Positions 1 to 64,000 of a DNA stretch of 64,000 bases are shown one piece after another. The stretch spans positions 1,302,001-1,366,000 of the forward strand of contig NZ_CP022221.1 in assembly GCF_004114935.1 (NCBI RefSeq), read 5' to 3'. The translations under genes were made by a program, and so were the position numbers. The notes beneath the pieces are model-generated. The model did no database searches. It was not told where the DNA came from and worked only from the letters and a program-made list of their open reading frames with translations. This DNA comes from Bradyrhizobium zhanjiangense (GTDB taxonomy: Bacteria; Pseudomonadota; Alphaproteobacteria; Rhizobiales; Xanthobacteraceae). Every line of letters begins with the position of its first letter. The stretch's first letter is position 1.

Positions 1-566
1 AGGCCGAGATGGCTCGCGATCTCGGCATAGCTGAAGCCTTTGGCGATGCCCCAGAGGATGTCGATCTCCCGCGGGGTCAGCTTGGCCGTGTTGAGCGCGG
101 GGCCGGGCGAGGGCTCCGCCGAACTCTGCGTTCGCCGCACGATGAAGCGGGCGATCGAGGCCGAGATCGGCGAATGGCCGGCGACCAGATCGCGTACAGT
201 GGTGGCGATATCGGTCGGGAAGGCATCCTTCAGGAGATAGCCTGTCGCACCCACGGTGATCGCCGAGATCACGCTTTCCTCGTCGCCGAGCGCCGATATC
301 ACCATGATCTCGGTCTCGGGAAAGCGCTGCCGGGTTTCGCGAATCAGCTCGATGCCGTGGCCGTCGGGCAGCCTGAGATCGGTGAGCAGCACGCGAGGCG
401 TCCCCTCGCCGAGCGCAGACCGGGCTTCTCCGAGCGTGCCGGCGCTACGCACCTCGTAACCGGCCTTGACCAGCGCGTCCTGCAGCCGCCAGCAGGTCGG
501 CGCGTCGTCCTCGACGAGGAGGATGGTGATGGCCTCACCCGTCTCGCCCTGTTCGCTCATGTTCAT
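1..566 (-). CDS. LuxR/NarL-family response regulator, 3' end outside window
   Basis: This frame runs leftward off the window edge, so only about 188 residues are visible. It has a receiver domain with acidic pocket ED-D at residues 19-21, phosphoacceptor Asp63 in LLTDLRLPDG, and the conserved Lys113 in LLKDAF. A helix-turn-helix of the NarL/GerE type begins near residue 162 (KLTPREIDIL) and is cut by the edge. The family consists of cytoplasmic two-component regulators that bind DNA after phosphorylation. Two start codons are possible, ATG at 566 and ATG at 560; I use the outer one. No sensor kinase is visible because the partner would lie to the left. Family assignment is firm, target genes unknown. 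Confidence 0.85.
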   Translation of the reverse strand, partial: MNMSEQGETGEAITILLVEDDAPTCWRLQDALVKAGYEVRSAGTLGEARSALGEGTPRVLLTDLRLPDGHGIELIRETRQRFPETEIMVISALGDEESVISAITVGATGYLLKDAFPTDIATTVRDLVAGHSPISASIARFIVRRTQSSAEPSPGPALNTAKLTPREIDILWGIAKGFSYAEIASHLG

Positions 567-1064
567 CGTCCCGCGACCCGCGTGTCTCCCGCGGCGCGAG
601 GCAAGTCTAACCGCAGTGCGGATGCCGTGACACCCATAATCATGGGGGCGACGATGACACGGTCTCGCGCCAGGCGCGGACAGACGGTCGTGGCTTGCGC
701 CCAGGCTGGAGCGCGTGCTCAATCGGCGCTGCACTCAGGGCGCGGATGAGGTCCGCTCCGCCTTCCGACACTGGTCCGTTACGGCAGCACACTAGACGTT
801 CGAGTTGGGCCAATTCCGGACATTCGGCCGCAGTGTCTTCGTGCGTCGCCACCTGTTCCCCGGATGCCTCAGGTGACGTAGAATATTACTGCCCTTGAGG
901 CGGGACGTGCCGAAATCTCCGTCCGGGTAAATGAGCCGCACTGGTGCTATCGGCAGGCACGCTCTCTTAGAGACCGTCCTTTTTTCGGTTTCGCTCCACC
1001 GTTCACCACGAACTTTGCGCGCTGCTTATGCAACGGCTCGTTCGGTAATGTCGGGAGAAAAGCG
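567..1064. other. intergenic region with no supported gene
   Basis: About 500 bases between the divergent response regulator and the cupin-like gene. Short open frames exist on both strands but none shows a ribosome binding site, a recognisable domain or a sensible composition. Promoters for both flanking genes presumably lie here. I see no convincing hairpin, repeat copy or RNA gene. Confidence 0.5.
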
Positions 1065-1472
1065 ATGAGCAAGGTCGATCGAAGGTCTGCACTGGGATTC
1101 GGGTTGGCAGCGGCTTCAGCTGCCGTGATCAAGCCAGCCGCCGCGCAAACCACAGGCTACAAGGATACGGCGCCTTGGCCAGGTGTCGTGGTGCGTGAAT
1201 ATGAAGGCGAGACACCATCCCTGATCCCAGGTTTTAAGACCGTCTCAATGCGCGATATCATTATGCAGCCGGGGTCGAAGACCATGGGGCCCCCGATGAT
1301 GAATGCCATGGTCTGCCATATCACCGAAGGGGAGCTTCGACTTGACCAGGAGGGAAAGACCTTTACGGGCAAGAAGAATTTTGTCTGGACCTGCAACAAG
1401 GACACGAAAGAACAGGCGTACAACGATGGGAGTGTGGTCGCGATTATGCGGATCACGGACCTGAAGGCTTAA
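1065..1472 (+). CDS. Tat-exported cupin-like small protein, function unknown
   Basis: A 135-residue protein. The N-terminus has a twin-arginine signal (DRRSALGFGL at residues 5-14, hydrophobic stretch, then a cleavage-like PAAAQ near residue 28), so export to the periplasm is likely. The remaining ~105 residues read like a small cupin barrel: the segment around residues 70-110 (MNAMVCHITEGELRL, then a Lys/Asn-rich strand) resembles cupins, but the usual paired His metal-binding motif is not evident. The start is supported by a GGGAGAAA ribosome site at about 1053. It stands alone on this strand. Function cannot be assigned from sequence; a single-domain periplasmic binding or stress protein is possible. 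Confidence 0.75.
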   Translation: MSKVDRRSALGFGLAAASAAVIKPAAAQTTGYKDTAPWPGVVVREYEGETPSLIPGFKTVSMRDIIMQPGSKTMGPPMMNAMVCHITEGELRLDQEGKTFTGKKNFVWTCNKDTKEQAYNDGSVVAIMRITDLKA

Positions 1473-1488
1473 GGCTCATTTCTTCGGG

Positions 1489-1521
1489 GGCGGATGGCGC
1501 ACGCGACGCGCGCCATCCGCC
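1489..1521. terminator. perfect 12-bp hairpin between convergent genes
   Basis: GGCGGATGGCGC at 1489-1500 and its exact complement at 1510-1521 flank a 9-base loop. It lies between the convergent cupin-like and EF-hand genes and would end transcripts from both. There is no U-run on either side, so it is a weak intrinsic terminator or an mRNA 3' end stabiliser. Confidence 0.55.
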
Positions 1522-1529
1522 GGAGACGA

Positions 1530-1934
1530 TCACCTCGTGCCGTGTATGAACACTTGCATCTCCTCCAGGGTCAGCTTGCCATCTTTATTGCTGTCCATTG
1601 CCTTGAAGATCCGTTCGTGAGCTGCCTGAAACTCCTGCAGTGAGATGGTCCCATCGCCGTCGGCGTCCATCAGAGCGAACATCATGCGCATCATAAAGGG
1701 TGATCCCATCGCGCTCCCACCCATCATGCCGCGCCCCATCATACGTCCTCCCATCATTCCGTGCCCCAACATGCCGCCTTGCCCCATCGTGCTCGCGCCT
1801 TCCTGGCCCGTGGGATGGAATTGCATTTGTTGCTGATCTGGCTGGGGTATCATTCGGTCTTGTGCGATCGCACCGACCGGGCCGTACGTCAGCATGAGAG
1901 CAGATATCGTGAGTCCCAGAACGCGCGTGTACAT
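1530..1934 (-). CDS. exported EF-hand protein with Met/Gly/His-rich linker
   Basis: 134 residues. A signal peptide covers residues 1-25 (hydrophobic core, GAIAQ cleavage region). Residues 48-88 form a low-complexity stretch made of repeats such as GHGMMGGRMMGRGMMGG with some 17 Met and a His, of a kind often seen in copper or silver-binding periplasmic proteins. Two EF-hand loops follow: Asp90-x-Asp92-x-Asp94...Glu101 and Asp114-x-Asn116-x-Asp118...Glu125, both with complete calcium ligands. The start at 1934 is chosen over an upstream extension because GGAGGAGG sits 7 bases before it and the signal peptide begins there. Calcium binding is well supported; a copper role is inference from composition only. 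Confidence 0.85.
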   Translation of the reverse strand: MYTRVLGLTISALMLTYGPVGAIAQDRMIPQPDQQQMQFHPTGQEGASTMGQGGMLGHGMMGGRMMGRGMMGGSAMGSPFMMRMMFALMDADGDGTISLQEFQAAHERIFKAMDSNKDGKLTLEEMQVFIHGTR

Positions 1935-2139
1935 TTCGAACCTCCTCCGAAATGTGTAGCCTGTCTCATTAATTCGGCACGAGTAGTATTGATCCTCTGG
2001 TCCCAGCCTTCGCCTACGCACCCCGCACACAATACGACCGCGTGCACGAGCAGCCTTGGGTCACAAGCCGCCGATCACGCTCAAGCGGGGTGACCTCCGC
2101 TTCGCCTTGCGGAGCCGACGTTACACACCCTAGCCCGGC

Positions 2140-2391
2140 TCACGAAAGATCATCCCGCGGCGGTGGATAGCGCCGGGCCAGCACCGACAAGGACAGATGC
2201 CGTTCGTCTTCCGGCAGCTCCAGATAGGCCAGCACGAGCGGCCGCTTCCAGTCGCCGACGCCGAAATCCATCGTCATCCATTTCTGAGGTTCGGGCCCTT
2301 CGAGGCCCCGGACCCAGACGAAGAAGCGGGGGAGGTCGTCGGCGTCCGCTTCCGTCGCACGTCTTCTCGCCATCAGAGCTGTCCGCTGCAT
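2140..2391 (-). CDS. small conserved-looking protein of unknown function
   Basis: 83 residues if started at ATG 2391, 77 if started at ATG 2373 (MARRRATEADADD). The body is soluble, acidic to neutral, with a Trp/Pro-rich centre (FFVWVRGLEGPEPQKW near residues 25-40) and a basic tail. The frame stays open upstream to 2595, but that part is only the translation of a palindromic repeat (2475-2562) and should not be included. No clear ribosome site precedes either start. I do not recognise a family; composition and codon use are like the neighbouring real genes, so I think it is a gene. Confidence 0.55.
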   Translation of the reverse strand: MQRTALMARRRATEADADDLPRFFVWVRGLEGPEPQKWMTMDFGVGDWKRPLVLAYLELPEDERHLSLSVLARRYPPPRDDLS

Positions 2392-2474
2392 CAGATCGGT
2401 TGCCACAGGATATAGGGAATTGCGCGGCGAAGTCGAATGCCTCCGGCAGTACCGGACGCGTAATCTCTCCTCCT

Positions 2475-2562
2475 CGTCATTGCGAGGAGCGCTTGCGACG
2501 AAGCAATCCAGACTATCTCCGCGGATGCATTCCTGGATTGCTTCGCTGCGCTCGCAATGACG
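2475..2562. repeat. palindromic dispersed repeat family A, copy 1 of 4
   Basis: An imperfect inverted repeat whose arms are CGTCATTGCGAG...AAGCAATCCAG and CTGGATTGCTTCGC...CAATGACG, with a short variable centre rich in CCGCGGA. The same unit recurs at 25822-25900, 56573-56652 and 61810-61889. Translated, it gives the well-known spurious peptide CERSEAIQ. This copy has an interrupted left arm. Confidence 0.95.
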
Positions 2563-2699
2563 ATGTGGATAGAGCCGGGACAAGAATGAGGCCATCGATC
2601 TGCAGAAGATGATTCCCTATCGGAACAAGGTCTGTCAGAACTCTCGCCCCTTCGGAAGCCGAAAGATTCCGATTGACCGAAATTCGGAAATATCGTATG

Positions 2700-3200
2700 T
2701 ATCGTTCATCCCGGCCCATGGATAAGGGGCGTTTCGCGATCGTCACGATACGCGGGCCGGGTGGCGGTGGGCGTGGAGCGCATCGGCGCGCTGGGCAATC
2801 GCAGGGCGGGTTTGGCCCGTGAGCGGTTGAGCGGTGCGCAAACGACAGGTGCGGTTCGCGTACGGCAAAAGCGTGTGGTCCTGGCGCCCGGGGTCTGTGC
2901 GTCAAGGCTTGCGGTGGTACGTGCTGCCCGACCGGGCGCGCGCATCAGCCATCCGCAAGGCGACGGGGGCAATAGTGCATCGCTCCCCGGGGAGAGCGCG
3001 CCATAAGCCGTCAAACCACTGCGCAGGGAAAGGCCGGGATGTCCAGGCTGCCCTGTATGCCGCTGTGCATTTGTCTTCGCGCAATTTGCGCACAGCGGAC
3101 CGCGGGTGCCAGCCAGCACCCGGTCTTCCCTGCGCCCTTTCCAACGAAGGGGCGTCAAGCGAAGCACAAGACTCGGGCGTCATGCGTCGCGAGGCTGTAC
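2700..3200. repeat. structured non-coding element, likely a dispersed bradyrhizobial repeat
   Basis: Roughly 500 bases without a credible gene. The right half carries ordered secondary structure: a perfect palindrome CTCCCCGGGGAG (2983-2994); a long-range stem CGCAGGGAA (3022-3030) with TTCCCTGCG (3126-3134); inside it a hairpin with arms CCGCTGTGC (3060-3068) and GCACAGCGG (3090-3098), and a second hairpin GGGTGC/GCACCC (3104-3109, 3116-3121). The reverse-strand translation around FPAQWFDGLW matches, from memory, peptides that turn up as spurious ORFs in many Bradyrhizobium genomes, which suggests a widely copied element. Boundaries are approximate and function is unknown. Confidence 0.6.
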
Positions 3201-3250
3201 AGGCGCGTCTCGCTGTTTGAAAATTGAAGTGTGCACGCTCATGCTGCCGA

Positions 3251-3553
3251 TCACCGCCACAATTCGCAGGTCGCCACGCGGTTGATGTCGGCGAGCCGCC
3301 TCGTGGCGTCTCCGTGGAGATCGAGGCTGGCGAGCAGCGTCAGCAGGCGACGATAGGCGCCGTCGGCGACCTCGACCGGCAGCGGGGCTTCGTCAAAGGC
3401 CTCGACATAGCTGCCGACGACACCGCTGAGCAGACGGCACAGGCCACGCTGGGCGGGATCGTCCCGGCCGAGCGTCTCGAGCTTTTGCTGGAAGATTTGG
3501 AAGGTCCGCAAACCGTGGTGCTGCTGCGAAAGCCACGCGTGCAGATCGTTCAT
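3251..3553 (-). CDS. small cytoplasmic protein of unknown function
   Basis: 100 residues, predicted mostly helical, no signal peptide or membrane segment. A strong ribosome site, AAGGAGCT, lies 4 bases before the ATG at 3553. The sequence (start MNDLHAWLSQQHHG, a Leu-rich middle, end VATCELWR) does not belong to a family I can name. It is the first gene upstream of tRNA-Leu on the same strand. Existence as a gene is well supported by the start signal and by length without stops; role unknown. Confidence 0.7.
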   Translation of the reverse strand: MNDLHAWLSQQHHGLRTFQIFQQKLETLGRDDPAQRGLCRLLSGVVGSYVEAFDEAPLPVEVADGAYRRLLTLLASLDLHGDATRRLADINRVATCELWR

Positions 3554-3674
3554 GTGAGCTCCTTCGGTTCAGTGAAGAAGCTGAGGGCTTATACAGTGGG
3601 GATGGGAGAATGGCTAGGGGAGGGGGGTGGAGCAACGTTGAGCCAGTCCGCCTTCGCCAAGGCCCCGGCGGGAC

Positions 3675-3746
3675 AGCCTTCGCTCCTTCGCATTGGATAG
3701 ACTTGCGCCTGGCTCGCCCAGCCGTAGCTGCGAAGCAGCGAAGGCT
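3675..3746. repeat. inverted repeat abutting the tRNA-Leu 3' end
   Basis: Arms AGCCTTCGCTCCTTCGC (3675-3691) and GCGAAGCAGCGAAGGCT (3730-3746) pair with one mismatch across a 38-base centre. The right arm ends on the first base of the encoded CCA of the tRNA gene. It may serve as a 3' end structure for the tRNA transcript or be a decayed member of the GCCTTCG-type repeat seen also near 49.7 kb. Confidence 0.55.
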
Positions 3747-3830
3747 GGTGCCCCTGGCCGGAATCGAACCAGCACTCCTTGCGGAACTCGATTTTGAGTC
3801 GAGCGCGTCTACCAGTTCCGCCACAGGGGC
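3746..3830 (-). tRNA. tRNA-Leu, anticodon CAA
   Basis: Read on the minus strand: acceptor GCCCCTG pairs with CAGGGGC, followed by discriminator A and an encoded CCA (3746-3748). The anticodon arm is CTCGA-CTCAAAA-TCGAG, giving anticodon CAA, which reads UUG. A long variable arm (TTCCGCAAGGAGT) marks a class II tRNA, and the T arm contains GGTTCGATTCC. The structure is complete. Confidence 0.97.
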
Positions 3831-3983
3831 CTTCGGTCTGCCCAAGGGACGTCGCGAAGCCGGCGGACTATAGCCATGGACAGGACGGGGTCAACCCGCG
3901 CCAAAGTGATCCCCGCCGTTCTCGACAGCCGCATGGGCCGGAGTTAGAGGCTTAGACGCGCGACCCATCGGAGAGAGGCTGCC

Positions 3984-4523
3984 GTGACGACCCGGAGTGC
4001 TGCCATACCAGCTTTCAAGCCGGCCAGCGCCGGTCCCGCGCTGACCGCCTCACTGCTCGTCACGCTGATCGCCGCCGCCACGATCGCGGGGGCCTGGTTC
4101 TTCCAGCTCGTGCTTGAGATTGTGCCCTGTCCGCTCTGCCTGGAGCAGCGCTACGCCTATTATCTCGCGATCCCGCTCGGTGCCCTCACGGCGCTTGCGG
4201 CCAGGAGCGGCGCGCCGCGGCCGCTGCTGCTCGCTGCGTTGGCGATCCTCGCGCTGGCGACGCTCGCCAATGCCGGTCTCGGCACCTATCACTCCGGCGT
4301 CGAATGGGGGTTTTGGCAGGGGCCGACTGACTGCTCCGGTCCCGTGGTCAATCTCGGCAACGCCGGCGACCTTTTCTCGCGGCTCGACACCGTGAAGGTG
4401 GTCCGCTGCGACGAGGTGCAGTGGCGCTTCCTCGGCCTCTCGCTGGCCGGCTACAACGTGCTGATCTCGCTGCTGATGGCCGCAATCGCCGCATGGGGAT
4501 TTATGCGGACGGCGAAGCGTTAG
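3984..4523 (+). CDS. dsbB: disulfide bond formation protein B
   Basis: 179 residues, four membrane helices. The inner membrane protein DsbB reoxidises DsbA and passes electrons to quinone. The first periplasmic loop has the redox pair Cys49-Pro-Leu-Cys52, followed by LEQR with the Arg that contacts quinone; the second loop holds Cys117 (PTDCSG) and Cys142 (VRCDE). The start is GTG at 3984, preceded by GAGAGAGG. A DsbA-like protein is encoded 4 kb downstream (8507-9166), a plausible but unlinked partner. All four essential cysteines are present. Confidence 0.93.
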   Translation: MTTRSAAIPAFKPASAGPALTASLLVTLIAAATIAGAWFFQLVLEIVPCPLCLEQRYAYYLAIPLGALTALAARSGAPRPLLLAALAILALATLANAGLGTYHSGVEWGFWQGPTDCSGPVVNLGNAGDLFSRLDTVKVVRCDEVQWRFLGLSLAGYNVLISLLMAAIAAWGFMRTAKR

Positions 4524-4530
4524 GTAGCTG

Positions 4531-4626
4531 CCGTAGGGTGAGCAAAGGCGCTCTTCGCGCCGTGCCACCATTCATCGACGCTCACACCAGTCGCTGGTGG
4601 GCACGCTGCGCTTTGCCCACGCTACG
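4531..4626. repeat. palindromic dispersed repeat family C, copy 1 of 3
   Basis: Arms GCCGTAGGGTGAGCAAAGG and GCGCTTTGCCCACGCTACG enclose a short variable centre. The other copies are at 38845-38944 and 63654-63755. It lies between the convergent dsbB and AbrB-type genes. Confidence 0.92.
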
Positions 4627-4634
4627 AGAGCCCG

Positions 4635-5720
4635 TCAATCATCCACATCATCTTGCGTGCGCCCGAACAAGTGCACGATGCCGGGTGTCGCGATCGTCAC
4701 GAAGACGAAGCGCGACAGATGATGGGCGCCGACGAAGATCGGGTCGATGTGTAGCGTCAGGGCCAGCGCCAGCATCGCGTCCATCGCGCCCGGTGCGAAG
4801 GCAACGACGACATCGGAGAATTTCACCGGCGTGGTGAGCGCGACGATGCCGACGAAGAGGGCGGAGACGGCGATTGCCACTGTAAACGAGCCCAGCGCCG
4901 CGTTGAGATGACCCGCGAGCGTCTTGATCCGCATCCGCGCGAAGCGGCTGCCGATCAGGGCGCCGATTCCGACCAGGGCCACGCCGCGTACCCAGTTTGG
5001 CAGGCCGCCCTCGACCCAACCGGCGCCATGCAGCACGCTGGAGGCGATCATCGCGCCGAACATCCAGCTCGCCGGAAATTTGATCAGCCGCAAGAAGAGC
5101 GCCACCGCCAGCGAAGCTGCGGCCAGCACCACGAGGCCGAGCGGCGAGGCGATCGTCGTCGTCAGCGACGGTGCGGCTGAGGGCGCCACGCCCGCGATCG
5201 CCAGCACCATCGGCAGCGCCGCGGTGAGGATGATGACGCGCATGGTCTGCACCACCGCGATGCCCGGCAGGTCGGCGCCGCGCTCGACCGCCAGGATCGT
5301 GATCTGCGACAGCGCGCCGGGACTACCGGCAAGGAAGGCCGAGGTACGGTCCCAGCCATGGACGCGCTGCAGGTAATAGCTCGATCCGAAGGTCGAGCAG
5401 AAGGTCGCGAGCGCAAGCAGGCCGATGGTGACGGGATAGGCGCTGACCTGCTGGATCAGATGGCGTGAGACCACCGAGCCCAGCGAAATGCCGAGCAGCA
5501 CCAGCACGGTCTGGGTCAGGATCGGCGGCAGCGCCAGCTGGCGGCCGGCGATTGCGGCGATCCCGACCGCGATCATCGCGCCCGAGATCAGCCCGCCGGG
5601 AAGGCCCGCGACGAGAAACACGAGGCCACCGGCGGTGCCGATGACAAGCGTCTCCATCGTGCTCAAGACATTGGCACGGCTCGGCCATTCGAACGGCAGG
5701 GAGGCGACGATTTGTTTCAC
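4635..5720 (-). CDS. AbrB-family (COG3180) integral membrane protein
   Basis: 361 residues with about ten hydrophobic helices. The architecture is two tandem ~150-residue AbrB-type membrane repeats, each beginning with a Gly/Pro-rich helix: LVAGLPGGLISGAM near residue 37 and FPASWMFGAMIASSV near residue 218. This family has been labelled 'putative ammonia monooxygenase' or 'AbrB transcriptional regulator' in databases; both names rest on weak evidence, and it is better described as a transporter-like membrane protein. The start is GTG at 5720 after AAGGCGGC. It is a single-gene unit. Substrate unknown. Confidence 0.85.
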   Translation of the reverse strand: MKQIVASLPFEWPSRANVLSTMETLVIGTAGGLVFLVAGLPGGLISGAMIAVGIAAIAGRQLALPPILTQTVLVLLGISLGSVVSRHLIQQVSAYPVTIGLLALATFCSTFGSSYYLQRVHGWDRTSAFLAGSPGALSQITILAVERGADLPGIAVVQTMRVIILTAALPMVLAIAGVAPSAAPSLTTTIASPLGLVVLAAASLAVALFLRLIKFPASWMFGAMIASSVLHGAGWVEGGLPNWVRGVALVGIGALIGSRFARMRIKTLAGHLNAALGSFTVAIAVSALFVGIVALTTPVKFSDVVVAFAPGAMDAMLALALTLHIDPIFVGAHHLSRFVFVTIATPGIVHLFGRTQDDVDD

Positions 5721-5818
5721 GCCGCCTTATCGCAAATCAGCGAGAAGCGCACAATTGCGGGTTCGTCATGCCGCAATGCGCATGCCTCTCACTGATGTTC
5801 GCGGAGGTCGGGACGGAC

Positions 5819-6100
5819 TTACTTCTTGTCGGCGGCAGGGGCGGCGGGCGCGGCGGTGCCGGCCTTTGCTTCCTTCATGCACTCGCGGCGAAATTTCTTG
5901 CGCTCCTTGCCCTTCAATCCCTTGGCGTCCGCCTGCTTGGAGCATTCGAGCGATTCGGCCGAGCGCTCCTTCGGCGCCTTCCTGTCGGCGGTGGCAGCAG
6001 CGTCGGTTTTGGCGGCCGGCGCGGCGGTCTGTGCGAAGGCGGTGCCGGTGGCGAGCAGGGAGACGAGAGCGAGGGCGGCGAGGCGGGAGGTGAAGGTCAT
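5819..6100 (-). CDS. exported PsiF-repeat protein
   Basis: 93 residues. A signal peptide occupies residues 1-23 (LAALALVSLLATGTAFAQ). An Ala/Lys-rich linker follows, then one PsiF-type unit at residues 50-75: Cys at SLECSKQADAKGL, the core KGKERKKFRREC, and a Pro/Ala/Lys tail. PsiF was first described as phosphate-starvation inducible in enteric bacteria; its biochemical role is unknown. I chose the ATG at 6100 over the in-frame GTG at 6109 because AAGAAGAG is better spaced for it and the signal peptide starts there. Confidence 0.85.
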   Translation of the reverse strand: MTFTSRLAALALVSLLATGTAFAQTAAPAAKTDAAATADRKAPKERSAESLECSKQADAKGLKGKERKKFRRECMKEAKAGTAAPAAPAADKK

Positions 6101-6301
6101 GTGTTGCACTCTTCTTGGGAGAATTGCGAAGGCTTGGGAACGTCGGCTCGCCTTGCTGAACGCGACATGAATGAGTTGAGCGACGGGATCACTATATTTT
6201 GCCGGCGCAACTCATCGCATCCTTGTCGCAAGCGATCGACACGCTAGGATAGCAATCCTCGTTTCACTTCCCTCGAGGAAGATCAAGGAGGAGACCCAGG
6301 G

Positions 6302-6793
6302 ATGACCATTCAGACAAAATTGTTGTGTGCGATTGCAGCGTCAGGTGTCGCGGCATTGGTGGCGAGCGCGCCGGCGCAGGCACTGACCGCGCAGGAGTGC
6401 AGTGCAAAATATCAGGCGGCCAAGAAGGACGGCTCGCTCGGCACCATGAAATGGAATGACTTCCGCAAGGCCCAGTGCGGTGCAGACGCAACGCCTGCCG
6501 CTGCGCCCACGGCGGCTGCTCCGGCTGCGCCCGCCGCTCCCGCCGAGCCGAAGCAGGCGAAGAAGGAGGCCGCGCCCGCCGCCGCGCCGACGCTGCCGGC
6601 CGGACCCGCGATCTATCCGAACGCGGTCGATCCGAAATACGCCAAGGAGACCCCCGGCAAGGCGCGACTCCACACCTGCGTTGATCAATACAATGCCAAC
6701 AAGGCCACCAACGGCAATGGCGGCTTGAAGTGGATCCAGAAGGGCGGCGGCTATTACAGCGAATGCACCAAGAAGCTGAAGGGCGCCGCCTGA
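6302..6793 (+). CDS. exported protein with two Cys-pair repeats around an Ala/Pro linker
   Basis: 163 residues. Signal peptide to about residue 28 (ALVASAPAQALT). Two related units follow: one with CSAKYQAAK...LGTMKWNDFRKAQC (residues 33-60) and one with CVDQYNANK...GGLKWIQKGGGYYSEC (residues 122-157). They share the pattern Cys-x3-Tyr-x-Ala-x-Lys, a central Lys-Trp, and a closing Cys, so each probably forms one disulfide. The middle 50 residues are Ala/Pro/Lys low complexity. This pattern resembles the PsiF unit of the divergent neighbour at 5819-6100, suggesting related small periplasmic proteins. A strong terminator follows. Function unknown. Confidence 0.8.
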   Translation: MTIQTKLLCAIAASGVAALVASAPAQALTAQECSAKYQAAKKDGSLGTMKWNDFRKAQCGADATPAAAPTAAAPAAPAAPAEPKQAKKEAAPAAAPTLPAGPAIYPNAVDPKYAKETPGKARLHTCVDQYNANKATNGNGGLKWIQKGGGYYSECTKKLKGAA

Positions 6794-6810
6794 GCTTCGA
6801 ACCATGCACC

Positions 6811-6836
6811 GGCCGGAGCAACGCTCCGGCCGTTTT
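6811..6836 (+). terminator. intrinsic terminator after the Cys-repeat protein
   Basis: GGCCGGAGC (6811-6819), a 3-base AAC loop, and GCTCCGGCC (6823-6831) form a perfect 9-bp stem followed by GTTTTGT. It ends 5 bases before the convergent TetR gene's stop codon and probably serves the rightward transcript. Confidence 0.9.
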
Positions 6837-6838
6837 GT

Positions 6839-7387
6839 CTAGCCCAACAGCTTCTCGGCCGATTTCGCCACGAGCTGCGACCGCTTGCGCGGGCCGCGCT
6901 CGACGAACAACATGCTCTGGCCGAAGATGAAGCAATAGAACAGGAAGGCCTGCGCCTCGGCCTCCTCGGCCGCAAGGCCGGTCGCGCGATAGAGCTCGGC
7001 GACGTGCTTGAGCCGCGCCGCGTCCACGCTCGCCACCGCCGCCGCTGCGCCCTCATCGGAGCGAGCCCATTGCCGGATCGCGAGCTCGATCGCCATGGCT
7101 GCCGGATTGAGCCGCTCGGAATAGAGCTGGATCACCGCCTTCAGCCGCTCGCGGGGCTGTTGTCCGTCGAGACTCGTCTGCTGCGCGATCGCCGCGATAC
7201 GTCCCTCGCGCCAGCGTTCCAGAATGGCTTCGAGCAGTGCGGCCCGGTCGGCGAAACGGCGATAGAAACCGCCCTTGGTGACGCCGAGATTCTTGGCGAG
7301 CACCTCCACCCGCACCCCCTCGACCCCCGAGCGGGCGAGCTCGGTAAACCCTGCCTCGACCCAGACATCGCCCTTGCCGTCGCTCAT
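6839..7387 (-). CDS. TetR/AcrR-family repressor
   Basis: 182 residues. The DNA-binding domain begins almost at the N-terminus: helix-turn-helix residues 25-45 with VEVLAKNLGVTKGGFYRRF, the standard TetR signature. The C-terminal ligand-binding part (60-182) is helical and includes QAFLFYCFIFGQS. It faces the thioesterase gene at 7503 across 115 bases that hold two near-identical palindromes, so it most likely represses both itself and that operon. By analogy with FadR/PsrA-like TetR proteins next to acyl-CoA genes, an acyl-CoA may be the inducer, but this is inference. Confidence 0.9.
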   Translation of the reverse strand: MSDGKGDVWVEAGFTELARSGVEGVRVEVLAKNLGVTKGGFYRRFADRAALLEAILERWREGRIAAIAQQTSLDGQQPRERLKAVIQLYSERLNPAAMAIELAIRQWARSDEGAAAAVASVDAARLKHVAELYRATGLAAEEAEAQAFLFYCFIFGQSMLFVERGPRKRSQLVAKSAEKLLG

Positions 7388-7410
7388 GAAGGAAGCCTCG
7401 CCGGTTTCTT

Positions 7411-7462
7411 GATACGGTACCGTATTGCTAGCGCGACGAAGCTCTGATACGCTACCGTATCA
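7411..7462. promoter_or_regulatory. paired palindromic operators for the TetR regulator
   Basis: Site 1 is ATACGGTACCGTAT at 7412-7425, a perfect 14-bp palindrome. Site 2 is TGATACGCTACCGTATCA at 7445-7462, an 18-bp palindrome with one mismatched pair at its centre. They share the half-site GATACSGTA and their centres are 35 bp apart. Both lie in the short divergent gap between the TetR gene and the thioesterase operon, the usual position for autoregulation. Confidence 0.85.
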
Positions 7463-7502
7463 ATCCGCAAAGGCGGAAGAAAAGGACAGGGAGCGAATTG
7501 CG

Positions 7503-7928
7503 ATGGAGGAGGCGACCTATCGCGGCACGGTCTATCCGTGGCAATGCGATCATGTCGGCCACATGAACATCATGTGGTATGTCGGCAAGTTCGACGAGGC
7601 CAACTGGAATCTGTTCGCCCGGCTCGGACTGACGCCGAGCTATCTGCGCAGCTCGGGCCGCGGCATGGCCGCGGTGCAGCAGAACATCGCCTACAAGCGC
7701 GAGCTGCTCGCCGGCGACATCGTCGAGATCCGCAGCCATCTGCTTGAAGTTCGCGACAAGTCGATCCGCTTCCGGCATGACATGATGAATGCGGAGACCG
7801 GCGAATTCGCGGCGACCTGCGAGATCACCGGCGTGCACATGGATCGCCAATTACGGAAGTCCGTACCGTTCACCGATACCATCCGAGAGATCGCCATGAA
7901 GCACCTTTCCGTGCCGGCGGAGGCGTGA
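7503..7928 (+). CDS. acyl-CoA thioesterase, 4HBT hotdog family
   Basis: 141 residues forming a single hotdog domain. The N-terminus carries the 4-hydroxybenzoyl-CoA thioesterase motif QCDHVGHMNIMWYVGKFDEA (residues 13-32), in which the Asp and the GHMN loop are the catalytic region. These cytoplasmic enzymes hydrolyse acyl- or aroyl-CoA to the acid and CoA. The start ATG at 7503 begins the domain directly; the frame is open further upstream but that would run through the operators. A second hotdog protein follows after 3 bases, and the pair is controlled by the divergent TetR protein. Substrate is unknown. Confidence 0.88.
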   Translation: MEEATYRGTVYPWQCDHVGHMNIMWYVGKFDEANWNLFARLGLTPSYLRSSGRGMAAVQQNIAYKRELLAGDIVEIRSHLLEVRDKSIRFRHDMMNAETGEFAATCEITGVHMDRQLRKSVPFTDTIREIAMKHLSVPAEA

Positions 7929-7931
7929 ACC

Positions 7932-8408
7932 ATGGTCGCATTCGAGCCGAAAAACCCCGATTACCGCGCGGCGGCCATGGCGATGTTCGCGGCCCAGCCG
8001 GCAATGCACACGCTCGGCATCTCGATTGTCCATCTCGCCCCGGGCGAGGTGGAGCTGGCGATGCTGCATTCGGCTGCCTTCACGCAGCAGAACGGGTTTG
8101 TCCATGCCGGTATCATCACCGCAGGCCTGGACAATGCCTGCGGCGTCGCCGCTTTCACCCTGATGCCACGTGAAGCGGACATCCTCACCGTCGAGTTCAA
8201 GACCACGCTGCTCGCACCTGCTCGCGGTGCGCGCTTTGTCTTCAGGGCCGAGGTAGTCAAACCCGGCCGCATGCTGACCTTCTGCGAGGCCAGGGCCTTT
8301 GCCGAACATGAGGGCAAGACGACGCTGATCGCTTCCATGACCGGCACGCTGATGGCGATGCTGCCACGCGCTGCGGCGTCGCAAGCGCCGGCCGCGATCC
8401 GCGCATAG
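7932..8408 (+). CDS. PaaI-type hotdog thioesterase
   Basis: 158 residues, one hotdog domain of the PaaI/YdiI type. The diagnostic stretch is NGFVHAGIITAGLDNACG (residues 56-73), where HxG and the following helix with Asp form the active site, followed by VEFKTTLLAPARG. It is the second gene of the TetR-controlled pair, starting 3 bases after the first stop. Enzymes of this type clear misprimed or excess acyl-CoAs in aromatic or fatty acid degradation. Two different thioesterases under one repressor point to CoA-ester detoxification or CoA recycling. Confidence 0.88.
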   Translation: MVAFEPKNPDYRAAAMAMFAAQPAMHTLGISIVHLAPGEVELAMLHSAAFTQQNGFVHAGIITAGLDNACGVAAFTLMPREADILTVEFKTTLLAPARGARFVFRAEVVKPGRMLTFCEARAFAEHEGKTTLIASMTGTLMAMLPRAAASQAPAAIRA

Positions 8409-8506
8409 CATGGCGATGACATCGCGCCCGCGACGCTCTATATCAGCCGTAACAATTCCCGGTCCCGAATCGTATTTGCGGCGATGGGACCGAAACGGGA
8501 CGAGAT

Positions 8507-9166
8507 ATGGCTGGATCTGGGAATAAGCGCCTTGTGGCGACGCGGCGCGCGGCGTTGACGCTGATCGGGGCGGGTGCCTTGGCGGCGGGCGGGATCACTT
8601 TCGCGCGCGCCGCCGCCGATGACGACGAGGTGCTGACCGAAACCAAGGTGCTGCGCGATCCCGACACGCCGGTTGCCGGCAATCCCGACGGCAACATCAC
8701 CATCGTCGAATGGTCCGACTACAATTGTCCCTATTGCCGCAAGCTCGAGCCCGAGCTGCGCCAAGTCGTCCAGGACGACGGCAAGGTGCGGCTGGTGATG
8801 AAGGATTGGCCGATCCTCGGGCCGGTCTCGGTCACGGCGGCGCGGACCGCGCTCGCGGCGAAATTCCAGGGCAAGTACCATCAGGCCCACGACGCCATGA
8901 TGGGCGTCAGCTCGCGCCTGACCGAGCCGCGCATCAACGAGCTTCTCGCTGGCGCCGGCGTCGACATGGACCGCCTGAAGCACGATCTCGCCGGCCATGC
9001 CAAGGACATCGACGCGATTCTCAAGCGCAACAATGAGCAAGCTGAAGCCTTTGGCTTCCGCGGCACGCCGTCCTTCATTGTCGGCAAGTACCGCGTACCG
9101 GGCGTGCTGAGCATGAACGAGTTCGAGCAGGTCATTGCCGACGCACGCAAGGCCAAGATGAACTGA
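8507..9166 (+). CDS. DsbA-family thiol oxidase, Tat-type signal
   Basis: 219 residues. N-terminal signal with twin Arg (VATRRAALTLIG, residues 10-21) and cleavage near FARAAA (residue 37). A thioredoxin fold with helical insert follows: active site Cys-Pro-Tyr-Cys in YNCPYCRKLEPE (residues ~74-85), the DsbA-like helical segment 110-165, and the cis-Pro strand FRGTPSFIVGKY (residues ~183-194). It resembles BdbD/DsbA oxidases that introduce disulfides in exported proteins, with dsbB at 3984-4523 a possible oxidant. The gene is monocistronic. Confidence 0.9.
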   Translation: MAGSGNKRLVATRRAALTLIGAGALAAGGITFARAAADDDEVLTETKVLRDPDTPVAGNPDGNITIVEWSDYNCPYCRKLEPELRQVVQDDGKVRLVMKDWPILGPVSVTAARTALAAKFQGKYHQAHDAMMGVSSRLTEPRINELLAGAGVDMDRLKHDLAGHAKDIDAILKRNNEQAEAFGFRGTPSFIVGKYRVPGVLSMNEFEQVIADARKAKMN

Positions 9167-9179
9167 GCCGAGCGCTAAA

Positions 9180-9277
9180 GCATGATCCGGAAAAGTGCGC
9201 AGCGGTTTTCCGAAAAGATCATGCTCAAACAATAACCTAGAGCGCGATGACAATTCATCCTAATCTCATCGCGCTTT
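9180..9277. repeat. composite palindromic repeat family B, copy 1 of 4
   Basis: The first part is an inverted repeat GCATGATCCGGAAAA...GGTTTTCCGAAAAGATCATGC (9180-9224). It is followed by a second hairpin with arms AGCGCGATGA (9241-9250) and TCATCGCGCT (9267-9276). The first part recurs at 25994-26047, 35305-35349 and 39240-39283; the second part is attached only to this copy. Confidence 0.93.
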
Positions 9278-9294
9278 AGTCATCACGCAACACA

Positions 9295-9327
9295 AAGGCG
9301 CCGCCGCGGAGTTCGCGACGGCGCCTT
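9295..9327. terminator. bidirectional hairpin between dsbA-like gene and small membrane protein
   Basis: AAGGCGCCG (9295-9303) pairs with CGGCGCCTT (9319-9327) around a 15-base loop. It sits between two convergent genes, 19 bases from the stop codon of the leftward one. A short T-rich tail is present on the plus strand (TTGTT). Confidence 0.65.
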
Positions 9328-9345
9328 GTTCATGATGCGGCGTCG

Positions 9346-9552
9346 CTACTTCGATGAGATCCGGACCCAGTCCTTGTGCGCTCGGTCGCGCAGCGCGTCC
9401 CAATCGGCCTTGGCGACATCCCAGTTCACGATGGTGCGATTGGTGGTCGCGACCTCGCCATTGGCGACCGACGACGTCTGCATGGAATCATAGACGTAAA
9501 CGCCGCCCGCGAGCAGCAGTGCGCCCAGGATCATTCCAAAAAAAGTCTGCAT
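9346..9552 (-). CDS. small single-helix membrane protein, function unknown
   Basis: 68 residues. Residues 1-24 form one hydrophobic helix (FFGMILGALLLAGGVYVY), either a membrane anchor or an uncleaved signal, then a polar tail rich in Asp, Trp and Lys (NWDVAKADWDALRDRAHKDW). The ATG at 9552 is preceded by GGAGG at the right distance; the upstream open part of the frame is not used. I do not recognise a family. The tail after the helix would be periplasmic. Confidence 0.75.
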   Translation of the reverse strand: MQTFFGMILGALLLAGGVYVYDSMQTSSVANGEVATTNRTIVNWDVAKADWDALRDRAHKDWVRISSK

Positions 9553-9634
9553 AGCGAACCTCCGGTGACCGGCGATAACGTCGGCCCGGAGCAATGGTTC
9601 CCGCGGCAGTACGGCATAGATAAGGACGGATCGT

Positions 9635-10705
9635 TCATGTCCCATTCAGCCATTCCAGCAGCTCCGCGTTGATTTCGCGCGGATAGGTGTGACTGAGGTC
9701 GTCGATCTCCCGATAGGTGACGTCGGCGCCAGCGGCAGCGAGCGCCGCCTGCGTCTGCCGCGCGGTCTGCACCGGAAACATCCAGTCGAGCTTGCCGTGG
9801 GTGATGAAGACCGGCAGGCGCTGGAGGCGCGTGGCGTCCGCCATCTCCGCCATCAGCGGATGGAAAGTCGCCGACACCGGCGCAAGATGCGTGAATGGCG
9901 AGGCGCCGTCGAGGCCGGTGACGTAGCAGAAGGTGCCGCCGTCGCTCATGCCGGTCAGCAGCATCCGCGAGGCATCGACCGTCCATCGGCCGCGCACGGT
10001 CTCGAGGATGCGCATAAGATTCGGCGTGTCGCCATCGTCGCCCATCAGCGCCCAGGTCGGGCCGGTTGCCGTCGGCGCCACCAGGATTGAGCCAAGGCTG
10101 CGCGCATCGCGCAACCAGCTCCACAGGAAACCGCGCCCGTTACCGCTGCCGCCATGCAGCGCCATCACCAGCGGCATGGCGCGATCGGACATGTAATATT
10201 CGGGCACATAGACCGAGAAGCCACCGCGGCTGCCGGGCTCGTTGTGATCATGGAAGATGCCGGTATTTTCGCTCGCGCCGACTTCGAGCCGCGACAACAG
10301 ATCGGCATTTTCGCGATTGGCAGCGTTGAGAAAGAAGCTGCTCACCGGGGGAAACTGCAGGGCCAGCGGATAGAGCGCCTCCTGTGCGCGCGGCAGGTGG
10401 CGCAGCGCGCGGAACACCGCGACGAGGTCGCCATTGCCACGCTCGACCTCGCGAATGCCGGCAAAGGCGGCGAGCGTCTCGTCGCAGGCGCGATCGAGCC
10501 GATCGCGTAGGCCGGCGAACTGCTCCGGCCAGTCGCCGATCGCTGCCTGCGCCGCTTGCAGCGCCTCGTCAGGCGCGCCGATCGCGTTCATCACCGACGC
10601 GAAGGCCGGCGGGTGCAGATGCCGCTGGAAGAAGCCGAGCGCCTCCAGCGCGTTGAGCAGCGGCGGCAGCACGGCCACGATGTCGTCCACCACGGCCTCG
10701 GTCAT
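9635..10705 (-). CDS. alpha/beta hydrolase with helical N-terminal domain
   Basis: 356 residues, no signal peptide. Residues 1-140 are an all-helical domain; residues 160-356 form an alpha/beta hydrolase core of the polyhydroxybutyrate-depolymerase/feruloyl-esterase-like type, with oxyanion motif LHGGSG (183-188), nucleophile Ser254 in GMSDGG, acid Asp307 in GKLDWMFP and base His339 in LSHTYP. The triad is complete, so it should be an active esterase or related hydrolase. The long frame reaching to 11191 is an artefact; ATG 10705 starts the protein. It lies 23 bases after the HtrA-like gene and is presumably co-transcribed with it. Substrate unknown. Confidence 0.85.
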   Translation of the reverse strand: MTEAVVDDIVAVLPPLLNALEALGFFQRHLHPPAFASVMNAIGAPDEALQAAQAAIGDWPEQFAGLRDRLDRACDETLAAFAGIREVERGNGDLVAVFRALRHLPRAQEALYPLALQFPPVSSFFLNAANRENADLLSRLEVGASENTGIFHDHNEPGSRGGFSVYVPEYYMSDRAMPLVMALHGGSGNGRGFLWSWLRDARSLGSILVAPTATGPTWALMGDDGDTPNLMRILETVRGRWTVDASRMLLTGMSDGGTFCYVTGLDGASPFTHLAPVSATFHPLMAEMADATRLQRLPVFITHGKLDWMFPVQTARQTQAALAAAGADVTYREIDDLSHTYPREINAELLEWLNGT

Positions 10706-10728
10706 CGCGGCTTCCTCAAGCTTTTGGG

Positions 10729-11700
10729 TCAGTGCAGCTTCGGCGCCTTCAAAAGCTTGAAGCGATCGGTCGAGGTCACCGTGACGTCGAAGGTGACGCC
10801 TTCGTGATGCACGGTCAGCGGCACGTCGACGCCGGCGGCGCCGAGCGCCCACATCTTCTTGTAGAAACCGGTCTGGCTCGTGACCTTGTCGCCGTCCACG
10901 GCGAGGATGACATCGCCGGTCTTGAGCTCGGCGCGCGCGGCCGGACCGTTGGCGGAGATCCCGATCACCACCACGCGGTTGTCGATCTCGGTCGAGTAGA
11001 GCCCGAGCCAGGGCCGTGCCGGCTTGTTGACGCGGCCGAACTTGCGCAGGTCGTCGAGGATCGGCTTCAAGAGGTCGATCGGCACGATCATGTTGACATG
11101 CTCGGCCTTGCCGTCGCGTTCGCGCTCGAGTTGGAGCGAGCCGATGCCGATCAACTCGCCGCGTTCGTTGAGAAGCGCGGTGCCGCCCCAATTCGGATGT
11201 GCGGGATAGGTAAAGATGGCCTCATCCAGCAGATATTCCCAATAGCCGGCGAATTCCTGCTTGGCCACGATCTGGCTCGCAACCGAGCGCGTGCGGCCGC
11301 CGGCGCCGCCGACCACGACGCGGTCGCCGATCCGCGTTTCCGCCGAGGTGCCGAGCGGCAGAGGTTCGACGTCGAGCTGGCCGAGCGCCTGTACGAGGCC
11401 GAAGCCGGTGACGGAATCGAAGCCGAGCGCATGCCCTTCGACCACACGCCCGTCGGCGAGGTGCAGCCATACGGATTCCGCCTCGGTGATGAGGTAGCCG
11501 ATGGTGAGCACCAGCCCGTCGTCGATCACGACGCCGTTGCCGGCGCGTTCGGTGCCCAACGTCTCGGCGCTGAAGGCGTCCGGCGGGATGATGGCGTGCA
11601 GGCCGACGACGGAGCCGAGCGCGCGGTCGAGATCGAAACCATAATCGCTCGCACGCGGCTGGTTGGCCGGCGGCACTCTCCATTCGGTCAGGGTGGGCAT
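10729..11700 (-). CDS. HtrA/S1C-fold protein with PDZ domain, catalytic triad lost
   Basis: 323 residues with the DegP/DegS layout: trypsin-like barrel (about 25-215) and one PDZ domain (about 225-315, with LGLYSTEIDNRVVVIG and LKTGDVILAVDG). Aligned by eye to DegP, all three catalytic positions are changed: the His of 'TNNHV' is Tyr69 in TIGYLI, the Asp of 'SDIAL' is Gly99 in TGFGL, and the Ser of 'GNSGG' is Trp171 in PNWGG. There is no signal peptide, so it is probably cytoplasmic, unlike DegP. ATG 11700 follows AGGAGAACTCC. With the hydrolase just downstream it may be a scaffold or binding subunit rather than a protease. Confidence 0.85.
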   Translation of the reverse strand: MPTLTEWRVPPANQPRASDYGFDLDRALGSVVGLHAIIPPDAFSAETLGTERAGNGVVIDDGLVLTIGYLITEAESVWLHLADGRVVEGHALGFDSVTGFGLVQALGQLDVEPLPLGTSAETRIGDRVVVGGAGGRTRSVASQIVAKQEFAGYWEYLLDEAIFTYPAHPNWGGTALLNERGELIGIGSLQLERERDGKAEHVNMIVPIDLLKPILDDLRKFGRVNKPARPWLGLYSTEIDNRVVVIGISANGPAARAELKTGDVILAVDGDKVTSQTGFYKKMWALGAAGVDVPLTVHHEGVTFDVTVTSTDRFKLLKAPKLH

Positions 11701-11987
11701 GGAGTTCTCCTGGCTGAGAGCATCGCTCCGCCGTGGCCGGCGGAACGAGGCGCGAAGCACGCATAATTTAGGCCGGAGGACGCCGTCTTGAAAGCCTCGT
11801 TCCCAACTATTCCAGAGAACGCCGCGTGAAATCTTCGAAAGGCTTAGCGACGGTTCGTGCACAGACGGCGGGCGTCACTTCGATCCGGCCGCCGCCGCAT
11901 GGCTGGTGTCCGGCGAGATGCTAGGCGGCGTGCAACGAAGCTGCTAACCATTGCCGCTTCGTTTGACCAGGGATCACGGATCGAAGC

Positions 11988-13406
11988 ATGGATAACCGCA
12001 GCGACATCTGGCGTGGCGTCGACACGATCAAGGCGCGTTTCATCGACCTCAGCGACAAGGTCTGGGGCACGCCCGAGGTGTGCTACACCGAGGCGCGATC
12101 AGCCGCCGAGCATCTCGCCGAGCTGCGCCATCAGGGTTTCCGCATCACCGAGAACGTCGCCGGCATCCCGACTGCGCTGATGGGCGAGTGGGGCCAGGGC
12201 GGTCCGGTCATCGCCTTCATGGGTGAATATGACGCGCTGCCGGGATTGAGCCAGGAGGCGGGTGTCGCCGAGCACCGTCCGATCGAGACCGGTGGCCATG
12301 GCCATGGCTGCGGTCACAATCTGCTCGGTTCCGCCGCGCTGCTCGCCGCGACCGCGGTGAAGGACTGGCTCGCCGAGAACAAGGTGCCGGGCCGCGTGCG
12401 CTATTACGGGTGCCCTGCGGAAGAGGGTGGCGCGGCAAAGGCCTTCATGGTGCGCTCCGGTGCGTTCGAAGATGCCGATATCGCCATCACCTGGCATCCG
12501 CACAGCTTCTGGGAGGTGGCGGTGACGCCGTCGCTCGCCAACACGCGCGCGGATTTCATCTTCACCGGCCGCACATCGCATGCGGCGGCCTCGCCGCATC
12601 TCGGCCGCTCTGCGCTCGACGCGGTGGAATTGATGAACGTCGGCGTCAACTACATGCGTGAGCACATGCCGAGCGACGCGCGCGTGCACTATGCCTTGCT
12701 CGACACCGGCGGCATCGCGCCCAACGTGGTGCAGGCCCATGCGCGCGTGCGCTATTCGATCCGTGCCCGCGATCTTCCCGGCATGAACGAGCTGGTCGAG
12801 CGCGTGTCCAAGATCGCGCAGGGCGCGGCGCTGATGACCGAGACCAAGGTGGAAATGAAGATCATCTCCGCGGTCTCCAACATCCTGCCGAACACGCCGC
12901 TGGAACAGGCGCTGCACCGGGTGATGGAAGAGCTCGGACCGCCGCATTTCGACGACGCGGACAAGAGCTTTGCCGGCCAGATCCGTGCGACGCTGAGCGA
13001 CAAGGACATCTCGTCGGTCTACTACGCGATCGGCATGGAGCCGACGGATCGGCCGCTGGCCGACTTCCTGGTGCCGCTGGATGCCAAGCGCAACCCGCTG
13101 GTCGGCTCGACCGATGTGGGCGACGTGAGCTGGGTGGTCCCGACCGTGCAGGTTCACGCACCGACGGTTGCAATCGGTACGCCCTTCCACACCTGGCAGG
13201 TGGTCGCGCAAGGCAAGAGCCCGCATGCACACAAGGCCATGGTGCAGGCGGCCAAGGCGATGGCCGGGCTCGGCATCAAGGCGCTGACGGAACCGGAGCT
13301 GATCAAGTCTGCCAAGGCGGATCTTCAGAAGCGGACGGCCAAGACGCCTTACGTTTGTCCGTTGCCGGACCACGTCGCGCCGCCGCTCGATATGTCCGTG
13401 GCGTAG
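11988..13406 (+). CDS. M20-family amidohydrolase, AbgB-like
   Basis: 472 residues, cytoplasmic, no signal peptide. M20D metallopeptidase fold: metal ligands in GHGHGCGHNLLG (about residues 103-114), the Glu pair in CPAEEGGAAK (about 141-150), and the dimerisation lid domain from about 190 to 310, beginning near TGRTSHAAASPHLGRSA. It is closest in pattern to AbgB, the large subunit of p-aminobenzoyl-glutamate hydrolase, but AbgA is absent, so the substrate may be another N-acyl or peptidic amide. It directly precedes a complete peptide-type ABC importer on the same strand, suggesting that this enzyme cleaves what the importer brings in. Confidence 0.88.
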   Translation: MDNRSDIWRGVDTIKARFIDLSDKVWGTPEVCYTEARSAAEHLAELRHQGFRITENVAGIPTALMGEWGQGGPVIAFMGEYDALPGLSQEAGVAEHRPIETGGHGHGCGHNLLGSAALLAATAVKDWLAENKVPGRVRYYGCPAEEGGAAKAFMVRSGAFEDADIAITWHPHSFWEVAVTPSLANTRADFIFTGRTSHAAASPHLGRSALDAVELMNVGVNYMREHMPSDARVHYALLDTGGIAPNVVQAHARVRYSIRARDLPGMNELVERVSKIAQGAALMTETKVEMKIISAVSNILPNTPLEQALHRVMEELGPPHFDDADKSFAGQIRATLSDKDISSVYYAIGMEPTDRPLADFLVPLDAKRNPLVGSTDVGDVSWVVPTVQVHAPTVAIGTPFHTWQVVAQGKSPHAHKAMVQAAKAMAGLGIKALTEPELIKSAKADLQKRTAKTPYVCPLPDHVAPPLDMSVA

Positions 13407-13464
13407 AATTTCGCCTCGATACTTCGTCTGATCCGGCGAACAAATTTTCCGCAGTGCAGCGCGC

Positions 13465-13635
13465 AATCCAGCATGTTTTGATGCTGGATTGCCGAACGGA
13501 TGGGCTCACGGAACGCCGTTTTGCCCAACAGGCAGCCAGAAGACCGTTTGCACACACACGGTCCCAGTTGACGTCCACCCCATTCGGTGTGCCATCTACT
13601 GCCAGCCAAATAGGCGGCCGCACTTCACGGCCGCC
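13465..13635 (+). promoter_or_regulatory. two leader hairpins upstream of the importer operon
   Basis: The 262-base gap before the binding protein holds two strong hairpins. The first is AATCCAGCAT (13465-13474) and ATGCTGGATT (13481-13490), a perfect 10-bp stem. The second is GGCGGCCG (13613-13620) and CGGCCGCC (13628-13635) followed by TTCATC, ending 33 bases before the start codon. The first may terminate the amidohydrolase transcript; the second could be part of an mRNA leader. Confidence 0.5.
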
Positions 13636-13668
13636 TTCATCACTATGGAAACCAGACGGGGGACAACC

Positions 13669-15459
13669 ATGCTGGATAAAGAACTGCGTTCGATGATCGG
13701 CCAGGTGAAGGACGGGCGGATGGATCGCCGCGCCTTCATCCAGCGCCTGGCTGCCGTGGGCCTGACCGCACCGCTGGCCAACCAGATCCTCGCGCTCGGC
13801 GGTGTCGCCATGGCCGAGGGCGCCTCGACCTACAAGCCGACCAAGCGCGGCGGTGGCGGCGCATTGAAGCTGTTGTGGTGGCAGGGTCCGACCTTGCTCA
13901 ATCCGCATTTCGCCACCGGCACCAAGGATCAGGACGGTTCGCGCCTGTTCTACGAGCCGCTCGCCTGCTGGGATCCGGACGGCAACATGAAGCTCGTTCT
14001 GGCGTCCGAAATTCCCTCGACCCAGAACGGCCTGCTGGCCGCCGACGGCAAGTCGGTGACGTGGAAGCTGAAGCCCGGCGTGAAATGGCACGACGGCAAG
14101 CCGTTCTCGGCCGACGACGTCGTCTTCACCTGGGAATACATCATCGATCCGGCGACCGCCGCCGTCACCGTGGCGACCTACCGCGACATCACGGTCGAGA
14201 AGGTGGATGACCTCACGGTTCGCCTCACCTTCAAGAAGCCGACGCCGTTCTGGGCGGACGCCTTTGTCGGTGCAACCGGACAGATTCTGCCCAAGCACCT
14301 GTTCGCCGAGTACAAGGGCTCCAAGTCTCGCGAAGCGCCGAACAACCTCGCGCCCGTCGGTACCGGCCCCTACAAGTTCCTCGAGTTCAAGCCCGGCGAC
14401 CTGATCCGCGGCGAGATCAACAAAGACTATCACATGCCGAACCGGCCCTATTTCGACACGCTCGAGATGAAGGGCGGTGGCGACGCTGTGTCGGCCGCAC
14501 GCGCGGTGATCCAGACCGGCGAGTATGATTTCGGTTGGAACATCCAGGTCGAGGACGACGTCCTCCTGCGCCTGGAGAAGGGCGGCAAGGGCAAGACCAT
14601 CTATGCCGTGGGTGGCGACACCGAGTTCATCGCGCTCAATTTCACCGATCCCAACACCGAGGTCGACGGCGAACGCTCCTCGATGAAGACCAAGCATCCG
14701 TTGTTCTCCGACCCCGCCGTGCGCAAGGCGCTGTCGCTGCTGGTCGATCGCGAGTCCATCAAGAAGGCCATCTATGGCCGCGCCGGCCGCACCACCGCGA
14801 ACTTCCTCAATGGCCCCGAAAAGTTCGTCTCCAAGAACACCTCATGGGAGTTCAGCATCGAGAAAGCCTCGAAGATCCTGGACGATGCCGGCTGGAAGCC
14901 GGGCGCCGACGGCATCCGCGAGAAGGATGGCAAGAAGCTGAAGCTGCTCTACCAGACCTCGATCAACGGCCCGCGCCAGAAGACCCAGGCGATCGTCAAG
15001 CAGGCCTGTCAGAAGGCCGGCATCGACGTCGAGCTGAAGTCGGTCGTGGCCTCGGTGTTCTTCTCGTCGGACGTCGCCAATCCCGACACCTATGCGAAGT
15101 TCTATGCTGACATCGAGATGTTCCAGATCCCGATGAGCCAGCCGGATCCGGCCCAGCACATGCGCCGCTATCATTCGAGCAACGTGGCGACGAAGGAGAA
15201 CAAGTGGCAGGGCACCAACTTCCCGCGCTATGTCAACAAGGAGTACGACACCACCATCGACGCCGCCGACGGCGAGATGGATCCGGTCAAGCGCGCGGCG
15301 CTCTACATCAAGGCCAACGACCTCCTGTTCCAGGACACCGTGTTCATTCCGGCGCAGCACCGGCTCAAAGTGGAGGCGGCCTCGAACACGCTGCGCCCGG
15401 TGATCTCCGGCTGGGCCAATGAAACCGACAATCTGTTCGACTGGTACCGCGAGGAATGA
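13669..15459 (+). CDS. peptide ABC transporter substrate-binding protein, Tat-exported
   Basis: 596 residues, family 5 solute-binding protein (DppA/OppA class). Twin-Arg signal MDRRAFIQRLAAVGL around residues 18-32, cleavage near AMAEGA (residue ~51). The binding core includes GGALKLLWWQGPTLLNPHF, the KPGVKWHDGKPFSADDVVFTWEYI-region signature (written here only in part: KWHDGKPFSADDV near residue 145) and AVRKALSLLVDRE near 350. The start at ATG 13669 follows GGGGGAC. First gene of a five-gene importer; ligand is probably a peptide or opine-like compound. Confidence 0.92.
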   Translation: MLDKELRSMIGQVKDGRMDRRAFIQRLAAVGLTAPLANQILALGGVAMAEGASTYKPTKRGGGGALKLLWWQGPTLLNPHFATGTKDQDGSRLFYEPLACWDPDGNMKLVLASEIPSTQNGLLAADGKSVTWKLKPGVKWHDGKPFSADDVVFTWEYIIDPATAAVTVATYRDITVEKVDDLTVRLTFKKPTPFWADAFVGATGQILPKHLFAEYKGSKSREAPNNLAPVGTGPYKFLEFKPGDLIRGEINKDYHMPNRPYFDTLEMKGGGDAVSAARAVIQTGEYDFGWNIQVEDDVLLRLEKGGKGKTIYAVGGDTEFIALNFTDPNTEVDGERSSMKTKHPLFSDPAVRKALSLLVDRESIKKAIYGRAGRTTANFLNGPEKFVSKNTSWEFSIEKASKILDDAGWKPGADGIREKDGKKLKLLYQTSINGPRQKTQAIVKQACQKAGIDVELKSVVASVFFSSDVANPDTYAKFYADIEMFQIPMSQPDPAQHMRRYHSSNVATKENKWQGTNFPRYVNKEYDTTIDAADGEMDPVKRAALYIKANDLLFQDTVFIPAQHRLKVEAASNTLRPVISGWANETDNLFDWYREE

Positions 15460-15489
15460 TCCCCCAACTCTAGACGGGGCCTTTCCCTC

Positions 15490-16449
15490 ATGAGCCAATA
15501 CGTCCTGCGTCGCCTGCTGATCGCGATTCCGAGCCTGCTCGGAATCTCGGTCGTGCTGTTCGTCGTGCTCGCGCTCGCGCCCGGCGATCCGTTCTCCGAG
15601 CTGGCGACCAATCCGAACGTGCCGCCCGAAGTGCAGGCGGCGCTTCGGGCCAAGTTCGGCCTCGACGATCCGATTCACCTCCGCTATCTGCACTGGCTCA
15701 ACGCCATGCTGCACGGCGACTGGGGCTTCTCCTTCGTCAGCCGGATGAACGTCGACACGCTGATCCTCCAGCGCCTGCCGGCCACCCTCTACGTGATCGG
15801 CTCGGCGCAGATCCTGGCGCTCCTGATCGCAATCCCCGTCGGGGTCTATGCCGCGACCAAGCCGTATTCGTTGTTCGACCAGATCGCGAATACGCTCGCC
15901 TTCGTCGGCTTCTCGCTGCCGACCTTCTTCACCGGCATCCTGTTCATCCTGATCTTCTCGGTCACGCTGGACTGGCTGCCTTTCGTCTATACGACCGACA
16001 TCAAGGCGACCGGCATCCGCTGGGTGCTGGAGATGATCAGGCAGGCGATCATGCCGGTGGCGGTGCTCGGCCTGTTCCAGGCGGCGTCGATGACGCGCTT
16101 CGTGCGCTCGGCGATGCTCGACGTGATCCGGCTCGACTACGTCACCACGGCGCGTGCCAAGGGCCTTGGCCAGGCCAAGGTCATCATCAAGCACGTGATG
16201 CGCAACGCCATGATCCCGGTCGTGACGCTGATTGCATTGCAGATGCCCGCGGTGTTCGGCGGCGCCATCGTCACCGAGCAGATCTTCCGCATCCCCGGCA
16301 TCGGCTCGCTGCTGATCTCCTCCATCCTTTCCAACGACACGCCGGTGGTGATGGCCGTCACCTTCGTCTTCGCGTGCCTCGTCGTGCTGTTCAATCTCAT
16401 CGCGGACGTGCTTTATGGCTGGCTTGACCCTCGCATCTCCCTCCGCTGA
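15490..16449 (+). CDS. peptide ABC transporter permease, DppB type
   Basis: 319 residues, six membrane helices. The first helix begins at residue 8 (LLIAIPSLLGISVVLFVVLAL), followed by a long periplasmic loop and the BPD_transp_1 domain (about 95-315). The EAA cytoplasmic loop that contacts the ATPases is TTARAKGLGQAKVIIKHVMR near residues 219-238. It follows the binding protein by 30 bases and its 3' end overlaps the next permease by 35 bases, showing translational coupling. Confidence 0.92.
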   Translation: MSQYVLRRLLIAIPSLLGISVVLFVVLALAPGDPFSELATNPNVPPEVQAALRAKFGLDDPIHLRYLHWLNAMLHGDWGFSFVSRMNVDTLILQRLPATLYVIGSAQILALLIAIPVGVYAATKPYSLFDQIANTLAFVGFSLPTFFTGILFILIFSVTLDWLPFVYTTDIKATGIRWVLEMIRQAIMPVAVLGLFQAASMTRFVRSAMLDVIRLDYVTTARAKGLGQAKVIIKHVMRNAMIPVVTLIALQMPAVFGGAIVTEQIFRIPGIGSLLISSILSNDTPVVMAVTFVFACLVVLFNLIADVLYGWLDPRISLR

Positions 16450-17331
16450 GCGGGGCGTCTACTCGCCCTGGCGCGAGACGTGGCGGCGCTACAGCCGCCA
16501 CAGACTCGCCGTGATCAGCGCCTTCCTGCTCCTGATCCTGGTGCTGGCGGTGGTGATCGGCCCGTTCATCTGGCGCATCAAGATCAACGACATCGACATC
16601 ATCGCAGGCATGCAGGGCCCATCGCTCGCCCATCCCTTCGGCACCGACGATCTCGGCCAGGACATCCTGGCGCGCATGATCTATGGCGGGCGGATCTCGC
16701 TCGCGGTCGGGCTCGCCGCCATGCTGGTTTCGGTGTTTATCGGCACGCTGATCGGCGCGCTCGCTGGCATGTCGCGCGGCGCGCTCGGACACGGCCTGAT
16801 GTGGCTCACCGACCTCTTCCTGTCGCTGCCGCAACTGCCGCTGCTGCTGCTGCTCATCTATCTCTTCCGCGACGGGCTGAAGCAGTTGTTCGGACCCGAG
16901 GGCGGCATCTTCATACTGATCGTGCTCGTGATCGGAGGCCTTCGCTGGATGCCGGTGGCGCGCCTGGTGCGTGCGCAGTTCCTGTCGATCCGTGAGAAGG
17001 AGTTCGTCGAAGCCGCGCGCGCGCTCGGCGCCAGCCCGGTGCGGCAGGTGGTGCGCCACATCCTGCCCAATGCGGTCGGCCCGGTGATCATCGCCGGTAC
17101 CATCGACGTCGCCGCTGCCATCATCGCGGAATCGACGCTGTCCTTCCTCGGCCTCGGCTTCCCGCCGGATACCCCGACCTGGGGCCGGCTGCTGTTCGAT
17201 GCCAAGGACTTTCTCGACATCGGTCCGCACTGGGCGCTGTTTCCGGGCGGCGCGATCTTCATCGCGGTGGTCGCCATCAACTTCATCGGTGACGGCCTGC
17301 GTGACGCGCTCGATGCGCGACGGGTGATCTG

Positions 17332-17332
<1 letters not shown>
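16415..17332 (+). CDS. peptide ABC transporter permease, DppC type
   Basis: 305 residues. DppC-type topology: N-terminal cytoplasmic segment with WRETWRRYSRHRLAVIS, first helix 35-55, periplasmic loop with the class motif HPFGTDDLGQDILARMIYGG (about residues 72-91), then BPD_transp_1 with EAA loop VEAARALGASPVRQVVRHIL near residue 200. It pairs with the upstream DppB-type permease to form the channel. Its stop shares one base with the start of the following ATPase gene. Confidence 0.92.
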
Positions 17333-19292
<1,960 letters not shown>

Positions 19293-19314
19293 TGCCGGCG
19301 GAAGGCGGCGCGGA

Positions 19315-19962
19315 TCATTCGTGAAGCAGGCCGAGCTCCGAAAGGGCCTGCCTGAAGCTCTCCACTGACGTGTGGTGATGCGCGAACAGACCCGCCTCGC
19401 GTGCGCCGGCGACGTTGGCCATGAGATCGTCGACGAACAGGGCGGTCTCCGGCCTGACGTTGAGTTCCGACAGACAGAGGCGGTAGCAGCGCGGGTCCGG
19501 CTTCGCGGTCTTGAACTGGGCTGAGGTGTAGATTCGGGAGCCGAACAGCGGGCGCAAGTCCGGTAGCAGCGTGTCGATATGATCAGCGACCAGCGTGGTG
19601 TTGTTGGTCAGGACGGCAATGTCGACGGTCTTACGCAAGCTGCCGGCAATCTCCAGCATCACGCCTTTGGCCTGCATTGAACGGCGCCGCGCCTCGACCC
19701 ATTCGTCGAGCGAGAGCGGATAGCCGATGCGCTCGCCGAAACCGCGCAAATAGTCGGCGGCATCGAGAGCCCCGCAATCGCCGAGCAGCTCGAATCCGCT
19801 GTCCCAGATCGCCTTGTGGATGAACTCGCTGGTCGATCCCGCAAGCTCCGCCAGACACGCGACGCGTTTTCCCCTGTCGTAGTCGCACAGGACATTGTCC
19901 ATGTCGAAGAGGACGAGCTTGATCCCATTAGTCACAGCAGCACTCTCGGAGTGGCCGAACAT
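19315..19962 (-). CDS. HAD-superfamily hydrolase
   Basis: 215 residues, cytoplasmic. HAD motif I is FDMDNVLCD with nucleophile Asp20 and acid/base Asp22; motif II is LTNNTT (about 116-121); motif III Lys is in FKTAKPDPRCY; motif IV is FVDDLMANVAGA with paired Asp near 176. A helical cap of type C1 lies between motifs I and II, as in phosphoglycolate phosphatase-like and epoxide-hydrolase-N-like members. It probably dephosphorylates a small metabolite; the substrate is unknown. It converges on the importer operon with a 22-base gap. Confidence 0.88.
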   Translation of the reverse strand: MFGHSESAAVTNGIKLVLFDMDNVLCDYDRGKRVACLAELAGSTSEFIHKAIWDSGFELLGDCGALDAADYLRGFGERIGYPLSLDEWVEARRRSMQAKGVMLEIAGSLRKTVDIAVLTNNTTLVADHIDTLLPDLRPLFGSRIYTSAQFKTAKPDPRCYRLCLSELNVRPETALFVDDLMANVAGAREAGLFAHHHTSVESFRQALSELGLLHE

Positions 19963-20073
19963 CCGGCCGTGATCCGAGTCATATCCTGTCCGAATACGGG
20001 CGACAAACGCGGAGCAGAAACCAGCCGATGCGAGGCCCGACGTCGGCGAGTTTCGAGGGCGGAATCTCCGACG

Positions 20074-21978
20074 TCACGCGCTCTTCGCGGGCCAGGGGAC
20101 CACCTGTCCCGACATCACCAGCCGGTCACGGCCGCTGTCCTTGGCGGCGTAGAGCGCGCGATCGGCGGCCGCGACCAGCGTGCTGCAGTCCATCGTGGTC
20201 TGGGACGGAAGAGCAGCCGCGCCGCCGACGCTTGCAGTCACCAGCCGGGAAGGCGGATTCTGCGCATGCAGCATAGCGAGATCGAGCAGCGCCTGGCGGA
20301 TTCCTTCGCCGACCTCGGCGCAACCATCCGGGCCGGTGTTCGGCAACAGCACCGCGAATTCCTCGCCGCCGTAACGCGCCGCGAGGTCGGCCGGACGTCT
20401 CGCGTAGGTGGACAGGATCCGGCCGAGCGCGCGCAGGCAGGCGTCGCCCGCCAGATGTCCGTAATGGTCGTTGAACTTCTTGAAATGATCGACATCGATC
20501 AGCAGCAACGAGAGCTGCGTGCCGTCGCGCCGGGCACGCGCCCATTCGTCGGCAAGGCGTTCGTCGAATGCGCGCCGGTTGGCGAGACCGGTGAGACCGT
20601 CGGTCGTTGCCAGCGAGGCGAGCTTGTCCTGAAGGTCCTTCTGCTCGGTCATGTCGCGCACCACCGCGACGACGCCGTCGATCGCGCCGCTGTCCGACGC
20701 CAGCGTCACGTGCAGCGCCGCCTCGGCCCAGATCTCGCCCTTGTCGCGATGATGCTGGCGATAGACGAACCGCGCCTCCTCGGCCTCGCCGTTCCTCAGC
20801 GCGGTGATGGCCTGCCGGACCCGTTCCATGTCGTCCGCGTGAATGCCAGCGAGCGCCGACGTGCCCAGCAATTCCTCGGCGGACCAGCCGGTGATGCGCG
20901 CGCATGAGGGAGAGACGTAGAGCACCCGGTTGTCCAGTCCGATCCGGGTCACCATGTCGCTGGATTGCTCGGCCAGCAGGCGGAAATTTGCTTCCTTGGC
21001 GACCAAGGCCTGGGCCATGCGCTGCCGCTGCACCAGCTGACGGACCAGGTAGGAGCCGATCAATGCGATCAGCACAACGAGGCCGAGGACGAAGGTCATG
21101 CGTGTGGTCGCTGCGCGCCGCCAGGAGGCCAGCACGTCGTCTTGCGACTTGCTCGCCAGCACCATCAGGGGATAGCGGCTGCTGCGCTGATAGTAGCTCA
21201 GCCGGTCCACGCCATCGATCGGCGACCTGAAATAGTAGACCGCCCCGGGGGGGCGGCTTTTCCAACTTCTGAACAAGGGCGCATTGGACAGGTCGCGTCC
21301 GACGAAGGCGCCGCTCTCGTCGCGACTGCGCGCCAGCATGATGCCGCTATTGTTGAGCAGCGATACCGAGCCGTTCGGCCCGAAGTCGAAGCGCTCGTAG
21401 AATTTGACGAAATAGCTGACGTCGATCGTGAGCAGGACAACGCCGGCGAAGCCGCCGTCGGAATCGTTGATCCGGCGGGACACGGTGATAATCCATTGGC
21501 CGCCGGCTTTGCTCTTGACGGGGGGTCCGATCAGCGTGCCCGTCGCCGGCGAGTCGCGATGATGACGGAAATAGTCGCGGTCGCTGTTGTTGAGCTTGGA
21601 GAAGTCGAGGTGTTCAGTCGTGGCAAGCCACCCGCCGGTCGCGTCGTAGACGAAGATGCCGCGGATGCGGTCTGATGATTTGCGTGTCGGCAGATAGGCC
21701 TGGAGTTTCGCAATCGCATCCGGACCCGTCCCGTCGATTTCGAGCCGGTGAACCAGCCCGACCAGGATCGTATCGGCGAGTTCGAACGTATCGTCCGCGT
21801 GCTGGATCAGCGAATGTGCCAGATTGGTGACGTCGATCTCGGCGGTCCTGAGATCGGCATTGCGCGCCTCCCATTCGCGCCAGGCGCTCAAGCCGAGGAT
21901 CTCAACGCAAATCAGCACGATGAATCCCGCGGCCCAGAGCGGAAGGCGCGTCTTGCCGAGTTCGCGGCTCGTCACCAT
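20074..21978 (-). CDS. membrane sensor diguanylate cyclase (Cache-PAS-GGDEF)
   Basis: 634 residues. Helix 1 at about 14-34, a periplasmic double-Cache sensor (about 40-280, with GIFVYDATGGWLATT and AGVVLLTIDVSYF), helix 2 at about 293-315, a PAS domain with PAC (about 330-455) and a GGDEF domain (about 465-620). The active site is RYGGEEF near 535 and the inhibitory I-site RxxD is RPAD, five residues before it, so synthesis of cyclic di-GMP with product inhibition is expected. ATG 21978 follows GGAGCAAG; an upstream in-frame start exists but has no ribosome site. No EAL domain and no adjacent effector gene are seen. Confidence 0.92.
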   Translation of the reverse strand: MVTSRELGKTRLPLWAAGFIVLICVEILGLSAWREWEARNADLRTAEIDVTNLAHSLIQHADDTFELADTILVGLVHRLEIDGTGPDAIAKLQAYLPTRKSSDRIRGIFVYDATGGWLATTEHLDFSKLNNSDRDYFRHHRDSPATGTLIGPPVKSKAGGQWIITVSRRINDSDGGFAGVVLLTIDVSYFVKFYERFDFGPNGSVSLLNNSGIMLARSRDESGAFVGRDLSNAPLFRSWKSRPPGAVYYFRSPIDGVDRLSYYQRSSRYPLMVLASKSQDDVLASWRRAATTRMTFVLGLVVLIALIGSYLVRQLVQRQRMAQALVAKEANFRLLAEQSSDMVTRIGLDNRVLYVSPSCARITGWSAEELLGTSALAGIHADDMERVRQAITALRNGEAEEARFVYRQHHRDKGEIWAEAALHVTLASDSGAIDGVVAVVRDMTEQKDLQDKLASLATTDGLTGLANRRAFDERLADEWARARRDGTQLSLLLIDVDHFKKFNDHYGHLAGDACLRALGRILSTYARRPADLAARYGGEEFAVLLPNTGPDGCAEVGEGIRQALLDLAMLHAQNPPSRLVTASVGGAAALPSQTTMDCSTLVAAADRALYAAKDSGRDRLVMSGQVVPWPAKSA

Positions 21979-22158
21979 CAGGCTTGCTCCATTTCGGAGC
22001 AAACCTCTCACTTTGGCCTTAACGGCCTATTGCAACTTCTGCGATGATTTTGTGCGTCCGTATTCAACCGGAGGGAGTTGACGATATCTTGATTGACTCT
22101 CCTCGGCGGTTGTTAACCACCTTGCCGCAGCGCGACAGCTTCATCCGCGTCCGCTGCG

Positions 22159-22380
22159 TCATCCCTCCAGCGTGAAGCCGACGCGCAGCGTCACCTGATA
22201 GTGACGGACAGTGCCGTTCTCGATGTGACCCCGTGTCTGCACCACCTCGAACCATTTCATCTCGCGAATGGTCTTGGCGGCGCGGCCGATCGCGTTCTTG
22301 ATCGCATCGTCGATCGACGTCTCGGATGATCCGACCAGTTCCAGGATCTTGTAGACGTGATCATGTTCGGCTGTGGGCAT
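22159..22380 (-). CDS. dodecin family flavin-binding protein
   Basis: 73 residues, the normal dodecin size. The sequence [19 protein letters not shown], then [20 protein letters not shown], and the final strand [13 protein letters not shown] match the dodecin fold, a beta-alpha-beta-beta subunit that assembles into hollow dodecamers storing flavin (or CoA). The Trp in MKWFEV is the one that stacks on the isoalloxazine ring in characterised dodecins. Ribosome site GGGAGG 6 bases before ATG 22380. Monocistronic. Confidence 0.93.
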
Positions 22381-22489
22381 GATGAGCCTCCCTCGGTTGC
22401 GCCGCGGCACGGCGCAGCGTGCGCTCTCATCTGAACGAGCGCCGGCCGGTCCGGTTCCGTGCTGCGCGATGGTGTCACGCTCGGGTAGG

Positions 22490-23746
22490 CTATTCCGCGG
22501 CCTGCGTCACGATGGGGGCAGGCTGCAGTCCACGCCACAGCAGCCGCAGCAACATGGCCAACAGCGCCATCATCGCGAAGCCTCCGAGCGAAGGCGTAAA
22601 CTTGTCATCCAGATCCGCTTCATTGCCGAACTGCGCCGCGAGCCTTGCCGATTGCAGCATTCCATAGGCGCCGGCAAGCAGGATCAGCCCGTAGACGAAG
22701 CTGCGCTCGCGCACGTTTGCCACTTGTGCCAGGTCGGGGAGCATCAACGCGAGGCCAATCCCGATGATCGGCAGGTCATAGTCATAGGCGTACGGGCTGA
22801 TCATCACCGAGACCATGGCGACGACACCGAGCGCAAACGAGGGCGACATTCTGCGCGCCGCTCCAAGCCAGAGGGCAAGCACGATCGCAGACAAGGCGAG
22901 GCTCGCCGCAGCTGCCTGTGCCCAGAAGGCAATGCTCGGGGGTACGCCGGCCCGACTGAGCGCAGCGTAGGTTGAGACCATTCGGAACAGCGGATAAAAG
23001 CCGCGGTCGAGGAAGATCGCAGATTCCCTGATTGCGCCTAGCCATGCGGCCCAAATCTGCCATCCGAACACTAGCGTGCAGACGAGCGAGCTTGCGAGCA
23101 CGACTGCTGCGGCGGTTGCAAGCGCCGTCCAGCGGCGCGTCGCAAGCATGTAGAGGCCCGCGGCGATAGCCAGATGTGGCTTGATCACCATTGCTCCGAG
23201 CGCAAGACCAGCGATGATCTGGCGCCGCTCCACGTTGAGGCAAACGATGCCGATCAGGGCGCCGGTGAGAAAGCCATTCTGGCCGCAGCCGACCGTGATC
23301 GCCAGCGCGGGAAACAGCACGACCAAGATGTGCGCGAAATTGTTGCGGGCGATGGCCCGAATCGTCAGGAGATAGGCAGTGAGCGTCGCGGTGATAAACA
23401 GCAGATAGGCGATGCCGGCCGGCAGGAGCGCAAAGGGAGCCACCAGCAGGTCGAATTGCGGCGGATAAGTCCAGGGCATGAAGCTGGTCGAACCGTTGAA
23501 CGCCTGCTGAAGCTGGACCAGCGTCTCGAACCGGTAGACGAGATCAAGCTGACCATGCCAGATCTGCCGCGCAACGAGGTAGAAGGCGTCGAAATCGGAC
23601 AGTTCGCGGACTTGCCAGGCGCTCCAGCGGCCGAACCTGAACGTCTTGAACAGCACCATCACCGCGAGCGTCGCGAGCACGAAGCGGACATAAATCGTTC
23701 GCTTCGACGGTGAGGATTGAACCGCTTCCAGCGTTTCGGCAAACAT
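22490..23746 (-). CDS. glycosyltransferase family 87-like membrane protein
   Basis: 418 residues with about ten membrane helices, DUF2029/GT87 type. The first periplasmic loop after helix 1 has the acidic motif [17 protein letters not shown] (about residues 49-65) where the catalytic Asp of GT-C polyprenyl-phosphate mannosyltransferases sits. Family members in actinobacteria transfer mannose from polyprenyl-phosphate-mannose to cell-envelope glycolipids; here the acceptor is unknown. ATG 23746 is preceded by GAGG; an in-frame GTG-type extension to 23785 lacks a signal. Monocistronic. Confidence 0.85.
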
Positions 23747-24024
23747 TGGTGACGACCTCGAACCTGACAGATCGCGGCCTGGCACGCGGTTCCGCGGATC
23801 CCGGCCAAACTGCCACCAGAGGTTTAAGGGACGGTAACGACTGCTACAGAATTTACGTCAGCATGGCCCCGGAAGAGCAGCTGATAGCCCATGTATAGAG
23901 CAGTTGCGGGGATAGGGGATGTGCGGTGGTCATCGTCGCGGCGCGTGGACAGGAACACGCCGCGGGTAAATTAGTTCGCACTCGCACTCGATACGACAAT
24001 CGCCTTCAAGCACCCGAAATGCCC
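23747..24024. other. intergenic region without gene
   Basis: 278 bases between two leftward genes. It contains only short frames with no start signals. The promoter of the GT87-like gene is expected here. I see no hairpin stronger than 6 bp and no repeat copy. Confidence 0.5.
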
Positions 24025-24582
24025 TTACGGATCCAGCTCGGTATCCCAGTAAAGATAGTCCAGCCAGCTGTCGTGCAGATAGTTCGGCGGAAACAGGCGG
24101 CCGTTGCGGTGGAGCTGGTGCACGGTCGGCGCGAACGCGTTCTGGCGCGGAAACATTTTTGCTTGCGCTGGCGTGAGATTGCCTTTGCGCAGATTGCAGG
24201 GCGAGCACGCCGCGACCACGTTCTCCCAGGTGGTCTGGCCGCCTTTGCTGCGCGGGATGATGTGATCGAAGGTGAGGTCTTCGGGCGAGCCGCAATATTG
24301 GCAATTGAAGCGGTCGCGGAGGAAGACGTTGAAACGGGTGAAGGCGGGATGGGTGGTCGGCTTGACGAAGGATTTGAGCGAAACCACGCTCGGCAGTTGC
24401 ATCTCTAACGTCGGACTTCGAACCGCCTGGTCGTAATGCGCGACGATGTTGACGCGGTCGAGGAACACCGCCTTGATCGCGTCCTGCCACGACCACAGAG
24501 ACAGTGGGTAGTAACTCAGCGGCCGGAAGTCCGCATTCAGCACCAACACCGGCCAACTGCCTTGCGAGACATGTGCGTTCAA
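24025..24582 (-). CDS. HNH endonuclease family protein
   Basis: 185 residues. The HNH motif is complete: zinc-binding Cys pairs in CQYCGSPEDLT (about 101-111) and CSPCNLRKG (about 132-140), and the catalytic His-His in TFDHIIPRSKGG (about 112-123) with Asn in WENVVAAC. This type, with the leading SWPVLVLNADFRPLSYYP segment, is conserved in Rhizobiales and usually not phage-linked; its role is unknown. The start is TTG at 24582 with GGGAG upstream, chosen because the conserved N-terminus begins there. Confidence 0.9.
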   Translation of the reverse strand: MNAHVSQGSWPVLVLNADFRPLSYYPLSLWSWQDAIKAVFLDRVNIVAHYDQAVRSPTLEMQLPSVVSLKSFVKPTTHPAFTRFNVFLRDRFNCQYCGSPEDLTFDHIIPRSKGGQTTWENVVAACSPCNLRKGNLTPAQAKMFPRQNAFAPTVHQLHRNGRLFPPNYLHDSWLDYLYWDTELDP

Positions 24583-24609
24583 GTAACGCTCCCGGCCTCC
24601 AATATACGC

Positions 24610-24645
24610 TGCGAAGCAGCATGTAGTGACATACTACATGCAGCG
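24610..24645. promoter_or_regulatory. palindrome upstream of the HNH gene
   Basis: CATGTAGT (24620-24627) and ACTACATG (24633-24640) form a perfect 8-bp inverted repeat with a 5-base centre, flanked by further complementary bases (GCTGC upstream, GCAGC just after). It lies 38 bases before the TTG start of the HNH gene and could be an operator or a leader hairpin. Confidence 0.45.
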
Positions 24646-24793
24646 TGACGGGATTGTGAAGCCCGTTGAGCGACTTATTCAGTCGCGAGCAATGCGGCGG
24701 CGGGATGGCAAAAGCGCCCAAAAGGCCGCGATTCCGGGCAGGGCCATGCAGCCGGCCCGGAACCGCCTTCCCGGTGCGTTGCGCCTGCCTTAG

Positions 24794-25771
24794 CTACTCG
24801 CGCACCCGCTCAAGCTTTTGCAGGCACCGAGTCGTGCGCACCGCGGCCGGCATCTCCTCGTCCGGAAAGCTCGTCCTCCAGTCGGTGACGCCGACCTCGC
24901 CGACATAGATGTCGCCCTTCGAATCCAGCGCAATGCCGTGGGGCGCCAGGAATTTGCCGCTGGCGACGCCCGGACCTTCCTCGCCGCCGAGCCGGGCAAT
25001 ACGCTTGCCTTTGGCGTCCACGATCGACAGTCGCGGCCCGAGATTGGGCACCTTGCGGTTGACGGCCATGCCGGGGCCGAGTTCGCCGATCACGAAGGTC
25101 GGGCTCTTAGCCCCGCCGCAGCAGCACAGCGCGCAAGGGCGGTGCAGGTTGTTCCACTGCGTCTCGTATTTGCCCTCGCCGTTGAACACCTGCACCCGGT
25201 GGTTCTCGCGGTCGGCGACGTAAACCCAGCCGTCGGCGTCGGTGGCAACATTGTGCACGATGTTGAACTGCCCGGGATCGGTGCCGGGCTCGCCCCAGCT
25301 CTTAAGCAGCTTGCCGTCAGGCGTGAACTTGTGCACCCGCGCATTGCCATAGCCGTCGGAGACGTAGATCTCGCCCTTCGGCGACAGCGCGGTGTGGGTG
25401 CAGCGATGGAAAGGATCGCCGCTCATGAACGGCGCCGGCTTTTCGGGGATACCGATCGTCAGCAGCACCTTGCCGTCAGTGGTGCATTTGCGCACCGTGT
25501 GGTCGCCGTCATCGGTGCAATAGAGATTGTCGTCGGCGTCGATGTGCAGGCCGTGCGCGCGCGAGAACAGGCCTTCGCCGAAACTGCGCAAAAAGCTGCC
25601 CTCGCGGTCCAGCACCACCATCGGATGGGCACCGCGGTTGAAGACGTAGATCTGGTCCTTGCTGTCGACCGCGACGGAGGCGACGTCGGTGAGCTGCCAG
25701 CCGTCCGGCAGTTTTGCGAAATTTTCGACGACGCGGTAGCGGTGCTCGCCGGTGCCGAGAATGGCTGGCAT
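24794..25771 (-). CDS. NHL-repeat beta-propeller protein, peptidyl-amidating-lyase-like
   Basis: 325 residues made of about six NHL-type blades: examples are DSKDQIYVFNRGAHP, DNLYCTDDGDHTVRKC, GEIYVSDGYGNARVHKF and GWVYVADRENHRVQVF. No signal peptide. The arrangement is that of the peptidyl-alpha-hydroxyglycine alpha-amidating lyase-like family seen in soil proteobacteria; whether it has lyase activity is unknown. A CysCysCysGly run (ALCCCGGAK) near residue 215 is unusual and could bind metal. It heads leftward with ATG 25771 after GAGGGAAG. It is downstream of the acyl-CoA synthetase operon but separated by two repeats. Confidence 0.8.
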   Translation of the reverse strand: MPAILGTGEHRYRVVENFAKLPDGWQLTDVASVAVDSKDQIYVFNRGAHPMVVLDREGSFLRSFGEGLFSRAHGLHIDADDNLYCTDDGDHTVRKCTTDGKVLLTIGIPEKPAPFMSGDPFHRCTHTALSPKGEIYVSDGYGNARVHKFTPDGKLLKSWGEPGTDPGQFNIVHNVATDADGWVYVADRENHRVQVFNGEGKYETQWNNLHRPCALCCCGGAKSPTFVIGELGPGMAVNRKVPNLGPRLSIVDAKGKRIARLGGEEGPGVASGKFLAPHGIALDSKGDIYVGEVGVTDWRTSFPDEEMPAAVRTTRCLQKLERVRE

Positions 25772-25821
25772 GTGTATCTTCCCTCAATTCCCGAGTGGGG
25801 GTGCGATGCAGTCCCCACGTT

Positions 25822-25900
25822 GTCATTGCGAGCGCGGCGAAGCAATCCAGAATCCCTCCGCGGAGACAGCCTGGATTGCTTCGCTGCGCGCGCAATGACG
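25822..25900. repeat. palindromic dispersed repeat family A, copy 2 of 4
   Basis: Arms GTCATTGCGAGC...AAGCAATCCAG and CTGGATTGCTTCGC...GCAATGACG around CCTCCGCGGA. Nearly intact copy, 50 bases upstream of the NHL gene start. Confidence 0.95.
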
Positions 25901-25993
25901 ATGTTGCCCAAGCTGTGCTCAATGGCATAGTCACAGCGCTTGGCAAAATCCCTTCCTCGATCGCCTTGATCTGGAGCGCGAGATATTTCGAGG

Positions 25994-26047
25994 TGATCCG
26001 GCACAGATCCCGAAAGTGTGCAGCGGTTTTCCGAAGCGATCATGCTT
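25994..26047. repeat. palindromic repeat family B, copy 2 of 4, degenerate left arm
   Basis: The right arm GCGGTTTTCCGAAGCGATCATGC is intact; the left arm has an insertion (GATCCGGCACAGATCCCGAAAG). It lies between the NHL gene and the acyl-CoA synthetase stop, 62 bases away, in a 337-base gap that holds no gene. Confidence 0.85.
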
Positions 26048-26108
26048 CGAAATGAGCTGACGCTATACTGGTTCGGCTGACGTCAAAAGCGTTTTACCCG
26101 GAGTGCCG

Positions 26109-27623
26109 TCAACTGTGGTTTGCCCAATAAGGATCGCGCAGCTTGCGCTTGAAGATCTTTCCGGTCGCCTCACGGGGCAACGCGTCCAGGAATTGGACCT
26201 CCTTCGGCACCTTGAAGTTGGCCAATCGCTCGCGCAGAAAAGCCCGCACGCCCGCGGCCGTGAGCTGCGCACCGGACTCCGGCTCGACGCAGGCGCACAG
26301 CCGCTCGCCAAATTCGGCGTCGGGAATGCCGAACACGGCGCAGTCGCGCACCCCTCGCATTGCGATCAGCACGCTCTCGATCTCGGCGGGATAGATGTTG
26401 ACGCCGCCCGAGATCACCATGTCGCGCTTGCGGTCGCACAGGAACAGATAGCCGTCTTCGTCGAGATAGCCGACGTCGCCGACGCTGACGAGGCCGTCGC
26501 GTCCGGCTTCGGCGCGGGCCTGCGCCTTGCCGTGATAGTCGAAGTCCGGCACCGCCGTTTGGCGCATGTAGATCTCGCCGACCTCATTGACGTCGCAAAG
26601 GCTGCCGTCATCGCGAAAAATCTTGACGATGCCGCCTTCAATGGCGCGGCCCACCGTGCCGGGCTTTTTCAGCGCCTCCTCGGCCGAGTGCCAGACCGGG
26701 ATGCCCGTCTCGGTCGAGCCGAAATATTCGTTGATGACCGGTCCCCACCAATCGATCATGGCGCGCTTGACCTCGGGCGGGCAGGGCGCGGCGCCATGCA
26801 CGACGAAGCGCAGCGACGACAGGTCGTAGTGCTGCCTGACGGCTTCGGACAGGCGCAACAGGCGGACGAACATGGTCGGCACCATGTGGATATGCGTCAC
26901 ACGGTGGCGCTCGATCAGCGCCAGCAACTCCTCGGCGTCGAACCGCGCCTGGAGCACGATGGTGCAGCCGTTGCGGAAGGCCATCATGCCGTAGGAATGC
27001 GGCGCCGAGTGATACATCGGGCCGTTGATCAGCACGACCTGGTCCTCGCGCGGCTTGATGCCGTAGGCGATCGCGCCGACGCGCTCGGAGGCGGCCGCCT
27101 GTTCCGGCTGCATCGGCATGCGCCGCACGCCCTTCGGCATGCCCGTGGTCCCCGACGTGTAGATCATCGCCGCGGCACGGCGCGGCGGCTCCTGCATTTC
27201 CGGATGGCTGTCCCGCCAGCCGTCCCAATCGGTCAGTCCGGCCGGGACCTCGGTCAGCTCATGGGAAATGGCGAAGGTCGTCGCCAGCTCGGGCGGTGTC
27301 GCGACGACGAGCAGGCGGACGTCCTCGGGCAAGCCGGCGCGGATCTGCGGCAGCAGGTCGGCGTGGCAGACCAGGATCTTCGCACCGCTATCCGTCAGGA
27401 TATAGCGGACCTCCTCGGCTTTCAGGTGCCAGTTGATCGGTACCACGGGGCTGCCGAGCGCGGCCGAAGCCGCGACCACCTCGAACAGAGCGAAATCGTT
27501 ACGCAGCATCATGGCGACCGGCGTGCCTTCGGCAAGGCCGAGGGCGCGAAGCCCGCTCGCCGCGTGTCTGATGCGCGCCTGGATCTCGTCGTTGCCGATC
27601 TGGCGCTCACCGCTGATGATCAT
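26109..27623 (-). CDS. AMP-forming acyl-CoA synthetase
   Basis: 504 residues, ANL superfamily. Phosphate-binding loop YTSGTTGMPKG (about 154-164), the aromatic/gate segment MYHSAPHSYG, the A5 motif NEYFGSTETG (about 286-295), the A7 Asp in VGDVGYLDEDGYL, the hinge CDRKRDMVISGGVNIYPAEIE region, and the catalytic Lys in ATGKIFKRKL near the end. It activates a carboxylic acid to its CoA ester via the acyl-adenylate. The neighbours (branched-chain-type binding protein, nitronate monooxygenase, LysR) suggest a catabolic pathway; the acid substrate is not evident. Ribosome site GAGG before ATG 27623. Confidence 0.92.
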   Translation of the reverse strand: MIISGERQIGNDEIQARIRHAASGLRALGLAEGTPVAMMLRNDFALFEVVAASAALGSPVVPINWHLKAEEVRYILTDSGAKILVCHADLLPQIRAGLPEDVRLLVVATPPELATTFAISHELTEVPAGLTDWDGWRDSHPEMQEPPRRAAAMIYTSGTTGMPKGVRRMPMQPEQAAASERVGAIAYGIKPREDQVVLINGPMYHSAPHSYGMMAFRNGCTIVLQARFDAEELLALIERHRVTHIHMVPTMFVRLLRLSEAVRQHYDLSSLRFVVHGAAPCPPEVKRAMIDWWGPVINEYFGSTETGIPVWHSAEEALKKPGTVGRAIEGGIVKIFRDDGSLCDVNEVGEIYMRQTAVPDFDYHGKAQARAEAGRDGLVSVGDVGYLDEDGYLFLCDRKRDMVISGGVNIYPAEIESVLIAMRGVRDCAVFGIPDAEFGERLCACVEPESGAQLTAAGVRAFLRERLANFKVPKEVQFLDALPREATGKIFKRKLRDPYWANHS

Positions 27624-27638
27624 TGTGTGTCCTCGAGT

Positions 27639-28823
27639 CTAGCGATCGTCCAGCACGTCACCGAACCCTACCCAGCTCTTGCCATTGAAGCGCCGGAGCT
27701 GAAGCTGCTGGAACGGCAGGTAGTCGTCGGGGCCGGTGGTGACGGACATGCCCGGCAGCAGCAGCGGCAGCTTCACCTCCTTCAGCGAGGCCGCCTGGCG
27801 CATGATGTTGTCGCGGCTTAAATCATCCTTGCACGCCTTCAGCACGGTCATCAGCAGCGTCGCATAGTGGTAGCCGGCTGCGTAGTTGGAATTGGAGAGA
27901 TCCGCGTTCGGCATGTATTGCTTCATGAAGGAGAAATATTCCTTCACGCCGGGATCGCTGGCCCATTGCGGGTCCATCGTGTCTTTCTGGTTGCTCGACG
28001 AGATCAGGCCGACGGCGTTGTCGAGCCCGGCGGGCTCCAGGAACGAGATCGACGAGGCTGAGGTCGGCACGAAGAACAGCTCGGGCTTCCAGCCGATCTC
28101 AGCCACGCCCTTGATCATCTGCGAGGTGAACTTGCCGAGCACGACGCCGAACAGCACGTCGGCGCCCGACGCCTTCAGGGTCGAGAGCTGCGAGCTGATC
28201 GTCGGCGCGCTGGTCTCATAGGTCTGCTCCGCAACGATCATGCTGGCGGCCTTGGCGCCGAGCGCGCGTTTGAAGCCCGCGACATAGTCGCGGCCGAAAT
28301 CGTCGTTCTGGGACAGGATGGCGATCTTGGCGTCGGGCTTGGTCCGCAGCACGTGCTTGGCATAGACCACGCCCTCGGACTCGTAGGCGGCCATGCCGGG
28401 CATGGTCCACGGATATTTCTGCGGATCGGCCCATTTCGTCGCGCCCGAGAGCACGAACAGCTGCGGGACTTTCTTGCCGTTGAGATAGCGCTGCACGGCG
28501 CTGTTGGTGGCGGTGCCGAGCGAGCCGAACATCATCAGCACTTCGTCCTGTTCCACCAGCTTGCGGGTCTGCTCGACTGTTTTCGGCGGCGAGTAGGCGT
28601 CGTCCAGCGTGATGAACGTGACCTTGCGGCCGTTGATGCCGCCCTCGGCATTGACCTTCTCGAAGAAGGCCTCCTGCGTCCGCCCGATCGCGCCGAAGCC
28701 GGAGGCCGGACCGCTATAGGGCAGGGTTTGTCCGATGCGGATCTCGCCGTTGCCTTCGGCATGGGCGCCGCCGCTGGCGAGCGCCAGCAGGGACAGGCCG
28801 ATCAGTGCGGCTGCCAGCTTCAT
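27639..28823 (-). CDS. branched-chain amino-acid-type ABC substrate-binding protein
   Basis: 394 residues, Peripla_BP_6/LivJ class. A signal peptide occupies residues 1-22 (ALIGLSLLALASGGAHAEG). The binding core starts with IRIGQTLPYSGPASGFG, and the hinge regions include ILSQNDDFGRDYVAGF near 170. The permease and ATPase genes of a LivHMGF system are not adjacent, so it must use transporter parts encoded elsewhere. It is placed 15 bases before the acyl-CoA synthetase and 36 bases after the nitronate monooxygenase, in one leftward unit. Ribosome site GGGAGG. Ligand unknown. Confidence 0.9.
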   Translation of the reverse strand: MKLAAALIGLSLLALASGGAHAEGNGEIRIGQTLPYSGPASGFGAIGRTQEAFFEKVNAEGGINGRKVTFITLDDAYSPPKTVEQTRKLVEQDEVLMMFGSLGTATNSAVQRYLNGKKVPQLFVLSGATKWADPQKYPWTMPGMAAYESEGVVYAKHVLRTKPDAKIAILSQNDDFGRDYVAGFKRALGAKAASMIVAEQTYETSAPTISSQLSTLKASGADVLFGVVLGKFTSQMIKGVAEIGWKPELFFVPTSASSISFLEPAGLDNAVGLISSSNQKDTMDPQWASDPGVKEYFSFMKQYMPNADLSNSNYAAGYHYATLLMTVLKACKDDLSRDNIMRQAASLKEVKLPLLLPGMSVTTGPDDYLPFQQLQLRRFNGKSWVGFGDVLDDR

Positions 28824-28859
28824 GATGTCCTCCCGCTCTTTCTTGCCCGGTCCGAGACG

Positions 28860-29834
28860 TCAGGCGCTCACACGCATCAGGAAATCCTGGCGGGCCTGAT
28901 CGAATTCACTCTTCATGCGGTCGACGAGCTCCGCGACGGGAGGGACATCGGTGATCTGTCCGATGCCCTGGCCCGATCCCCAGATGTCGCGCCACGCTTT
29001 CGATTTCATGTTGCCGCCGGAGCCAAAGTTCATCTTCGATTTGTCGGCGACCGGGAGATTGTCCGGGTCGAGCCCGGCGGCAGCGATCGAAGGGCCGAGA
29101 TAGTTGCCGTGCACGCCGGTGAACAGGTTGGTGTAGACGATGTCGTGCGCGGCGTGCTGCGTCAGCGCCGACTTGTAGGCTTCGTCGGCATTGGCTTCCC
29201 TCGTGGCGATGAAGCGCGTGCCCATATAGGCGAGGTCGGCGCCCAGCGTCAGCGCGGAGGCGATGCCAAAGCCGTCGCTGATCGCGCCCGACAACAGAAT
29301 CGCGCCGTCGAACCATTGCTTGACCTCGCGCACCAGCGCGAAGGGCGACAGCGTGCCGGCATGTCCGCCGGCACCGGCGCAGACCAGGATCAGGCCGTCG
29401 ACGCCCTGCTCGGCGGCTTTGCGTGCATGCTTGACGTTGATGACGTCGTGGAACACCAGCCCGCCATAGGAGTGCGCGGCCTTGACGATCTCCGCCGGCG
29501 GCCGCAGCGAGGTGATGATGATGGGCGCCTTGTGCTTGACGCAGGTCTCCATGTCCTTCATCAGCCGGTCGTTGGAGGCATGGCAGATCTGGTTGACGGC
29601 GTAGGGCGCGACCTTCTTGCCGGGATTGCGCGATCTGTATTCGCCGAGCTCGTCCTCGATCCGGCTCAGCCACTCGTCGAGCTGCTCGGCCGGACGGGCA
29701 TTGAGCGCGGGAAACGAGCCGACGACGCCTGCCTTGCATTGGGCGATCACCAGCTCCGGGCCGGAGACGATGAAGAGGGGCGAGCCGACGACGGGCAGCT
29801 CGAGCGAATCCTTCAAGAGAGTGGGCAGCGCCAT
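28860..29834 (-). CDS. nitronate monooxygenase / 2-nitropropane dioxygenase family
   Basis: 324 residues, FMN-dependent TIM barrel. Features: substrate-side His in ICHASNDRL (about 87-95), GLILVCAGAGGHAG (the glycine-rich FMN phosphate loop and the catalytic His, about 149-162), LLSGAISDG and LGADLAYMGTRFIAT (about 196-210). Enzymes of this family oxidise alkyl nitronates; many paralogues are actually of unknown substrate. Two adjacent ATG codons (29837 and 29834) follow AGGAGG; the second has better spacing. First gene of a leftward operon, opposite a LysR gene. Confidence 0.88.
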   Translation of the reverse strand: MALPTLLKDSLELPVVGSPLFIVSGPELVIAQCKAGVVGSFPALNARPAEQLDEWLSRIEDELGEYRSRNPGKKVAPYAVNQICHASNDRLMKDMETCVKHKAPIIITSLRPPAEIVKAAHSYGGLVFHDVINVKHARKAAEQGVDGLILVCAGAGGHAGTLSPFALVREVKQWFDGAILLSGAISDGFGIASALTLGADLAYMGTRFIATREANADEAYKSALTQHAAHDIVYTNLFTGVHGNYLGPSIAAAGLDPDNLPVADKSKMNFGSGGNMKSKAWRDIWGSGQGIGQITDVPPVAELVDRMKSEFDQARQDFLMRVSA

Positions 29835-29942
29835 CATGTCCTCCTGAAACGCGGCACCGCCGGCGGGCGGATGACGAGGCGTTTCCATGTTGATTGTGCC
29901 TGGGCGGATTGGCGCCCGTGTTGCAGATTTGATCCCATTATA

Positions 29943-29989
29943 AGGTTGGACGGCGCGGCCCGGCCGTTCAATAATGAACGGACAACCTT
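29943..29989. promoter_or_regulatory. nested inverted repeats in the NMO-LysR divergent gap
   Basis: CCGTTCA (29964-29970), ATAA, TGAACGG (29975-29981) is a perfect palindrome enclosed by a second pair, AAGGTTG (29943-29949) and CAACCTT (29983-29989). It lies 23 bases before the LysR start and about 106 bases before the nitronate monooxygenase start. TTCA-N4-TGAA is consistent with a LysR-type operator, so this is the likely binding site of the LysR protein. Confidence 0.7.
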
Positions 29990-30011
29990 TTAGATTTGAA
30001 CAAGGCTGCCG

Positions 30012-30899
30012 ATGGACTGGGACCTTTGCAAGACCTTCGTTGCGGTCGCCGATACCGGCAGCTTCACCGCCGCCGCCCGCAGGCTGCACACCAGCCATCC
30101 AACCGTCAGCCGCAACATCGCGGCGCTGGAAGCCCAGCTCGGCACGCGGCTGGTGGCGCGCGCCGCCGACGGCCTGGCGCTGACCGCGGATGGAAGGACG
30201 TTGCGCGAGCACGCCGAGGCGATGGCAGCTGCGGCGCTACGGGCCGAGACCGCGGTTGCGGCGAAGGGACACAAGGCGCGCGGTATCGTCAAGCTATCGA
30301 TCGGCGCGACGCTGGCCTCGCATTGGCTGATGCCGCGCTTGCCTGCCTTCCTGCGTGCGCACGACCATATCCAGCTCGAGATCATCACCCATCCGTTTCC
30401 GGCAAGCGTGCGCCGGCGTGAGGCGGACGTGGTATTGCGGCCTGTCGACAGCGGCGAGGAAAACCTGGTTGGCCGCAAGATCGGCCGTCTCGGCACGGGA
30501 TTCTATGCCTCCCGCGATTATGCCGCCGGGCGGTCACTGCCTGAACGGCGCGGCGAGTGGAAGGAGCACAGCGTCATCGGCTTCGCCGACCAGACGTCCA
30601 ATGCGCAGCTTGCGCGCTGGAGCGACGTCGTCACGCGGCAGGCGAGGGTGGTGATGCGCTGCTCCTCCCAGGGGGACATGCTGGCGGCGGTCCGCGCCGG
30701 GATCGGAATCTCGGCACTGTCGTGCTTCGTCGCCGAAGCCTATTCCGATCTCGTGCGCGTCGCCCCGCAGAAGCTCGCCAGCGTCGCGGATCTGTGGCTG
30801 CTGGCCCATCCCGACCTTGTCGAGCTGCCGGCGGTGCGCGCCGTGGTCGATTTCGTCGCCGAATGCGCCCGGGCCGACCGCGCGCGGCTGCGGGGCTAG
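30012..30899 (+). CDS. LysR-family transcriptional regulator
   Basis: 295 residues. N-terminal winged helix-turn-helix (residues 1-60, with TFVAVADTGSFTAAARRL, HTSHPTVSRNIAALE) and a C-terminal effector-binding domain (about 88-290). The sequence is of the VapI/GcvA-like group acting on single divergent operons. It stands back to back with the nitronate monooxygenase-LivJ-acyl-CoA synthetase unit and should regulate it, with the inverted repeats in the gap as binding site. Its 3' end overlaps the convergent glycosylase gene by 4 bases. Confidence 0.9.
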   Translation: MDWDLCKTFVAVADTGSFTAAARRLHTSHPTVSRNIAALEAQLGTRLVARAADGLALTADGRTLREHAEAMAAAALRAETAVAAKGHKARGIVKLSIGATLASHWLMPRLPAFLRAHDHIQLEIITHPFPASVRRREADVVLRPVDSGEENLVGRKIGRLGTGFYASRDYAAGRSLPERRGEWKEHSVIGFADQTSNAQLARWSDVVTRQARVVMRCSSQGDMLAAVRAGIGISALSCFVAEAYSDLVRVAPQKLASVADLWLLAHPDLVELPAVRAVVDFVAECARADRARLRG

Positions 30900-31549
30900 C
30901 CCGCCCCCGCGAGCACGCCCTCGCGCTTCTTCACCGCGCGATAGTAGCTCCACCACAGATGCGCCGCCGCGCCGCGCAGCGGACGCCAGGGCTCGGCGAG
31001 CGGCGCCATCTGCTTCTCCGTCGGCCGCGCCTTGAGGCCGAGACCAAGCTTGATCCCCTCCTGCACGGCGAGGTCGCCCGCCGGCCAGGCGTCGCCATGA
31101 CCCAGGCAAAACAGCAGATAGACGTCGGCCGTCCAGGGGCCGATGCCGGGCAGCGAGATCAGCGTGTGATGCGCGGCGTCGGCATCCTCTTCGGCGAGAA
31201 CCTCGAGGTTCAGCCGTTGCGCCGTGATCTCGCGCGCAAGGTGTTTCAGCGTCTTGATCTTGGCGGCGGACAGGCCGAGCCGCCCCAGCCGGTCGGTGCG
31301 GGCGCGGCGGACAGCCTCGTGGTCGAACGGATCGAGGGCGGCGGCCAGCCCCCCCCAGATCGCCGCCGCGCTCGCCGTCGAGAGCTGCTGCCCGCACACG
31401 ATATGGGCGAGCCCCGCAAAACCCGGCTCGCGCCGCCGCAAGGCCGGCATGCCGGCGATTTCCAGCACGGGCTTGAGGCGCGGGTCGCGCTTGATCAGCG
31501 CATGGACGGCCTCTTCGAGATCGGATTGGGATTCGAGGTGGATGGTCAT
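30896..31549 (-). CDS. DNA-3-methyladenine glycosylase II (AlkA/HhH-GPD family)
   Basis: 217 residues. Helix-hairpin-helix LPGIGPWTADVYLLF (about 131-145) followed by the catalytic Asp in AGDLAVQEG (about 155-163), the usual HhH-GPD signature. It excises alkylated bases such as 3-methyladenine. There is no N-terminal Ada-like domain, and the four-Cys iron-sulfur motif of Nth/MutY is absent, as expected for AlkA/MAG types. Monocistronic, convergent with the LysR gene. Confidence 0.9.
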   Translation of the reverse strand: MTIHLESQSDLEEAVHALIKRDPRLKPVLEIAGMPALRRREPGFAGLAHIVCGQQLSTASAAAIWGGLAAALDPFDHEAVRRARTDRLGRLGLSAAKIKTLKHLAREITAQRLNLEVLAEEDADAAHHTLISLPGIGPWTADVYLLFCLGHGDAWPAGDLAVQEGIKLGLGLKARPTEKQMAPLAEPWRPLRGAAAHLWWSYYRAVKKREGVLAGAG

Positions 31550-31562
31550 TGCTTGCTCAACT

Positions 31563-31712
31563 CGTCATGCGCGGGCTTGCCGTCTCTGCTAAAGCTACGC
31601 TGGCCCAATACCGTAAAGCCCGCCGAAGCCTTCGGCGTAGGCGGGACCCGCGCATCCATCTCCTAACGAGAGTCCTGGAAGATGGATTGCCGGGTCAAGC
31701 CCGGCAATGACG
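31563..31712. repeat. inverted repeat of the GTCATGCGCGGGCTTG type with inserted centre
   Basis: The left part, CGTCATGCGCGGGCTTG, pairs with the right part, which contains CGGGACCCGCGCATCCATC and TTGCCGGGTCAAGCCCGGCAATGACG. The centre (AAGCTACGCTGGCCC...GCCTTCGGCGTAGGC) differs from the arms and looks like a nested short repeat. Another Bradyrhizobium-type intergenic palindrome, here in the 180-base gap before gluQRS. Confidence 0.7.
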
Positions 31713-31728
31713 AATACACCGAGAACTC

Positions 31729-32598
31729 ATGCCACCCGTTTTCCGATTTGCCCCAAGCCCGAACGGCTTCCTGCATCTCGGCCACGCCTATTCCGCGCTG
31801 CTGAACTTCGAACGTGCACGCGAGACCGGCGGGCGGCTGTTGCTGCGGATCGAGGACATCGACGCGACGCGCTGCCGGCCGGACTATGAGACGGCGATCT
31901 ACGAGGATCTCGCCTGGCTCGGAATCTCCTGGGAGACACCGGCGCGGCGACAGTCCGAGCATCTTGCCGACTATCGCGCCGCGCTGGACAAGCTCTCTGC
32001 GCTCGGTCTCGTCTATCCGGCCTTTGAAAGCCGCGCCGAGATCGCAAGGCTTATAGCCGCGCGCGAGGTGGATGGGCCGTGGCCGCGCGATCCCGACGGC
32101 GCGCCACTTTATCCCGGCGACGCCAAGTCGCTGTCGGCCGGCGAGCGCGAGCGGCTGATGACATCCGGCGCGCCTTACGCGCTGCGGCTCGACATGGCGG
32201 CTGCCTGTCGGCGCGTCGCCGGCCTAACTTGGAACGAACTCGGCGCGGGGCCGGATGGCGAGCGCGGCATCGTGTCGGCGCGACCGGAAGCCTGGGGCGA
32301 CGTGATACTCGCCCGCAAGGAGACGCCGACCAGCTATCATCTGTCCGTGGTGGTCGACGACGCCCACCAGGGCGTCAGCGAGATCGTGCGGGGCCAGGAC
32401 CTGTTTCACGCCACATCGGTACACCGCCTGCTGCAGATCCTGCTTGGCCTGCCGGAACCGGCTTATCGCCACCACGCTCTGATCCGCGACGGCGAGGGGC
32501 GGAAGCTGTCGAAATCGAGCCGCTCGACCGGCCTGCGGGAATTGCGCGCCGCCGGTGCCACGCCGGCCGGCATCCGTCGATCGGTGGGATTAGGTTAA
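31729..32598 (+). CDS. gluQ: glutamyl-Q tRNA(Asp) synthetase
   Basis: 289 residues. It is a truncated glutamyl-tRNA synthetase: the HIGH-like signature FAPSPNGFLHLGHAYSALL (about 6-24), the KMSKS-like RKLSKSSRST (about 262-271), and no anticodon-binding domain. The family (YadB/GluQRS) attaches glutamate to queuosine at the wobble position of tRNA-Asp. Many GluQRS have a zinc-binding Cys cluster between the two signatures; I do not see it here (only one Cys near residue 168), so this is the zinc-free subgroup. The gene follows a repeat and precedes the hybrid kinase; the two are probably separate units. Confidence 0.9.
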   Translation: MPPVFRFAPSPNGFLHLGHAYSALLNFERARETGGRLLLRIEDIDATRCRPDYETAIYEDLAWLGISWETPARRQSEHLADYRAALDKLSALGLVYPAFESRAEIARLIAAREVDGPWPRDPDGAPLYPGDAKSLSAGERERLMTSGAPYALRLDMAAACRRVAGLTWNELGAGPDGERGIVSARPEAWGDVILARKETPTSYHLSVVVDDAHQGVSEIVRGQDLFHATSVHRLLQILLGLPEPAYRHHALIRDGEGRKLSKSSRSTGLRELRAAGATPAGIRRSVGLG

Positions 32599-32688
32599 GT
32601 TTCTCTGGGGGTTAGCCAAACGCCGCCGTGACTCCGGGTGTTCCGCCGTGCCATGCTTGCCCGAGAGCCCGGGGTTCGAAGGGGATCT

Positions 32689-33957
32689 ATGGCGGCGAAA
32701 ACGCGCCCAATGCGCACCACGCGAACGTCCAGGCGACCGCCTCGGAAGAGGTCCGGGGCGGCCGGCCGGTTGCGTAAGCGCAGCACCAAGGCGGTCGCGC
32801 CTGACGTGGTCCAGGCCGCGCTCGCCGCCTTTGCCCACGAGGTCCGCACCCCCCTGACCGGTATTCTGGCGATCAGTGACCTGCTCGCGACCTCCGATCT
32901 CGGCGAGCGGGAGCGGCGCTGGGCCGACACCATCAAGGCCGGCGCCGAACATCTGGCGAGCCTTGCGACGGTGTTTGTGGACGCTGCCCGGACAGGAAAG
33001 GGGGGAAGCACGCTGCGGCAGGACCTGTTCGACCTGCGGACGCTTGCCCGCAGCGCCGGCGATTCGCTGGCCGGCCGCGCCGCGGCCAAGGGTCTTCAGG
33101 CCCAGGTCGACATTTCCGAGAAGTTGCCGGGGCTGGTGGTCGGCGATCCCGTCCGCCTGCGCGCTGCGCTCGAGAACCTGATCGACAATGCCGTGAAATT
33201 CACCGATCAGGGCGGCGTGGCGCTTGCGGTGGCGCCCTGGCGTCCCGCCAAGGACGAGCGCAAAGGCAAAGCCAAGGATAAGGGCAGGGTCGGCATCGCC
33301 TTCGCGGTGTCCGACAGCGGCATCGGTCTTACCATGGCCGAGATCAAGCGGCTGTTCCGCCCATTCACCCAGGCCAATGTCACCATTGCATCGCGCTTCG
33401 GCGGCGCCGGTCTGGGTCTATCCTCGGTGAAGCAGCTCGCGCGCGCGATGGGCGGCGACATCACGGTCGCTCCGCGCCGCGGCGGCGGCGCCACGTTCAC
33501 GCTGACGGTATCGCTGGATGCGGCGGGATCGGGCAAATCGCGCAAAGGAAAGAACGGTAGCGAGCCCGAGGCGGTGACCGCCCTCCGCGTGCTTAGCGTC
33601 GAGGACAATCCGTTCGGCCGCGTGGTGCTCAACACCATTTTGACCGAGCTCGGCCATCATGCCGAGTTCATCGGTCGCGGCGAGGATGCGGTCGGTCGGC
33701 TCGCGCAAGGAGCGTTCGACGCGGTGCTGATGGACATGGTGCTACCGGGTATCGACGGCGTCGAGGCCATCAGGCGGATCCGCACGCTGCCGACGCCGCT
33801 GGCTCAGATCCCCATCATCGGCGTTTCCGGTCGCGGCGAGGACGAGGCGGCCTCGCGCGAGGCCGGTGCCGACGCCTTCCTGGTCAAGCCTGTGTCTCCG
33901 CGGGCTTTAGCGACTGCGCTGCTTGAAGCGACACGCCGTGAGGCAGCCGCGACTTGA
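32689..33957 (+). CDS. cytosolic hybrid histidine kinase with C-terminal receiver
   Basis: 422 residues, no membrane helix and no recognised sensor domain. Residues 1-35 are Arg/Lys/Thr-rich and disordered. HisKA has phosphoacceptor His50 in AHEVRTPLTG; HATPase_c has N-box ENLIDNAVKF (about 162-171) and G-boxes DSGIGLT and FGGAGLGLS; the receiver (about 298-420) has Asp349 in LMDMVLPG and Lys400 in LVKPVS. Such kinases lacking sensors get their input from partner proteins. ATG 32689 is chosen because GAAGGGG precedes it; an upstream in-frame start at 32638 is possible. The 3' end overlaps the convergent YihY gene by 74 bases. Confidence 0.88.
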   Translation: MAAKTRPMRTTRTSRRPPRKRSGAAGRLRKRSTKAVAPDVVQAALAAFAHEVRTPLTGILAISDLLATSDLGERERRWADTIKAGAEHLASLATVFVDAARTGKGGSTLRQDLFDLRTLARSAGDSLAGRAAAKGLQAQVDISEKLPGLVVGDPVRLRAALENLIDNAVKFTDQGGVALAVAPWRPAKDERKGKAKDKGRVGIAFAVSDSGIGLTMAEIKRLFRPFTQANVTIASRFGGAGLGLSSVKQLARAMGGDITVAPRRGGGATFTLTVSLDAAGSGKSRKGKNGSEPEAVTALRVLSVEDNPFGRVVLNTILTELGHHAEFIGRGEDAVGRLAQGAFDAVLMDMVLPGIDGVEAIRRIRTLPTPLAQIPIIGVSGRGEDEAASREAGADAFLVKPVSPRALATALLEATRREAAAT

Positions 33958-34777
33958 TGATCGCGGCATTGAGCTCGCCGCCGTACACGAAAATCGCGGC
34001 GATGAAATACAGAAACACCAGCGCGATGATGACCGAGGCCAGCCCCGCATACATCGTCACGTAATTGTTGGCGAAGCGCGCCAGGTATTGCCCGAAGACG
34101 ACACCGGAGACCAGCGACGCCACCACCGTGAAAACGATGCCCGGCATGATCTGGAGGAAGCTGCGGCGTCCCGCCGGCAGCCATGCGTGCAGGATGAACA
34201 GCGCCACCACCAGCGCGCTGATGGTGATGCCGTACCGCACCCAGGTGAGGATGCTTTCGTTGGACTCGACGAACAGCGGGATATGGCGTCGCGCCGCTTC
34301 GATCAGGAGCGGGCCGAGCACGATCAGGAACGCCATGGCAAGCGCAGTGAAAGCTGCGATCAACGTGTAGGCAATCGATTCCAGCCGCAGCCAGTACCAG
34401 CGGCGCATCTCCACCACGGCATAGGCGCGGTTGAGCGCGACGCGGAGTGCCTCGACGCCGTTGGAGGCGAAATAGACCGACAGCGCCGCGCCGATGGTCA
34501 GAATGCCGGTGCGGGTGGTGGTCAGCACGTCGTGGACCTCGCCGGAGATCGAATCGGCGACCTGCTTGGGCCAGACCTGGAGCATCAGGCCGGCGGCCTG
34601 ATCAGCGAGTTCCTTGGAGCCGAAGAAGCCGGCAAGCGAGGTCAGCACGATCAGGAACGGGAACAGCGCCATCAGCGTCGACAGGGCGATGTGGCTCGCG
34701 ATCGCCCAGCCGTCGTCAGCGAGGAACGTGTAGAACGCGTCCATCACGACGACGTAGATGTAGCGGATCGCTTTCAT
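33884..34777 (-). CDS. YihY/BrkB-family membrane protein
   Basis: 297 residues with six predicted helices of the YihY/virulence factor BrkB family (sometimes misnamed RNase BN). Family signposts are DDGWAIASHIALSTLMALFP (about 20-39), the segment FFGSKELADQAAGLM, LTTTRTGILTIGAALSVYFASNGVEALRVALNRAY (about 88-122, shown in parts) and the C-terminal YGGELNAAI helix. Function is unresolved; roles in envelope stability and serum resistance are reported for relatives. Its last 24 codons overlap the 3' end of the hybrid kinase on the other strand. Confidence 0.9.
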   Translation of the reverse strand: MKAIRYIYVVVMDAFYTFLADDGWAIASHIALSTLMALFPFLIVLTSLAGFFGSKELADQAAGLMLQVWPKQVADSISGEVHDVLTTTRTGILTIGAALSVYFASNGVEALRVALNRAYAVVEMRRWYWLRLESIAYTLIAAFTALAMAFLIVLGPLLIEAARRHIPLFVESNESILTWVRYGITISALVVALFILHAWLPAGRRSFLQIMPGIVFTVVASLVSGVVFGQYLARFANNYVTMYAGLASVIIALVFLYFIAAIFVYGGELNAAIIKSRLPHGVSLQAAQSLKPAETQA

Positions 34778-34920
34778 GCGCGACCTACACTGCTCTCTCT
34801 CCGCGCGCGGGGAGAGAGGTGGGGTAAACAGGCAATTGGCGCAAATCGGAAATCATTCCGCTACCATCTGATATTATTGGCCTAAAAGCCAGATCGCGCA
34901 GGCGATAGCCTGTCCCTCTC

Positions 34921-35056
34921 CGGCGTCATTTCCGGGGCGCGCGCAGCGCGAGGCCGGAATCCATTTAGCTGCAACGTACCTGGAGCGATGAATTCCGGGC
35001 TCGATGCTCCGGGCCGCGTCGCGCGCTCCCGTCGCATCGCCCGGAATGACGGCGGC
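34921..35056. repeat. palindromic dispersed repeat of the GTCATTTCCGGGGCGCGC type
   Basis: The left arm CGTCATTTCCGGGGCGCGCGCAGCGCGAGGCCGGAAT (34925 region) mirrors the right arm GGGCCGCGTCGCGCGCTCC...GCCCGGAATGACGGC. The centre has a spacer with GATGAATTCCGGGCTCGATG. It fills most of the 330-base gap between the YihY gene start and the small membrane protein, which I believe otherwise contains only promoters and an upstream short hairpin (CTCTCTCTCCGCGCGCGGGG at about 34794). Confidence 0.75.
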
Positions 35057-35107
35057 GGCTGCCGCGGCACCATGGCGCATCTGCAAGCACAGTGTTATCT
35101 ACCCCTA

Positions 35108-35302
35108 ATGGCATCTATCTTGAGTACTTTCATCCTGCCGATCGCGGTCGGCGCCGTGGCGCTCGTGCTGCTGCTCGGGCTCGTCAACATGATGCGTGGC
35201 GGCTCGCCCAACACCTCGCAGAAGCTGATGCGCTGGCGCGTGCTGCTTCAGTTTGTGGCGATCATCCTTGCCATGCTCGCAGTCTGGGCCATGGGGCGAT
35301 AG
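35108..35302 (+). CDS. small two-helix membrane protein (twin transmembrane type)
   Basis: 64 residues with two hydrophobic helices: ILPIAVGAVALVLLLGLVNM (about 9-28) and LLQFVAIILAMLAVWAM (about 46-62), joined by a short basic loop RGGSPNTSQKLMRWR. This pattern, found immediately upstream of the PduO-type adenosyltransferase in many alphaproteobacteria, corresponds to HIG1-like 'twin transmembrane' proteins. Role unknown. ATG 35108 has no clear ribosome site, so translation may begin upstream, but an extension would run through the repeat. Confidence 0.75.
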   Translation: MASILSTFILPIAVGAVALVLLLGLVNMMRGGSPNTSQKLMRWRVLLQFVAIILAMLAVWAMGR

Positions 35303-35304
35303 GA

Positions 35305-35349
35305 CATGATCCGGAAAAAAGTGTGAAGCGGTTTTCCGACGAGATCATG
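35305..35349. repeat. palindromic repeat family B, copy 3 of 4
   Basis: CATGATCCGGAAAAAAG...GCGGTTTTCCGACGAGATCATG, near-perfect arms of 14 bases. It occupies the 68-base gap between the twin-helix protein and the adenosyltransferase gene. Confidence 0.93.
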
Positions 35350-35370
35350 CCCCAAAATTAAGAGGTCTAC

Positions 35371-35943
35371 GTGGTCACGTTGAACCGCATCTACACGAAA
35401 ACCGGTGACGACGGCACGACGGCGCTCGGCTCGGGCGAGCGTCGTCCGAAATACGATCTGCGCATCGAGGCCTATGGCACCGTGGACGAGACCAATGCCG
35501 CGATCGGCGTGGTGCGGCTCCACACCTCGGATATGCCCGAGCTCGATGCGATGCTTGGCCGTATCCAGAACGATCTGTTCGATCTCGGCGCCGATCTTGC
35601 GGTGCCCGAGCGCGAAGGCAAAGCGGAGCGGCTGCGGGTGGTGGCGAGCCAGGTCGAGCGGCTCGAGCGCGACATCGACGCACTCAACGACAAGCTCGCG
35701 CCGCTGACCTCTTTCGTGCTGCCGGGCGGCACGCCGGCCGCGGCTCATCTTCACGTCGCGCGCACAATATGCCGCAGGGCGGAACGGGTGATGGTGAAAC
35801 TGGCTGCTCAGCCCGGCGAGCCGGTCAGCGCGGCTGGCATCCAATATATGAACCGCCTGTCGGACTTCCTGTTCGTGGCCAGCCGAGCCGCCAACGGGAA
35901 TGGCGCCGGCGACGTGCTTTGGGTTCCCGGCCAGAACCGCTGA
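35371..35943 (+). CDS. PduO-type ATP:cob(I)alamin adenosyltransferase
   Basis: 190 residues. The N-terminal motif NRIYTKTGDDGTTALGSG (about 4-21) contains the ATP-binding TKxGDxG, and the helical bundle carries FVLPGGTPAAAHLHVARTICRRAER (about 112-136, with conserved Arg residues at the ATP site) and NRLSDFLFVASR near 166-177. It transfers the adenosyl group to cobalamin, supplying adenosylcobalamin for mutases. GTG 35371 is preceded by AAGAGG. It stands just upstream of etfBA; human MMAB and bacterial PduO are homologues. Confidence 0.93.
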   Translation: MVTLNRIYTKTGDDGTTALGSGERRPKYDLRIEAYGTVDETNAAIGVVRLHTSDMPELDAMLGRIQNDLFDLGADLAVPEREGKAERLRVVASQVERLERDIDALNDKLAPLTSFVLPGGTPAAAHLHVARTICRRAERVMVKLAAQPGEPVSAAGIQYMNRLSDFLFVASRAANGNGAGDVLWVPGQNR

Positions 35944-36000
35944 CCCATTGAGCGGGCGCATTTCTAAGGTCTAAAATTTGGCTCGTTCGCGCGTTGACCG

Positions 36001-36014
36001 GGCCTGATCAGGCC
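36001..36014. promoter_or_regulatory. 14-bp palindrome upstream of etfBA
   Basis: GGCCTGATCAGGCC is a perfect palindrome 56 bases before the etfB start codon. It could be an operator for a dimeric regulator, for example of the GntR or MarR type, but no candidate regulator gene is adjacent. Confidence 0.45.
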
Positions 36015-36069
36015 TTTAGGTTCCGCGCCAGTTGATAACTCCCCTCCCAAATTGAGTGAAAGAGGATCG

Positions 36070-36819
36070 ATGAAGGTCTTAGTGCCGGTAAAGCGGGTGG
36101 TCGATTACAACGTCAAGGTCCGCGTCAAGAGCGATGGATCGGGCGTTGAACTCGCCAACGTCAAAATGTCCATGAACCCGTTCGATGAAATCGCGGTCGA
36201 GGAAGCGCTGCGCCTGAAGGAAGGCGGCAAGGCGACCGAGGTGGTGGTGGTCTCGATCGGACCGGCGCAGGCATCGGAGACGATCCGCACCGGTCTCGCG
36301 ATGGGCGCTGACCGCGGCATCCTGGTGAAGGCCGAGGGCAATGTCGAGCCGCTCGCGGTCGCCAAGATCCTGAAGAAGGTTGCTGAAGAAGAGCAGCCGG
36401 GCCTGATCATCCTCGGCAAGCAGGCGATCGACGACGACTCCAATCAGACCGGCCAGATGTTGGCCGCTCTGCTCGGCTGGTCGCAGGCGACTTTCGCCTC
36501 CAAGCTCGAGGTCGAAGGTTCTGACTTCAAGGTCACGCGCGAAGTCGACGGTGGTCTGCAGACCGTGAAGCTGAAGGGACCGGCGATCGTCACCACCGAC
36601 CTGCGTCTCAACGAGCCGCGCTATGCCTCGCTGCCCAACATCATGAAGGCCAAGAAGAAGCCGATCGCGGAAAAGACCGTCGCCGATTACGGCGTCGACG
36701 TCGCCGCGCGTCTCGAGATTCTCAAGACGACGGAGCCGGCGGGCCGCAAGGCGGGCGTCAAGGTCAAGGACGTCGCCGAGCTGGTGTCGAAACTCAAGAA
36801 CGAAGCCGGGGTGCTCTGA
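36070..36819 (+). CDS. etfB: electron transfer flavoprotein subunit beta
   Basis: 249 residues, the usual length. ETF-beta motifs: [13 protein letters not shown] at the N-terminus, the AMP-binding region with [20 protein letters not shown] (about 36-55) and the ETF signature in [19 protein letters not shown] (about 153-171). With EtfA it forms the soluble FAD/AMP protein that takes electrons from acyl-CoA dehydrogenases to ETF:quinone oxidoreductase. ATG 36070 follows AGAGGAT; an in-frame start 18 bases upstream lacks support. Its stop overlaps the etfA start by one base (TGATG). Confidence 0.95.
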
Positions 36820-37763
36820 TGACGACGCTTCTGATTGCCGAACACGACAATGCGTCGCTCAAGGATGCGACCAACAAGGCTCTCACCGCGGCGGCCGCAC
36901 TCGGCGCGGACGTCGAGGTGCTGGTGGCCGGCCAGAACGCCAAGGCCGCGGCGGATGCCGCTGCCAAGCTTGCCGGCGTGAAGAAGGTGCTGCTCGCCGA
37001 TGGCGAGACCTACGCGCACGATCTCGCCGAGCCGCTGGCCGCGCTGGTCGTATCGCTGGCTTCCGGCTATGACGCGATCGTTGCGCCTGCGACCTCGCGC
37101 TTCAAGAACGTGATGCCGCGAGTCGCAGCCCTGCTCGACGTCATGCAGGTCTCGGAGATCATCAAGGTGGTCGCCCCCGACACCTTCGAGCGTCCGATCT
37201 ATGCCGGCAATGCCATCCAGACGGTGAAGTCGAAGGACGCCAAGAAGGTCATCACGGTCCGCACCTCCACCTTCGCCGCAGCAGGCGAAGGCGGCAGCGC
37301 GCCGGTCGAGAACGTGGCGGCGGCGGCCGATCCGGGCCTGTCGTCGTTCGTCGGCGAGGAAGTCGCCAAGAGCGACCGTCCCGAGCTGACCTCGGCCAAG
37401 ATCATCGTCTCCGGTGGCCGCGCCATGCAGAGCCGGGAAAACTTTGCAAAATACATCGAGCCGCTCGCGGACAAGTTAGGGGCCGGTGTCGGTGCCTCGC
37501 GCGCGGCGGTCGATGCCGGCTATGCGCCGAACGATTGGCAGGTCGGCCAGACCGGCAAGGTCGTGGCCCCCGAGCTCTATGTCGCGGTCGGCATTTCCGG
37601 CGCGATCCAGCATCTGGCCGGCATGAAGGACTCCAAGGTGATCGTCGCGATCAACAAGGACGAGGACGCGCCGATCTTCCAGGTTGCCGATTACGGCCTG
37701 GTGGCCGATCTCTACCAGGCGGTTCCGGAGCTGACCGCCGAACTCGGCAAGCTCGGCAAGTAA
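36819..37763 (+). CDS. etfA: electron transfer flavoprotein subunit alpha
   Basis: 314 residues. N-terminal nucleotide-binding-like domain (1-190) and the C-terminal FAD-binding ETF_alpha domain with [12 protein letters not shown] (about 193-204), [18 protein letters not shown] (about 215-232, FAD phosphate and adenine contacts), [15 protein letters not shown] and the final [21 protein letters not shown]. It follows etfB in one transcriptional unit closed by a strong terminator. This pair serves beta-oxidation rather than nitrogen fixation, since FixCX are not present. Confidence 0.95.
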
Positions 37764-37775
37764 AACGAGCCAAAA

Positions 37776-37815
37776 ACACCGGCCGGAGCTATAAACTCCG
37801 GCCGGTGTTGCTTTT
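37776..37815 (+). terminator. strong intrinsic terminator after etfA
   Basis: ACACCGGCCGGAG (37776-37788) and CTCCGGCCGGTGT (37796-37808) form a 13-bp perfect stem with a 7-base loop, followed by TGCTTTTTT. It separates etfBA from the downstream dehydrogenase gene. Confidence 0.95.
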
Positions 37816-37953
37816 TTGAGGCGTTTTCTTTGGTGTGGGGCCGCCTTCGAAGCGATCCAATCTAGGTTTCGAGCCAAGGTTCTGATTAAATCGGACTCCC
37901 GGCTCAAGGGGATAGGCAGGCGCGACATGCGCGCCGTTCCGGTGGATGACATT

Positions 37954-38835
37954 ATGGCGGCAGTGATCAAGAAGGTCGGCGTGATCGGCGCGGGTCAGAT
38001 GGGCAACGGCATCGCGCATGTTGCGGCGCTGGCCGGCTTCGACGTGGTGCTCAACGACGTCTCGGCTGACCGCCTCAAGTCGGGCATGGCCACCATCAAT
38101 GGCAATCTGGCGCGGCAGGTCTCCAAGAAGGCCGTCACCGAGGACGACAAGGCCAAGGCGATAGCGCGGATCAAGCTTGCCGAGAAGCTGGACGACCTCG
38201 CCGATTGCGATCTCGTGATCGAGACCGCGGTCGAGAAGGAGGAGGTCAAGCGCAAGATCTTCCACGAGGTCTGCGCCGTGTTGAAGCCGGAGGCGATCGT
38301 CGCCTCCGATACGTCGTCGATCTCGATCACCCGGCTCGCCGCCGCCACCGACCGGCCCGAGCGTTTCATCGGCATTCACTTCATGAACCCGGTGCCGCTG
38401 ATGGAGCTGGTGGAGCTGATCCGCGGCATCGCCACCGACGATGCGACCTTCGAGGCGTCCAAGGAGTTCGTCGCCAGGCTCGGCAAGCAGGTCGCGGTCT
38501 CCGAGGATTTCCCGGCCTTCATCGTCAATCGCATCCTGCTGCCGATGATCAACGAGGCGATCTACACGCTGTACGAAGGCGTCGGCAACGTCGAGGCGAT
38601 CGATGCCGCGATGAAGCTCGGTGCGCACCATCCGATGGGCCCGTTGGAGCTCGCCGATTTCATCGGCCTCGACACCTGCCTCTCCATCATGCAGGTGCTG
38701 CACGAGGGCCTCGCCGACTCCAAGTACCGTCCGTGCCCGCTGCTGGTGAAATACGTCGAGGCCGGCTGGCTCGGCCGCAAGACCCAGCGCGGCTTCTACG
38801 ACTATCGCGGCGCCAAGCCGGTTCCGACAAGGTAA
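37954..38835 (+). CDS. 3-hydroxybutyryl-CoA dehydrogenase
   Basis: 293 residues. Rossmann nucleotide site VGVIGAGQMGNGIAHVAAL (about 8-26), followed by the family motif IHFMNPVPLMELVELI (about 139-154, with the active-site His and the Asn-Pro). C-terminal helical dimer domain with DFPAFIVNRILLPMINEAI and DTCLSIMQVLHEGL. It interconverts 3-hydroxybutyryl-CoA and acetoacetyl-CoA with NAD(P). I use ATG 37954; the frame is open upstream to 37816 but lacks a plausible start. It follows etfBA, a natural beta-oxidation partner. Confidence 0.93.
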   Translation: MAAVIKKVGVIGAGQMGNGIAHVAALAGFDVVLNDVSADRLKSGMATINGNLARQVSKKAVTEDDKAKAIARIKLAEKLDDLADCDLVIETAVEKEEVKRKIFHEVCAVLKPEAIVASDTSSISITRLAAATDRPERFIGIHFMNPVPLMELVELIRGIATDDATFEASKEFVARLGKQVAVSEDFPAFIVNRILLPMINEAIYTLYEGVGNVEAIDAAMKLGAHHPMGPLELADFIGLDTCLSIMQVLHEGLADSKYRPCPLLVKYVEAGWLGRKTQRGFYDYRGAKPVPTR

Positions 38836-38844
38836 GGCAACGGT

Positions 38845-38944
38845 GCCGTAGGGCGGGCAAAGGCGCAAAGCGCCGTGCCCACCATCCCTCCGCAACCAGG
38901 ATCCTGATTGGTGCGCACGCTTCGCTTTGCCCACCCTTACGGCA
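38845..38944. repeat. palindromic dispersed repeat family C, copy 2 of 3
   Basis: Arms GCCGTAGGGCGGGCAAAGG and GCTTCGCTTTGCCCACCC...TACGGCAC, with a short variable centre. It lies just after the dehydrogenase stop. Confidence 0.95.
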
Positions 38945-39035
38945 CCGTCGTCCTTCGGCGCGCATCCGCTTCGTGACAATTCATGTCCCATTAACCCCTC
39001 GCGCCTAGGTTACGGCCGGTAAGAGGGTTCGCGTA

Positions 39036-39230
39036 ATGGACATGATGGCGATGGTCAGCACCATGCTGGCCGCTCAGCAAGGCGCGCTGCAATCGAATAT
39101 CGCGGCGACGCTGACCAAGCAGAATATGGACATGGAGAAATCCACCGTCCTGACGCTGCTGGGCGCCGGTCAGCCCTCGCTCGCCAATGTCGGCCCCGGC
39201 GTCGGCGGCAATCTCAACGTCACGGCCTAA
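39036..39230 (+). CDS. YjfB-like putative motility protein
   Basis: 64 residues. The N-terminal half MDMMAMVSTMLAAQQGALQ followed by a helix of alternating hydrophobic positions and the C-terminal Gly-rich end matches the small YjfB family noted near motility genes in Firmicutes and Proteobacteria. It is isolated here, with no flagellar genes in the window. Ribosome site AAGAGGG 9 bases before ATG 39036. Function unproven. Confidence 0.7.
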   Translation: MDMMAMVSTMLAAQQGALQSNIAATLTKQNMDMEKSTVLTLLGAGQPSLANVGPGVGGNLNVTA

Positions 39231-39239
39231 CCCTCAGCG

Positions 39240-39283
39240 CATGAACCGGAAAAGTGGGCCCCGGTTTTCCGATCAGATCATGC
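39240..39283. repeat. palindromic repeat family B, copy 4 of 4
   Basis: CATGAACCGGAAAAGTGGG...CCGGTTTTCCGATCAGATCATGCG. It lies in the 60-base gap between the YjfB-like gene and the tlpA stop codon. Confidence 0.93.
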
Positions 39284-39291
39284 GCCAATAA

Positions 39292-39957
39292 CTAAAGCGA
39301 CGCGGCGGCCTTGCCGGTCGCGGCCCGGATCAGCTTGAGCGCGTCCTCGCTCGCCCACTCCGCCGGCCCCGCGATCGTCGCGATCTCGCAGCCTTGCGGA
39401 TCGACCAGCACCGATGTCGGCATCCCCAGTGCCCGGCCTATTGCCTTAAGATCCTGAAAAACCTTGGCTTTTTGATCATTGAAATAGCCGAGCCGGGTCA
39501 GATTGGCCTCTTTCAGGAAGGTCTTGGGCTTCTCCGAATCGCGGGTGTCGATATTGATCGCCACCACCTCGAAATTCGGGCCCGATAGCTTGCCCTGAAG
39601 CTCGTCCAGCGCCGGCATCTCCTTGCGGCAGGGCACGCACCAGGTGGCCCAGAGGTTCACCAGCAGCGTCTTGCCGCGGAAATCGGACAACTTCTTCGGC
39701 TTGCCGTCGGCGTCCTCGAACGCGAGGTCGGGCAACTTCAACGGGGCGCTCGCCATGGTCAGCGCCGCCACCTCGCCATGGGCGAGCGGCGCGATCTTCT
39801 GCGCGGTCGCCACCGCGGACCGGCAGGACGGATCGCCTGACGGCGACCGGCTCAGGCCCAGCCCGTACAGCGCGGCGAAGCCGGCCAGACCGCCGATCGC
39901 CACGGTGGCGATGACGAGGGGGATCCGGCGCGTGGCGGAGGGCGTCTTGTCGAGCAT
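39292..39957 (-). CDS. tlpA: TlpA thiol:disulfide reductase, membrane anchored
   Basis: 221 residues, the length of the characterised Bradyrhizobium TlpA. A membrane anchor spans residues 12-30 (LVIATVAIGGLAGFAALYG). The periplasmic thioredoxin domain has active site Trp-Cys-Val-Pro-Cys in LWATWCVPCRKEMPALDEL (about 103-121) and the cis-Pro in LGMPTSVLVDPQGCEIATI; a further Cys pair (PSCRSA, about 43, and the QGCEI Cys) is the TlpA-specific structural disulfide. TlpA supplies reductant for CuA-site assembly of cytochrome oxidase. I start at ATG 39957; ATG 39969 is also in frame. Confidence 0.93.
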   Translation of the reverse strand: MLDKTPSATRRIPLVIATVAIGGLAGFAALYGLGLSRSPSGDPSCRSAVATAQKIAPLAHGEVAALTMASAPLKLPDLAFEDADGKPKKLSDFRGKTLLVNLWATWCVPCRKEMPALDELQGKLSGPNFEVVAINIDTRDSEKPKTFLKEANLTRLGYFNDQKAKVFQDLKAIGRALGMPTSVLVDPQGCEIATIAGPAEWASEDALKLIRAATGKAAASL

Positions 39958-40063
39958 ATCGTTTGTCATCCGGTCGCAGATATGGCTATCAGGGGCCTCT
40001 TAATACGGCTGGCGGCGGCCAGCAAACGTGGCTAGCGACAAGCAAGGGCGTGAGCAGGGGATC

Positions 40064-41461
40064 ATGAGCAACAAGATGTGGGGCGGCCGGTTCTCGGAAC
40101 GTCCCGATGAGATCATGGAAGAGATCAACGTCTCCATCGACGTCGATCGTCACCTCTTCGCCCAGGACATTGCTGCGTCCAAGGCCCACGCCGCGATGCT
40201 CGCCAGCCAGGGCATCATCACGGCCTCTGATGCGAAAAATATCGGCAAGGGTCTAGACACGATTTTGTCAGAGATCGGCAAGGGCGGCTTCGCGTTCAAG
40301 CGCGCGCTCGAGGACATTCACATGAATGTCGAGAGCCGCCTGTCCGAGCTGATCGGCCCCGCCGCCGGACGGCTGCACACGGCGCGCTCGCGCAACGACC
40401 AGGTCGCGACCGATTTTCGCCTGTTCGTCCGCGACGTCATCGATGAGACCGATGTGGCGCTCGCCGCGTTCCAGCAGGCCCTGGTGGAGCGCGCGCTGGA
40501 GCACGCCGCAACCGTGATGCCCGGCTTCACGCATCTTCAGACCGCGCAGCCCGTCACCTTCGGCCACCACCTGCTTGCCTATGTCGAGATGGCCGCGCGC
40601 GACCGCGGCCGCTTCCAGGACGCGCGCAAGCGGCTGAACGAATCGCCGCTGGGCGCGGCCGCGCTCGCCGGCACCTCATTCCCGATCGACCGCCACGCCA
40701 CCGCGAAGGCGCTGCTCTTCGACCGGCCGATGGCGAACTCACTCGATGCGGTGTCCGACCGCGACTTCGTGCTGGAGACGCTGTCGGCGGCCTCGATCTG
40801 CGCCGTGCACATGTCGCGCTTTGCCGAGGAGATCGTGATCTGGACCTCGCCGCTGGTCGGCCTGATCCGCCTCAGCGACAAGTTCACGACCGGCTCCTCG
40901 ATCATGCCGCAGAAGCGCAACCCGGATGCCGCCGAGCTCGTGCGCGCCAAGACCGGCCGCGTGATCGGCGCGCTCAACGGGCTCCTGATCGTGATGAAGG
41001 GCCTGCCGCTCGCCTATCAAAAGGACATGCAGGAGGACAAGCAGGGCGCCATGGAGGGGTTTGCCGCGCTGTCGCTGGCGATCCGCGCCATGACCGGCAT
41101 GGTCCGCGACCTCGTGCCCGACGAAGCGAAGATGAAGGCGGCCGCCGGCGAGGGCTACGCCACCGCGACCGATCTCGCCGACTGGCTGGTGCGGACGCTG
41201 AAGATGCCGTTCCGCGAGGCCCACCACGTCACCGGCCGCATCGTGGCCAAGGCCGCCGAAGGCGGCGTCGCGCTGCACGAGCTGCCGCTGAAGGAGATGC
41301 AGGCGATCGAGTCCAAGATCACCAAGGACGTGCTCGGCGTGCTCTCGGTCGAATCGTCGGTGAAGAGCCGGACCAGCTTCGGCGGCACCGCGCCGAAGAA
41401 CGTGGCGTCGCAGGCCAAGGCCTGGGCGAAGCGGCTGGAAAAAGAGCGAAAATCGGGCTGA
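40064..41461 (+). CDS. argH: argininosuccinate lyase
   Basis: 465 residues, fumarase/aspartase superfamily. N-terminal [20 protein letters not shown], the catalytic region [20 protein letters not shown] (about 106-125), and the superfamily signature [18 protein letters not shown] (about 278-295, with the catalytic Ser in [11 protein letters not shown]). It cleaves argininosuccinate to arginine and fumarate. The start ATG 40064 has GCAGGGGATC before it; an upstream in-frame start at 40028 is unlikely. It faces away from tlpA and leads an apparent argH-lptM-lysA series. Confidence 0.95.
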
Positions 41462-41554
41462 GGGCAAAATTTCGCTTATGTTTCATGGTCATCCGGCTCT
41501 CGCCAGAGCGCGCCAATCTCTGTATGGTGCGCGCCGCGTAGTGGGGATTTCGTC

Positions 41555-41848
41555 GTGACGTCAAAGTTTCGCCCGGCCGGCTCGGGGTGGGCCATCATTG
41601 TCCTTAGCCTGACGGCGCTGGCGCTCGCCGGTTGCGGCCGCAAGGGCCCGCTGGATCTGCCGCCGACCGCCTCCAATGCACCCACGGCCAACGGTGCTGC
41701 GCCTGTTGACACCGAGACCGAAGCCCAGAGGACGCCGAGCGTGTTCAATCCCACCTACGGTGTGGACGCCGCGCCTGCGGCGGCCAAGGGCAGGAAGAAA
41801 CCGTTTATTCTCGACCCGCTCCTGGACGAACCTCCCGGCAATAAATAA
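41555..41848 (+). CDS. lptM: LptM-family small lipoprotein
   Basis: 97 residues. The N-terminal segment is a lipoprotein signal (IIVLSLTALALAGCG, Cys at about residue 28) followed directly by GRKGPLDLPP, the sequence that marks LptM (formerly YifL/LppL), a lipoprotein that helps oxidative maturation of the LptD outer-membrane LPS translocon. The remaining ~60 residues are Pro/Ala/Lys rich with a basic end. The GTG start at 41555 follows GTGGGGA. Its position before lysA is conserved across proteobacteria. Confidence 0.9.
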   Translation: MTSKFRPAGSGWAIIVLSLTALALAGCGRKGPLDLPPTASNAPTANGAAPVDTETEAQRTPSVFNPTYGVDAAPAAAKGRKKPFILDPLLDEPPGNK

Positions 41849-41871
41849 GCCGGGACAACCGAGCCTGCGCC

Positions 41872-43137
41872 ATGAACCATTTCGACTATCGCAACGGCGT
41901 GCTGCACGCCGAGGCGGTGAACCTGTCCGAGCTGGCCGCAACCGTCGGCACGCCGTTCTATTGCTATTCGACCGCAACGCTGGAGCGGCACTATCGCGTC
42001 TTCACCGAGGCCTTCGCCGGCGAGAAGGTGCTGGTCTGCTACGCCATGAAGGCGAACTCCAACCAGTCGGTGCTGCGCACGCTGGCCAAGTTGGGAGCCG
42101 GCGCTGACGTCGTCTCCGGCGGCGAGTTGAAGCGGGCGCTAGCCGCCGGCATTCCCGCTAGCAAAATCCTGTTCTCCGGTGTCGGCAAGACCGAAGACGA
42201 GCTGCGCGCCGCGCTGGCCGCGGACATCCTCTGTCTCAACGTCGAATCCGAGCCCGAGCTCGAGCTGTTGTCGCGGCTTGCGGCCGAGATGGGCAAGACC
42301 GCGCGCATCTCCGTGCGCGTCAATCCCGACGTCGATGCCGGCACGCATGCAAAAATCTCCACCGGCAAGTCCGAGAACAAGTTCGGCATTCCGATCGCCC
42401 ATGCCCGCGAGGTCTATGCGCGCGCCGCAAGACTCCCGGGCATCGAGGTGACCGGCACCGACGTACATATCGGCAGCCAGATCACCGACCTCTCCAAGAT
42501 GGAGACCGCGTTCCGGATCCTCTCCGAATTCGTGCAGACGCTGCGCGCCGACGGCCACAACATCAGCCATGTTGATTTCGGCGGCGGCCTCGGCATTCCC
42601 TATTACATGGACCGCGAGGCGCCGCCGGCACCCGACGCCTATGCCGCCATGGTCAAGCGCGTCAGCCACAATCTCGGCTGCACGCTGATGTTCGAGCCGG
42701 GGCGCATGATCGTCGGCAATGCCGGCATCCTGGTCACCAGGGTCATCTACGTGAAGCACGGCGACGGCAAGAATTTCGTCATCATCGACGCCGCGATGAA
42801 CGATTTGATCCGCCCGACGCTATACGAGGCGCATCACGACATCCTGCCGGTGACGCAGCCCGCCAAGGGCGCCGCGACCATCACGGCCGATGTTGTCGGT
42901 CCGGTCTGCGAGACCGGCGACTACCTCGCGCTCGACCGCACGCTGCCGACGCCGCAGCCGGGCGACCTGCTCGCCATCATGACCGCCGGCGCCTATGGCG
43001 CGGTGCAGGCCGGCACCTACAACACGCGGCCGCTGGTGCCGGAGGTGCTGGTGAAGGGCGATCAATACGCCGTGGTGCGCCCCCGCATCGAGGTCGAGCA
43101 GCTGATTGCGATGGATACGCCGGCGCCTTGGTTGTGA
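41872..43137 (+). CDS. lysA: diaminopimelate decarboxylase
   Basis: 421 residues, fold type III PLP enzyme. The PLP Lys is in YAMKANSNQSV (about 58-68), the phosphate loop GGGLGIPY near 239-246, the substrate Arg/Glu in FEPGRMIVGNAG (about 272-283) and the cross-subunit Cys-Glu in VGPVCETGDYLA (about 341-352). It converts meso-diaminopimelate to L-lysine. ATG 41872, preceded by a weak GAGCCT, is 23 bases after lptM, so the two genes are likely cotranscribed. Confidence 0.95.
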   Translation: MNHFDYRNGVLHAEAVNLSELAATVGTPFYCYSTATLERHYRVFTEAFAGEKVLVCYAMKANSNQSVLRTLAKLGAGADVVSGGELKRALAAGIPASKILFSGVGKTEDELRAALAADILCLNVESEPELELLSRLAAEMGKTARISVRVNPDVDAGTHAKISTGKSENKFGIPIAHAREVYARAARLPGIEVTGTDVHIGSQITDLSKMETAFRILSEFVQTLRADGHNISHVDFGGGLGIPYYMDREAPPAPDAYAAMVKRVSHNLGCTLMFEPGRMIVGNAGILVTRVIYVKHGDGKNFVIIDAAMNDLIRPTLYEAHHDILPVTQPAKGAATITADVVGPVCETGDYLALDRTLPTPQPGDLLAIMTAGAYGAVQAGTYNTRPLVPEVLVKGDQYAVVRPRIEVEQLIAMDTPAPWL

Positions 43138-43161
43138 GGCGCGCGGCGGCTCAACAAATCC

Positions 43162-43299
43162 GATGTCGTCCTGGCGAAGGCCAGGACCCATTACCCCAGG
43201 GCTGATTTGGCGCGAAGCTGCTAACTACGAGTCTTCGCCAAACCTCTCGCTGGGGTAATGGGTCCCGGATCTGCGCTTCGCTTGTCCAGGACGACATCG
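43162..43299. repeat. palindromic dispersed repeat family D, copy 1 of 2
   Basis: Arms GATGTCGTCCTGGCGAAGG...ACCCATTACCCCAGG and the mirror GGGGTAATGGGTCCCGGAT...TTGTCCAGGACGACATC, with a centre containing CTGCTAACTACGAG. The second copy is at 44281-44438, on the other side of the dehydrogenase gene. Confidence 0.9.
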
Positions 43300-43318
43300 G
43301 GGGGAATTGCACGCGATG

Positions 43319-44224
43319 CTACTTCCCCGCCAATCCGCCCTTCGCTCCAACCACCACCCCCGCCTTCCGCTCGATCGGCTTGATCGCCGCGGTGAAATCG
43401 GATTCTGCGCCTTCCGCGCTGATCACAGTCTCCCACAACCGCCCCACGGCATCAGCGACTTCCATCGACAGGCCGAGCTGCTTCATCTCCTCCAGCGCCA
43501 GCCGCACGTCCTTCACCATCAATCCCGTGGCGAAGCCGAAATCGAACGTGCGCGGCAGCACCGAGCGCGGAAACTTGTCGCGGCTCGCGGTGTTCATGCC
43601 GGAGCCCGCATTGATGACGTCGATCATCACCGCGGGATCGAGCCCCGCCTTGACTCCCATCACCACGGCTTCCGACGTCGCCACGATCGCGGTGGCCGAG
43701 AGGAAATTGTTGGCGAGCTTCATGGTCTGCGCCGCGCCCGGCTGCTCGCCGATGAAGAACACCTTTCCGATCACGTCGAGCGCAGGCTTCAGCAGCTCGA
43801 ACTCCGCCTTCGGCCCCGAGACCATCACCGCCAGCGTGCCTTTCTCGGCGCCGCCGACGCCGCCGGACACGGGACAGTCGATCTGCACGATGTCGCGCTT
43901 GGCCAAGAGGCCGTGGATCTTCGCAGCCATCGCCGAGCCGACGGTGGAGAGATCGATGAAACGTTTCGCGCGCTTGCCCTCGATCACGCCGTTTGCGCCC
44001 GTCGCGACCTCGAGCGAAGCCTGCAGCGAAGGCAGGCTCGCCATCACGGTCTCGATCTGGTCGGCGACGTCCTTCGGCGATGTCGCAGCAGTGGCGCCGC
44101 GTGCCACCAGCTTGTCGACGACCTCCTGGCGCATGTCGAACACGACGAGCTTGTGTCCTGCTTCAATCAGCCGTCGCGCCATCGGGAAACCCATGTTTCC
44201 GAGCCCGATGAATCCGATGTCCAT
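43319..44224 (-). CDS. NAD(P)-dependent beta-hydroxyacid dehydrogenase (3-hydroxyisobutyrate dehydrogenase type)
   Basis: 301 residues. N-terminal Rossmann motif MDIGFIGLGNMGFPMARRL, the substrate loop DCPVSGGVGGAEKGTLAVMVSG (about 121-142), the catalytic Lys in MKLANNFLSATAIVA (about 170-184), and the C-terminal helical domain. Members include 3-hydroxyisobutyrate dehydrogenase (MmsB) and 2-hydroxy-3-oxopropionate reductase (GarR); the sequence alone does not separate them. ATG 44224 follows AAGGAAATACC. It is flanked on both sides by family D repeats. Confidence 0.88.
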   Translation of the reverse strand: MDIGFIGLGNMGFPMARRLIEAGHKLVVFDMRQEVVDKLVARGATAATSPKDVADQIETVMASLPSLQASLEVATGANGVIEGKRAKRFIDLSTVGSAMAAKIHGLLAKRDIVQIDCPVSGGVGGAEKGTLAVMVSGPKAEFELLKPALDVIGKVFFIGEQPGAAQTMKLANNFLSATAIVATSEAVVMGVKAGLDPAVMIDVINAGSGMNTASRDKFPRSVLPRTFDFGFATGLMVKDVRLALEEMKQLGLSMEVADAVGRLWETVISAEGAESDFTAAIKPIERKAGVVVGAKGGLAGK

Positions 44225-44280
44225 GGTATTTCCTTGTGGTTGTTGTTCGTTGTTGTGAAAGATGCGCACTCCACCCTCGG

Positions 44281-44438
44281 TGTCGTCCCGGACCAGCGCG
44301 CCTTAAGCGCGCGCCGATCCGGGACCCATAACCACAGGCAGAAATTGTTGCGCGAAAGCGGTAACTCCGGGTCCCCGCAACCACACCGGCCTGTGGCTAT
44401 GGGTCCCGGATCTGCGCTTACGCTTGTCCGGGACGACG
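44281..44438. repeat. palindromic dispersed repeat family D, copy 2 of 2
   Basis: Arms TGTCGTCCCGGACCAGCGC...GATCCGGGACCCATAACC and CTATGGGTCCCGGATCTG...CTTGTCCGGGACGACGG. Compared with copy 1 the left arm has an insertion (GCGCGCCTTAAGCGCGCGCC, itself a short palindrome). Confidence 0.9.
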
Positions 44439-44457
44439 GCGGCGGGTGGCTTGCCGC

Positions 44458-44841
44458 TCACGCCTTCCCATCGATCTCCGAAAACACCTCGCGCGCGATG
44501 CGAAAACTGTCGACGGCCGCCGGCATGCCGCCATAGATCGCGACTTGCATCAGGATCTCGCGGATCTCCTCGCGGGTGACGCCGTTGGTCAGCGCGCCCT
44601 TCAGATGTGCGCGGAATTCGTGCTGGCGGTTAAGGATCGCGATCATCGCGATGTTGAGCATGCTGCGGGTCTTGCGCGGCAGTTCCTCGCGGCCCCACAC
44701 CGTGCCCCAGCAATATTCGTTGAGCATTTCCTGGAACGGACGGTTGAAATCGTCGACGTTCTTCAGGGCGTTGTTGACATAGGCCTCGCCCAGCACCGCT
44801 TTGCGGACTTCCAGGCCCTTGTCGTGCATCTTCTTGTCCAT
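44458..44841 (-). CDS. carboxymuconolactone decarboxylase family protein (PcaC-like)
   Basis: 127 residues. The CMD fold: LGEAYVNNALKNVDDFNRPFQ at residues 17-37, MLNIAMIAILNRQHEF (about 61-76) with the conserved Glu/His pair in QHEFRAHLKGAL, and EIREILMQVAIYGGMPAA (about 91-108). No Cys pair of the AhpD type is present, so it is closer to PcaC 4-carboxymuconolactone decarboxylase, an enzyme of the protocatechuate branch of the beta-ketoadipate pathway, than to peroxidase AhpD. Other pca genes are not in the window, so the role could differ. Confidence 0.85.
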   Translation of the reverse strand: MDKKMHDKGLEVRKAVLGEAYVNNALKNVDDFNRPFQEMLNEYCWGTVWGREELPRKTRSMLNIAMIAILNRQHEFRAHLKGALTNGVTREEIREILMQVAIYGGMPAAVDSFRIAREVFSEIDGKA

Positions 44842-45010
44842 GGCGTTTCCTTCGTTTTCCTCGGGATGGCGCCGCGGAAATTACGGGGTCGAGCCGGGCC
44901 AGTCACGTCCTCGTGTTATGCGGGAAAAGGGGTGTCTCCCGTCCAGGAACGGATGCCTCAGTGCTGCCGTTGTGATAGGCTTCTCTCTACCGGGCAACCT
45001 GGAGAGCTGA

Positions 45011-46993
45011 TTGAACGGCGTCACCCCCGACCCGTCAGACCCGATCCGCGATGGCGACGCTCTGTCGCGGCTGAAGCTGGCGCAGGCCCTCGATCGGGCC
45101 ATTTATGCCATCGCGTGGGAGCGTGCCTGGCCGAACCTGGCGCGGCTTCTGACCGTCATCGGTCTGTTCCTGGTGGTGTCCTGGGCCGGGCTGTGGCTAT
45201 CCTTGCCGTTCGTCGCCCGCGCCATCGGTCTCGTGATTTTCGCCGGCATCGCGATTGCCGCTCTGTTCCCGTTGATTCGCTTCCGCTGGCCGAGCCGGGA
45301 GGAGGCGCTGAGCCGGCTCGATCGTGGCTCCGGTATCCGTCACCGCCCGGCGACCACGCTCACGGACACGCTGACCTCGCAGGACCCGGTTGCCAAGGCG
45401 CTGTGGCAGGCGCAGCGCGAGCGCACGCTGGCCTCGCTCAAGCGCATCCGCGCCGGCCTGCCGCATCCGCGGCTCGCGCTCCACGATCCCTGGGCGCTGC
45501 GCGCGCTCGTCATGGTGATGCTGGTTGCGACCTTCTTCGCCGCCGGCGACGAACGTGCGATGCGGCTCGGGGCCGCCTTCGACTGGAACGGCGTGCTGGC
45601 CCCGACCAATGTTCGCGTCGACGCCTGGGTGACACCGCCGCTCTACACCGGCAAGCCGCCGATCATCCTGTCGGCCGCCAACAAGGAAGCCGCAGCACTG
45701 CCCGCCAGCGGCCCGCTTGCCGTTCCCGCCGGCTCGACCCTGATCGTACGTTCCTCCGGCGGCAGCCTGGATGTCGCGGTCTCCGGCGGTCTCAAGGAGG
45801 TCGCCCCCACGGAAGCCGCGCCCAAGGGCACCAACGAAAAGCACTTCGCCATCGCTGCCGACGGCACCGCGCATGTCCGCGCGCCCTCGGGCCAACCGCA
45901 ATGGGCGTTTGCGGCAACGCCGGACCGTCCGCCGACGATCGCACTCGCCAAGGACCCCGAGCGCCAGGCGCGCGGCGCGCTCCAACTCTCCTACAAGATC
46001 GAGGACGATTACGGCGTCACCGGCGCCGACGCGCACATTGCGATCCGCCCCGCCGACGCCAAGGATAACATCAAGGACGCCGGCAAGAATGGCGGCAAGG
46101 ATAACGCGAAGGACAACAGCAAGGACGCCGACGCCAAAGGCGCGGCGCGGCCGTTGTTCCAGCCGCCGCAATTCCCGCTCGTGCTGCCGAACGCGCGCAC
46201 CCGTAACGGCGTCGGCCAGACGGTGAAGGACCTCAGCGAGGATCCCTATGCCGGCGCCGACGTCACGCTGACGCTCACCGCCAAGGACGAGGCCGGCAAC
46301 GAGGCGCGAAGCGAGCCCTTCAACCTGCGCCTGCCCGAGCGTCTCTTCACGAACTCGCTCGCGCGAGCGCTGATCGAGCAGCGCCGCATCCTCGCGTTAG
46401 ACGCCAACAGGAATTCCGAGGTCTACACCGCGCTCGACGCGCTGATGATCGCGCCCGAATTGTTCACACCGGACGCCGGTTGCTATCTCGGCCTCCGCAG
46501 CCTGGCGTCCCAGCTCGAGGCGGCCCGCACCGACGACGCGCTGCGCGAGGTGGTGGCGAGCATGTGGGCGTTCGCGGTCACCATCGAGGACGACGGCGTC
46601 GCCGGCAGCGTCAACGCGGCGCTGCGCTCGGCGCAGGACGCACTCAAGGCGGCGCTGGAACGCGGCGCCAGCGAGGACGAGATCAGGGTGCTGACGCAAA
46701 AGCTCCGCGAGGCCATGGCCGGCAAGGTGCGTGACCTCGCCCGGCGCGCCGAGCAAAATCCGCTCGGACCGCGGCAGCCGTTCCCCGCGGAGGTCCAGCT
46801 CATCCTCGACAAGGCCGTCGAGTTGCGACAGAAGACCCAGCATGCGACGCCCGAGCAGCTCGAGGAGCTGGCGCAGCAGCAGGACGCACTTCGCCAGCAG
46901 CTTCAGGCCTATCGGAAGTCGGCGAGCAACCGGGCCAAGGCGGGTAACGAGGGGGCCAACCAGTTTACGCGAGACCGGAAATGCGGAAGCTAG
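45011..46993 (+). CDS. TIGR02302/DUF4175 family membrane protein, N-terminal part
   Basis: 660 residues. Three membrane helices at the N-terminal end (about 42-64, 69-93 and 155-176: LLTVIGLFLVVSW, GLVIFAGIAIAALFP, ALVMVMLVATFFAAG), then a large exported region with Lys/Asp-rich low complexity (about 355-380). The final part is helical with Gln-rich coils (QLQAYRKSASNRA). TIGR02302 proteins are usually about 850 residues in one frame; I recall the model note that Bradyrhizobium has two tandem frames. Here the frame ends at 46993, and the missing C-terminal portion is the next gene. The start is TTG at 45011 after GGAGAG. Confidence 0.85.
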   Translation: MNGVTPDPSDPIRDGDALSRLKLAQALDRAIYAIAWERAWPNLARLLTVIGLFLVVSWAGLWLSLPFVARAIGLVIFAGIAIAALFPLIRFRWPSREEALSRLDRGSGIRHRPATTLTDTLTSQDPVAKALWQAQRERTLASLKRIRAGLPHPRLALHDPWALRALVMVMLVATFFAAGDERAMRLGAAFDWNGVLAPTNVRVDAWVTPPLYTGKPPIILSAANKEAAALPASGPLAVPAGSTLIVRSSGGSLDVAVSGGLKEVAPTEAAPKGTNEKHFAIAADGTAHVRAPSGQPQWAFAATPDRPPTIALAKDPERQARGALQLSYKIEDDYGVTGADAHIAIRPADAKDNIKDAGKNGGKDNAKDNSKDADAKGAARPLFQPPQFPLVLPNARTRNGVGQTVKDLSEDPYAGADVTLTLTAKDEAGNEARSEPFNLRLPERLFTNSLARALIEQRRILALDANRNSEVYTALDALMIAPELFTPDAGCYLGLRSLASQLEAARTDDALREVVASMWAFAVTIEDDGVAGSVNAALRSAQDALKAALERGASEDEIRVLTQKLREAMAGKVRDLARRAEQNPLGPRQPFPAEVQLILDKAVELRQKTQHATPEQLEELAQQQDALRQQLQAYRKSASNRAKAGNEGANQFTRDRKCGS

Positions 46994-48129
46994 CACGCGT
47001 GCCAGTCTTGAGGGCGATGTCGATCGCCAGTCTCGCCTTCTTGTTGGGAGGCTTGTCTCCTGCGGCTGCCCAGCTGGATCAGGATCCCGATGCGCTGCTC
47101 GACAGCGCCGAAAAGGCCATGCAGGATTCCGGCGACAGCCTCAGGCAGAAGGAATCCGGGAAGAGCCTGAACAACCAGTCCGACGCCATCCAGAAGCTCG
47201 AGGAATACAAGCGGGCGACGGAACGGAGCCAATCCTCCAGCCGTGATCGCAACGTCATCACGCAACGCGATCTCGACGACCTCCTGAGGCAGATCGAGAA
47301 GGCGGCGCGCGAAGGCAATCGCGAGGCGGCCCAGCGCATGCTCGAGCAGCTCGCGCAGATCATGGAAAATCTCCAGATGGCGCAGCCCGGGCAATCCGGC
47401 GACAGCGACATGGAGCAGGCGCTCAACGAGCTCAGCGACATGATCCGCAAGCAGCAGCAATTGCGCGACAAGACATTCAAGCAGGGCCAGGATTCCCGGC
47501 GTGACCGCTCACGCGGCAAGCAGGGCGATCAGTCGATGTCGGACCTTCAGCAGGACCAGCAGGCGCTGCGCGACCGCCTGAAGAAGTTGCAGGACGAGCT
47601 CGCCAAGCGCGGCCTCGCGCAGAAGGGACAAAAAGGTCAGAAGCAGCAGGGGCAGAAGGGGCAGCAGGGCGAGCAGGGCCAGTCCGGCCAGAATGGCGAT
47701 CAGGACGGCGACCAGGGCGATGACGACAGCAGTCTGGATGACGCCGACGGGGCCATGGGCGATGCCGGATCGAAGCTCGGCGAGGGCAATGCCGACGGCG
47801 CCGTGGATTCGCAGGGCAAGGCCCTCGAGGCCTTGCGCAAGGGCGCGCAGAAGATGGCCGAGGCGATGCAGCAGGGTGATGGCGACGGGCAGGGCGATGG
47901 TCCCGGCAATCGCGCCGGCCGTCAGCAGAGCGGCGGCAATCAGACCGATCCGCTGGGCCGTCCGCTTCACGGCCGCGATCTGAGCGACGACTACACCGTC
48001 AAGATCCCCGGCGAGATCGATGCCCAGCGTGTCCGCCGCATCCTCGAAGAGCTCCGCCGCCGCCTGGGCGATACCTCGCGCCCGCAGATCGAGCTCGACT
48101 ATCTCGAGCGGCTGCTGAAGGATTTTTGA
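46981..48129 (+). CDS. TIGR02302 family, C-terminal part as a separate exported protein
   Basis: 382 residues. It corresponds to the missing end of the preceding protein, but starts anew: residues 1-31 read as a signal peptide (MSIASLAFLLGGLSPAAAQ), followed by helical Gln/Asp/Gly-rich sequence (GQKGQKQQGQKGQQGEQG near 215-235), and an ordered C-terminus (DYTVKIPGEIDAQRVRRILE...LDYLERLLKDF). It overlaps the previous frame by 13 bases (ATG 46981, alternative ATG 47017 with GAGGGCG). Coupled translation likely keeps the two halves equimolar; both would meet in the periplasm. Confidence 0.85.
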   Translation: MRKLARVPVLRAMSIASLAFLLGGLSPAAAQLDQDPDALLDSAEKAMQDSGDSLRQKESGKSLNNQSDAIQKLEEYKRATERSQSSSRDRNVITQRDLDDLLRQIEKAAREGNREAAQRMLEQLAQIMENLQMAQPGQSGDSDMEQALNELSDMIRKQQQLRDKTFKQGQDSRRDRSRGKQGDQSMSDLQQDQQALRDRLKKLQDELAKRGLAQKGQKGQKQQGQKGQQGEQGQSGQNGDQDGDQGDDDSSLDDADGAMGDAGSKLGEGNADGAVDSQGKALEALRKGAQKMAEAMQQGDGDGQGDGPGNRAGRQQSGGNQTDPLGRPLHGRDLSDDYTVKIPGEIDAQRVRRILEELRRRLGDTSRPQIELDYLERLLKDF

Positions 48130-48156
48130 CAACTCGATTTCTGGCCGCACACCCAG

Positions 48157-48187
48157 TGTCATCGCCCGGCTTGACCGGGCGATCCAG
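48157..48187. repeat. left fragment of a palindromic repeat interrupted by the IS element
   Basis: GTGTCATCGCCCGGCTTGACCGGGCGATCCAG is the left arm of a repeat whose right half lies at 49603-49748 on the other side of the IS. Its last three bases, CAG, form the target duplication. Confidence 0.75.
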
Positions 48188-49602
48188 GGCGGATTCAACC
48201 GCTCGTCGCAACACTCCGTGTATCACTCACCTGTAACAATTGGTCGAGAGTTTTGGCGGGTGTTTTCCAGCCGAGCGTCTTTCTGGGCCTGGTATTGAGT
48301 GCGAGAGCCACGGCCTCGAGGTCCTCGGCATTGTGCATGCTGAGATCGGTCCCTTTTGGAAAGTACTGACGCAGCAACCCATTCGTGTTCTCGTTGGTGC
48401 CGCGCTGCCATGGGCTATGAGGGTCGCAGAAGTAGACCTGTACGCCTGCATCGATCCTCAGACGTGCATGCTGTGCCAGCTCGGCTCCTTGATCCCAAGT
48501 CAGTGACCGACGCAGTTGCTCTGGCATGGTGACGATTGCGCGGATGATGGCATCGCGCACGGCCTCAGCGCCATGTCCGGCGAGTGCTTTCTTCACCCCA
48601 GCTTCCTGTTCCTGGCCCGTCATGCGCGGTAGATGCAGCAGAATGGTAAAACGGGTCGTGCGCTCCACCAGAGTGCCGATCGCGGAGCTTCCAAGGCCCA
48701 TAATGAGGTCACCTTCCCAGTGGCCCGGCACAGCTCGATCGGCGGCCTCCGCCGGACGCTGACTGATCATGATCTCGGAAGGAATAAAGCTTCGGCCTTT
48801 ACGCGCGCGCGCCCTTGGCATCCGCAACGCCCGCCCGGTGCGCAAGCAGGCCGTCAGTTCGCGACGCAAAGCCCCTCGTCCCTGCACATAAAGCGCCTGA
48901 TAGATCGCCTCGTGACTGATGCGCATCGTCTCATCCTCGGGGAAGTCGAGCCGAAGTCGCCGCGGAAATCTGTTCCGGGCTCCATGCCGTCGCCCAGCGC
49001 CGGTTTTGCCGATGTACAGCCCGGCGCCCCTTCCACACCACCTTCGGGCCAGGGAGGGGCTTCCCGTCCGGCTTGGCGATCATACCGGCAAGCCGGTCTT
49101 GCACATAATCCCGCAGGGCCGGATTGATTGCCAACTTCGCCAATTTGGGCCGTCGGGCGGATCGATCAGCGCGCCATTGTGCCGTGGTCGCGCGGTACTC
49201 TGCAGCGCCGTGGCGACGCGCCACATTGCGTCGGAGCTCACGAGAGATCGTGCATGGCGGCCGATCGAGCTGGCGAGCTATGGCTCGCACCCCATGCCCC
49301 TGCGCGCGCAAGATGGCGATCTCCTCACGCTCGGCGAACGAGAGGTAGCGCCCTGATGAGGGTTTTGACGACCGCGACAAATGTGTTGGCGGCATACCGC
49401 CCGCCCTCCGGAACCAGCGCACTCCGACCGCCGGCGACACCCCGGCCTCAATCGAAGCATCCTCGCTCGATCGCCCCGAGGCAATCGCGACCCAGAACGG
49501 TCTGTAATGCTCTCGCAGGGCCTTCTGAGCACGACCCACCCGCACACAGCTCTCCATCGCAACCTCCTTGCTGGAGTGTTGCGACGAGCGGTTGAATCCG
49601 CC
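48188..49602. mobile_element. IS30-family insertion sequence, 1415 bp
   Basis: Terminal inverted repeats are a perfect 30-bp match: GGCGGATTCAACCGCTCGTC followed by GCAACACTCC at the left (48188-48217) and its complement at the right (49573-49602). A 3-base CAG is duplicated on both sides (48185-48187 and 49603-49605). It carries one transposase reading frame on the minus strand, now frameshifted. It inserted into an intergenic palindromic repeat between the TIGR02302 pair and cpdR. Confidence 0.95.
48195..49557 (-). pseudogene. IS30 transposase interrupted by a +1 frameshift
   Basis: The N-terminal part (49557 down to about 48961) holds the helix-turn-helix (EREEIAILRAQGHGVRAIARQL, split here by length) and ends in WSPEQIS. 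One extra base at about 48961 (minus strand: TCC-G-CGGCGACTT) shifts the frame, giving a stop at about 48931. The C-terminal part resumes with RISHEAIYQALYVQGRG and keeps a complete DDE set: Asp in EGDLIMG, Asp in TWDQGAE, Glu in GTNENTNG. With AAGGAGG before ATG 49557 the gene was once well expressed. Frameshifting to make the full protein is possible but no slippery site stands out. Confidence 0.9.
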
Positions 49603-49748
49603 CAGTATTCCAGAGACGGAAGTGATTGAGTCGAGAGGCTGCGGCGTACTGGATGCCCCGGTCCCGGCTCCGCCAAGGCTACGCCGGGGCCACAAGGGTG
49701 CTCGGCCGCCGAAGCTTTAGCGAAGGCGGCAAGCCGGCGCATGACAGC
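49603..49748. repeat. right portion of the IS-interrupted palindromic repeat
   Basis: Begins CAGTATTCCAGAGACGGAAG directly after the IS and continues with GTACTGGATGCCCCGG, a nested GCCTTCG-like palindrome (GGCTCCGCCAAGGCTACGCC...GCCGAAGCTTTAGCGAAGGCGG) and the closing arm GCATGACAGCG that mirrors the left fragment GTCATCGC. It ends 24 bases before the cpdR stop. Confidence 0.7.
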
Positions 49749-49771
49749 GGAATGTGTAGCTCGCCCCGCCG

Positions 49772-50146
49772 CTACCTCTTCTTCGCCGCCAGCGCATCCG
49801 CCACCGCGGTGCGGATGTCGGCGACCGAGAACGGTTTTGTCACGACGTCGTGCACCAGCGCGTTGAGGTTCGAGGCGCGCTCGCGCTGGTCGGCAAAGCC
49901 GGTCATCAGCAGGATGGTCAGGCCGGGGAAATCGCGCGCGGCGGAGAGGGCCAGTGCGATGCCGTCCATGACAGGCATCTGGATGTCAGTGAGCAGCAGG
50001 TCGAACGCGCCGTCCTCGCGGGTCAGGATCTCCAGCGCCTCGGCGCCGTCCTGCGCGGTGACGGTCTCGTGGCCGTCCATGGCGATGGCGCGCGCCACCA
50101 GCGTGCGCATCGAATCCTCGTCGTCGGCGATCAGGATTTTCGGCAT
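49772..50146 (-). CDS. cpdR: single-domain response regulator CpdR
   Basis: 124 residues, a stand-alone receiver. Acidic pocket ADDED (7-11), phosphoacceptor Asp54 in LLTDIQMPVMDG, Thr in LLMTGFAD, Lys near 104 in VTKPFS. The final ~15 residues and the motif HDVVTKPFSVADIRTAV fit CpdR, which in Caulobacter and Sinorhizobium is phosphorylated by the CckA-ChpT relay and, when unphosphorylated, directs ClpXP to degrade cell-cycle proteins. The start at ATG 50146 drops an extension of 20 residues that lacks a ribosome signal. Confidence 0.88.
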   Translation of the reverse strand: MPKILIADDEDSMRTLVARAIAMDGHETVTAQDGAEALEILTREDGAFDLLLTDIQMPVMDGIALALSAARDFPGLTILLMTGFADQRERASNLNALVHDVVTKPFSVADIRTAVADALAAKKR

Positions 50147-50186
50147 GAGACCAAACCTTGGGACCAACTCCCGCTTGCGAGGCTGA

Positions 50187-51065
50187 TTATACGCTGCCGC
50201 CGGCAATGTCGCGGCGGTTGAAGAAGCGAACGTCGATATTGCGGCCCTCGGGCGGCGGCGAGGCCAGGCGCGAGCGGAAGAAGGCGCGCTCGCCGGGCCG
50301 CAGCACGGTCTGCTCCAGCACCGTGTTCCAGGCGTAGATCTCGGCGCCCTGCGCGTCGCGCACGGCGAAGCGCAGGCGCGGGATGTCGAGCGGCTTCTTG
50401 CCCTCGCCGACGATCACGCCCTCGATCACTAGCACCTGCTTACCGTCGACGGTTTCGCTGGACAGTTTGACGTCCTTGAAGGCCAATCCTCTCAGATTAA
50501 CCTCGAGCCCGACCATCTTGTAGAACGCTGCCGTCTGCGGCAGCAGCCGCACCATGTCGCCACGCCAGATCGCGAGCGCCACGACCAGCGCGCCCATGGC
50601 GGCGCAGGCGGTCGGCAGGCCGAAATAGGTTTTTCGCGGCGCCGTGGCGGCGGCCGGGCGGCTGACCCGCGCGCCGCGGCGACGGAACAGGCCGCGGAAC
50701 CAGGACTGATGCTGCGCGCCGGCGACGTCCTCCTCGGCGGCCCGGGCCGCCGCTGACCACTCGTCCTCGATCTCCCTGGTGTCCTCGGTCGGCCAGTCGC
50801 TGGCGATCGAGGGGCTTTCGACCATCGGGGTGTCAGCCGCGCTATCGTCCTTGGCGTAGGAGTTCCACTGCTCGGCGAGGTCGGACTGGTCCTCCGCCTG
50901 GCTGGCCGCGGCCATGGCCGGGACGGACGCCTCCTCGATGGCATCCTCAGCATGGGCGACCCAGGTCTCCTTGCAACGGGAGCAGCGCACCGTCCGGCCG
51001 TTCGCGCCCAAGCTCGCGGGCTTGATGGCGTAGGATGTCGTACAATGAGGGCAGACGATATGCAT
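50187..51065 (-). CDS. membrane protein with N-terminal MJ0042-type zinc ribbon
   Basis: 292 residues. Residues 1-37 hold a zinc ribbon with two CxxC knuckles, Cys5-Pro-His-Cys8 and Cys28-Ser-Arg-Cys31 (pattern CPHC...VRCSRC). The middle (40-140) is acidic and Ala/Ser/Glu-rich, a flexible linker; one membrane helix follows at about 140-165 (FGLPTACAAMGALVVALAIW), and the C-terminal ~120 residues form a beta-rich domain (DUF3426-like, with LRFAVRDAQGAEIYAW). Cytoplasmic zinc ribbon and periplasmic C-terminal domain are expected. Conserved next to ftsEX in this group; function unknown. Confidence 0.85.
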   Translation of the reverse strand: MHIVCPHCTTSYAIKPASLGANGRTVRCSRCKETWVAHAEDAIEEASVPAMAAASQAEDQSDLAEQWNSYAKDDSAADTPMVESPSIASDWPTEDTREIEDEWSAAARAAEEDVAGAQHQSWFRGLFRRRGARVSRPAAATAPRKTYFGLPTACAAMGALVVALAIWRGDMVRLLPQTAAFYKMVGLEVNLRGLAFKDVKLSSETVDGKQVLVIEGVIVGEGKKPLDIPRLRFAVRDAQGAEIYAWNTVLEQTVLRPGERAFFRSRLASPPPEGRNIDVRFFNRRDIAGGSV

Positions 51066-51256
51066 GGACGAGCCTTGATGCATGGACGAGGACTTGGACT
51101 GGTCTTGACGATGTCACGGTCGTGGAGAACCGGGCGGCCCTTATGCTACCGGGCGAGCGTTAACGAACCGGAAACCATAACGGTCGCAAAACCCGTTAAT
51201 CGCGTATGTCGGGGCACAACCGTGTGGCCCGCGCCCCCTCTCGAACGGAGCTGAGC

Positions 51257-51916
51257 TTGGTTCGGTTCGAAAATGTCGGATTGCGTTACGGTCTGGGGCC
51301 GGAGATCCTGCGCGACCTCAGCTTCCAGATCCCGGCGCATTCGTTTCAGTTTCTCACCGGACCGTCCGGTGCTGGCAAGACCTCGTTGTTGCGCCTGTTG
51401 TTCCTGTCGCATCGGCCGACGCGGGGCCTGGTCAATCTGTTCGGCCACGATATCTCGCGGCTCGGCAAGGACGAGATCGCCGACCTGCGCAAGCGCATCG
51501 GTATCGTGCTCCAGGATTTCCGCCTGCTCGACCACATGACGACCTATGAGAACGTCGCGCTGCCGTTCCGCGTCATGGGGCGTAGCGAGTCGAGCTATCG
51601 CAAGGAGGTCATCGATCTCCTGCGCTGGGTCGGCCTCGGTGACCGCATGGATGCGCTGCCGCCGATCCTGTCCGGCGGCGAGAAGCAGCGCGCCGCGATC
51701 GCGCGCGCGGTGATCTCGCGCCCGCAGCTGCTGCTCGCGGACGAGCCGACCGGCAGCGTCGACCCAACGCTCGGCCGCCGCCTGCTGCGGCTCTTCATCG
51801 AGCTCAACAAATCAGGCACGGCCGTCATCATCGCGACCCACGACATCGGCCTGATGGACCAGTACGAGGCGCGGCGGCTGGTGCTGCATCAGGGACGGCT
51901 GCACGTCTATGAGTAG
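51257..51916 (+). CDS. ftsE: cell division ATP-binding protein FtsE
   Basis: 219 residues. Walker A GPSGAGKTS (about 35-43), Q-loop IGIVLQDFRLLDHMT (about 83-97), signature LSGGEKQRAAIARA (about 136-149), Walker B LLLADEPTGSVD (about 156-167), switch IATHDIGLMD. FtsE and FtsX form the ABC-type complex at the septum that activates periplasmic amidases through coiled-coil partners. The protein should begin at the TTG of LVRFENVGLRYG (51257), preceded by GGAG, rather than at the earlier in-frame ATG 51206. FtsX overlaps by 8 bases. Confidence 0.92.
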   Translation: MVRFENVGLRYGLGPEILRDLSFQIPAHSFQFLTGPSGAGKTSLLRLLFLSHRPTRGLVNLFGHDISRLGKDEIADLRKRIGIVLQDFRLLDHMTTYENVALPFRVMGRSESSYRKEVIDLLRWVGLGDRMDALPPILSGGEKQRAAIARAVISRPQLLLADEPTGSVDPTLGRRLLRLFIELNKSGTAVIIATHDIGLMDQYEARRLVLHQGRLHVYE

Positions 51917-52877
51917 GACCGACGAGCGCGGCGTACTGGTCGACCTCGGGCAGGAGCGTCCGCAGCTTCCGGCCAAGGCACGCAACATGTCGCCGATCGT
52001 GCCGCGTGCCTCGATCCACGGTCGCGCGCTGGTCGCCGTCGTCGCCATCATGACCTTCCTCGCCTCGATGACGACAGGCACGGTGCTGCTGGTCAGCGCT
52101 TCCGCCGCCGAATGGCAGTCGGAGGTCGCCAGCGAAATCACCATCCAGGTCCGTCCGCTGGCTGGCCGCGATCTCGAACGCGACACCGCGGCGGTGACGG
52201 AGGCGATGCGCGCGCAAGCAGGCATCGTCGAGGTCAAGCCGTTCACCAAGGATGAAAGCGGAAAGCTGCTCGAGCCCTGGCTCGGCACTGGCCTGTCGAT
52301 GGACGATCTGCCGGTACCGCGCATGATCATCGCGCGCGTGCAACCGGGCACGCCACTTGATCTCGGCGCCCTGCGCGCACGCGTCACCCAGGTGGCGCCG
52401 AGCGCGAGTGTCGATGATCACCGTGCCTGGATCGAGCGCATGCGTTCGATGACCAATGCCACCGTCCTCGCCGGCATCGGCATCCTCGCGTTGGTCATCA
52501 TCGCCACCATCATCTCGGTGTCGTTTGCGACCCGCGGCGCCATGGCGGCGAACCGCCCGATCGTCGAGGTCCTGCATTTCGTCGGCGCCGGCGACCGCTA
52601 CATCGCCAACCACTTCCTGCGCCATTTCCTTAGGCTCGGCTTGGAGGGCGGCGTGATCGGCGGCGGCGTGGCGATGCTGCTGTTCGGCTTCTCCGAGTCG
52701 ATCGCCGGCTGGTTTTCCGGCACCCCCGTCGGCGACCAGTTCGCAGCCCTGCTCGGCACCTTCTCGCTGCGGCCATCCGGCTACATCGTGCTCGCGGTGC
52801 AGGCGGTGCTGATCGGCGCCATCACCGCGGTCGCGTCACGCCAGACACTGTTCGCGACCCTGAACGATGTCGAATGA
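51909..52877 (+). CDS. ftsX: cell division protein FtsX
   Basis: 322 residues, FtsX-like permease. Helix 1 at about 38-60 (LVAVVAIMTFLASMTTGTVLL), a periplasmic domain of ~120 residues (EITIQVRPLAGRDLERDTAA... and the following motif), then three helices (about 187-210, 237-265, 288-315, ending GYIVLAVQAVLIGAITAV). Partner of FtsE; the pair couples ATP hydrolysis to peptidoglycan hydrolase activation during division. The first ~35 residues are a cytoplasmic extension of low complexity (VDLGQERPQLPAKAR). Confidence 0.9.
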   Translation: MSRTDERGVLVDLGQERPQLPAKARNMSPIVPRASIHGRALVAVVAIMTFLASMTTGTVLLVSASAAEWQSEVASEITIQVRPLAGRDLERDTAAVTEAMRAQAGIVEVKPFTKDESGKLLEPWLGTGLSMDDLPVPRMIIARVQPGTPLDLGALRARVTQVAPSASVDDHRAWIERMRSMTNATVLAGIGILALVIIATIISVSFATRGAMAANRPIVEVLHFVGAGDRYIANHFLRHFLRLGLEGGVIGGGVAMLLFGFSESIAGWFSGTPVGDQFAALLGTFSLRPSGYIVLAVQAVLIGAITAVASRQTLFATLNDVE

Positions 52878-52887
52878 GATTTCTTCG

Positions 52888-53031
52888 CCTCTCCCCGCTT
52901 GCGGGGAGAGGCCGGAATGCGCGCTGAAGGCGCGGATTCCGGGTGAGGGGGACTCTCCGCGAGTCCGACTGTCTCCGTCCCTGCGGAGAGTCCCCCTCAC
53001 CCCAACCCTCTCCCCGCAAGCGGGGCGAGGG
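52888..53031. repeat. palindromic repeat of the CTCCCCGCTTGCGGGGAG type
   Basis: Arms CCTCTCCCCGCTTGCGGGG...GGACTCTCCGCGAGTC and GACTGTCTCCGTCC...CCCTCTCCCCGCAAGCGGGG, with a centre that includes GATTCCGGGTGAGGGGG/CCCCCTCACCCC. Four nested hairpins are visible. It fills the 275-base gap between ftsX and the YdcF-like gene. Confidence 0.88.
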
Positions 53032-53152
53032 AGCGCAGCCGCCGTCGCGGATAGCGTTGTTGTCCATCGCGTTGATTGAGCCCAACAAACCAGACTCCAC
53101 TTCGCCTCAAAACGTCTTAAAATCACCTCAGGGAAGGGATCACCGACATCGC

Positions 53153-53857
53153 ATGACCTCGCCGACCGAAGATCGATCGCCGAAACTGCCGCGCGGCTGG
53201 CTGCGCGCGACAATCGTGTCGACGATCGCGCTTGCCTTCGTCGGCGCGGCAGCGGGCTTCGTTGCGTTCCTGTCGCAATTGCGCGGCGCCGAGATGGTGC
53301 CGGACCGCAAGGCCGACGGCATCGTGGTGCTGACCGGCGGGTCCTCGCGGGTGTCGGACGCGATGGAGCTGCTCGCTGCCGGCTACGGCAGGAGGCTCCT
53401 GATATCGGGCGTGCATCCGACCTCGACGGCGAGCGATATCTCCCGGACCCTGCCGGAGAACCAGTCCTTCATGACCTGTTGCGTCGATCTCGACCGCACC
53501 GCGCTCTCGACCCGCGGCAATGCGGCGGAGGCGCGGCGCTGGGCCGAGGGACGCCGGTTCAAATCGCTGATCGTGGTCACCTCGAATTATCACATGCCGC
53601 GCGCGCTGGTGGAATTCTCACACGCGATGCCGCAGACGACGCTGATCCCGTTCGCAGTCGTCGGCGACAAATGGCGCGAGGAGCCGTGGTGGACTTCGCC
53701 GTCGACGTTGCGGCTGCTGCTGTCGGAATATGCCAAGTACGTCGCGGCCGAGGCCAGGGTGCGGCTGGAGAATTTCGGGATTGACCTTTCGCCCGAAGTG
53801 TCGGAGCAGCCTTCAGGCTTGCAGCCGAAGCGACCTGCCACCGCACAGGCCAATTGA
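53153..53857 (+). CDS. YdcF/DUF218-family membrane protein
   Basis: 234 residues. One N-terminal helix (about 18-42: ATIVSTIALAFVGAAAGFVAFL) anchors a DUF218 domain: KADGIVVLTGGSSRVSDAMELLAAG (about 52-76), LISGVHPTSTASDI, LDRTALSTRGNAAEARRW (about 110-127) and SLIVVTSNYHMPRALVEF (about 135-152). DUF218 includes ElyC/SanA-type proteins linked to envelope polymer metabolism. The start ATG 53153 is preceded by AAGGGATC at some distance. It is six bases upstream of the acyltransferase, so the two may be cotranscribed, and follows ftsEX. Confidence 0.85.
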   Translation: MTSPTEDRSPKLPRGWLRATIVSTIALAFVGAAAGFVAFLSQLRGAEMVPDRKADGIVVLTGGSSRVSDAMELLAAGYGRRLLISGVHPTSTASDISRTLPENQSFMTCCVDLDRTALSTRGNAAEARRWAEGRRFKSLIVVTSNYHMPRALVEFSHAMPQTTLIPFAVVGDKWREEPWWTSPSTLRLLLSEYAKYVAAEARVRLENFGIDLSPEVSEQPSGLQPKRPATAQAN

Positions 53858-53863
53858 CCGGCA

Positions 53864-54652
53864 ATGATCGGATCGTCGATGTTTCTGATTTTCCTGCGCT
53901 CGCTCGTGTTCAACGTGCTGTTCTACGCCGTGCTGATATGCCTGGCGATCGTGGCGCTGCCGACCTTTGCGCTGCCGCCGCGCGCCATGCTGACGGTCGC
54001 GGAATGGTGGGCAAAGGCGACGCTGGTCCTGATGCGCGTGATCTGCAACATCAAGGTGGAATTCCGCGGGGTCGAGAAGATTCCGCAGGGCCCATTGCTG
54101 ATCGTGGCCAAGCACCAGTCGTTCTGGGAGACGTTCGTGCTGCCCGGCTTCTTCGACCGTCCGATATTCATTCTCAAGCGTCAGCTCATGCAGATCCCGG
54201 TCTTCGGTCAGTTCCTGGTCAAGACCGGCATGATCGCGATCGACCGCAATGCCGGCGTGAAGGCGCTGCTGGACATGACGCGGCGGGCGCGCGTGGCGGT
54301 GCGCAGCGGCCGTCAGCTCGTGATCTTTCCGGAAGGCACGCGGCGCGCGCCGGGCGCTGTCCCCAACTACAAGACCGGCTTTGCGCAGATCTATTCCTCC
54401 TGCGGCGTGCAGTGCCTGCCGATCGCGCTCAATTCCGGCCTGTTCTGGCCGCGCCGCACCTTCATGCGCTATCCCGGCACGCTGGTGGTGGAATTCCTCG
54501 ATCCACTGCCGGCGGGCCTGCCGAAGGACGAGTTTCTCGCGCGCGTGCAGACGGCGATCGAAGACGCGACCAGCCGTCTCGTCGAAGCCGGCCGGAAAGA
54601 GCAGGAGCAGTTGATCGGCTCCGCGCCGAGCTATGCGCCGTCGGAGAGTTAG
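53864..54652 (+). CDS. 1-acyl-sn-glycerol-3-phosphate acyltransferase (PlsC family)
   Basis: 262 residues. N-terminal helix (about 5-35: FLIFLRSLVFNVLFYAVLICLAIVALP in parts) then the PlsC domain: catalytic His motif VAKHQSFWETFVLPGFF (about 83-99; HxxxxE in place of the common HxxxxD), RQLMQIPVFGQFL and FPEGTRRAPGAVPNYKTG (about 152-169) and PIALNSGLFWPRR. It makes phosphatidic acid. The HQSFWE form is typical of this alphaproteobacterial subgroup. Its stop overlaps the ChaC-like gene on the other strand by 4 bases. Confidence 0.9.
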   Translation: MIGSSMFLIFLRSLVFNVLFYAVLICLAIVALPTFALPPRAMLTVAEWWAKATLVLMRVICNIKVEFRGVEKIPQGPLLIVAKHQSFWETFVLPGFFDRPIFILKRQLMQIPVFGQFLVKTGMIAIDRNAGVKALLDMTRRARVAVRSGRQLVIFPEGTRRAPGAVPNYKTGFAQIYSSCGVQCLPIALNSGLFWPRRTFMRYPGTLVVEFLDPLPAGLPKDEFLARVQTAIEDATSRLVEAGRKEQEQLIGSAPSYAPSES

Positions 54653-55257
54653 CGATCTCGATCTTCGGCCGGCGCCGGCGCGTGCAGAGAATGCGCATCA
54701 CCGTGCAGCATCGTCGCAAGCCGGTGCAGCTGCGTGTCGCGAAAGCCTTCGGCCTCGATTGCTTTCACCGTCGCGGTCACGTAGTCCCGATTGGCGCCGG
54801 ACTGGCCATGGCCCTGGATGACATGGCGGTGCTGCTCGGTAAGCGACAGCCGGCCGGCATATTGGACATGGCCGCGGTCGACGACATAGGTGAGTGCGGA
54901 GACGCGCTGGCGCGCATCGTTCTCCAGCCACACCGAGCGCATCACCTCACGGTAGACCGAGGTGACCTGCTCGCGTTCCCGCAAGTAGGCGACGACCTCG
55001 GTGCGGTTCTTCTCGGCGACGCGGAAGGCAATGCCGCGGCAGGCGCCGCCGCGGTCGAGCCCGAGCACCAGACCCGGCTTCTCCGGCGTGCCGCGGTGCA
55101 CGAAGGAATAGACGCAGAGCGCGCGATGCTCGCCGACCAGCCGCGCCGGGACGCGCTCCTCGAATTCGAAGCCCGGCCGCCACATCAGCGAGCCGTAGCC
55201 GAACACCCAGAGGTCATCCTTGGCTGTGGTGACGGAAGGGAGGGGGATTTCCGACAT
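54649..55257 (-). CDS. ChaC-like gamma-glutamylcyclotransferase
   Basis: 202 residues. GGCT/ChaC fold: substrate-binding loop LWVFGYGSLMWRPGFE (about 16-31, containing YGSL), the Leu-Val-Gly motif RLVGEHRALCVYSFVHRG, GLVLGLDRGGACRGIAFRVAE (about 65-85) with the catalytic Glu region at RVAEKNRTEVVAYL. ChaC enzymes split glutathione or gamma-glutamyl peptides to 5-oxoproline. Note the C-terminal ~20 residues (LHAPAPAEDRDR) are a low-complexity tail. ATG 55257; it converges with PlsC and shares a 110-base divergent promoter region with the DUF2125 gene. Confidence 0.88.
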   Translation of the reverse strand: MSEIPLPSVTTAKDDLWVFGYGSLMWRPGFEFEERVPARLVGEHRALCVYSFVHRGTPEKPGLVLGLDRGGACRGIAFRVAEKNRTEVVAYLREREQVTSVYREVMRSVWLENDARQRVSALTYVVDRGHVQYAGRLSLTEQHRHVIQGHGQSGANRDYVTATVKAIEAEGFRDTQLHRLATMLHGDAHSLHAPAPAEDRDR

Positions 55258-55367
55258 TTCCGGCACGGCTACCAGAACCGTGCCCCCAAGCGAAGCGAAT
55301 TCTCCGCCTTTCGTCGGGGGCCGGCCTCGCTTACATTTGCCTGAATCTGGGGGCAAAGGGTCGCCGC

Positions 55368-56552
55368 ATGTCCAATATGACCGTTGCCGCAGGCCGCCGC
55401 TCCCGTTGGGGCCTTTTCATTGCACCCGTTCTCGTCCTGATCCTCGCCGTCGCCTGGAGCTGCTTCTGGTTCTATGCGGCGTCGCAGGCCGAAATCGCCG
55501 CAGACGCCTGGCGCGCGCAGGAGGCCAAGTCGGGTCGCATCTATGATTGCGCCAAGCGCTCGATCGCGGGCTTCCCGTTCCGCTTCGAGGTCCAGTGCTC
55601 CGGTGCCAGCGTCGCCCTGGTGTCGCAGAATGCGAGCAAGACGCCGTTCACGGCGAAGCTCGACAACATCCTGGTCGTCGCCCAGGTCTATGACCCCAAG
55701 CTCGTCATCGCCGAGTTCTCCGCGCCGGCGACGCTGACCGACGGCGTCACGCAAAACACCTTCGTGGTGAACTGGAGCAAGGGCCGCGCCAGCGTGGTCG
55801 GTCTGCCGGCCGTGCCGGATCGCGCCTCCATCGTGTTCGACGAACCCGGCCTCAACCGTCTCGACGGCAGCGTCCAGGTGCCGCTCGCGCGCGCCAAGCA
55901 GATCGAGCTGCACGGCCGCCTCGCGGACGGATCGCCATCCGATCACCCGGTGATCGAGACGGTGGTCCACGTCGCGCAGGGCAGCATCCAGGGCGTTCAT
56001 CCCTTGCTCGCCGAGCCGTTCGAGGCGGACACCCGCGCGAAGGTCACCGGCCTCACCGATCTCACGCCAAAACCCTGGCCGCAGCGCTTCCGCGAGATCC
56101 AGGCCGCCGGCGGCCATATCGAGATCGTGCAGTCGCGGATCCAGCAGGGCGAGATGATCGCGGTTGCGGCCGGCACGCTCGGCCTTTCAGCCAATGGCCG
56201 GCTCGACGGCGAATTACAGATGACGGTGGCGGGCCTCGAGCGCGTCATCCCGGCGCTTGGCATCGAGAAGATGCTGGAGGAAGGCGTGCCGCAGGCAACG
56301 CTCGACCGCGTCGCGCCGGGTGTGAAGTCGCAGGATCTCAACAATTTGTTCGGCGCGCTCGACCGCGCCGTGCCGGGCCTCGGCAAGGTCATCAAGCAGA
56401 ACGCCAATGCCGGCGTTGCCGCCGGCATCAATTCGATCGGCACCGAGAGCACGCTGGAAGGCAAGAAGGCGAGAAGCTTCCCGCTCAAATTCGTCGACGG
56501 CGCCGTGCTGCTCGGCCCAGTCAAGGTCGGCCAGATCCCGCCGCTGTATTAA
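55368..56552 (+). CDS. DUF2125 domain-containing exported protein
   Basis: 394 residues. A membrane segment near the N-terminus (about 15-35: WGLFIAPVLVLILAVAWSCFWFY) acts as anchor or signal. The rest is the DUF2125 fold, including EIAADAWRAQEAKSGRIYDCAKRSIAGFPFRFEVQC (read in parts; Cys residues at about 61 and 77 probably pair), then a beta-rich body and a C-terminal Asn/Val rich helix. Alphaproteobacterial envelope protein without assigned function. ATG 55368 follows AAAGGG. Monocistronic. Confidence 0.85.
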   Translation: MSNMTVAAGRRSRWGLFIAPVLVLILAVAWSCFWFYAASQAEIAADAWRAQEAKSGRIYDCAKRSIAGFPFRFEVQCSGASVALVSQNASKTPFTAKLDNILVVAQVYDPKLVIAEFSAPATLTDGVTQNTFVVNWSKGRASVVGLPAVPDRASIVFDEPGLNRLDGSVQVPLARAKQIELHGRLADGSPSDHPVIETVVHVAQGSIQGVHPLLAEPFEADTRAKVTGLTDLTPKPWPQRFREIQAAGGHIEIVQSRIQQGEMIAVAAGTLGLSANGRLDGELQMTVAGLERVIPALGIEKMLEEGVPQATLDRVAPGVKSQDLNNLFGALDRAVPGLGKVIKQNANAGVAAGINSIGTESTLEGKKARSFPLKFVDGAVLLGPVKVGQIPPLY

Positions 56553-56572
56553 GGGCGGAGAGCTCTCCACAC

Positions 56573-56652
56573 CGTCATTGCGAGCGCAGCGAAGCAATCC
56601 AGACTGTCTCTGCGGAGGTATCCTGGATTGCTTCGCTACGCTCGCAATGACG
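56573..56652. repeat. palindromic dispersed repeat family A, copy 3 of 4
   Basis: Arms CGTCATTGCGAGCGCAGCG...AAGCAATCCAG and CTGGATTGCTTCGCTACGC...CAATGACG around TCTCTGCGGAGGT. It occupies the gap between DUF2125 and the tyrA stop codon. Confidence 0.95.
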
Positions 56653-56669
56653 AAGAATGAGCAGTTTCG

Positions 56670-57605
56670 CTACGGCTTCTTCAGCGCCGCATGGGGCCGG
56701 CCGAAATCCGGCGCGGCCGAATCCTGGCCTATCTCGACGATGCCGCGGCGGATGGCGCGGGTGCGGGTGAAGTGGTCGAACAGCGCCTCGCCGTCGCCGC
56801 GGCGGATCGCGCGGGTGAGCTTGGCGAGATCCTCGGTGAAGGTGCCGAGCATCTCCAGCACGGCTTCCTTGTTGGCGAGGAAGACGTCGCGCCACATCGT
56901 CGGGTCGGACGCCGCGATACGGGTGAAATCGCGAAAACCGCCGGCAGAGAATTTGATCACCTCGGATTCCGTCACCTGCGCCAGCTCGTCGGCGGTGCCG
57001 ACTATGGTGTAGGCGATCAGATGCGGCAGGTGACTGGTGATCGCGAGCACGAGATCATGATGATCCGGCGTCATCACCTCGACCTTGGCGCCCATCGCCG
57101 CCCAGAAGGCGCGCAGGCGATCGGTGGCAGCCGCATCGACGCCTTCCGGCGGCGTCAGGATGCACCAGCGGTTGATGAAGAGCTCGGCGAAGCCGGAATC
57201 CGGACCCGAATGCTCGGTGCCTGCGACCGGATGCGCCGGCACGAAATGCACGCCCTGCGGCAGATGCGGGGCCATGTCCCTGACCACCGCGCCCTTGACC
57301 GAGCCGACGTCGGAGATGATCGCGCCCGGCTTGAGATGCGCGGCGATCTCCCGCGCCACCTCGCCGCAGGCGCCGACGGGAATGCAGAGGATGACGAGAT
57401 CGGCATCCTTCACTGCTTCCACATTGGTCGCCACGATGTGGTCGACGATGCCGAGCTCGGCGACCCGCGCGCGCGTCTTCTCCGAGCGCGCGGTGGTGAC
57501 GATCTCGCCAGCTAAGCCCTGGAGCTTCGCCGCACGCGCGATCGAGCCGCCGATCAGCCCGAAGCCGATCAGCGCGACGCGCTGGAAGTGCGCCTGCGCA
57601 CTCAT
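56670..57605 (-). CDS. prephenate/arogenate dehydrogenase (TyrA family)
   Basis: 311 residues. NAD-binding [15 protein letters not shown] (about 14-28), [17 protein letters not shown] (about 73-89), [23 protein letters not shown] (about 123-138, with the catalytic His and substrate contacts) and [21 protein letters not shown] (about 188-208). It converts prephenate to 4-hydroxyphenylpyruvate or arogenate to tyrosine. No ACT domain and no fused chorismate mutase. Its start overlaps the hisC stop by 4 bases (ATGA), so the two are translationally coupled. Confidence 0.92.
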
Positions 57606-58699
57606 TTGCCGGCCATGAAGTCGCGCAGGGCCTCGATCACGAGGCGGTTGGCCTCCTCGGTACCGATGGTCATGCGCAGCGCATGCGGCAGGCCGTAGTT
57701 CTTCAGCGCGCGCAGCACCAGGCCCCGTTTGGTGAGGTAAGCGTCGGCATCGTCCGCGGTCTTGCCCCTGTCGGAAGGGAAGTGGATCAGCACGAAATTG
57801 GCGACGCTCGGCGTCACCTTCAGCCCGAGCTTGCCGATCTCTTCTGTCAGCCGATTGCGCCAGGTCTCGGTGAACTGCTTCGACATCGCCTGGTGCGCGG
57901 TATCCTCGATCGCGGCGACTGCGGCATACATTGCCGGCGTCGACACGTTGAAGGGACCGCGGATGCGGTTGACCGCGTCGATGATGTGCTCGGGCCCGAA
58001 CATCCAGCCGATGCGCAGCGCGGCCAAGCCGTGGATCTTGGAGAAGGTATGCGTCACCACGGTGTTCTCGGTGGTGGCGACGAGCTCGATCCCCATCTCG
58101 TAATCGTTGCGCGAGACGTAGTCGCAATAGGCGGCATCCAGCACCAGCAACACGTGCGACGGCAGGCCGGCGCGCAGGCGCTTGACCTCGTCGAACGGCA
58201 GATAGGTGCCGGTCGGGTTGTTGGGATTGGCGAGCCAGATCAGTTTTGTCCGCGGTGTCACGGCCTTGAGGATGGCGTCGACGTCGGCGGTGAAGTTGGT
58301 TTCGGGCGCGACCACGTTCTTGGCCCCGTTCGCCATGGTCGCGATCGGGTAGACCAGGAAGCCGTGGGTGGTGGAGATCGCCTCGTCGCCCTGGCTGAGA
58401 TAGGTGTGCGCGAGCAGATTGAGGATCTCGTCCGACCCGGCGCCGCAGATGATGCGGTTGGGGTCAAGACCGAAGGAACGGCCAATCGCCTCGCGCAGCA
58501 CGCGCGAGGTGCCTTCCGGATAGTCTTCCAGGTGATCCGCCACGTGCTTGAACGCCTCGATCGCCTTGGGCGAGGGTCCGAACGGCGTCTCGTTTGCCGA
58601 GAGCTTGAACACCTTGCGGCCCGGCTCCGCCACCGGGCTCTTGCCGGGCGTGTAGGGCGCAATGTCGAGAATGCCGGGATTCGGCACGGGGCGGGACAT
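57602..58699 (-). CDS. hisC: histidinol-phosphate / aromatic aminotransferase (HisC family)
   Basis: 365 residues, PLP fold type I. YVPGKSP-like N-terminus ([14 protein letters not shown]), [15 protein letters not shown] (about 36-50), [20 protein letters not shown] (about 88-107, PLP phosphate site), [13 protein letters not shown] (about 159-171, PLP Asn/Asp), the Schiff-base Lys in [18 protein letters not shown] (about 222-239). HisC enzymes are often dual, transaminating histidinol-phosphate and prephenate/aromatic keto acids. Here it lies between chorismate mutase and tyrA, which points to a tyrosine/phenylalanine role. ATG 58699 follows CGGAG. Confidence 0.9.
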
Positions 58700-58735
58700 C
58701 TTCAACTCCGAAAGTGGCTTCAGGCGGTTCGCGAT

Positions 58736-59584
58736 CTACGATTTTGGCCCGGTCGGGGGCACCGTATAGCGCGTTGCGTGGCTGCCGACGAGGGCCGTGG
58801 AGCGCACCGAGGCCCCCGCCTCGATCAGGGCAGCCTTGATTTTGTCGATGCTGGTCGCGCTCGTGACCGAGACCAGCAATGCCGCGCCGTCGAAGGCGGT
58901 ATCGGGCACTGCCACGATCTCGGCAAGCGGCGACAGCGCGCGCGCGACCTCGGCGTTCCACCCGGAGACGCGGACGCTGAAGGTCTCGACCTCCGTCACC
59001 AGGGCGCTGTCGGCGACGCGCGAGATCGCGAACACCGGCAGTGCGGCCGGATGGTCGGCGCGCTCGACGAACGGCATCCGCGCGATGATCTTGGGCGCGC
59101 CGTCGGCTTCCAACTCCAGCCACCACGGCGTGCGGCTCGAGGTCGCCGAGACCAGCGCCAGGTCGCCCTTGGATTTCGCCACCGCCTCCACCGCGGCCTG
59201 CGCGCTGAAATGCGCGACGTAAGGCACGGTGAAGCCGAAATGAAAGCGCGCGGAATCGCGCATCGCCGGCTCGCTCACCGAGATGTCGGCATGCACGGAG
59301 AACGGCGCCTGCACATAGGTGAAGGTCGAGATGATGACGCGCCAGATGCTCTCGACCGTGTCGAGCGGCAGGATGCCGCGATGACGCTGCACGATCTCGC
59401 GCATCATGGAAGCCTCGCGCGCGGGGCGGAACGCCGAGCCGACTTCCTGGGTCTGCTTCACCTGGATCAGGCGGTCGATGATGTCGCCGCGCTGCATCAG
59501 GAGGCGATGCATGCCCTCGTCGATCGCGTCGATCTCCTTGCGCAATTCCTGAAGCGATGGTGGCGCGGGCGGACGTTGGGACAT
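58736..59584 (-). CDS. chorismate mutase (AroQ) with a shortened PheA-like C-terminal half
   Basis: 282 residues. N-terminal AroQ mutase domain (about 12-95: LQELRKEIDAIDEGMHRLL, then REASMMREIVQRHRG with catalytic Arg/Lys and Glu positions). The remaining 185 residues look like a reduced prephenate dehydratase/ACT part: the helix HFSAQAAVEAVAKSKGDLALVSA resembles the PDT segment, and the end (LLVSVTSATSIDKIKAALIEAG, RSTALVGSHATRY) has ACT-like strands, but the TRF active-site motif of prephenate dehydratase is not seen. It may therefore be monofunctional with a regulatory tail. ATG 59584; starts the aromatic gene set. Confidence 0.82.
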   Translation of the reverse strand: MSQRPPAPPSLQELRKEIDAIDEGMHRLLMQRGDIIDRLIQVKQTQEVGSAFRPAREASMMREIVQRHRGILPLDTVESIWRVIISTFTYVQAPFSVHADISVSEPAMRDSARFHFGFTVPYVAHFSAQAAVEAVAKSKGDLALVSATSSRTPWWLELEADGAPKIIARMPFVERADHPAALPVFAISRVADSALVTEVETFSVRVSGWNAEVARALSPLAEIVAVPDTAFDGAALLVSVTSATSIDKIKAALIEAGASVRSTALVGSHATRYTVPPTGPKS

Positions 59585-59774
59585 GACTGACAAAGGGCTG
59601 TTGAGAGGTGCCGATCCGCAAAAGCGGTCAGCTGCGGTCTATCCTGATTAGGCAGGATAGGCAGCGAAAGCAAAGAGAAATGACGGCCTTTTCGATCGAC
59701 CGCTCGGAGGCAAATCCGGTTGACCCGGGCCGCGACTTGACGAAAACCGCCCCAGACGGTAGTTTTTGCCTGTT

Positions 59775-59826
59775 CCGTGGTCATTTGAGCCGGCCGGCTT
59801 GCAGCCACGTTAAAAAACTCGCTAAA
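59775..59826 (+). ncRNA. SAM-II riboswitch (metA-type) of the metX leader
   Basis: Nearly matches the SAM-II consensus. Stem P1 is CGTGG (59776-59780) with CCACG (59805-59809). The conserved loop carries TCATTTGAGCCGGCCGGCTT then GCAG, and the 3' part is TTAAAAAACTCGCTAAA, where GCTAAA is the invariant end. SAM-II elements bind S-adenosylmethionine and lower expression of methionine genes in alphaproteobacteria. It sits 103 bases before the metX start and is followed at once by the hairpin pair described in the next entry. Confidence 0.93.
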
Positions 59827-59828
59827 CA

Positions 59829-59880
59829 GGCCGGGGACGCTTCCGATCCCGGCCGAACCTATCGTTCAGGCCGGGTTTTT
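59829..59880 (+). terminator. mutually exclusive hairpins after the SAM-II aptamer
   Basis: A central block CCCGGCC (59848-59854) can pair with either of two identical partners, GGCCGGG at 59829-59835 or GGCCGGG at 59869-59875. The second pairing makes a 7-bp stem followed directly by TTTTT (59876-59880), an intrinsic terminator; the first would act as an antiterminator. It starts 3 bases after the aptamer. The arrangement implies transcriptional control, though whether SAM favours the first or second pairing cannot be told from sequence. Confidence 0.8.
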
Positions 59881-59928
59881 CATGGCCTGATGTCACTGCG
59901 CTCTGAAGTCCGATCGCAAACGAGGTCG

Positions 59929-61140
59929 ATGGTCAAAATGGGTAGCGTCAAGTCGATACCGAGTCCTGCGATCAGCACCGATGATCGGTCACACGAGGTC
60001 GATCATCCGAGTTCGCAGGTTATGCGTTTCGGCGCCGATCAGCCGCTGCGGCTCGATTGCGGCATCGATCTGTCGCCGTTCCAGATCGCCTACCAGACCT
60101 ATGGCGAATTGAACGCCGATCGCTCCAACGCCGTTCTGATCTGCCATGCGCTGACCGGCGACCAGCATGTCGCCAATGTGCATCCCGTCACCGGCAAGCC
60201 CGGCTGGTGGGAGACGCTGGTCGGCCCCGGTCGACCCATTGATCCCAAGCACTACTTCATCATCTGCTCCAACGTGATCGGCGGCTGCATGGGCTCGACG
60301 GGGCCGGCGTCGATCAATCCCGCCACGGGCAAGGTCTGGGGCCTCGATTTCCCCGTCATCACCATTCCCGACATGGTGCGCGCGCAGGCGATGCTGATCG
60401 ACCGGCTCGGCATCGACACGCTGTTCGCGGTCGTTGGCGGGTCGATGGGTGGCATGCAGGTGCTGCAATGGACCGCGGCCTATCCTGCTCGCGTGTACTC
60501 CGCACTGGCGATTGCTTGCTCGACGCGGCACTCGGCGCAGAACATCGCCTTCCACGAGCTCGGCCGCCAGGCCGTGATGGCCGATCCCGACTGGCACAAT
60601 GGTGGCTATGCCGACCGCGGCATCCATCCGCATCGCGGGCTCGCGGTGGCGCGCATGGCGGCGCACATCACCTATCTCTCCGACGCCGCGCTGCACCGAA
60701 AATTCGGCCGCCGCATGCAGGACCGTGAGCTGCCGACCTTCTCGTTCGATGCCGACTTCCAGGTCGAGTCCTATCTGCGCTACCAGGGCTCGTCCTTCGT
60801 CGAGCGCTTCGACGCCAACTCGTATCTGTATCTGACACGCGCGATGGATTATTTCGACATCGCCGCCGATCATGGTGGCGTGCTGGCGAAGGCGTTTGCG
60901 GGCATCAAGACCCGCTTCTGCGTGGTCTCCTTCACCAGCGACTGGCTGTTTCCGACCTCGGAATCGCGCGCCCTGGTGCACGCGCTGAATGCGTCGAGTG
61001 CTCGGGTGTCGTTCGCCGAGATCGAGACCGATCGCGGTCACGACGCCTTCCTGCTCGACGTGCCCGAATTCTTCGACATCTCGCGTGCCTTCCTGCAATC
61101 GGCAGGCAAGGCACGCGGTCTCGACGGCAAAGGTGGCTAG
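59929..61140 (+). CDS. metX: homoserine O-acyltransferase (MetX)
   Basis: 403 residues, alpha/beta hydrolase fold. Oxyanion and nucleophile region: [11 protein letters not shown] (about 66-76), [12 protein letters not shown] with nucleophile Ser (about 157-168), Asp in FTSDWLFPT near 342, His in RGHDAFLLD near 375. It acylates homoserine (acetyl or succinyl donor; MetX sequences do not reliably tell which) at the entry of methionine synthesis. I place the start at ATG 59929 (GAGG upstream); ATG 59938 and ATG 59890 are alternatives. Controlled by the SAM-II riboswitch and followed one base later by metW. Confidence 0.92.
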
Positions 61141-61141
61141 A

Positions 61142-61804
61142 ATGTCCGTACAGGAAGTGCTGCCGTTGAACGGCGTTGCGGCCGGGCCGTCCGGTCAGTT
61201 TCGTGCCGACCATCTGCTCGTGGCCGAGATGGTCAAGCCGGGCTCGAAGGTGCTCGACGTCGGCTGCGGCGAGGGCGATCTGCTCCAGCTGCTGGAAACG
61301 CGCGGCATCGACGGCCGTGGCATCGAGCTGTCGCGCGAGGGCGTCAATCGCTGCGTCGCCAAGGGGCTTGCGGTGGTGCAGGGTGACGCCGACACCGACC
61401 TCGTCAACTATCCCGACGATGCCTTCGATTACGTGATCCTGTCGCAGACGCTGCAAGCGACGCGGCAGCCGCGTGTGGTGCTGGAGAACCTGCTGCGCAT
61501 CGGCCGCCGCGCCATCGTCTCGTTCCCGAATTTCGGCTTCTGGAAGATGCGGCTCCAGCTCCTGATCGGCGGCCACATGCCGCGCACCGAGAACCTGCCG
61601 GCGACCTGGTACGACACCGCCAACATCCACTTCTGCACCATCAAGGATTTCGTCGAGCTCTGCGACAAGATCAACGTCAAGATGGAGCGTTCGGTCGCGC
61701 TCGATCTCTACGGCCGCCCGGTGCCGCTGAACCTGCCGTGGTGGGTGTGGAACATGTTCGGCGAGCAGGGCGTGTTCTTGCTGAGCCGCGGGCAAGGAAA
61801 GTAG
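61142..61804 (+). CDS. metW: MetW, methyltransferase-fold partner of MetX
   Basis: 220 residues, class I SAM-dependent methyltransferase fold: KVLDVGCGEGDLLQLLE (about 36-52, SAM site), GIELSREGVNRCVAKG (about 59-74), VILSQTLQATRQP (about 98-110), FPNFGFWKMRLQLL (about 130-143). MetW is required with MetX for homoserine acylation in several proteobacteria and lies in the same operon; its methyltransferase chemistry has not been shown. Starts 2 bases after the metX stop, so translational coupling is likely. Confidence 0.92.
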   Translation: MSVQEVLPLNGVAAGPSGQFRADHLLVAEMVKPGSKVLDVGCGEGDLLQLLETRGIDGRGIELSREGVNRCVAKGLAVVQGDADTDLVNYPDDAFDYVILSQTLQATRQPRVVLENLLRIGRRAIVSFPNFGFWKMRLQLLIGGHMPRTENLPATWYDTANIHFCTIKDFVELCDKINVKMERSVALDLYGRPVPLNLPWWVWNMFGEQGVFLLSRGQGK

Positions 61805-61809
61805 CTTTT

Positions 61810-61889
61810 CGTCATTGCGAGCGCAGCGAAGCAATCCAGAATCCTTCCGCGGAAAGACCCTGGATTGCTTCGCTTCGCTCGCAATGACG
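61810..61889. repeat. palindromic dispersed repeat family A, copy 4 of 4
   Basis: Arms CGTCATTGCGAGCGCAGCG...AAGCAATCCAG and CTGGATTGCTTCGCTTCGC...GCAATGACG around CTTCCGCGGAAAG. The most complete copy; 6 bases after the metW stop and before the convergent hydrolase. Confidence 0.95.
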
Positions 61890-61910
61890 GAGTATGCGGC
61901 AATGCCATCG

Positions 61911-62774
61911 CTAACCCGCCGCCAGGGACCTCGCATCGCGTACCGGCCAGCGGCCCGCTTCCACCAGCGTGACGAACCGCTCCACGCTCTCGTTGAACAG
62001 CGCGGGTTCTTCGAGATTGAGTACGTGGCCCGACTTCGGAAACATCGCGAGCCCGGCCGCCGGAAGGTGCTTCTTCAAGAACAGGCTCGGGCCGACGCAC
62101 GGGTCGTCCTCGTCGCCGCAGATGATCAGCGCCGGCGTTGAGGCGCGCTTGATCGCGTCCGTCATCGTGTAGATCGAGGGACGGCCGCCCTGGAAGCCGC
62201 GCATCGTGCGCGCCGAGCCGCTGGCGTCGTGCCGCGCCAGCGCGGCGTAGAAATCGGCGTGGCCGCGCGGGTCCTTCACCAGGAAGGGAATCCGGCTCGG
62301 CGCCTCGCGCGTGACCTTTGCGACTTCCGCGGAGCCAGATGTCTCGAACTGCTCGGCATTGGCGCGGCACTGCTTGCGCCAGGCATCGAGATTCTCGATC
62401 TCCGAGCCCGAGCCGACGCCGGCCAGCGTCATCGACAATGCGCGCTGCGGCGCGTTGAGCCCGATCTGGAGCGACGAGTAGGCACCCATCGACAGGCCGA
62501 CGAGATGCGCGCGCTCGATCCCGAGATGATCGAGCACCGCGAGCGCATCGGTGTAGAAATGCGTGTAGGTATAGACCTCGCCATCGGGCACGTCCGAGGG
62601 CGTGTAGCCGCGCGCAGAGTAAGTGATGCAGCGATGACCGCGCGAGAAGTAGCGCATCTGCGGCTCCCAATTGGTGTAGTCAGCCGCAAACTCGTGCAGA
62701 AAAATGATCGGCGATCCCTGGCCCGCCTCCTCGAAATAGATGCGGACGTCATCCTTGGTCGTGGCGTGGGGCAT
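61911..62774 (-). CDS. alpha/beta hydrolase (haloalkane-type/esterase superfamily)
   Basis: 287 residues. HG loop IIFLHEFAADYTNWEPQM (about 23-40), nucleophile Ser in LVGLSMGAYSS (about 92-102), acid Asp in IICGDEDDPCVGP (about 215-227), catalytic His in PKSGHVLNLEEP (about 246-257). Cytoplasmic, no signal peptide. Family members include C-C bond hydrolases and esterases of aromatic degradation; the substrate is not evident. ATG 62774 follows AGAGGGAAACGG. Confidence 0.88.
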   Translation of the reverse strand: MPHATTKDDVRIYFEEAGQGSPIIFLHEFAADYTNWEPQMRYFSRGHRCITYSARGYTPSDVPDGEVYTYTHFYTDALAVLDHLGIERAHLVGLSMGAYSSLQIGLNAPQRALSMTLAGVGSGSEIENLDAWRKQCRANAEQFETSGSAEVAKVTREAPSRIPFLVKDPRGHADFYAALARHDASGSARTMRGFQGGRPSIYTMTDAIKRASTPALIICGDEDDPCVGPSLFLKKHLPAAGLAMFPKSGHVLNLEEPALFNESVERFVTLVEAGRWPVRDARSLAAG

Positions 62775-62989
62775 TAACCGTTTCCCTCTGTTCAAGCCGC
62801 ATTTGGAGGATCGCAGTTAATGCTGTTGTCCGCAATGCGGCAGCATCAGATGAGTATTGACGCAAAATCATCGCAGCTATTCGCCGACGCGGCGTCTTTT
62901 TCTCGCCACATGGGACGGCTTAACGGCCTTTCGGATGTCGGCCGCCGCACGGGCCGATGGGAAGTGGGGGTGTTAATCAAGGATGAAGA

Positions 62990-63646
62990 ATGTTTGAGTT
63001 GTTTGCGTATCGCCTGTCGCGTTGTGTTGTCGCGCTGGCGCTTTTCTTCGCGGCGGTCGCCGTGCTCGTTTCTCCGGCCTCAGCGCGGCCGCATCATCGT
63101 CATAGCGCAGAGCGGCACGTTTACGTGCATCACGCCAGACATTATCACTACCGCCACCATGCACGCAGCTCGCGCTTCGAGCGCAGCGCAGCGCAGTTGC
63201 AGGCGAGTGGATTCGCCAACACCCAGGCGAGCTATGATCCGAACGCCAATAGCGGCGGCATGGCCAACAACGCGATGAGCAACGGCGGCTTCGGCGGCGG
63301 ATCGGGCCTCGTGTCCGAGGCGCGCCGCTATCTCGGCGGCAATCCGACCGGACGCGGCAGCCTGTGGTGCGCGCGTTTCATGAACATGGTGCTGCAGCAC
63401 ACCGGGCATCAGGGCACCGGCTCCGACATGGCGAGCTCGTTCGCGCGCTACGGCACGCGCGTCTCCGGTCCGCAGGTCGGCGCCATCGCGGTGATGTCGC
63501 GCGGCGGCCGGGGCGGCCATGTCGGCATCATCACCGGCGTCGATGCAAAGGGAAATCCGATCATGATCTCCGGCAACGACGGCAACCGCGTCCGCGAGGC
63601 GCCGGTCTCGCGCGGTCGGATCTATGCGTATGTGATGCCGAATTAA
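62990..63646 (+). CDS. exported CHAP-like amidase/peptidase, TIGR02594 type
   Basis: 218 residues. Signal peptide about residues 1-32 (VVALALFFAAVAVLVSPASA). A His-rich segment (HHRHSAERHVYVHHARHYHYRHHARS in parts, about 35-60) lies after it and could bind metal. The core (about 105-218) is a CHAP-type fold: Cys127 in SLWCARFMN, His177 in GGHVGIITG, Asn196 in ISGNDGNRV. The triad Cys-His-Asn fits NlpC/P60-CHAP hydrolases acting on peptidoglycan. Monocistronic; the N-terminal GGGFGGGSGL region is a linker. Confidence 0.87.
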   Translation: MFELFAYRLSRCVVALALFFAAVAVLVSPASARPHHRHSAERHVYVHHARHYHYRHHARSSRFERSAAQLQASGFANTQASYDPNANSGGMANNAMSNGGFGGGSGLVSEARRYLGGNPTGRGSLWCARFMNMVLQHTGHQGTGSDMASSFARYGTRVSGPQVGAIAVMSRGGRGGHVGIITGVDAKGNPIMISGNDGNRVREAPVSRGRIYAYVMPN

Positions 63647-63653
63647 CGACGGA

Positions 63654-63755
63654 GCCGTAGGGTGGGCAAAGGCGCAAGAGCGCCGTGCCCACCGGCGGTG
63701 CGTCAGCGTTCGCTAGCAGGAACGGTGGGCACGCTTCGCTTTGCCCACCCTTGTA
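63654..63755. repeat. palindromic dispersed repeat family C, copy 3 of 3
   Basis: Arms GCCGTAGGGTGGGCAAAGG and GCTTCGCTTTGCCCACCCTTG with centre GCCGTGCCCACCGGCGG. The rest of the ~310-base gap before the last gene holds no gene that I can support; its right part may be the end of a transposable element. Confidence 0.93.
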
Positions 63756-63957
63756 ATAGCGCAATCAGATATTGTCGGCGTGTTCCGTGAGGAATGGCCT
63801 GCCGCGGCTGCAACCCGCGGCAGGCCGCTGGCGATCGGATCGCGCCCACCCTGAGCAGTTTGTGGCTGCCCCGTAGCAGGATCGCGCCAGCACCTTCATC
63901 GGACCCGGATGGTTGCCGGAACAATCAGGTTCGCTTCACAAGGCAGGGTCGACGAAG

Positions 63958-64000
63958 ATGGCACAGACTAGCACGACGACAGCGGGAATCGATACGTCCA
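63958..64000 (+). CDS. start of a gene cut by the window edge, possibly an IS110-type transposase
   Basis: Only 14 codons are visible: MAQTSTTTAGIDTS. An AGIDxS motif this close to the N-terminus is usual in IS110/IS1111 DEDD transposases, where the first catalytic Asp sits in that motif. Upstream GCAGGG at 63943 is a possible ribosome site. Too short to prove; a different protein is possible. Confidence 0.4.
   Translation, partial: MAQTSTTTAGIDTS

Follow-up and report, generated by a model that had tools for sequence, protein, structure and literature searches.

HtrA proteins of bacteria usually carry an export signal, and the active proteases of the HtrA/S1C group assemble as trimers. The bacterial HtrA pseudoproteases found in the literature are few, namely MamO and PflC, as far as the available text of the papers goes.

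According to the accessible part of its description, MamO has a residue other than Gly at position 193, which bars the formation of an active oxyanion hole, and Trp192 in loop L1 deflects the bound peptide (PMC4794232). PflC, a scaffold protein of the Campylobacter flagellum, has the HtrA fold without the triad and plays a structural role, again according to the available text (PMC12222027). In a 2008 survey of 91 genomes, including those of B. japonicum and R. palustris, two inactive proteins were counted among 247 trypsin-like proteins, as given in the accessible part of the paper (PMC2605481), a count that could include the gene analysed here. Inactive relatives of HtrA are already known; for the class-wide family with fixed Tyr-Gly-Trp at the triad positions, cytoplasmic in the members near the present locus, a description was not found in the available literature text, in which MamO and PflC were the closest proteins. 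The available part of PMC6411480 contained nothing relevant to this family.

The gene pair and the replaced catalytic centre

The window analysed here is a stretch of 64,000 nucleotides from a 9.34 Mb genome in one contig, and the closest named relatives of its genes in the homologue listing belong to Bradyrhizobium. A preliminary description of the window had placed an HtrA-like gene beside a hydrolase gene that begins 23 bp further on, and we confirmed this arrangement, with both frames on the minus strand and a complete Ser254-Asp307-His339 triad in the hydrolase (Table 1). Each of the two genes is preceded by a Shine-Dalgarno-like stretch, and their co-transcription is likely.

Table 1. 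Coordinates of the gene pair and of its features in the window
Feature	Position	Strand	Remark
HtrA-like pseudoprotease gene	10729..11700	-	323 aa; Trypsin_2 + PDZ; cytoplasmic branch
Trypsin_2 protease-fold domain, residues 54-186 of HtrA-like protein	11143..11541	-	
Tyr69 codon TAC (catalytic His position)	11494..11496	-	Y 115, F 2 of 117
Gly99 codon GGC (catalytic Asp position)	11404..11406	-	G 117 of 117
Pro169 codon (oxyanion-hole Gly position; 193, chymotrypsin numbering)	11194..11196	-	P 101, G 1 of 117
Trp171 codon TGG (catalytic Ser position)	11188..11190	-	W 109, F 6, Y 2 of 117
FAGYWEY family signature, residues 150-156, region of HtrA loop L3	11233..11253	-	between two predicted strands
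PDZ domain, residues 232-308	10777..11007	-	conserved PWLG (230-233) before it
C-terminal tail RFKLLKAPKLH of HtrA-like protein	10732..10764	-	
Intergenic gap, 23 bp	10706..10728	-	contains hydrolase ribosome-binding site
Alpha/beta hydrolase gene	9635..10705	-	356 aa
Hydrolase N-terminal helical domain, residues 1-140	10286..10705	-	
Hydrolase Ser254 codon, nucleophile (GMSDGG)	9944..9946	-	invariant, n=38
Hydrolase Asp307 codon	9785..9787	-	invariant, n=38
Hydrolase His339 codon	9689..9691	-	invariant, n=38

Domain matches and a monomer AF2 model indicate a trypsin-type fold followed by a PDZ domain in the HtrA-like protein. Only the Trypsin_2 and PDZ families were detected in the domain search, and the score against TIGR02037 was 93.6 bits, below the curated cut-off of 416.2. 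In an alignment to DegS, with the Ser position assigned via the NWGG/NSGG motif, Tyr69, Gly99 and Trp171 fall on the catalytic His, Asp and Ser, confirming the earlier proposal that all three triad residues are replaced. The same motif served to assign Pro169 to position 193, the sense of this position being taken from the available text of PMC4794232.

To describe the family, we used 118 alignment rows, corresponding to 117 distinct sequences because the window protein was entered twice. At the triad positions of these 117 sequences, window included, we found YGW in 108, YGF in five, YGY in two, and FGW and FGF in one each; the H/D/S triad occurred in none. A dead protease is thus retained, as had been claimed, and the objection that only this copy might be mutated fails, since no aligned family member has an intact triad. 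YGW was likewise found in all 30 loci, the window's own included, in 32 sequences from wider stretches (several sharing a genome), and in 80 of 80 sequences representing the best 80 of 587 confirmed relatives in a scan of named genomes. In an 84-sequence alignment with a mean column identity of 48%, position 99 was invariant, and positions 69 and 171 were 98% and 92% identical, respectively.

Conservation extends beyond the triad positions. E73, F150, W154, E155 and Y156 were present in 117 of 117 sequences (F150 was F in 80 of 81 sequences of the named-genome set), and H168 in 106 of 117. P230, W231, G233 and D263 were kept in 117 or 118 of the 118 rows, and S188 and D95 in 115 rows each; T66 and T164 were also conserved. 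No invariant Ser-His, Ser-Lys or Cys pair was detected across the 118 rows. Judged from its sequence, this family would be unable to work as a trypsin-type protease, and the protein probably binds rather than cuts. Those of the 120 closest homologues listed that have a name bear one of the labels serine protease, S1C family or S1-C subfamily serine protease, trypsin-like serine protease, and signal protein PDZ. The family is annotated as a protease although its sequence argues against trypsin-type proteolysis.

Selection, spread and branches of the family

The replaced positions were considered at the codon level in 76 genes of the named-genome set, window included. Codon 69 was TAT in 60 genes and TAC in 16, always encoding Tyr, and codon 99 was any of the four Gly codons, always encoding Gly. 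Codon 171 was TGG in all 76 genes, which is uninformative on silent change because TGG has no silent alternative. For the six close pairs listed, dN/dS from the window gene was 0.05-0.08; over 75 pairs, in which the distant ones have high dS, its median was 0.228. Silent variation without amino-acid change, together with low dN/dS, indicates purifying selection. That a usually single-copy gene with a fixed non-catalytic centre is kept by purifying selection in many Alphaproteobacteria points to a real cellular role, so far undescribed.

Matches to the HtrA-like protein were found in 106 of 149 sampled genomes of the window's GTDB family (E<=1e-30), of which 104 have the cytoplasmic type; the other two (G031 and G054) were left out because, by identity, they have the second type only. 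At the order level, 47 of 297 genomes matched (E<=1e-25), and at the class level, 65 of 289 genomes have a family member (E<=1e-20), after three of 68 matches were dropped (E about 1e-21, 28-37% identity, with the look of ordinary HtrA). At the phylum level, in a sample overlapping the narrower ones, 36 of 398 genomes matched (E<=1e-25), including one match (G770, 34% identity) that groups with canonical HtrAs. Outside Alphaproteobacteria, members were detected in two genomes of one family only (phylum sample). The family is thus seen mainly in Alphaproteobacteria. Stops were present in a few single matches elsewhere (G197 and G245). Of viral contigs, 25 stretches fitted the search pattern and none encodes a relative; carriage by phage was dropped on this ground.

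In a 78-row tree, seven other HtrAs of the window genome are separated from the family with support of 100/100. A single branch (97/76) sets the cytoplasmic type apart, and the exported rows form a comb without resolution beyond it. One sequence, B_L122, is placed among the exported rows, yet has no signal-like segment; when it is taken as cytoplasmic, the support for the clade is 98/90. Members near the window begin like MPSLTEWKVPxxxQPRxxDYxFDLDRAL, without a hydrophobic segment, and the absence of a signal peptide from the window protein, noted earlier, holds on a by-eye reading of its N-terminus. Members at about 38-47% identity mostly have a signal-peptide-like N-terminus (by eye), as do the two members beyond Alphaproteobacteria (by eye). 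This pattern is consistent with an exported ancestor followed by one move to the cytoplasm, the rooting, the deep forks and the by-eye grouping being uncertain. In the two members beyond Alphaproteobacteria (L286 and L287, in genomes G998 and G920), Y and G are kept and His is found at the third position (by eye); horizontal transfer or an early branch is possible for these two.

The two branches also have characteristic tails. An LH end was found in 37 of 60 cytoplasmic-branch members of alignment A1, typically as LKxPRLH, and many exported-branch tails end in Ser/Thr-Tyr/Phe/Leu. HtrA PDZ domains are known to bind ends of the latter type.

The window genome contains 16 Trypsin_2 matches. Among the 15 others, 11 retain the H, D and S motifs (by eye), L280 has degenerated differently, L283 seems to be broken, and L284 and L285 were left without a call. 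L280 (G000:C1:1874604-1875002, minus strand, outside the window) has Glu at the His position and Gln at the Ser position, with Asp kept (by eye); an HtrA that looks intact (L270) is found some 3 kb away. L283 (G000:C1:8180901-8181098, minus strand) matches Trypsin_2 profile positions 5-73 only, its frame beyond being unlike HtrA, and is probably a broken htrA copy.

The neighbouring hydrolase and its linkage

The product of the neighbouring gene has a Ser-Asp-His triad in an alpha/beta hydrolase fold and, from its sequence, looks like a live, esterase-like enzyme. CE1/PHB-depolymerase-like esterases (LC-Est1C, 3wyd) are nearest to it, and its scores are below the PHB depolymerase cut-offs (NF050058, 53.8 bits against 150; TIGR01840, 33.4 bits against 107.85). 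Unlike LC-Est1C-type esterases, it carries at its N-terminus an additional helical domain (about 140 residues), over which no strong match was obtained in the homology search; VIA rows for the hydrolase mostly cover residues 109-356. A tandem duplicate of the hydrolase was observed in a genome without a match to the HtrA-like family (G664:C307:13004-15178).

The preliminary description had suggested that the two proteins form a scaffold/effector pair. Within the 149 family-level genomes, we counted the full-length hydrolase at >=59% identity, leaving aside the G140 remnants and 20 weaker matches at 30-37% identity, most of them partial. It was present in 35 genomes, in one of which (G122) it is split in two pieces with an open HtrA-like gene; in G140, hydrolase remnants contain stops while the HtrA-like gene is open. 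Both genes occur in 31 genomes and are adjacent in 13 of these, namely, all seven of the same genus, G135 (HtrA first) and five of genus g26 (hydrolase first). The remaining 18 of 31 are not adjacent: in G095, the two genes are on opposite strands with 4.9 kb between them, and in 17 they are unlinked, some perhaps merely from differing contigs. The cytoplasmic HtrA-like protein occurs without a full-length hydrolase in 73 of 104 genomes, and the hydrolase without the HtrA-like protein in 4 of 35. At the class level, the hydrolase was found in 21 of 289 genomes, 12 with and nine without a family member; the two genes were found side by side in the window genome only, the draft genomes having them on different contigs.

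A tighter linkage was observed in the loci most similar to that of the window. In the best 80 of 587 relatives from named genomes, the HtrA-like gene is followed by the hydrolase gene in 38, all at >=78% identity, with a median gap of 25 bp (16-289 bp); these are 38 of the 39 loci at this identity, all 38 with both genes on the same strand, and the 39th (L205) ends at a contig edge. The order is reversed in one locus (L218), and no hydrolase was detected in the available flanks of 40 of the 80, including 4-kb flanks of a Bradyrhizobium record at 72% identity (L210). About ten pair loci contain extra sequence between the hydrolase and the next small gene, the gap within the pair never exceeding 289 bp. 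In pair loci with enough flank, a downstream DsbA-like gene was found in 33 of 36, a small ORF in 35 of 36 and an upstream M20 gene in 19 of 36. In the window, this small ORF (9346-9552, minus strand) lies downstream of the pair and its product has a single hydrophobic stretch, and DsbA-like and DsbB-like proteins are encoded on the plus strand (8507-9166 and 3984-4523, respectively).

Adjacency is weak evidence for a complex because the block is largely syntenic in the Bradyrhizobium clade, as the DsbA-like gene illustrates. The pair has thus long been linked in the Bradyrhizobium lineage, which suggests co-expression, with general synteny accounting for much of the linkage. At the family level, adjacency is genuine but restricted: besides the seven genomes of the same genus, it extends to two related genera, in one of them with the order reversed. 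As a dedicated system, the pair was not borne out, given the 73 of 104 genomes without the hydrolase and the adjacency in only 13 of 31. The hydrolase is a companion in some lineages only.

No recurrent partner gene beyond the hydrolase was found in the loci examined across the family, the neighbours being lineage-specific. In three loci (L126, L113 and L135), the HtrA-like gene is followed by a same-strand repeat protein gene, Sel1/TPR-like by eye, and then by a gene for another conserved, secreted-looking protein; these genes may form a partner operon in lineages other than that of Bradyrhizobium. PADLOC gave no defence match for the HtrA-like protein or the hydrolase, and a role in defence was dropped.

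Possible function and comparison with known systems

The sequence evidence gives good support to a dead HtrA that is retained for a role in binding. On balance, we favour a PDZ-led binding scaffold or holdase. This would be an ancient, separately evolving HtrA family, mainly of Alphaproteobacteria, in which the aromatic-Gly-aromatic triad, the Pro-type position 193 and the fixed FAGYWEY at L3 would lock the protein out of catalysis. The PDZ domain, with its kept PWLG loop, may capture partner or client proteins by their peptide ends. In the former active-site cleft, which Tyr and Trp would fill, peptide may be held or deflected without being cut, so that the protein would act as a cytoplasmic holdase or scaffold. 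The Bradyrhizobium hydrolase, probably co-transcribed, may be one client or partner and would not be the reason for the family to exist. With somewhat less than even confidence, we also propose that this class-wide HtrA family is long past proteolysis, with exported members basal in the sampled tree and the cytoplasmic clade derived, and that its catalytic centre was rebuilt as a fixed aromatic/acidic site (Y69, E73, W154-E155-Y156, H168 and W171) with binding of its own, the protein being a non-proteolytic PDZ holdase or sensor of the alphaproteobacterial cytoplasm.

Several other explanations were weighed against this binding role. That the protein is dedicated to the adjacent hydrolase, as its scaffold or regulator, is unlikely: the constant order, strand and short gap near the window, the adjacency in G135 and, reversed, in the g26 genomes and L218, and the confinement of extra sequence to the far side of the hydrolase argue for it, but the HtrA-like gene often occurs without the hydrolase, the hydrolase in some genomes occurs without the HtrA-like gene, the two are often not adjacent where both are present, the L210 flanks have no hydrolase, the DsbA-like gene is nearly as well kept, and in G140 the hydrolase is degraded beside an open HtrA-like gene. 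It is possible, if rather doubtful, that E73, W154, E155, Y156, H168 and Trp171 line a small-molecule or metal pocket, the protein acting as a sensor or carrier. The conservation of the first five residues fits such a pocket, and MamO, in the available text of PMC4794232, demonstrates the repurposing of a trypsin fold for metal binding; H168, however, is outside the positions conserved at >=93% in the exported group, and the neighbourhoods examined contained no transport or redox gene that recurs.

A point against the binding role is that T66, E73 and E155, all invariant, and H168, kept in most sequences, might serve another kind of chemistry, perhaps even catalysis. An enzyme whose catalytic residues have moved, to which the conservation of S188, D95, T66, T164 and H168 (107 of 118 rows) might point, is nevertheless very improbable, considering the absence of an invariant Ser-His, Ser-Lys or Cys pair and the near-complete loss of the oxyanion Gly. 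The loss of catalytic residues would also be expected of a gene decaying in a single lineage, an explanation with a negligible chance of being correct in view of the open frames and the replacements fixed across the class; a pseudogene or a single-copy mutation was ruled out by the fixed YGW in relatives together with purifying selection.

Compared with the active HtrA/S1C proteases (DegS, DegQ, DegP, Deg1 and HhoA), the window protein has His, Asp, Ser and the oxyanion Gly all replaced, is without a signal peptide (by eye), and belongs to a branch apart from seven HtrAs of its own genome. As far as the available text on MamO allows the comparison, both proteins are HtrA-derived, with a degenerate triad, a residue other than Gly at 193 and a bulky Trp in loop L1, which is at 192 in MamO and at the Ser position, 195, in the window protein. 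They differ at the Ser position, which is Thr in MamO and Trp in the window protein. MamO also carries a TauE transporter domain at its C-terminus and a pair of metal-binding His residues (H148/H263); the window protein instead contains a PDZ domain and gave no TauE match in the domain search. From the accessible description of PflC, the HtrA fold and the loss of the triad are shared; PflC is periplasmic, with two PDZ domains and a deleted His loop, and is part of one motor, in contrast to the single PDZ domain, the kept shape of the His-region motif and the class-wide distribution of the present family. By analogy, MamO is the best guide to the structural logic of the dead centre, and PflC is a precedent for an HtrA body serving as a structural part.
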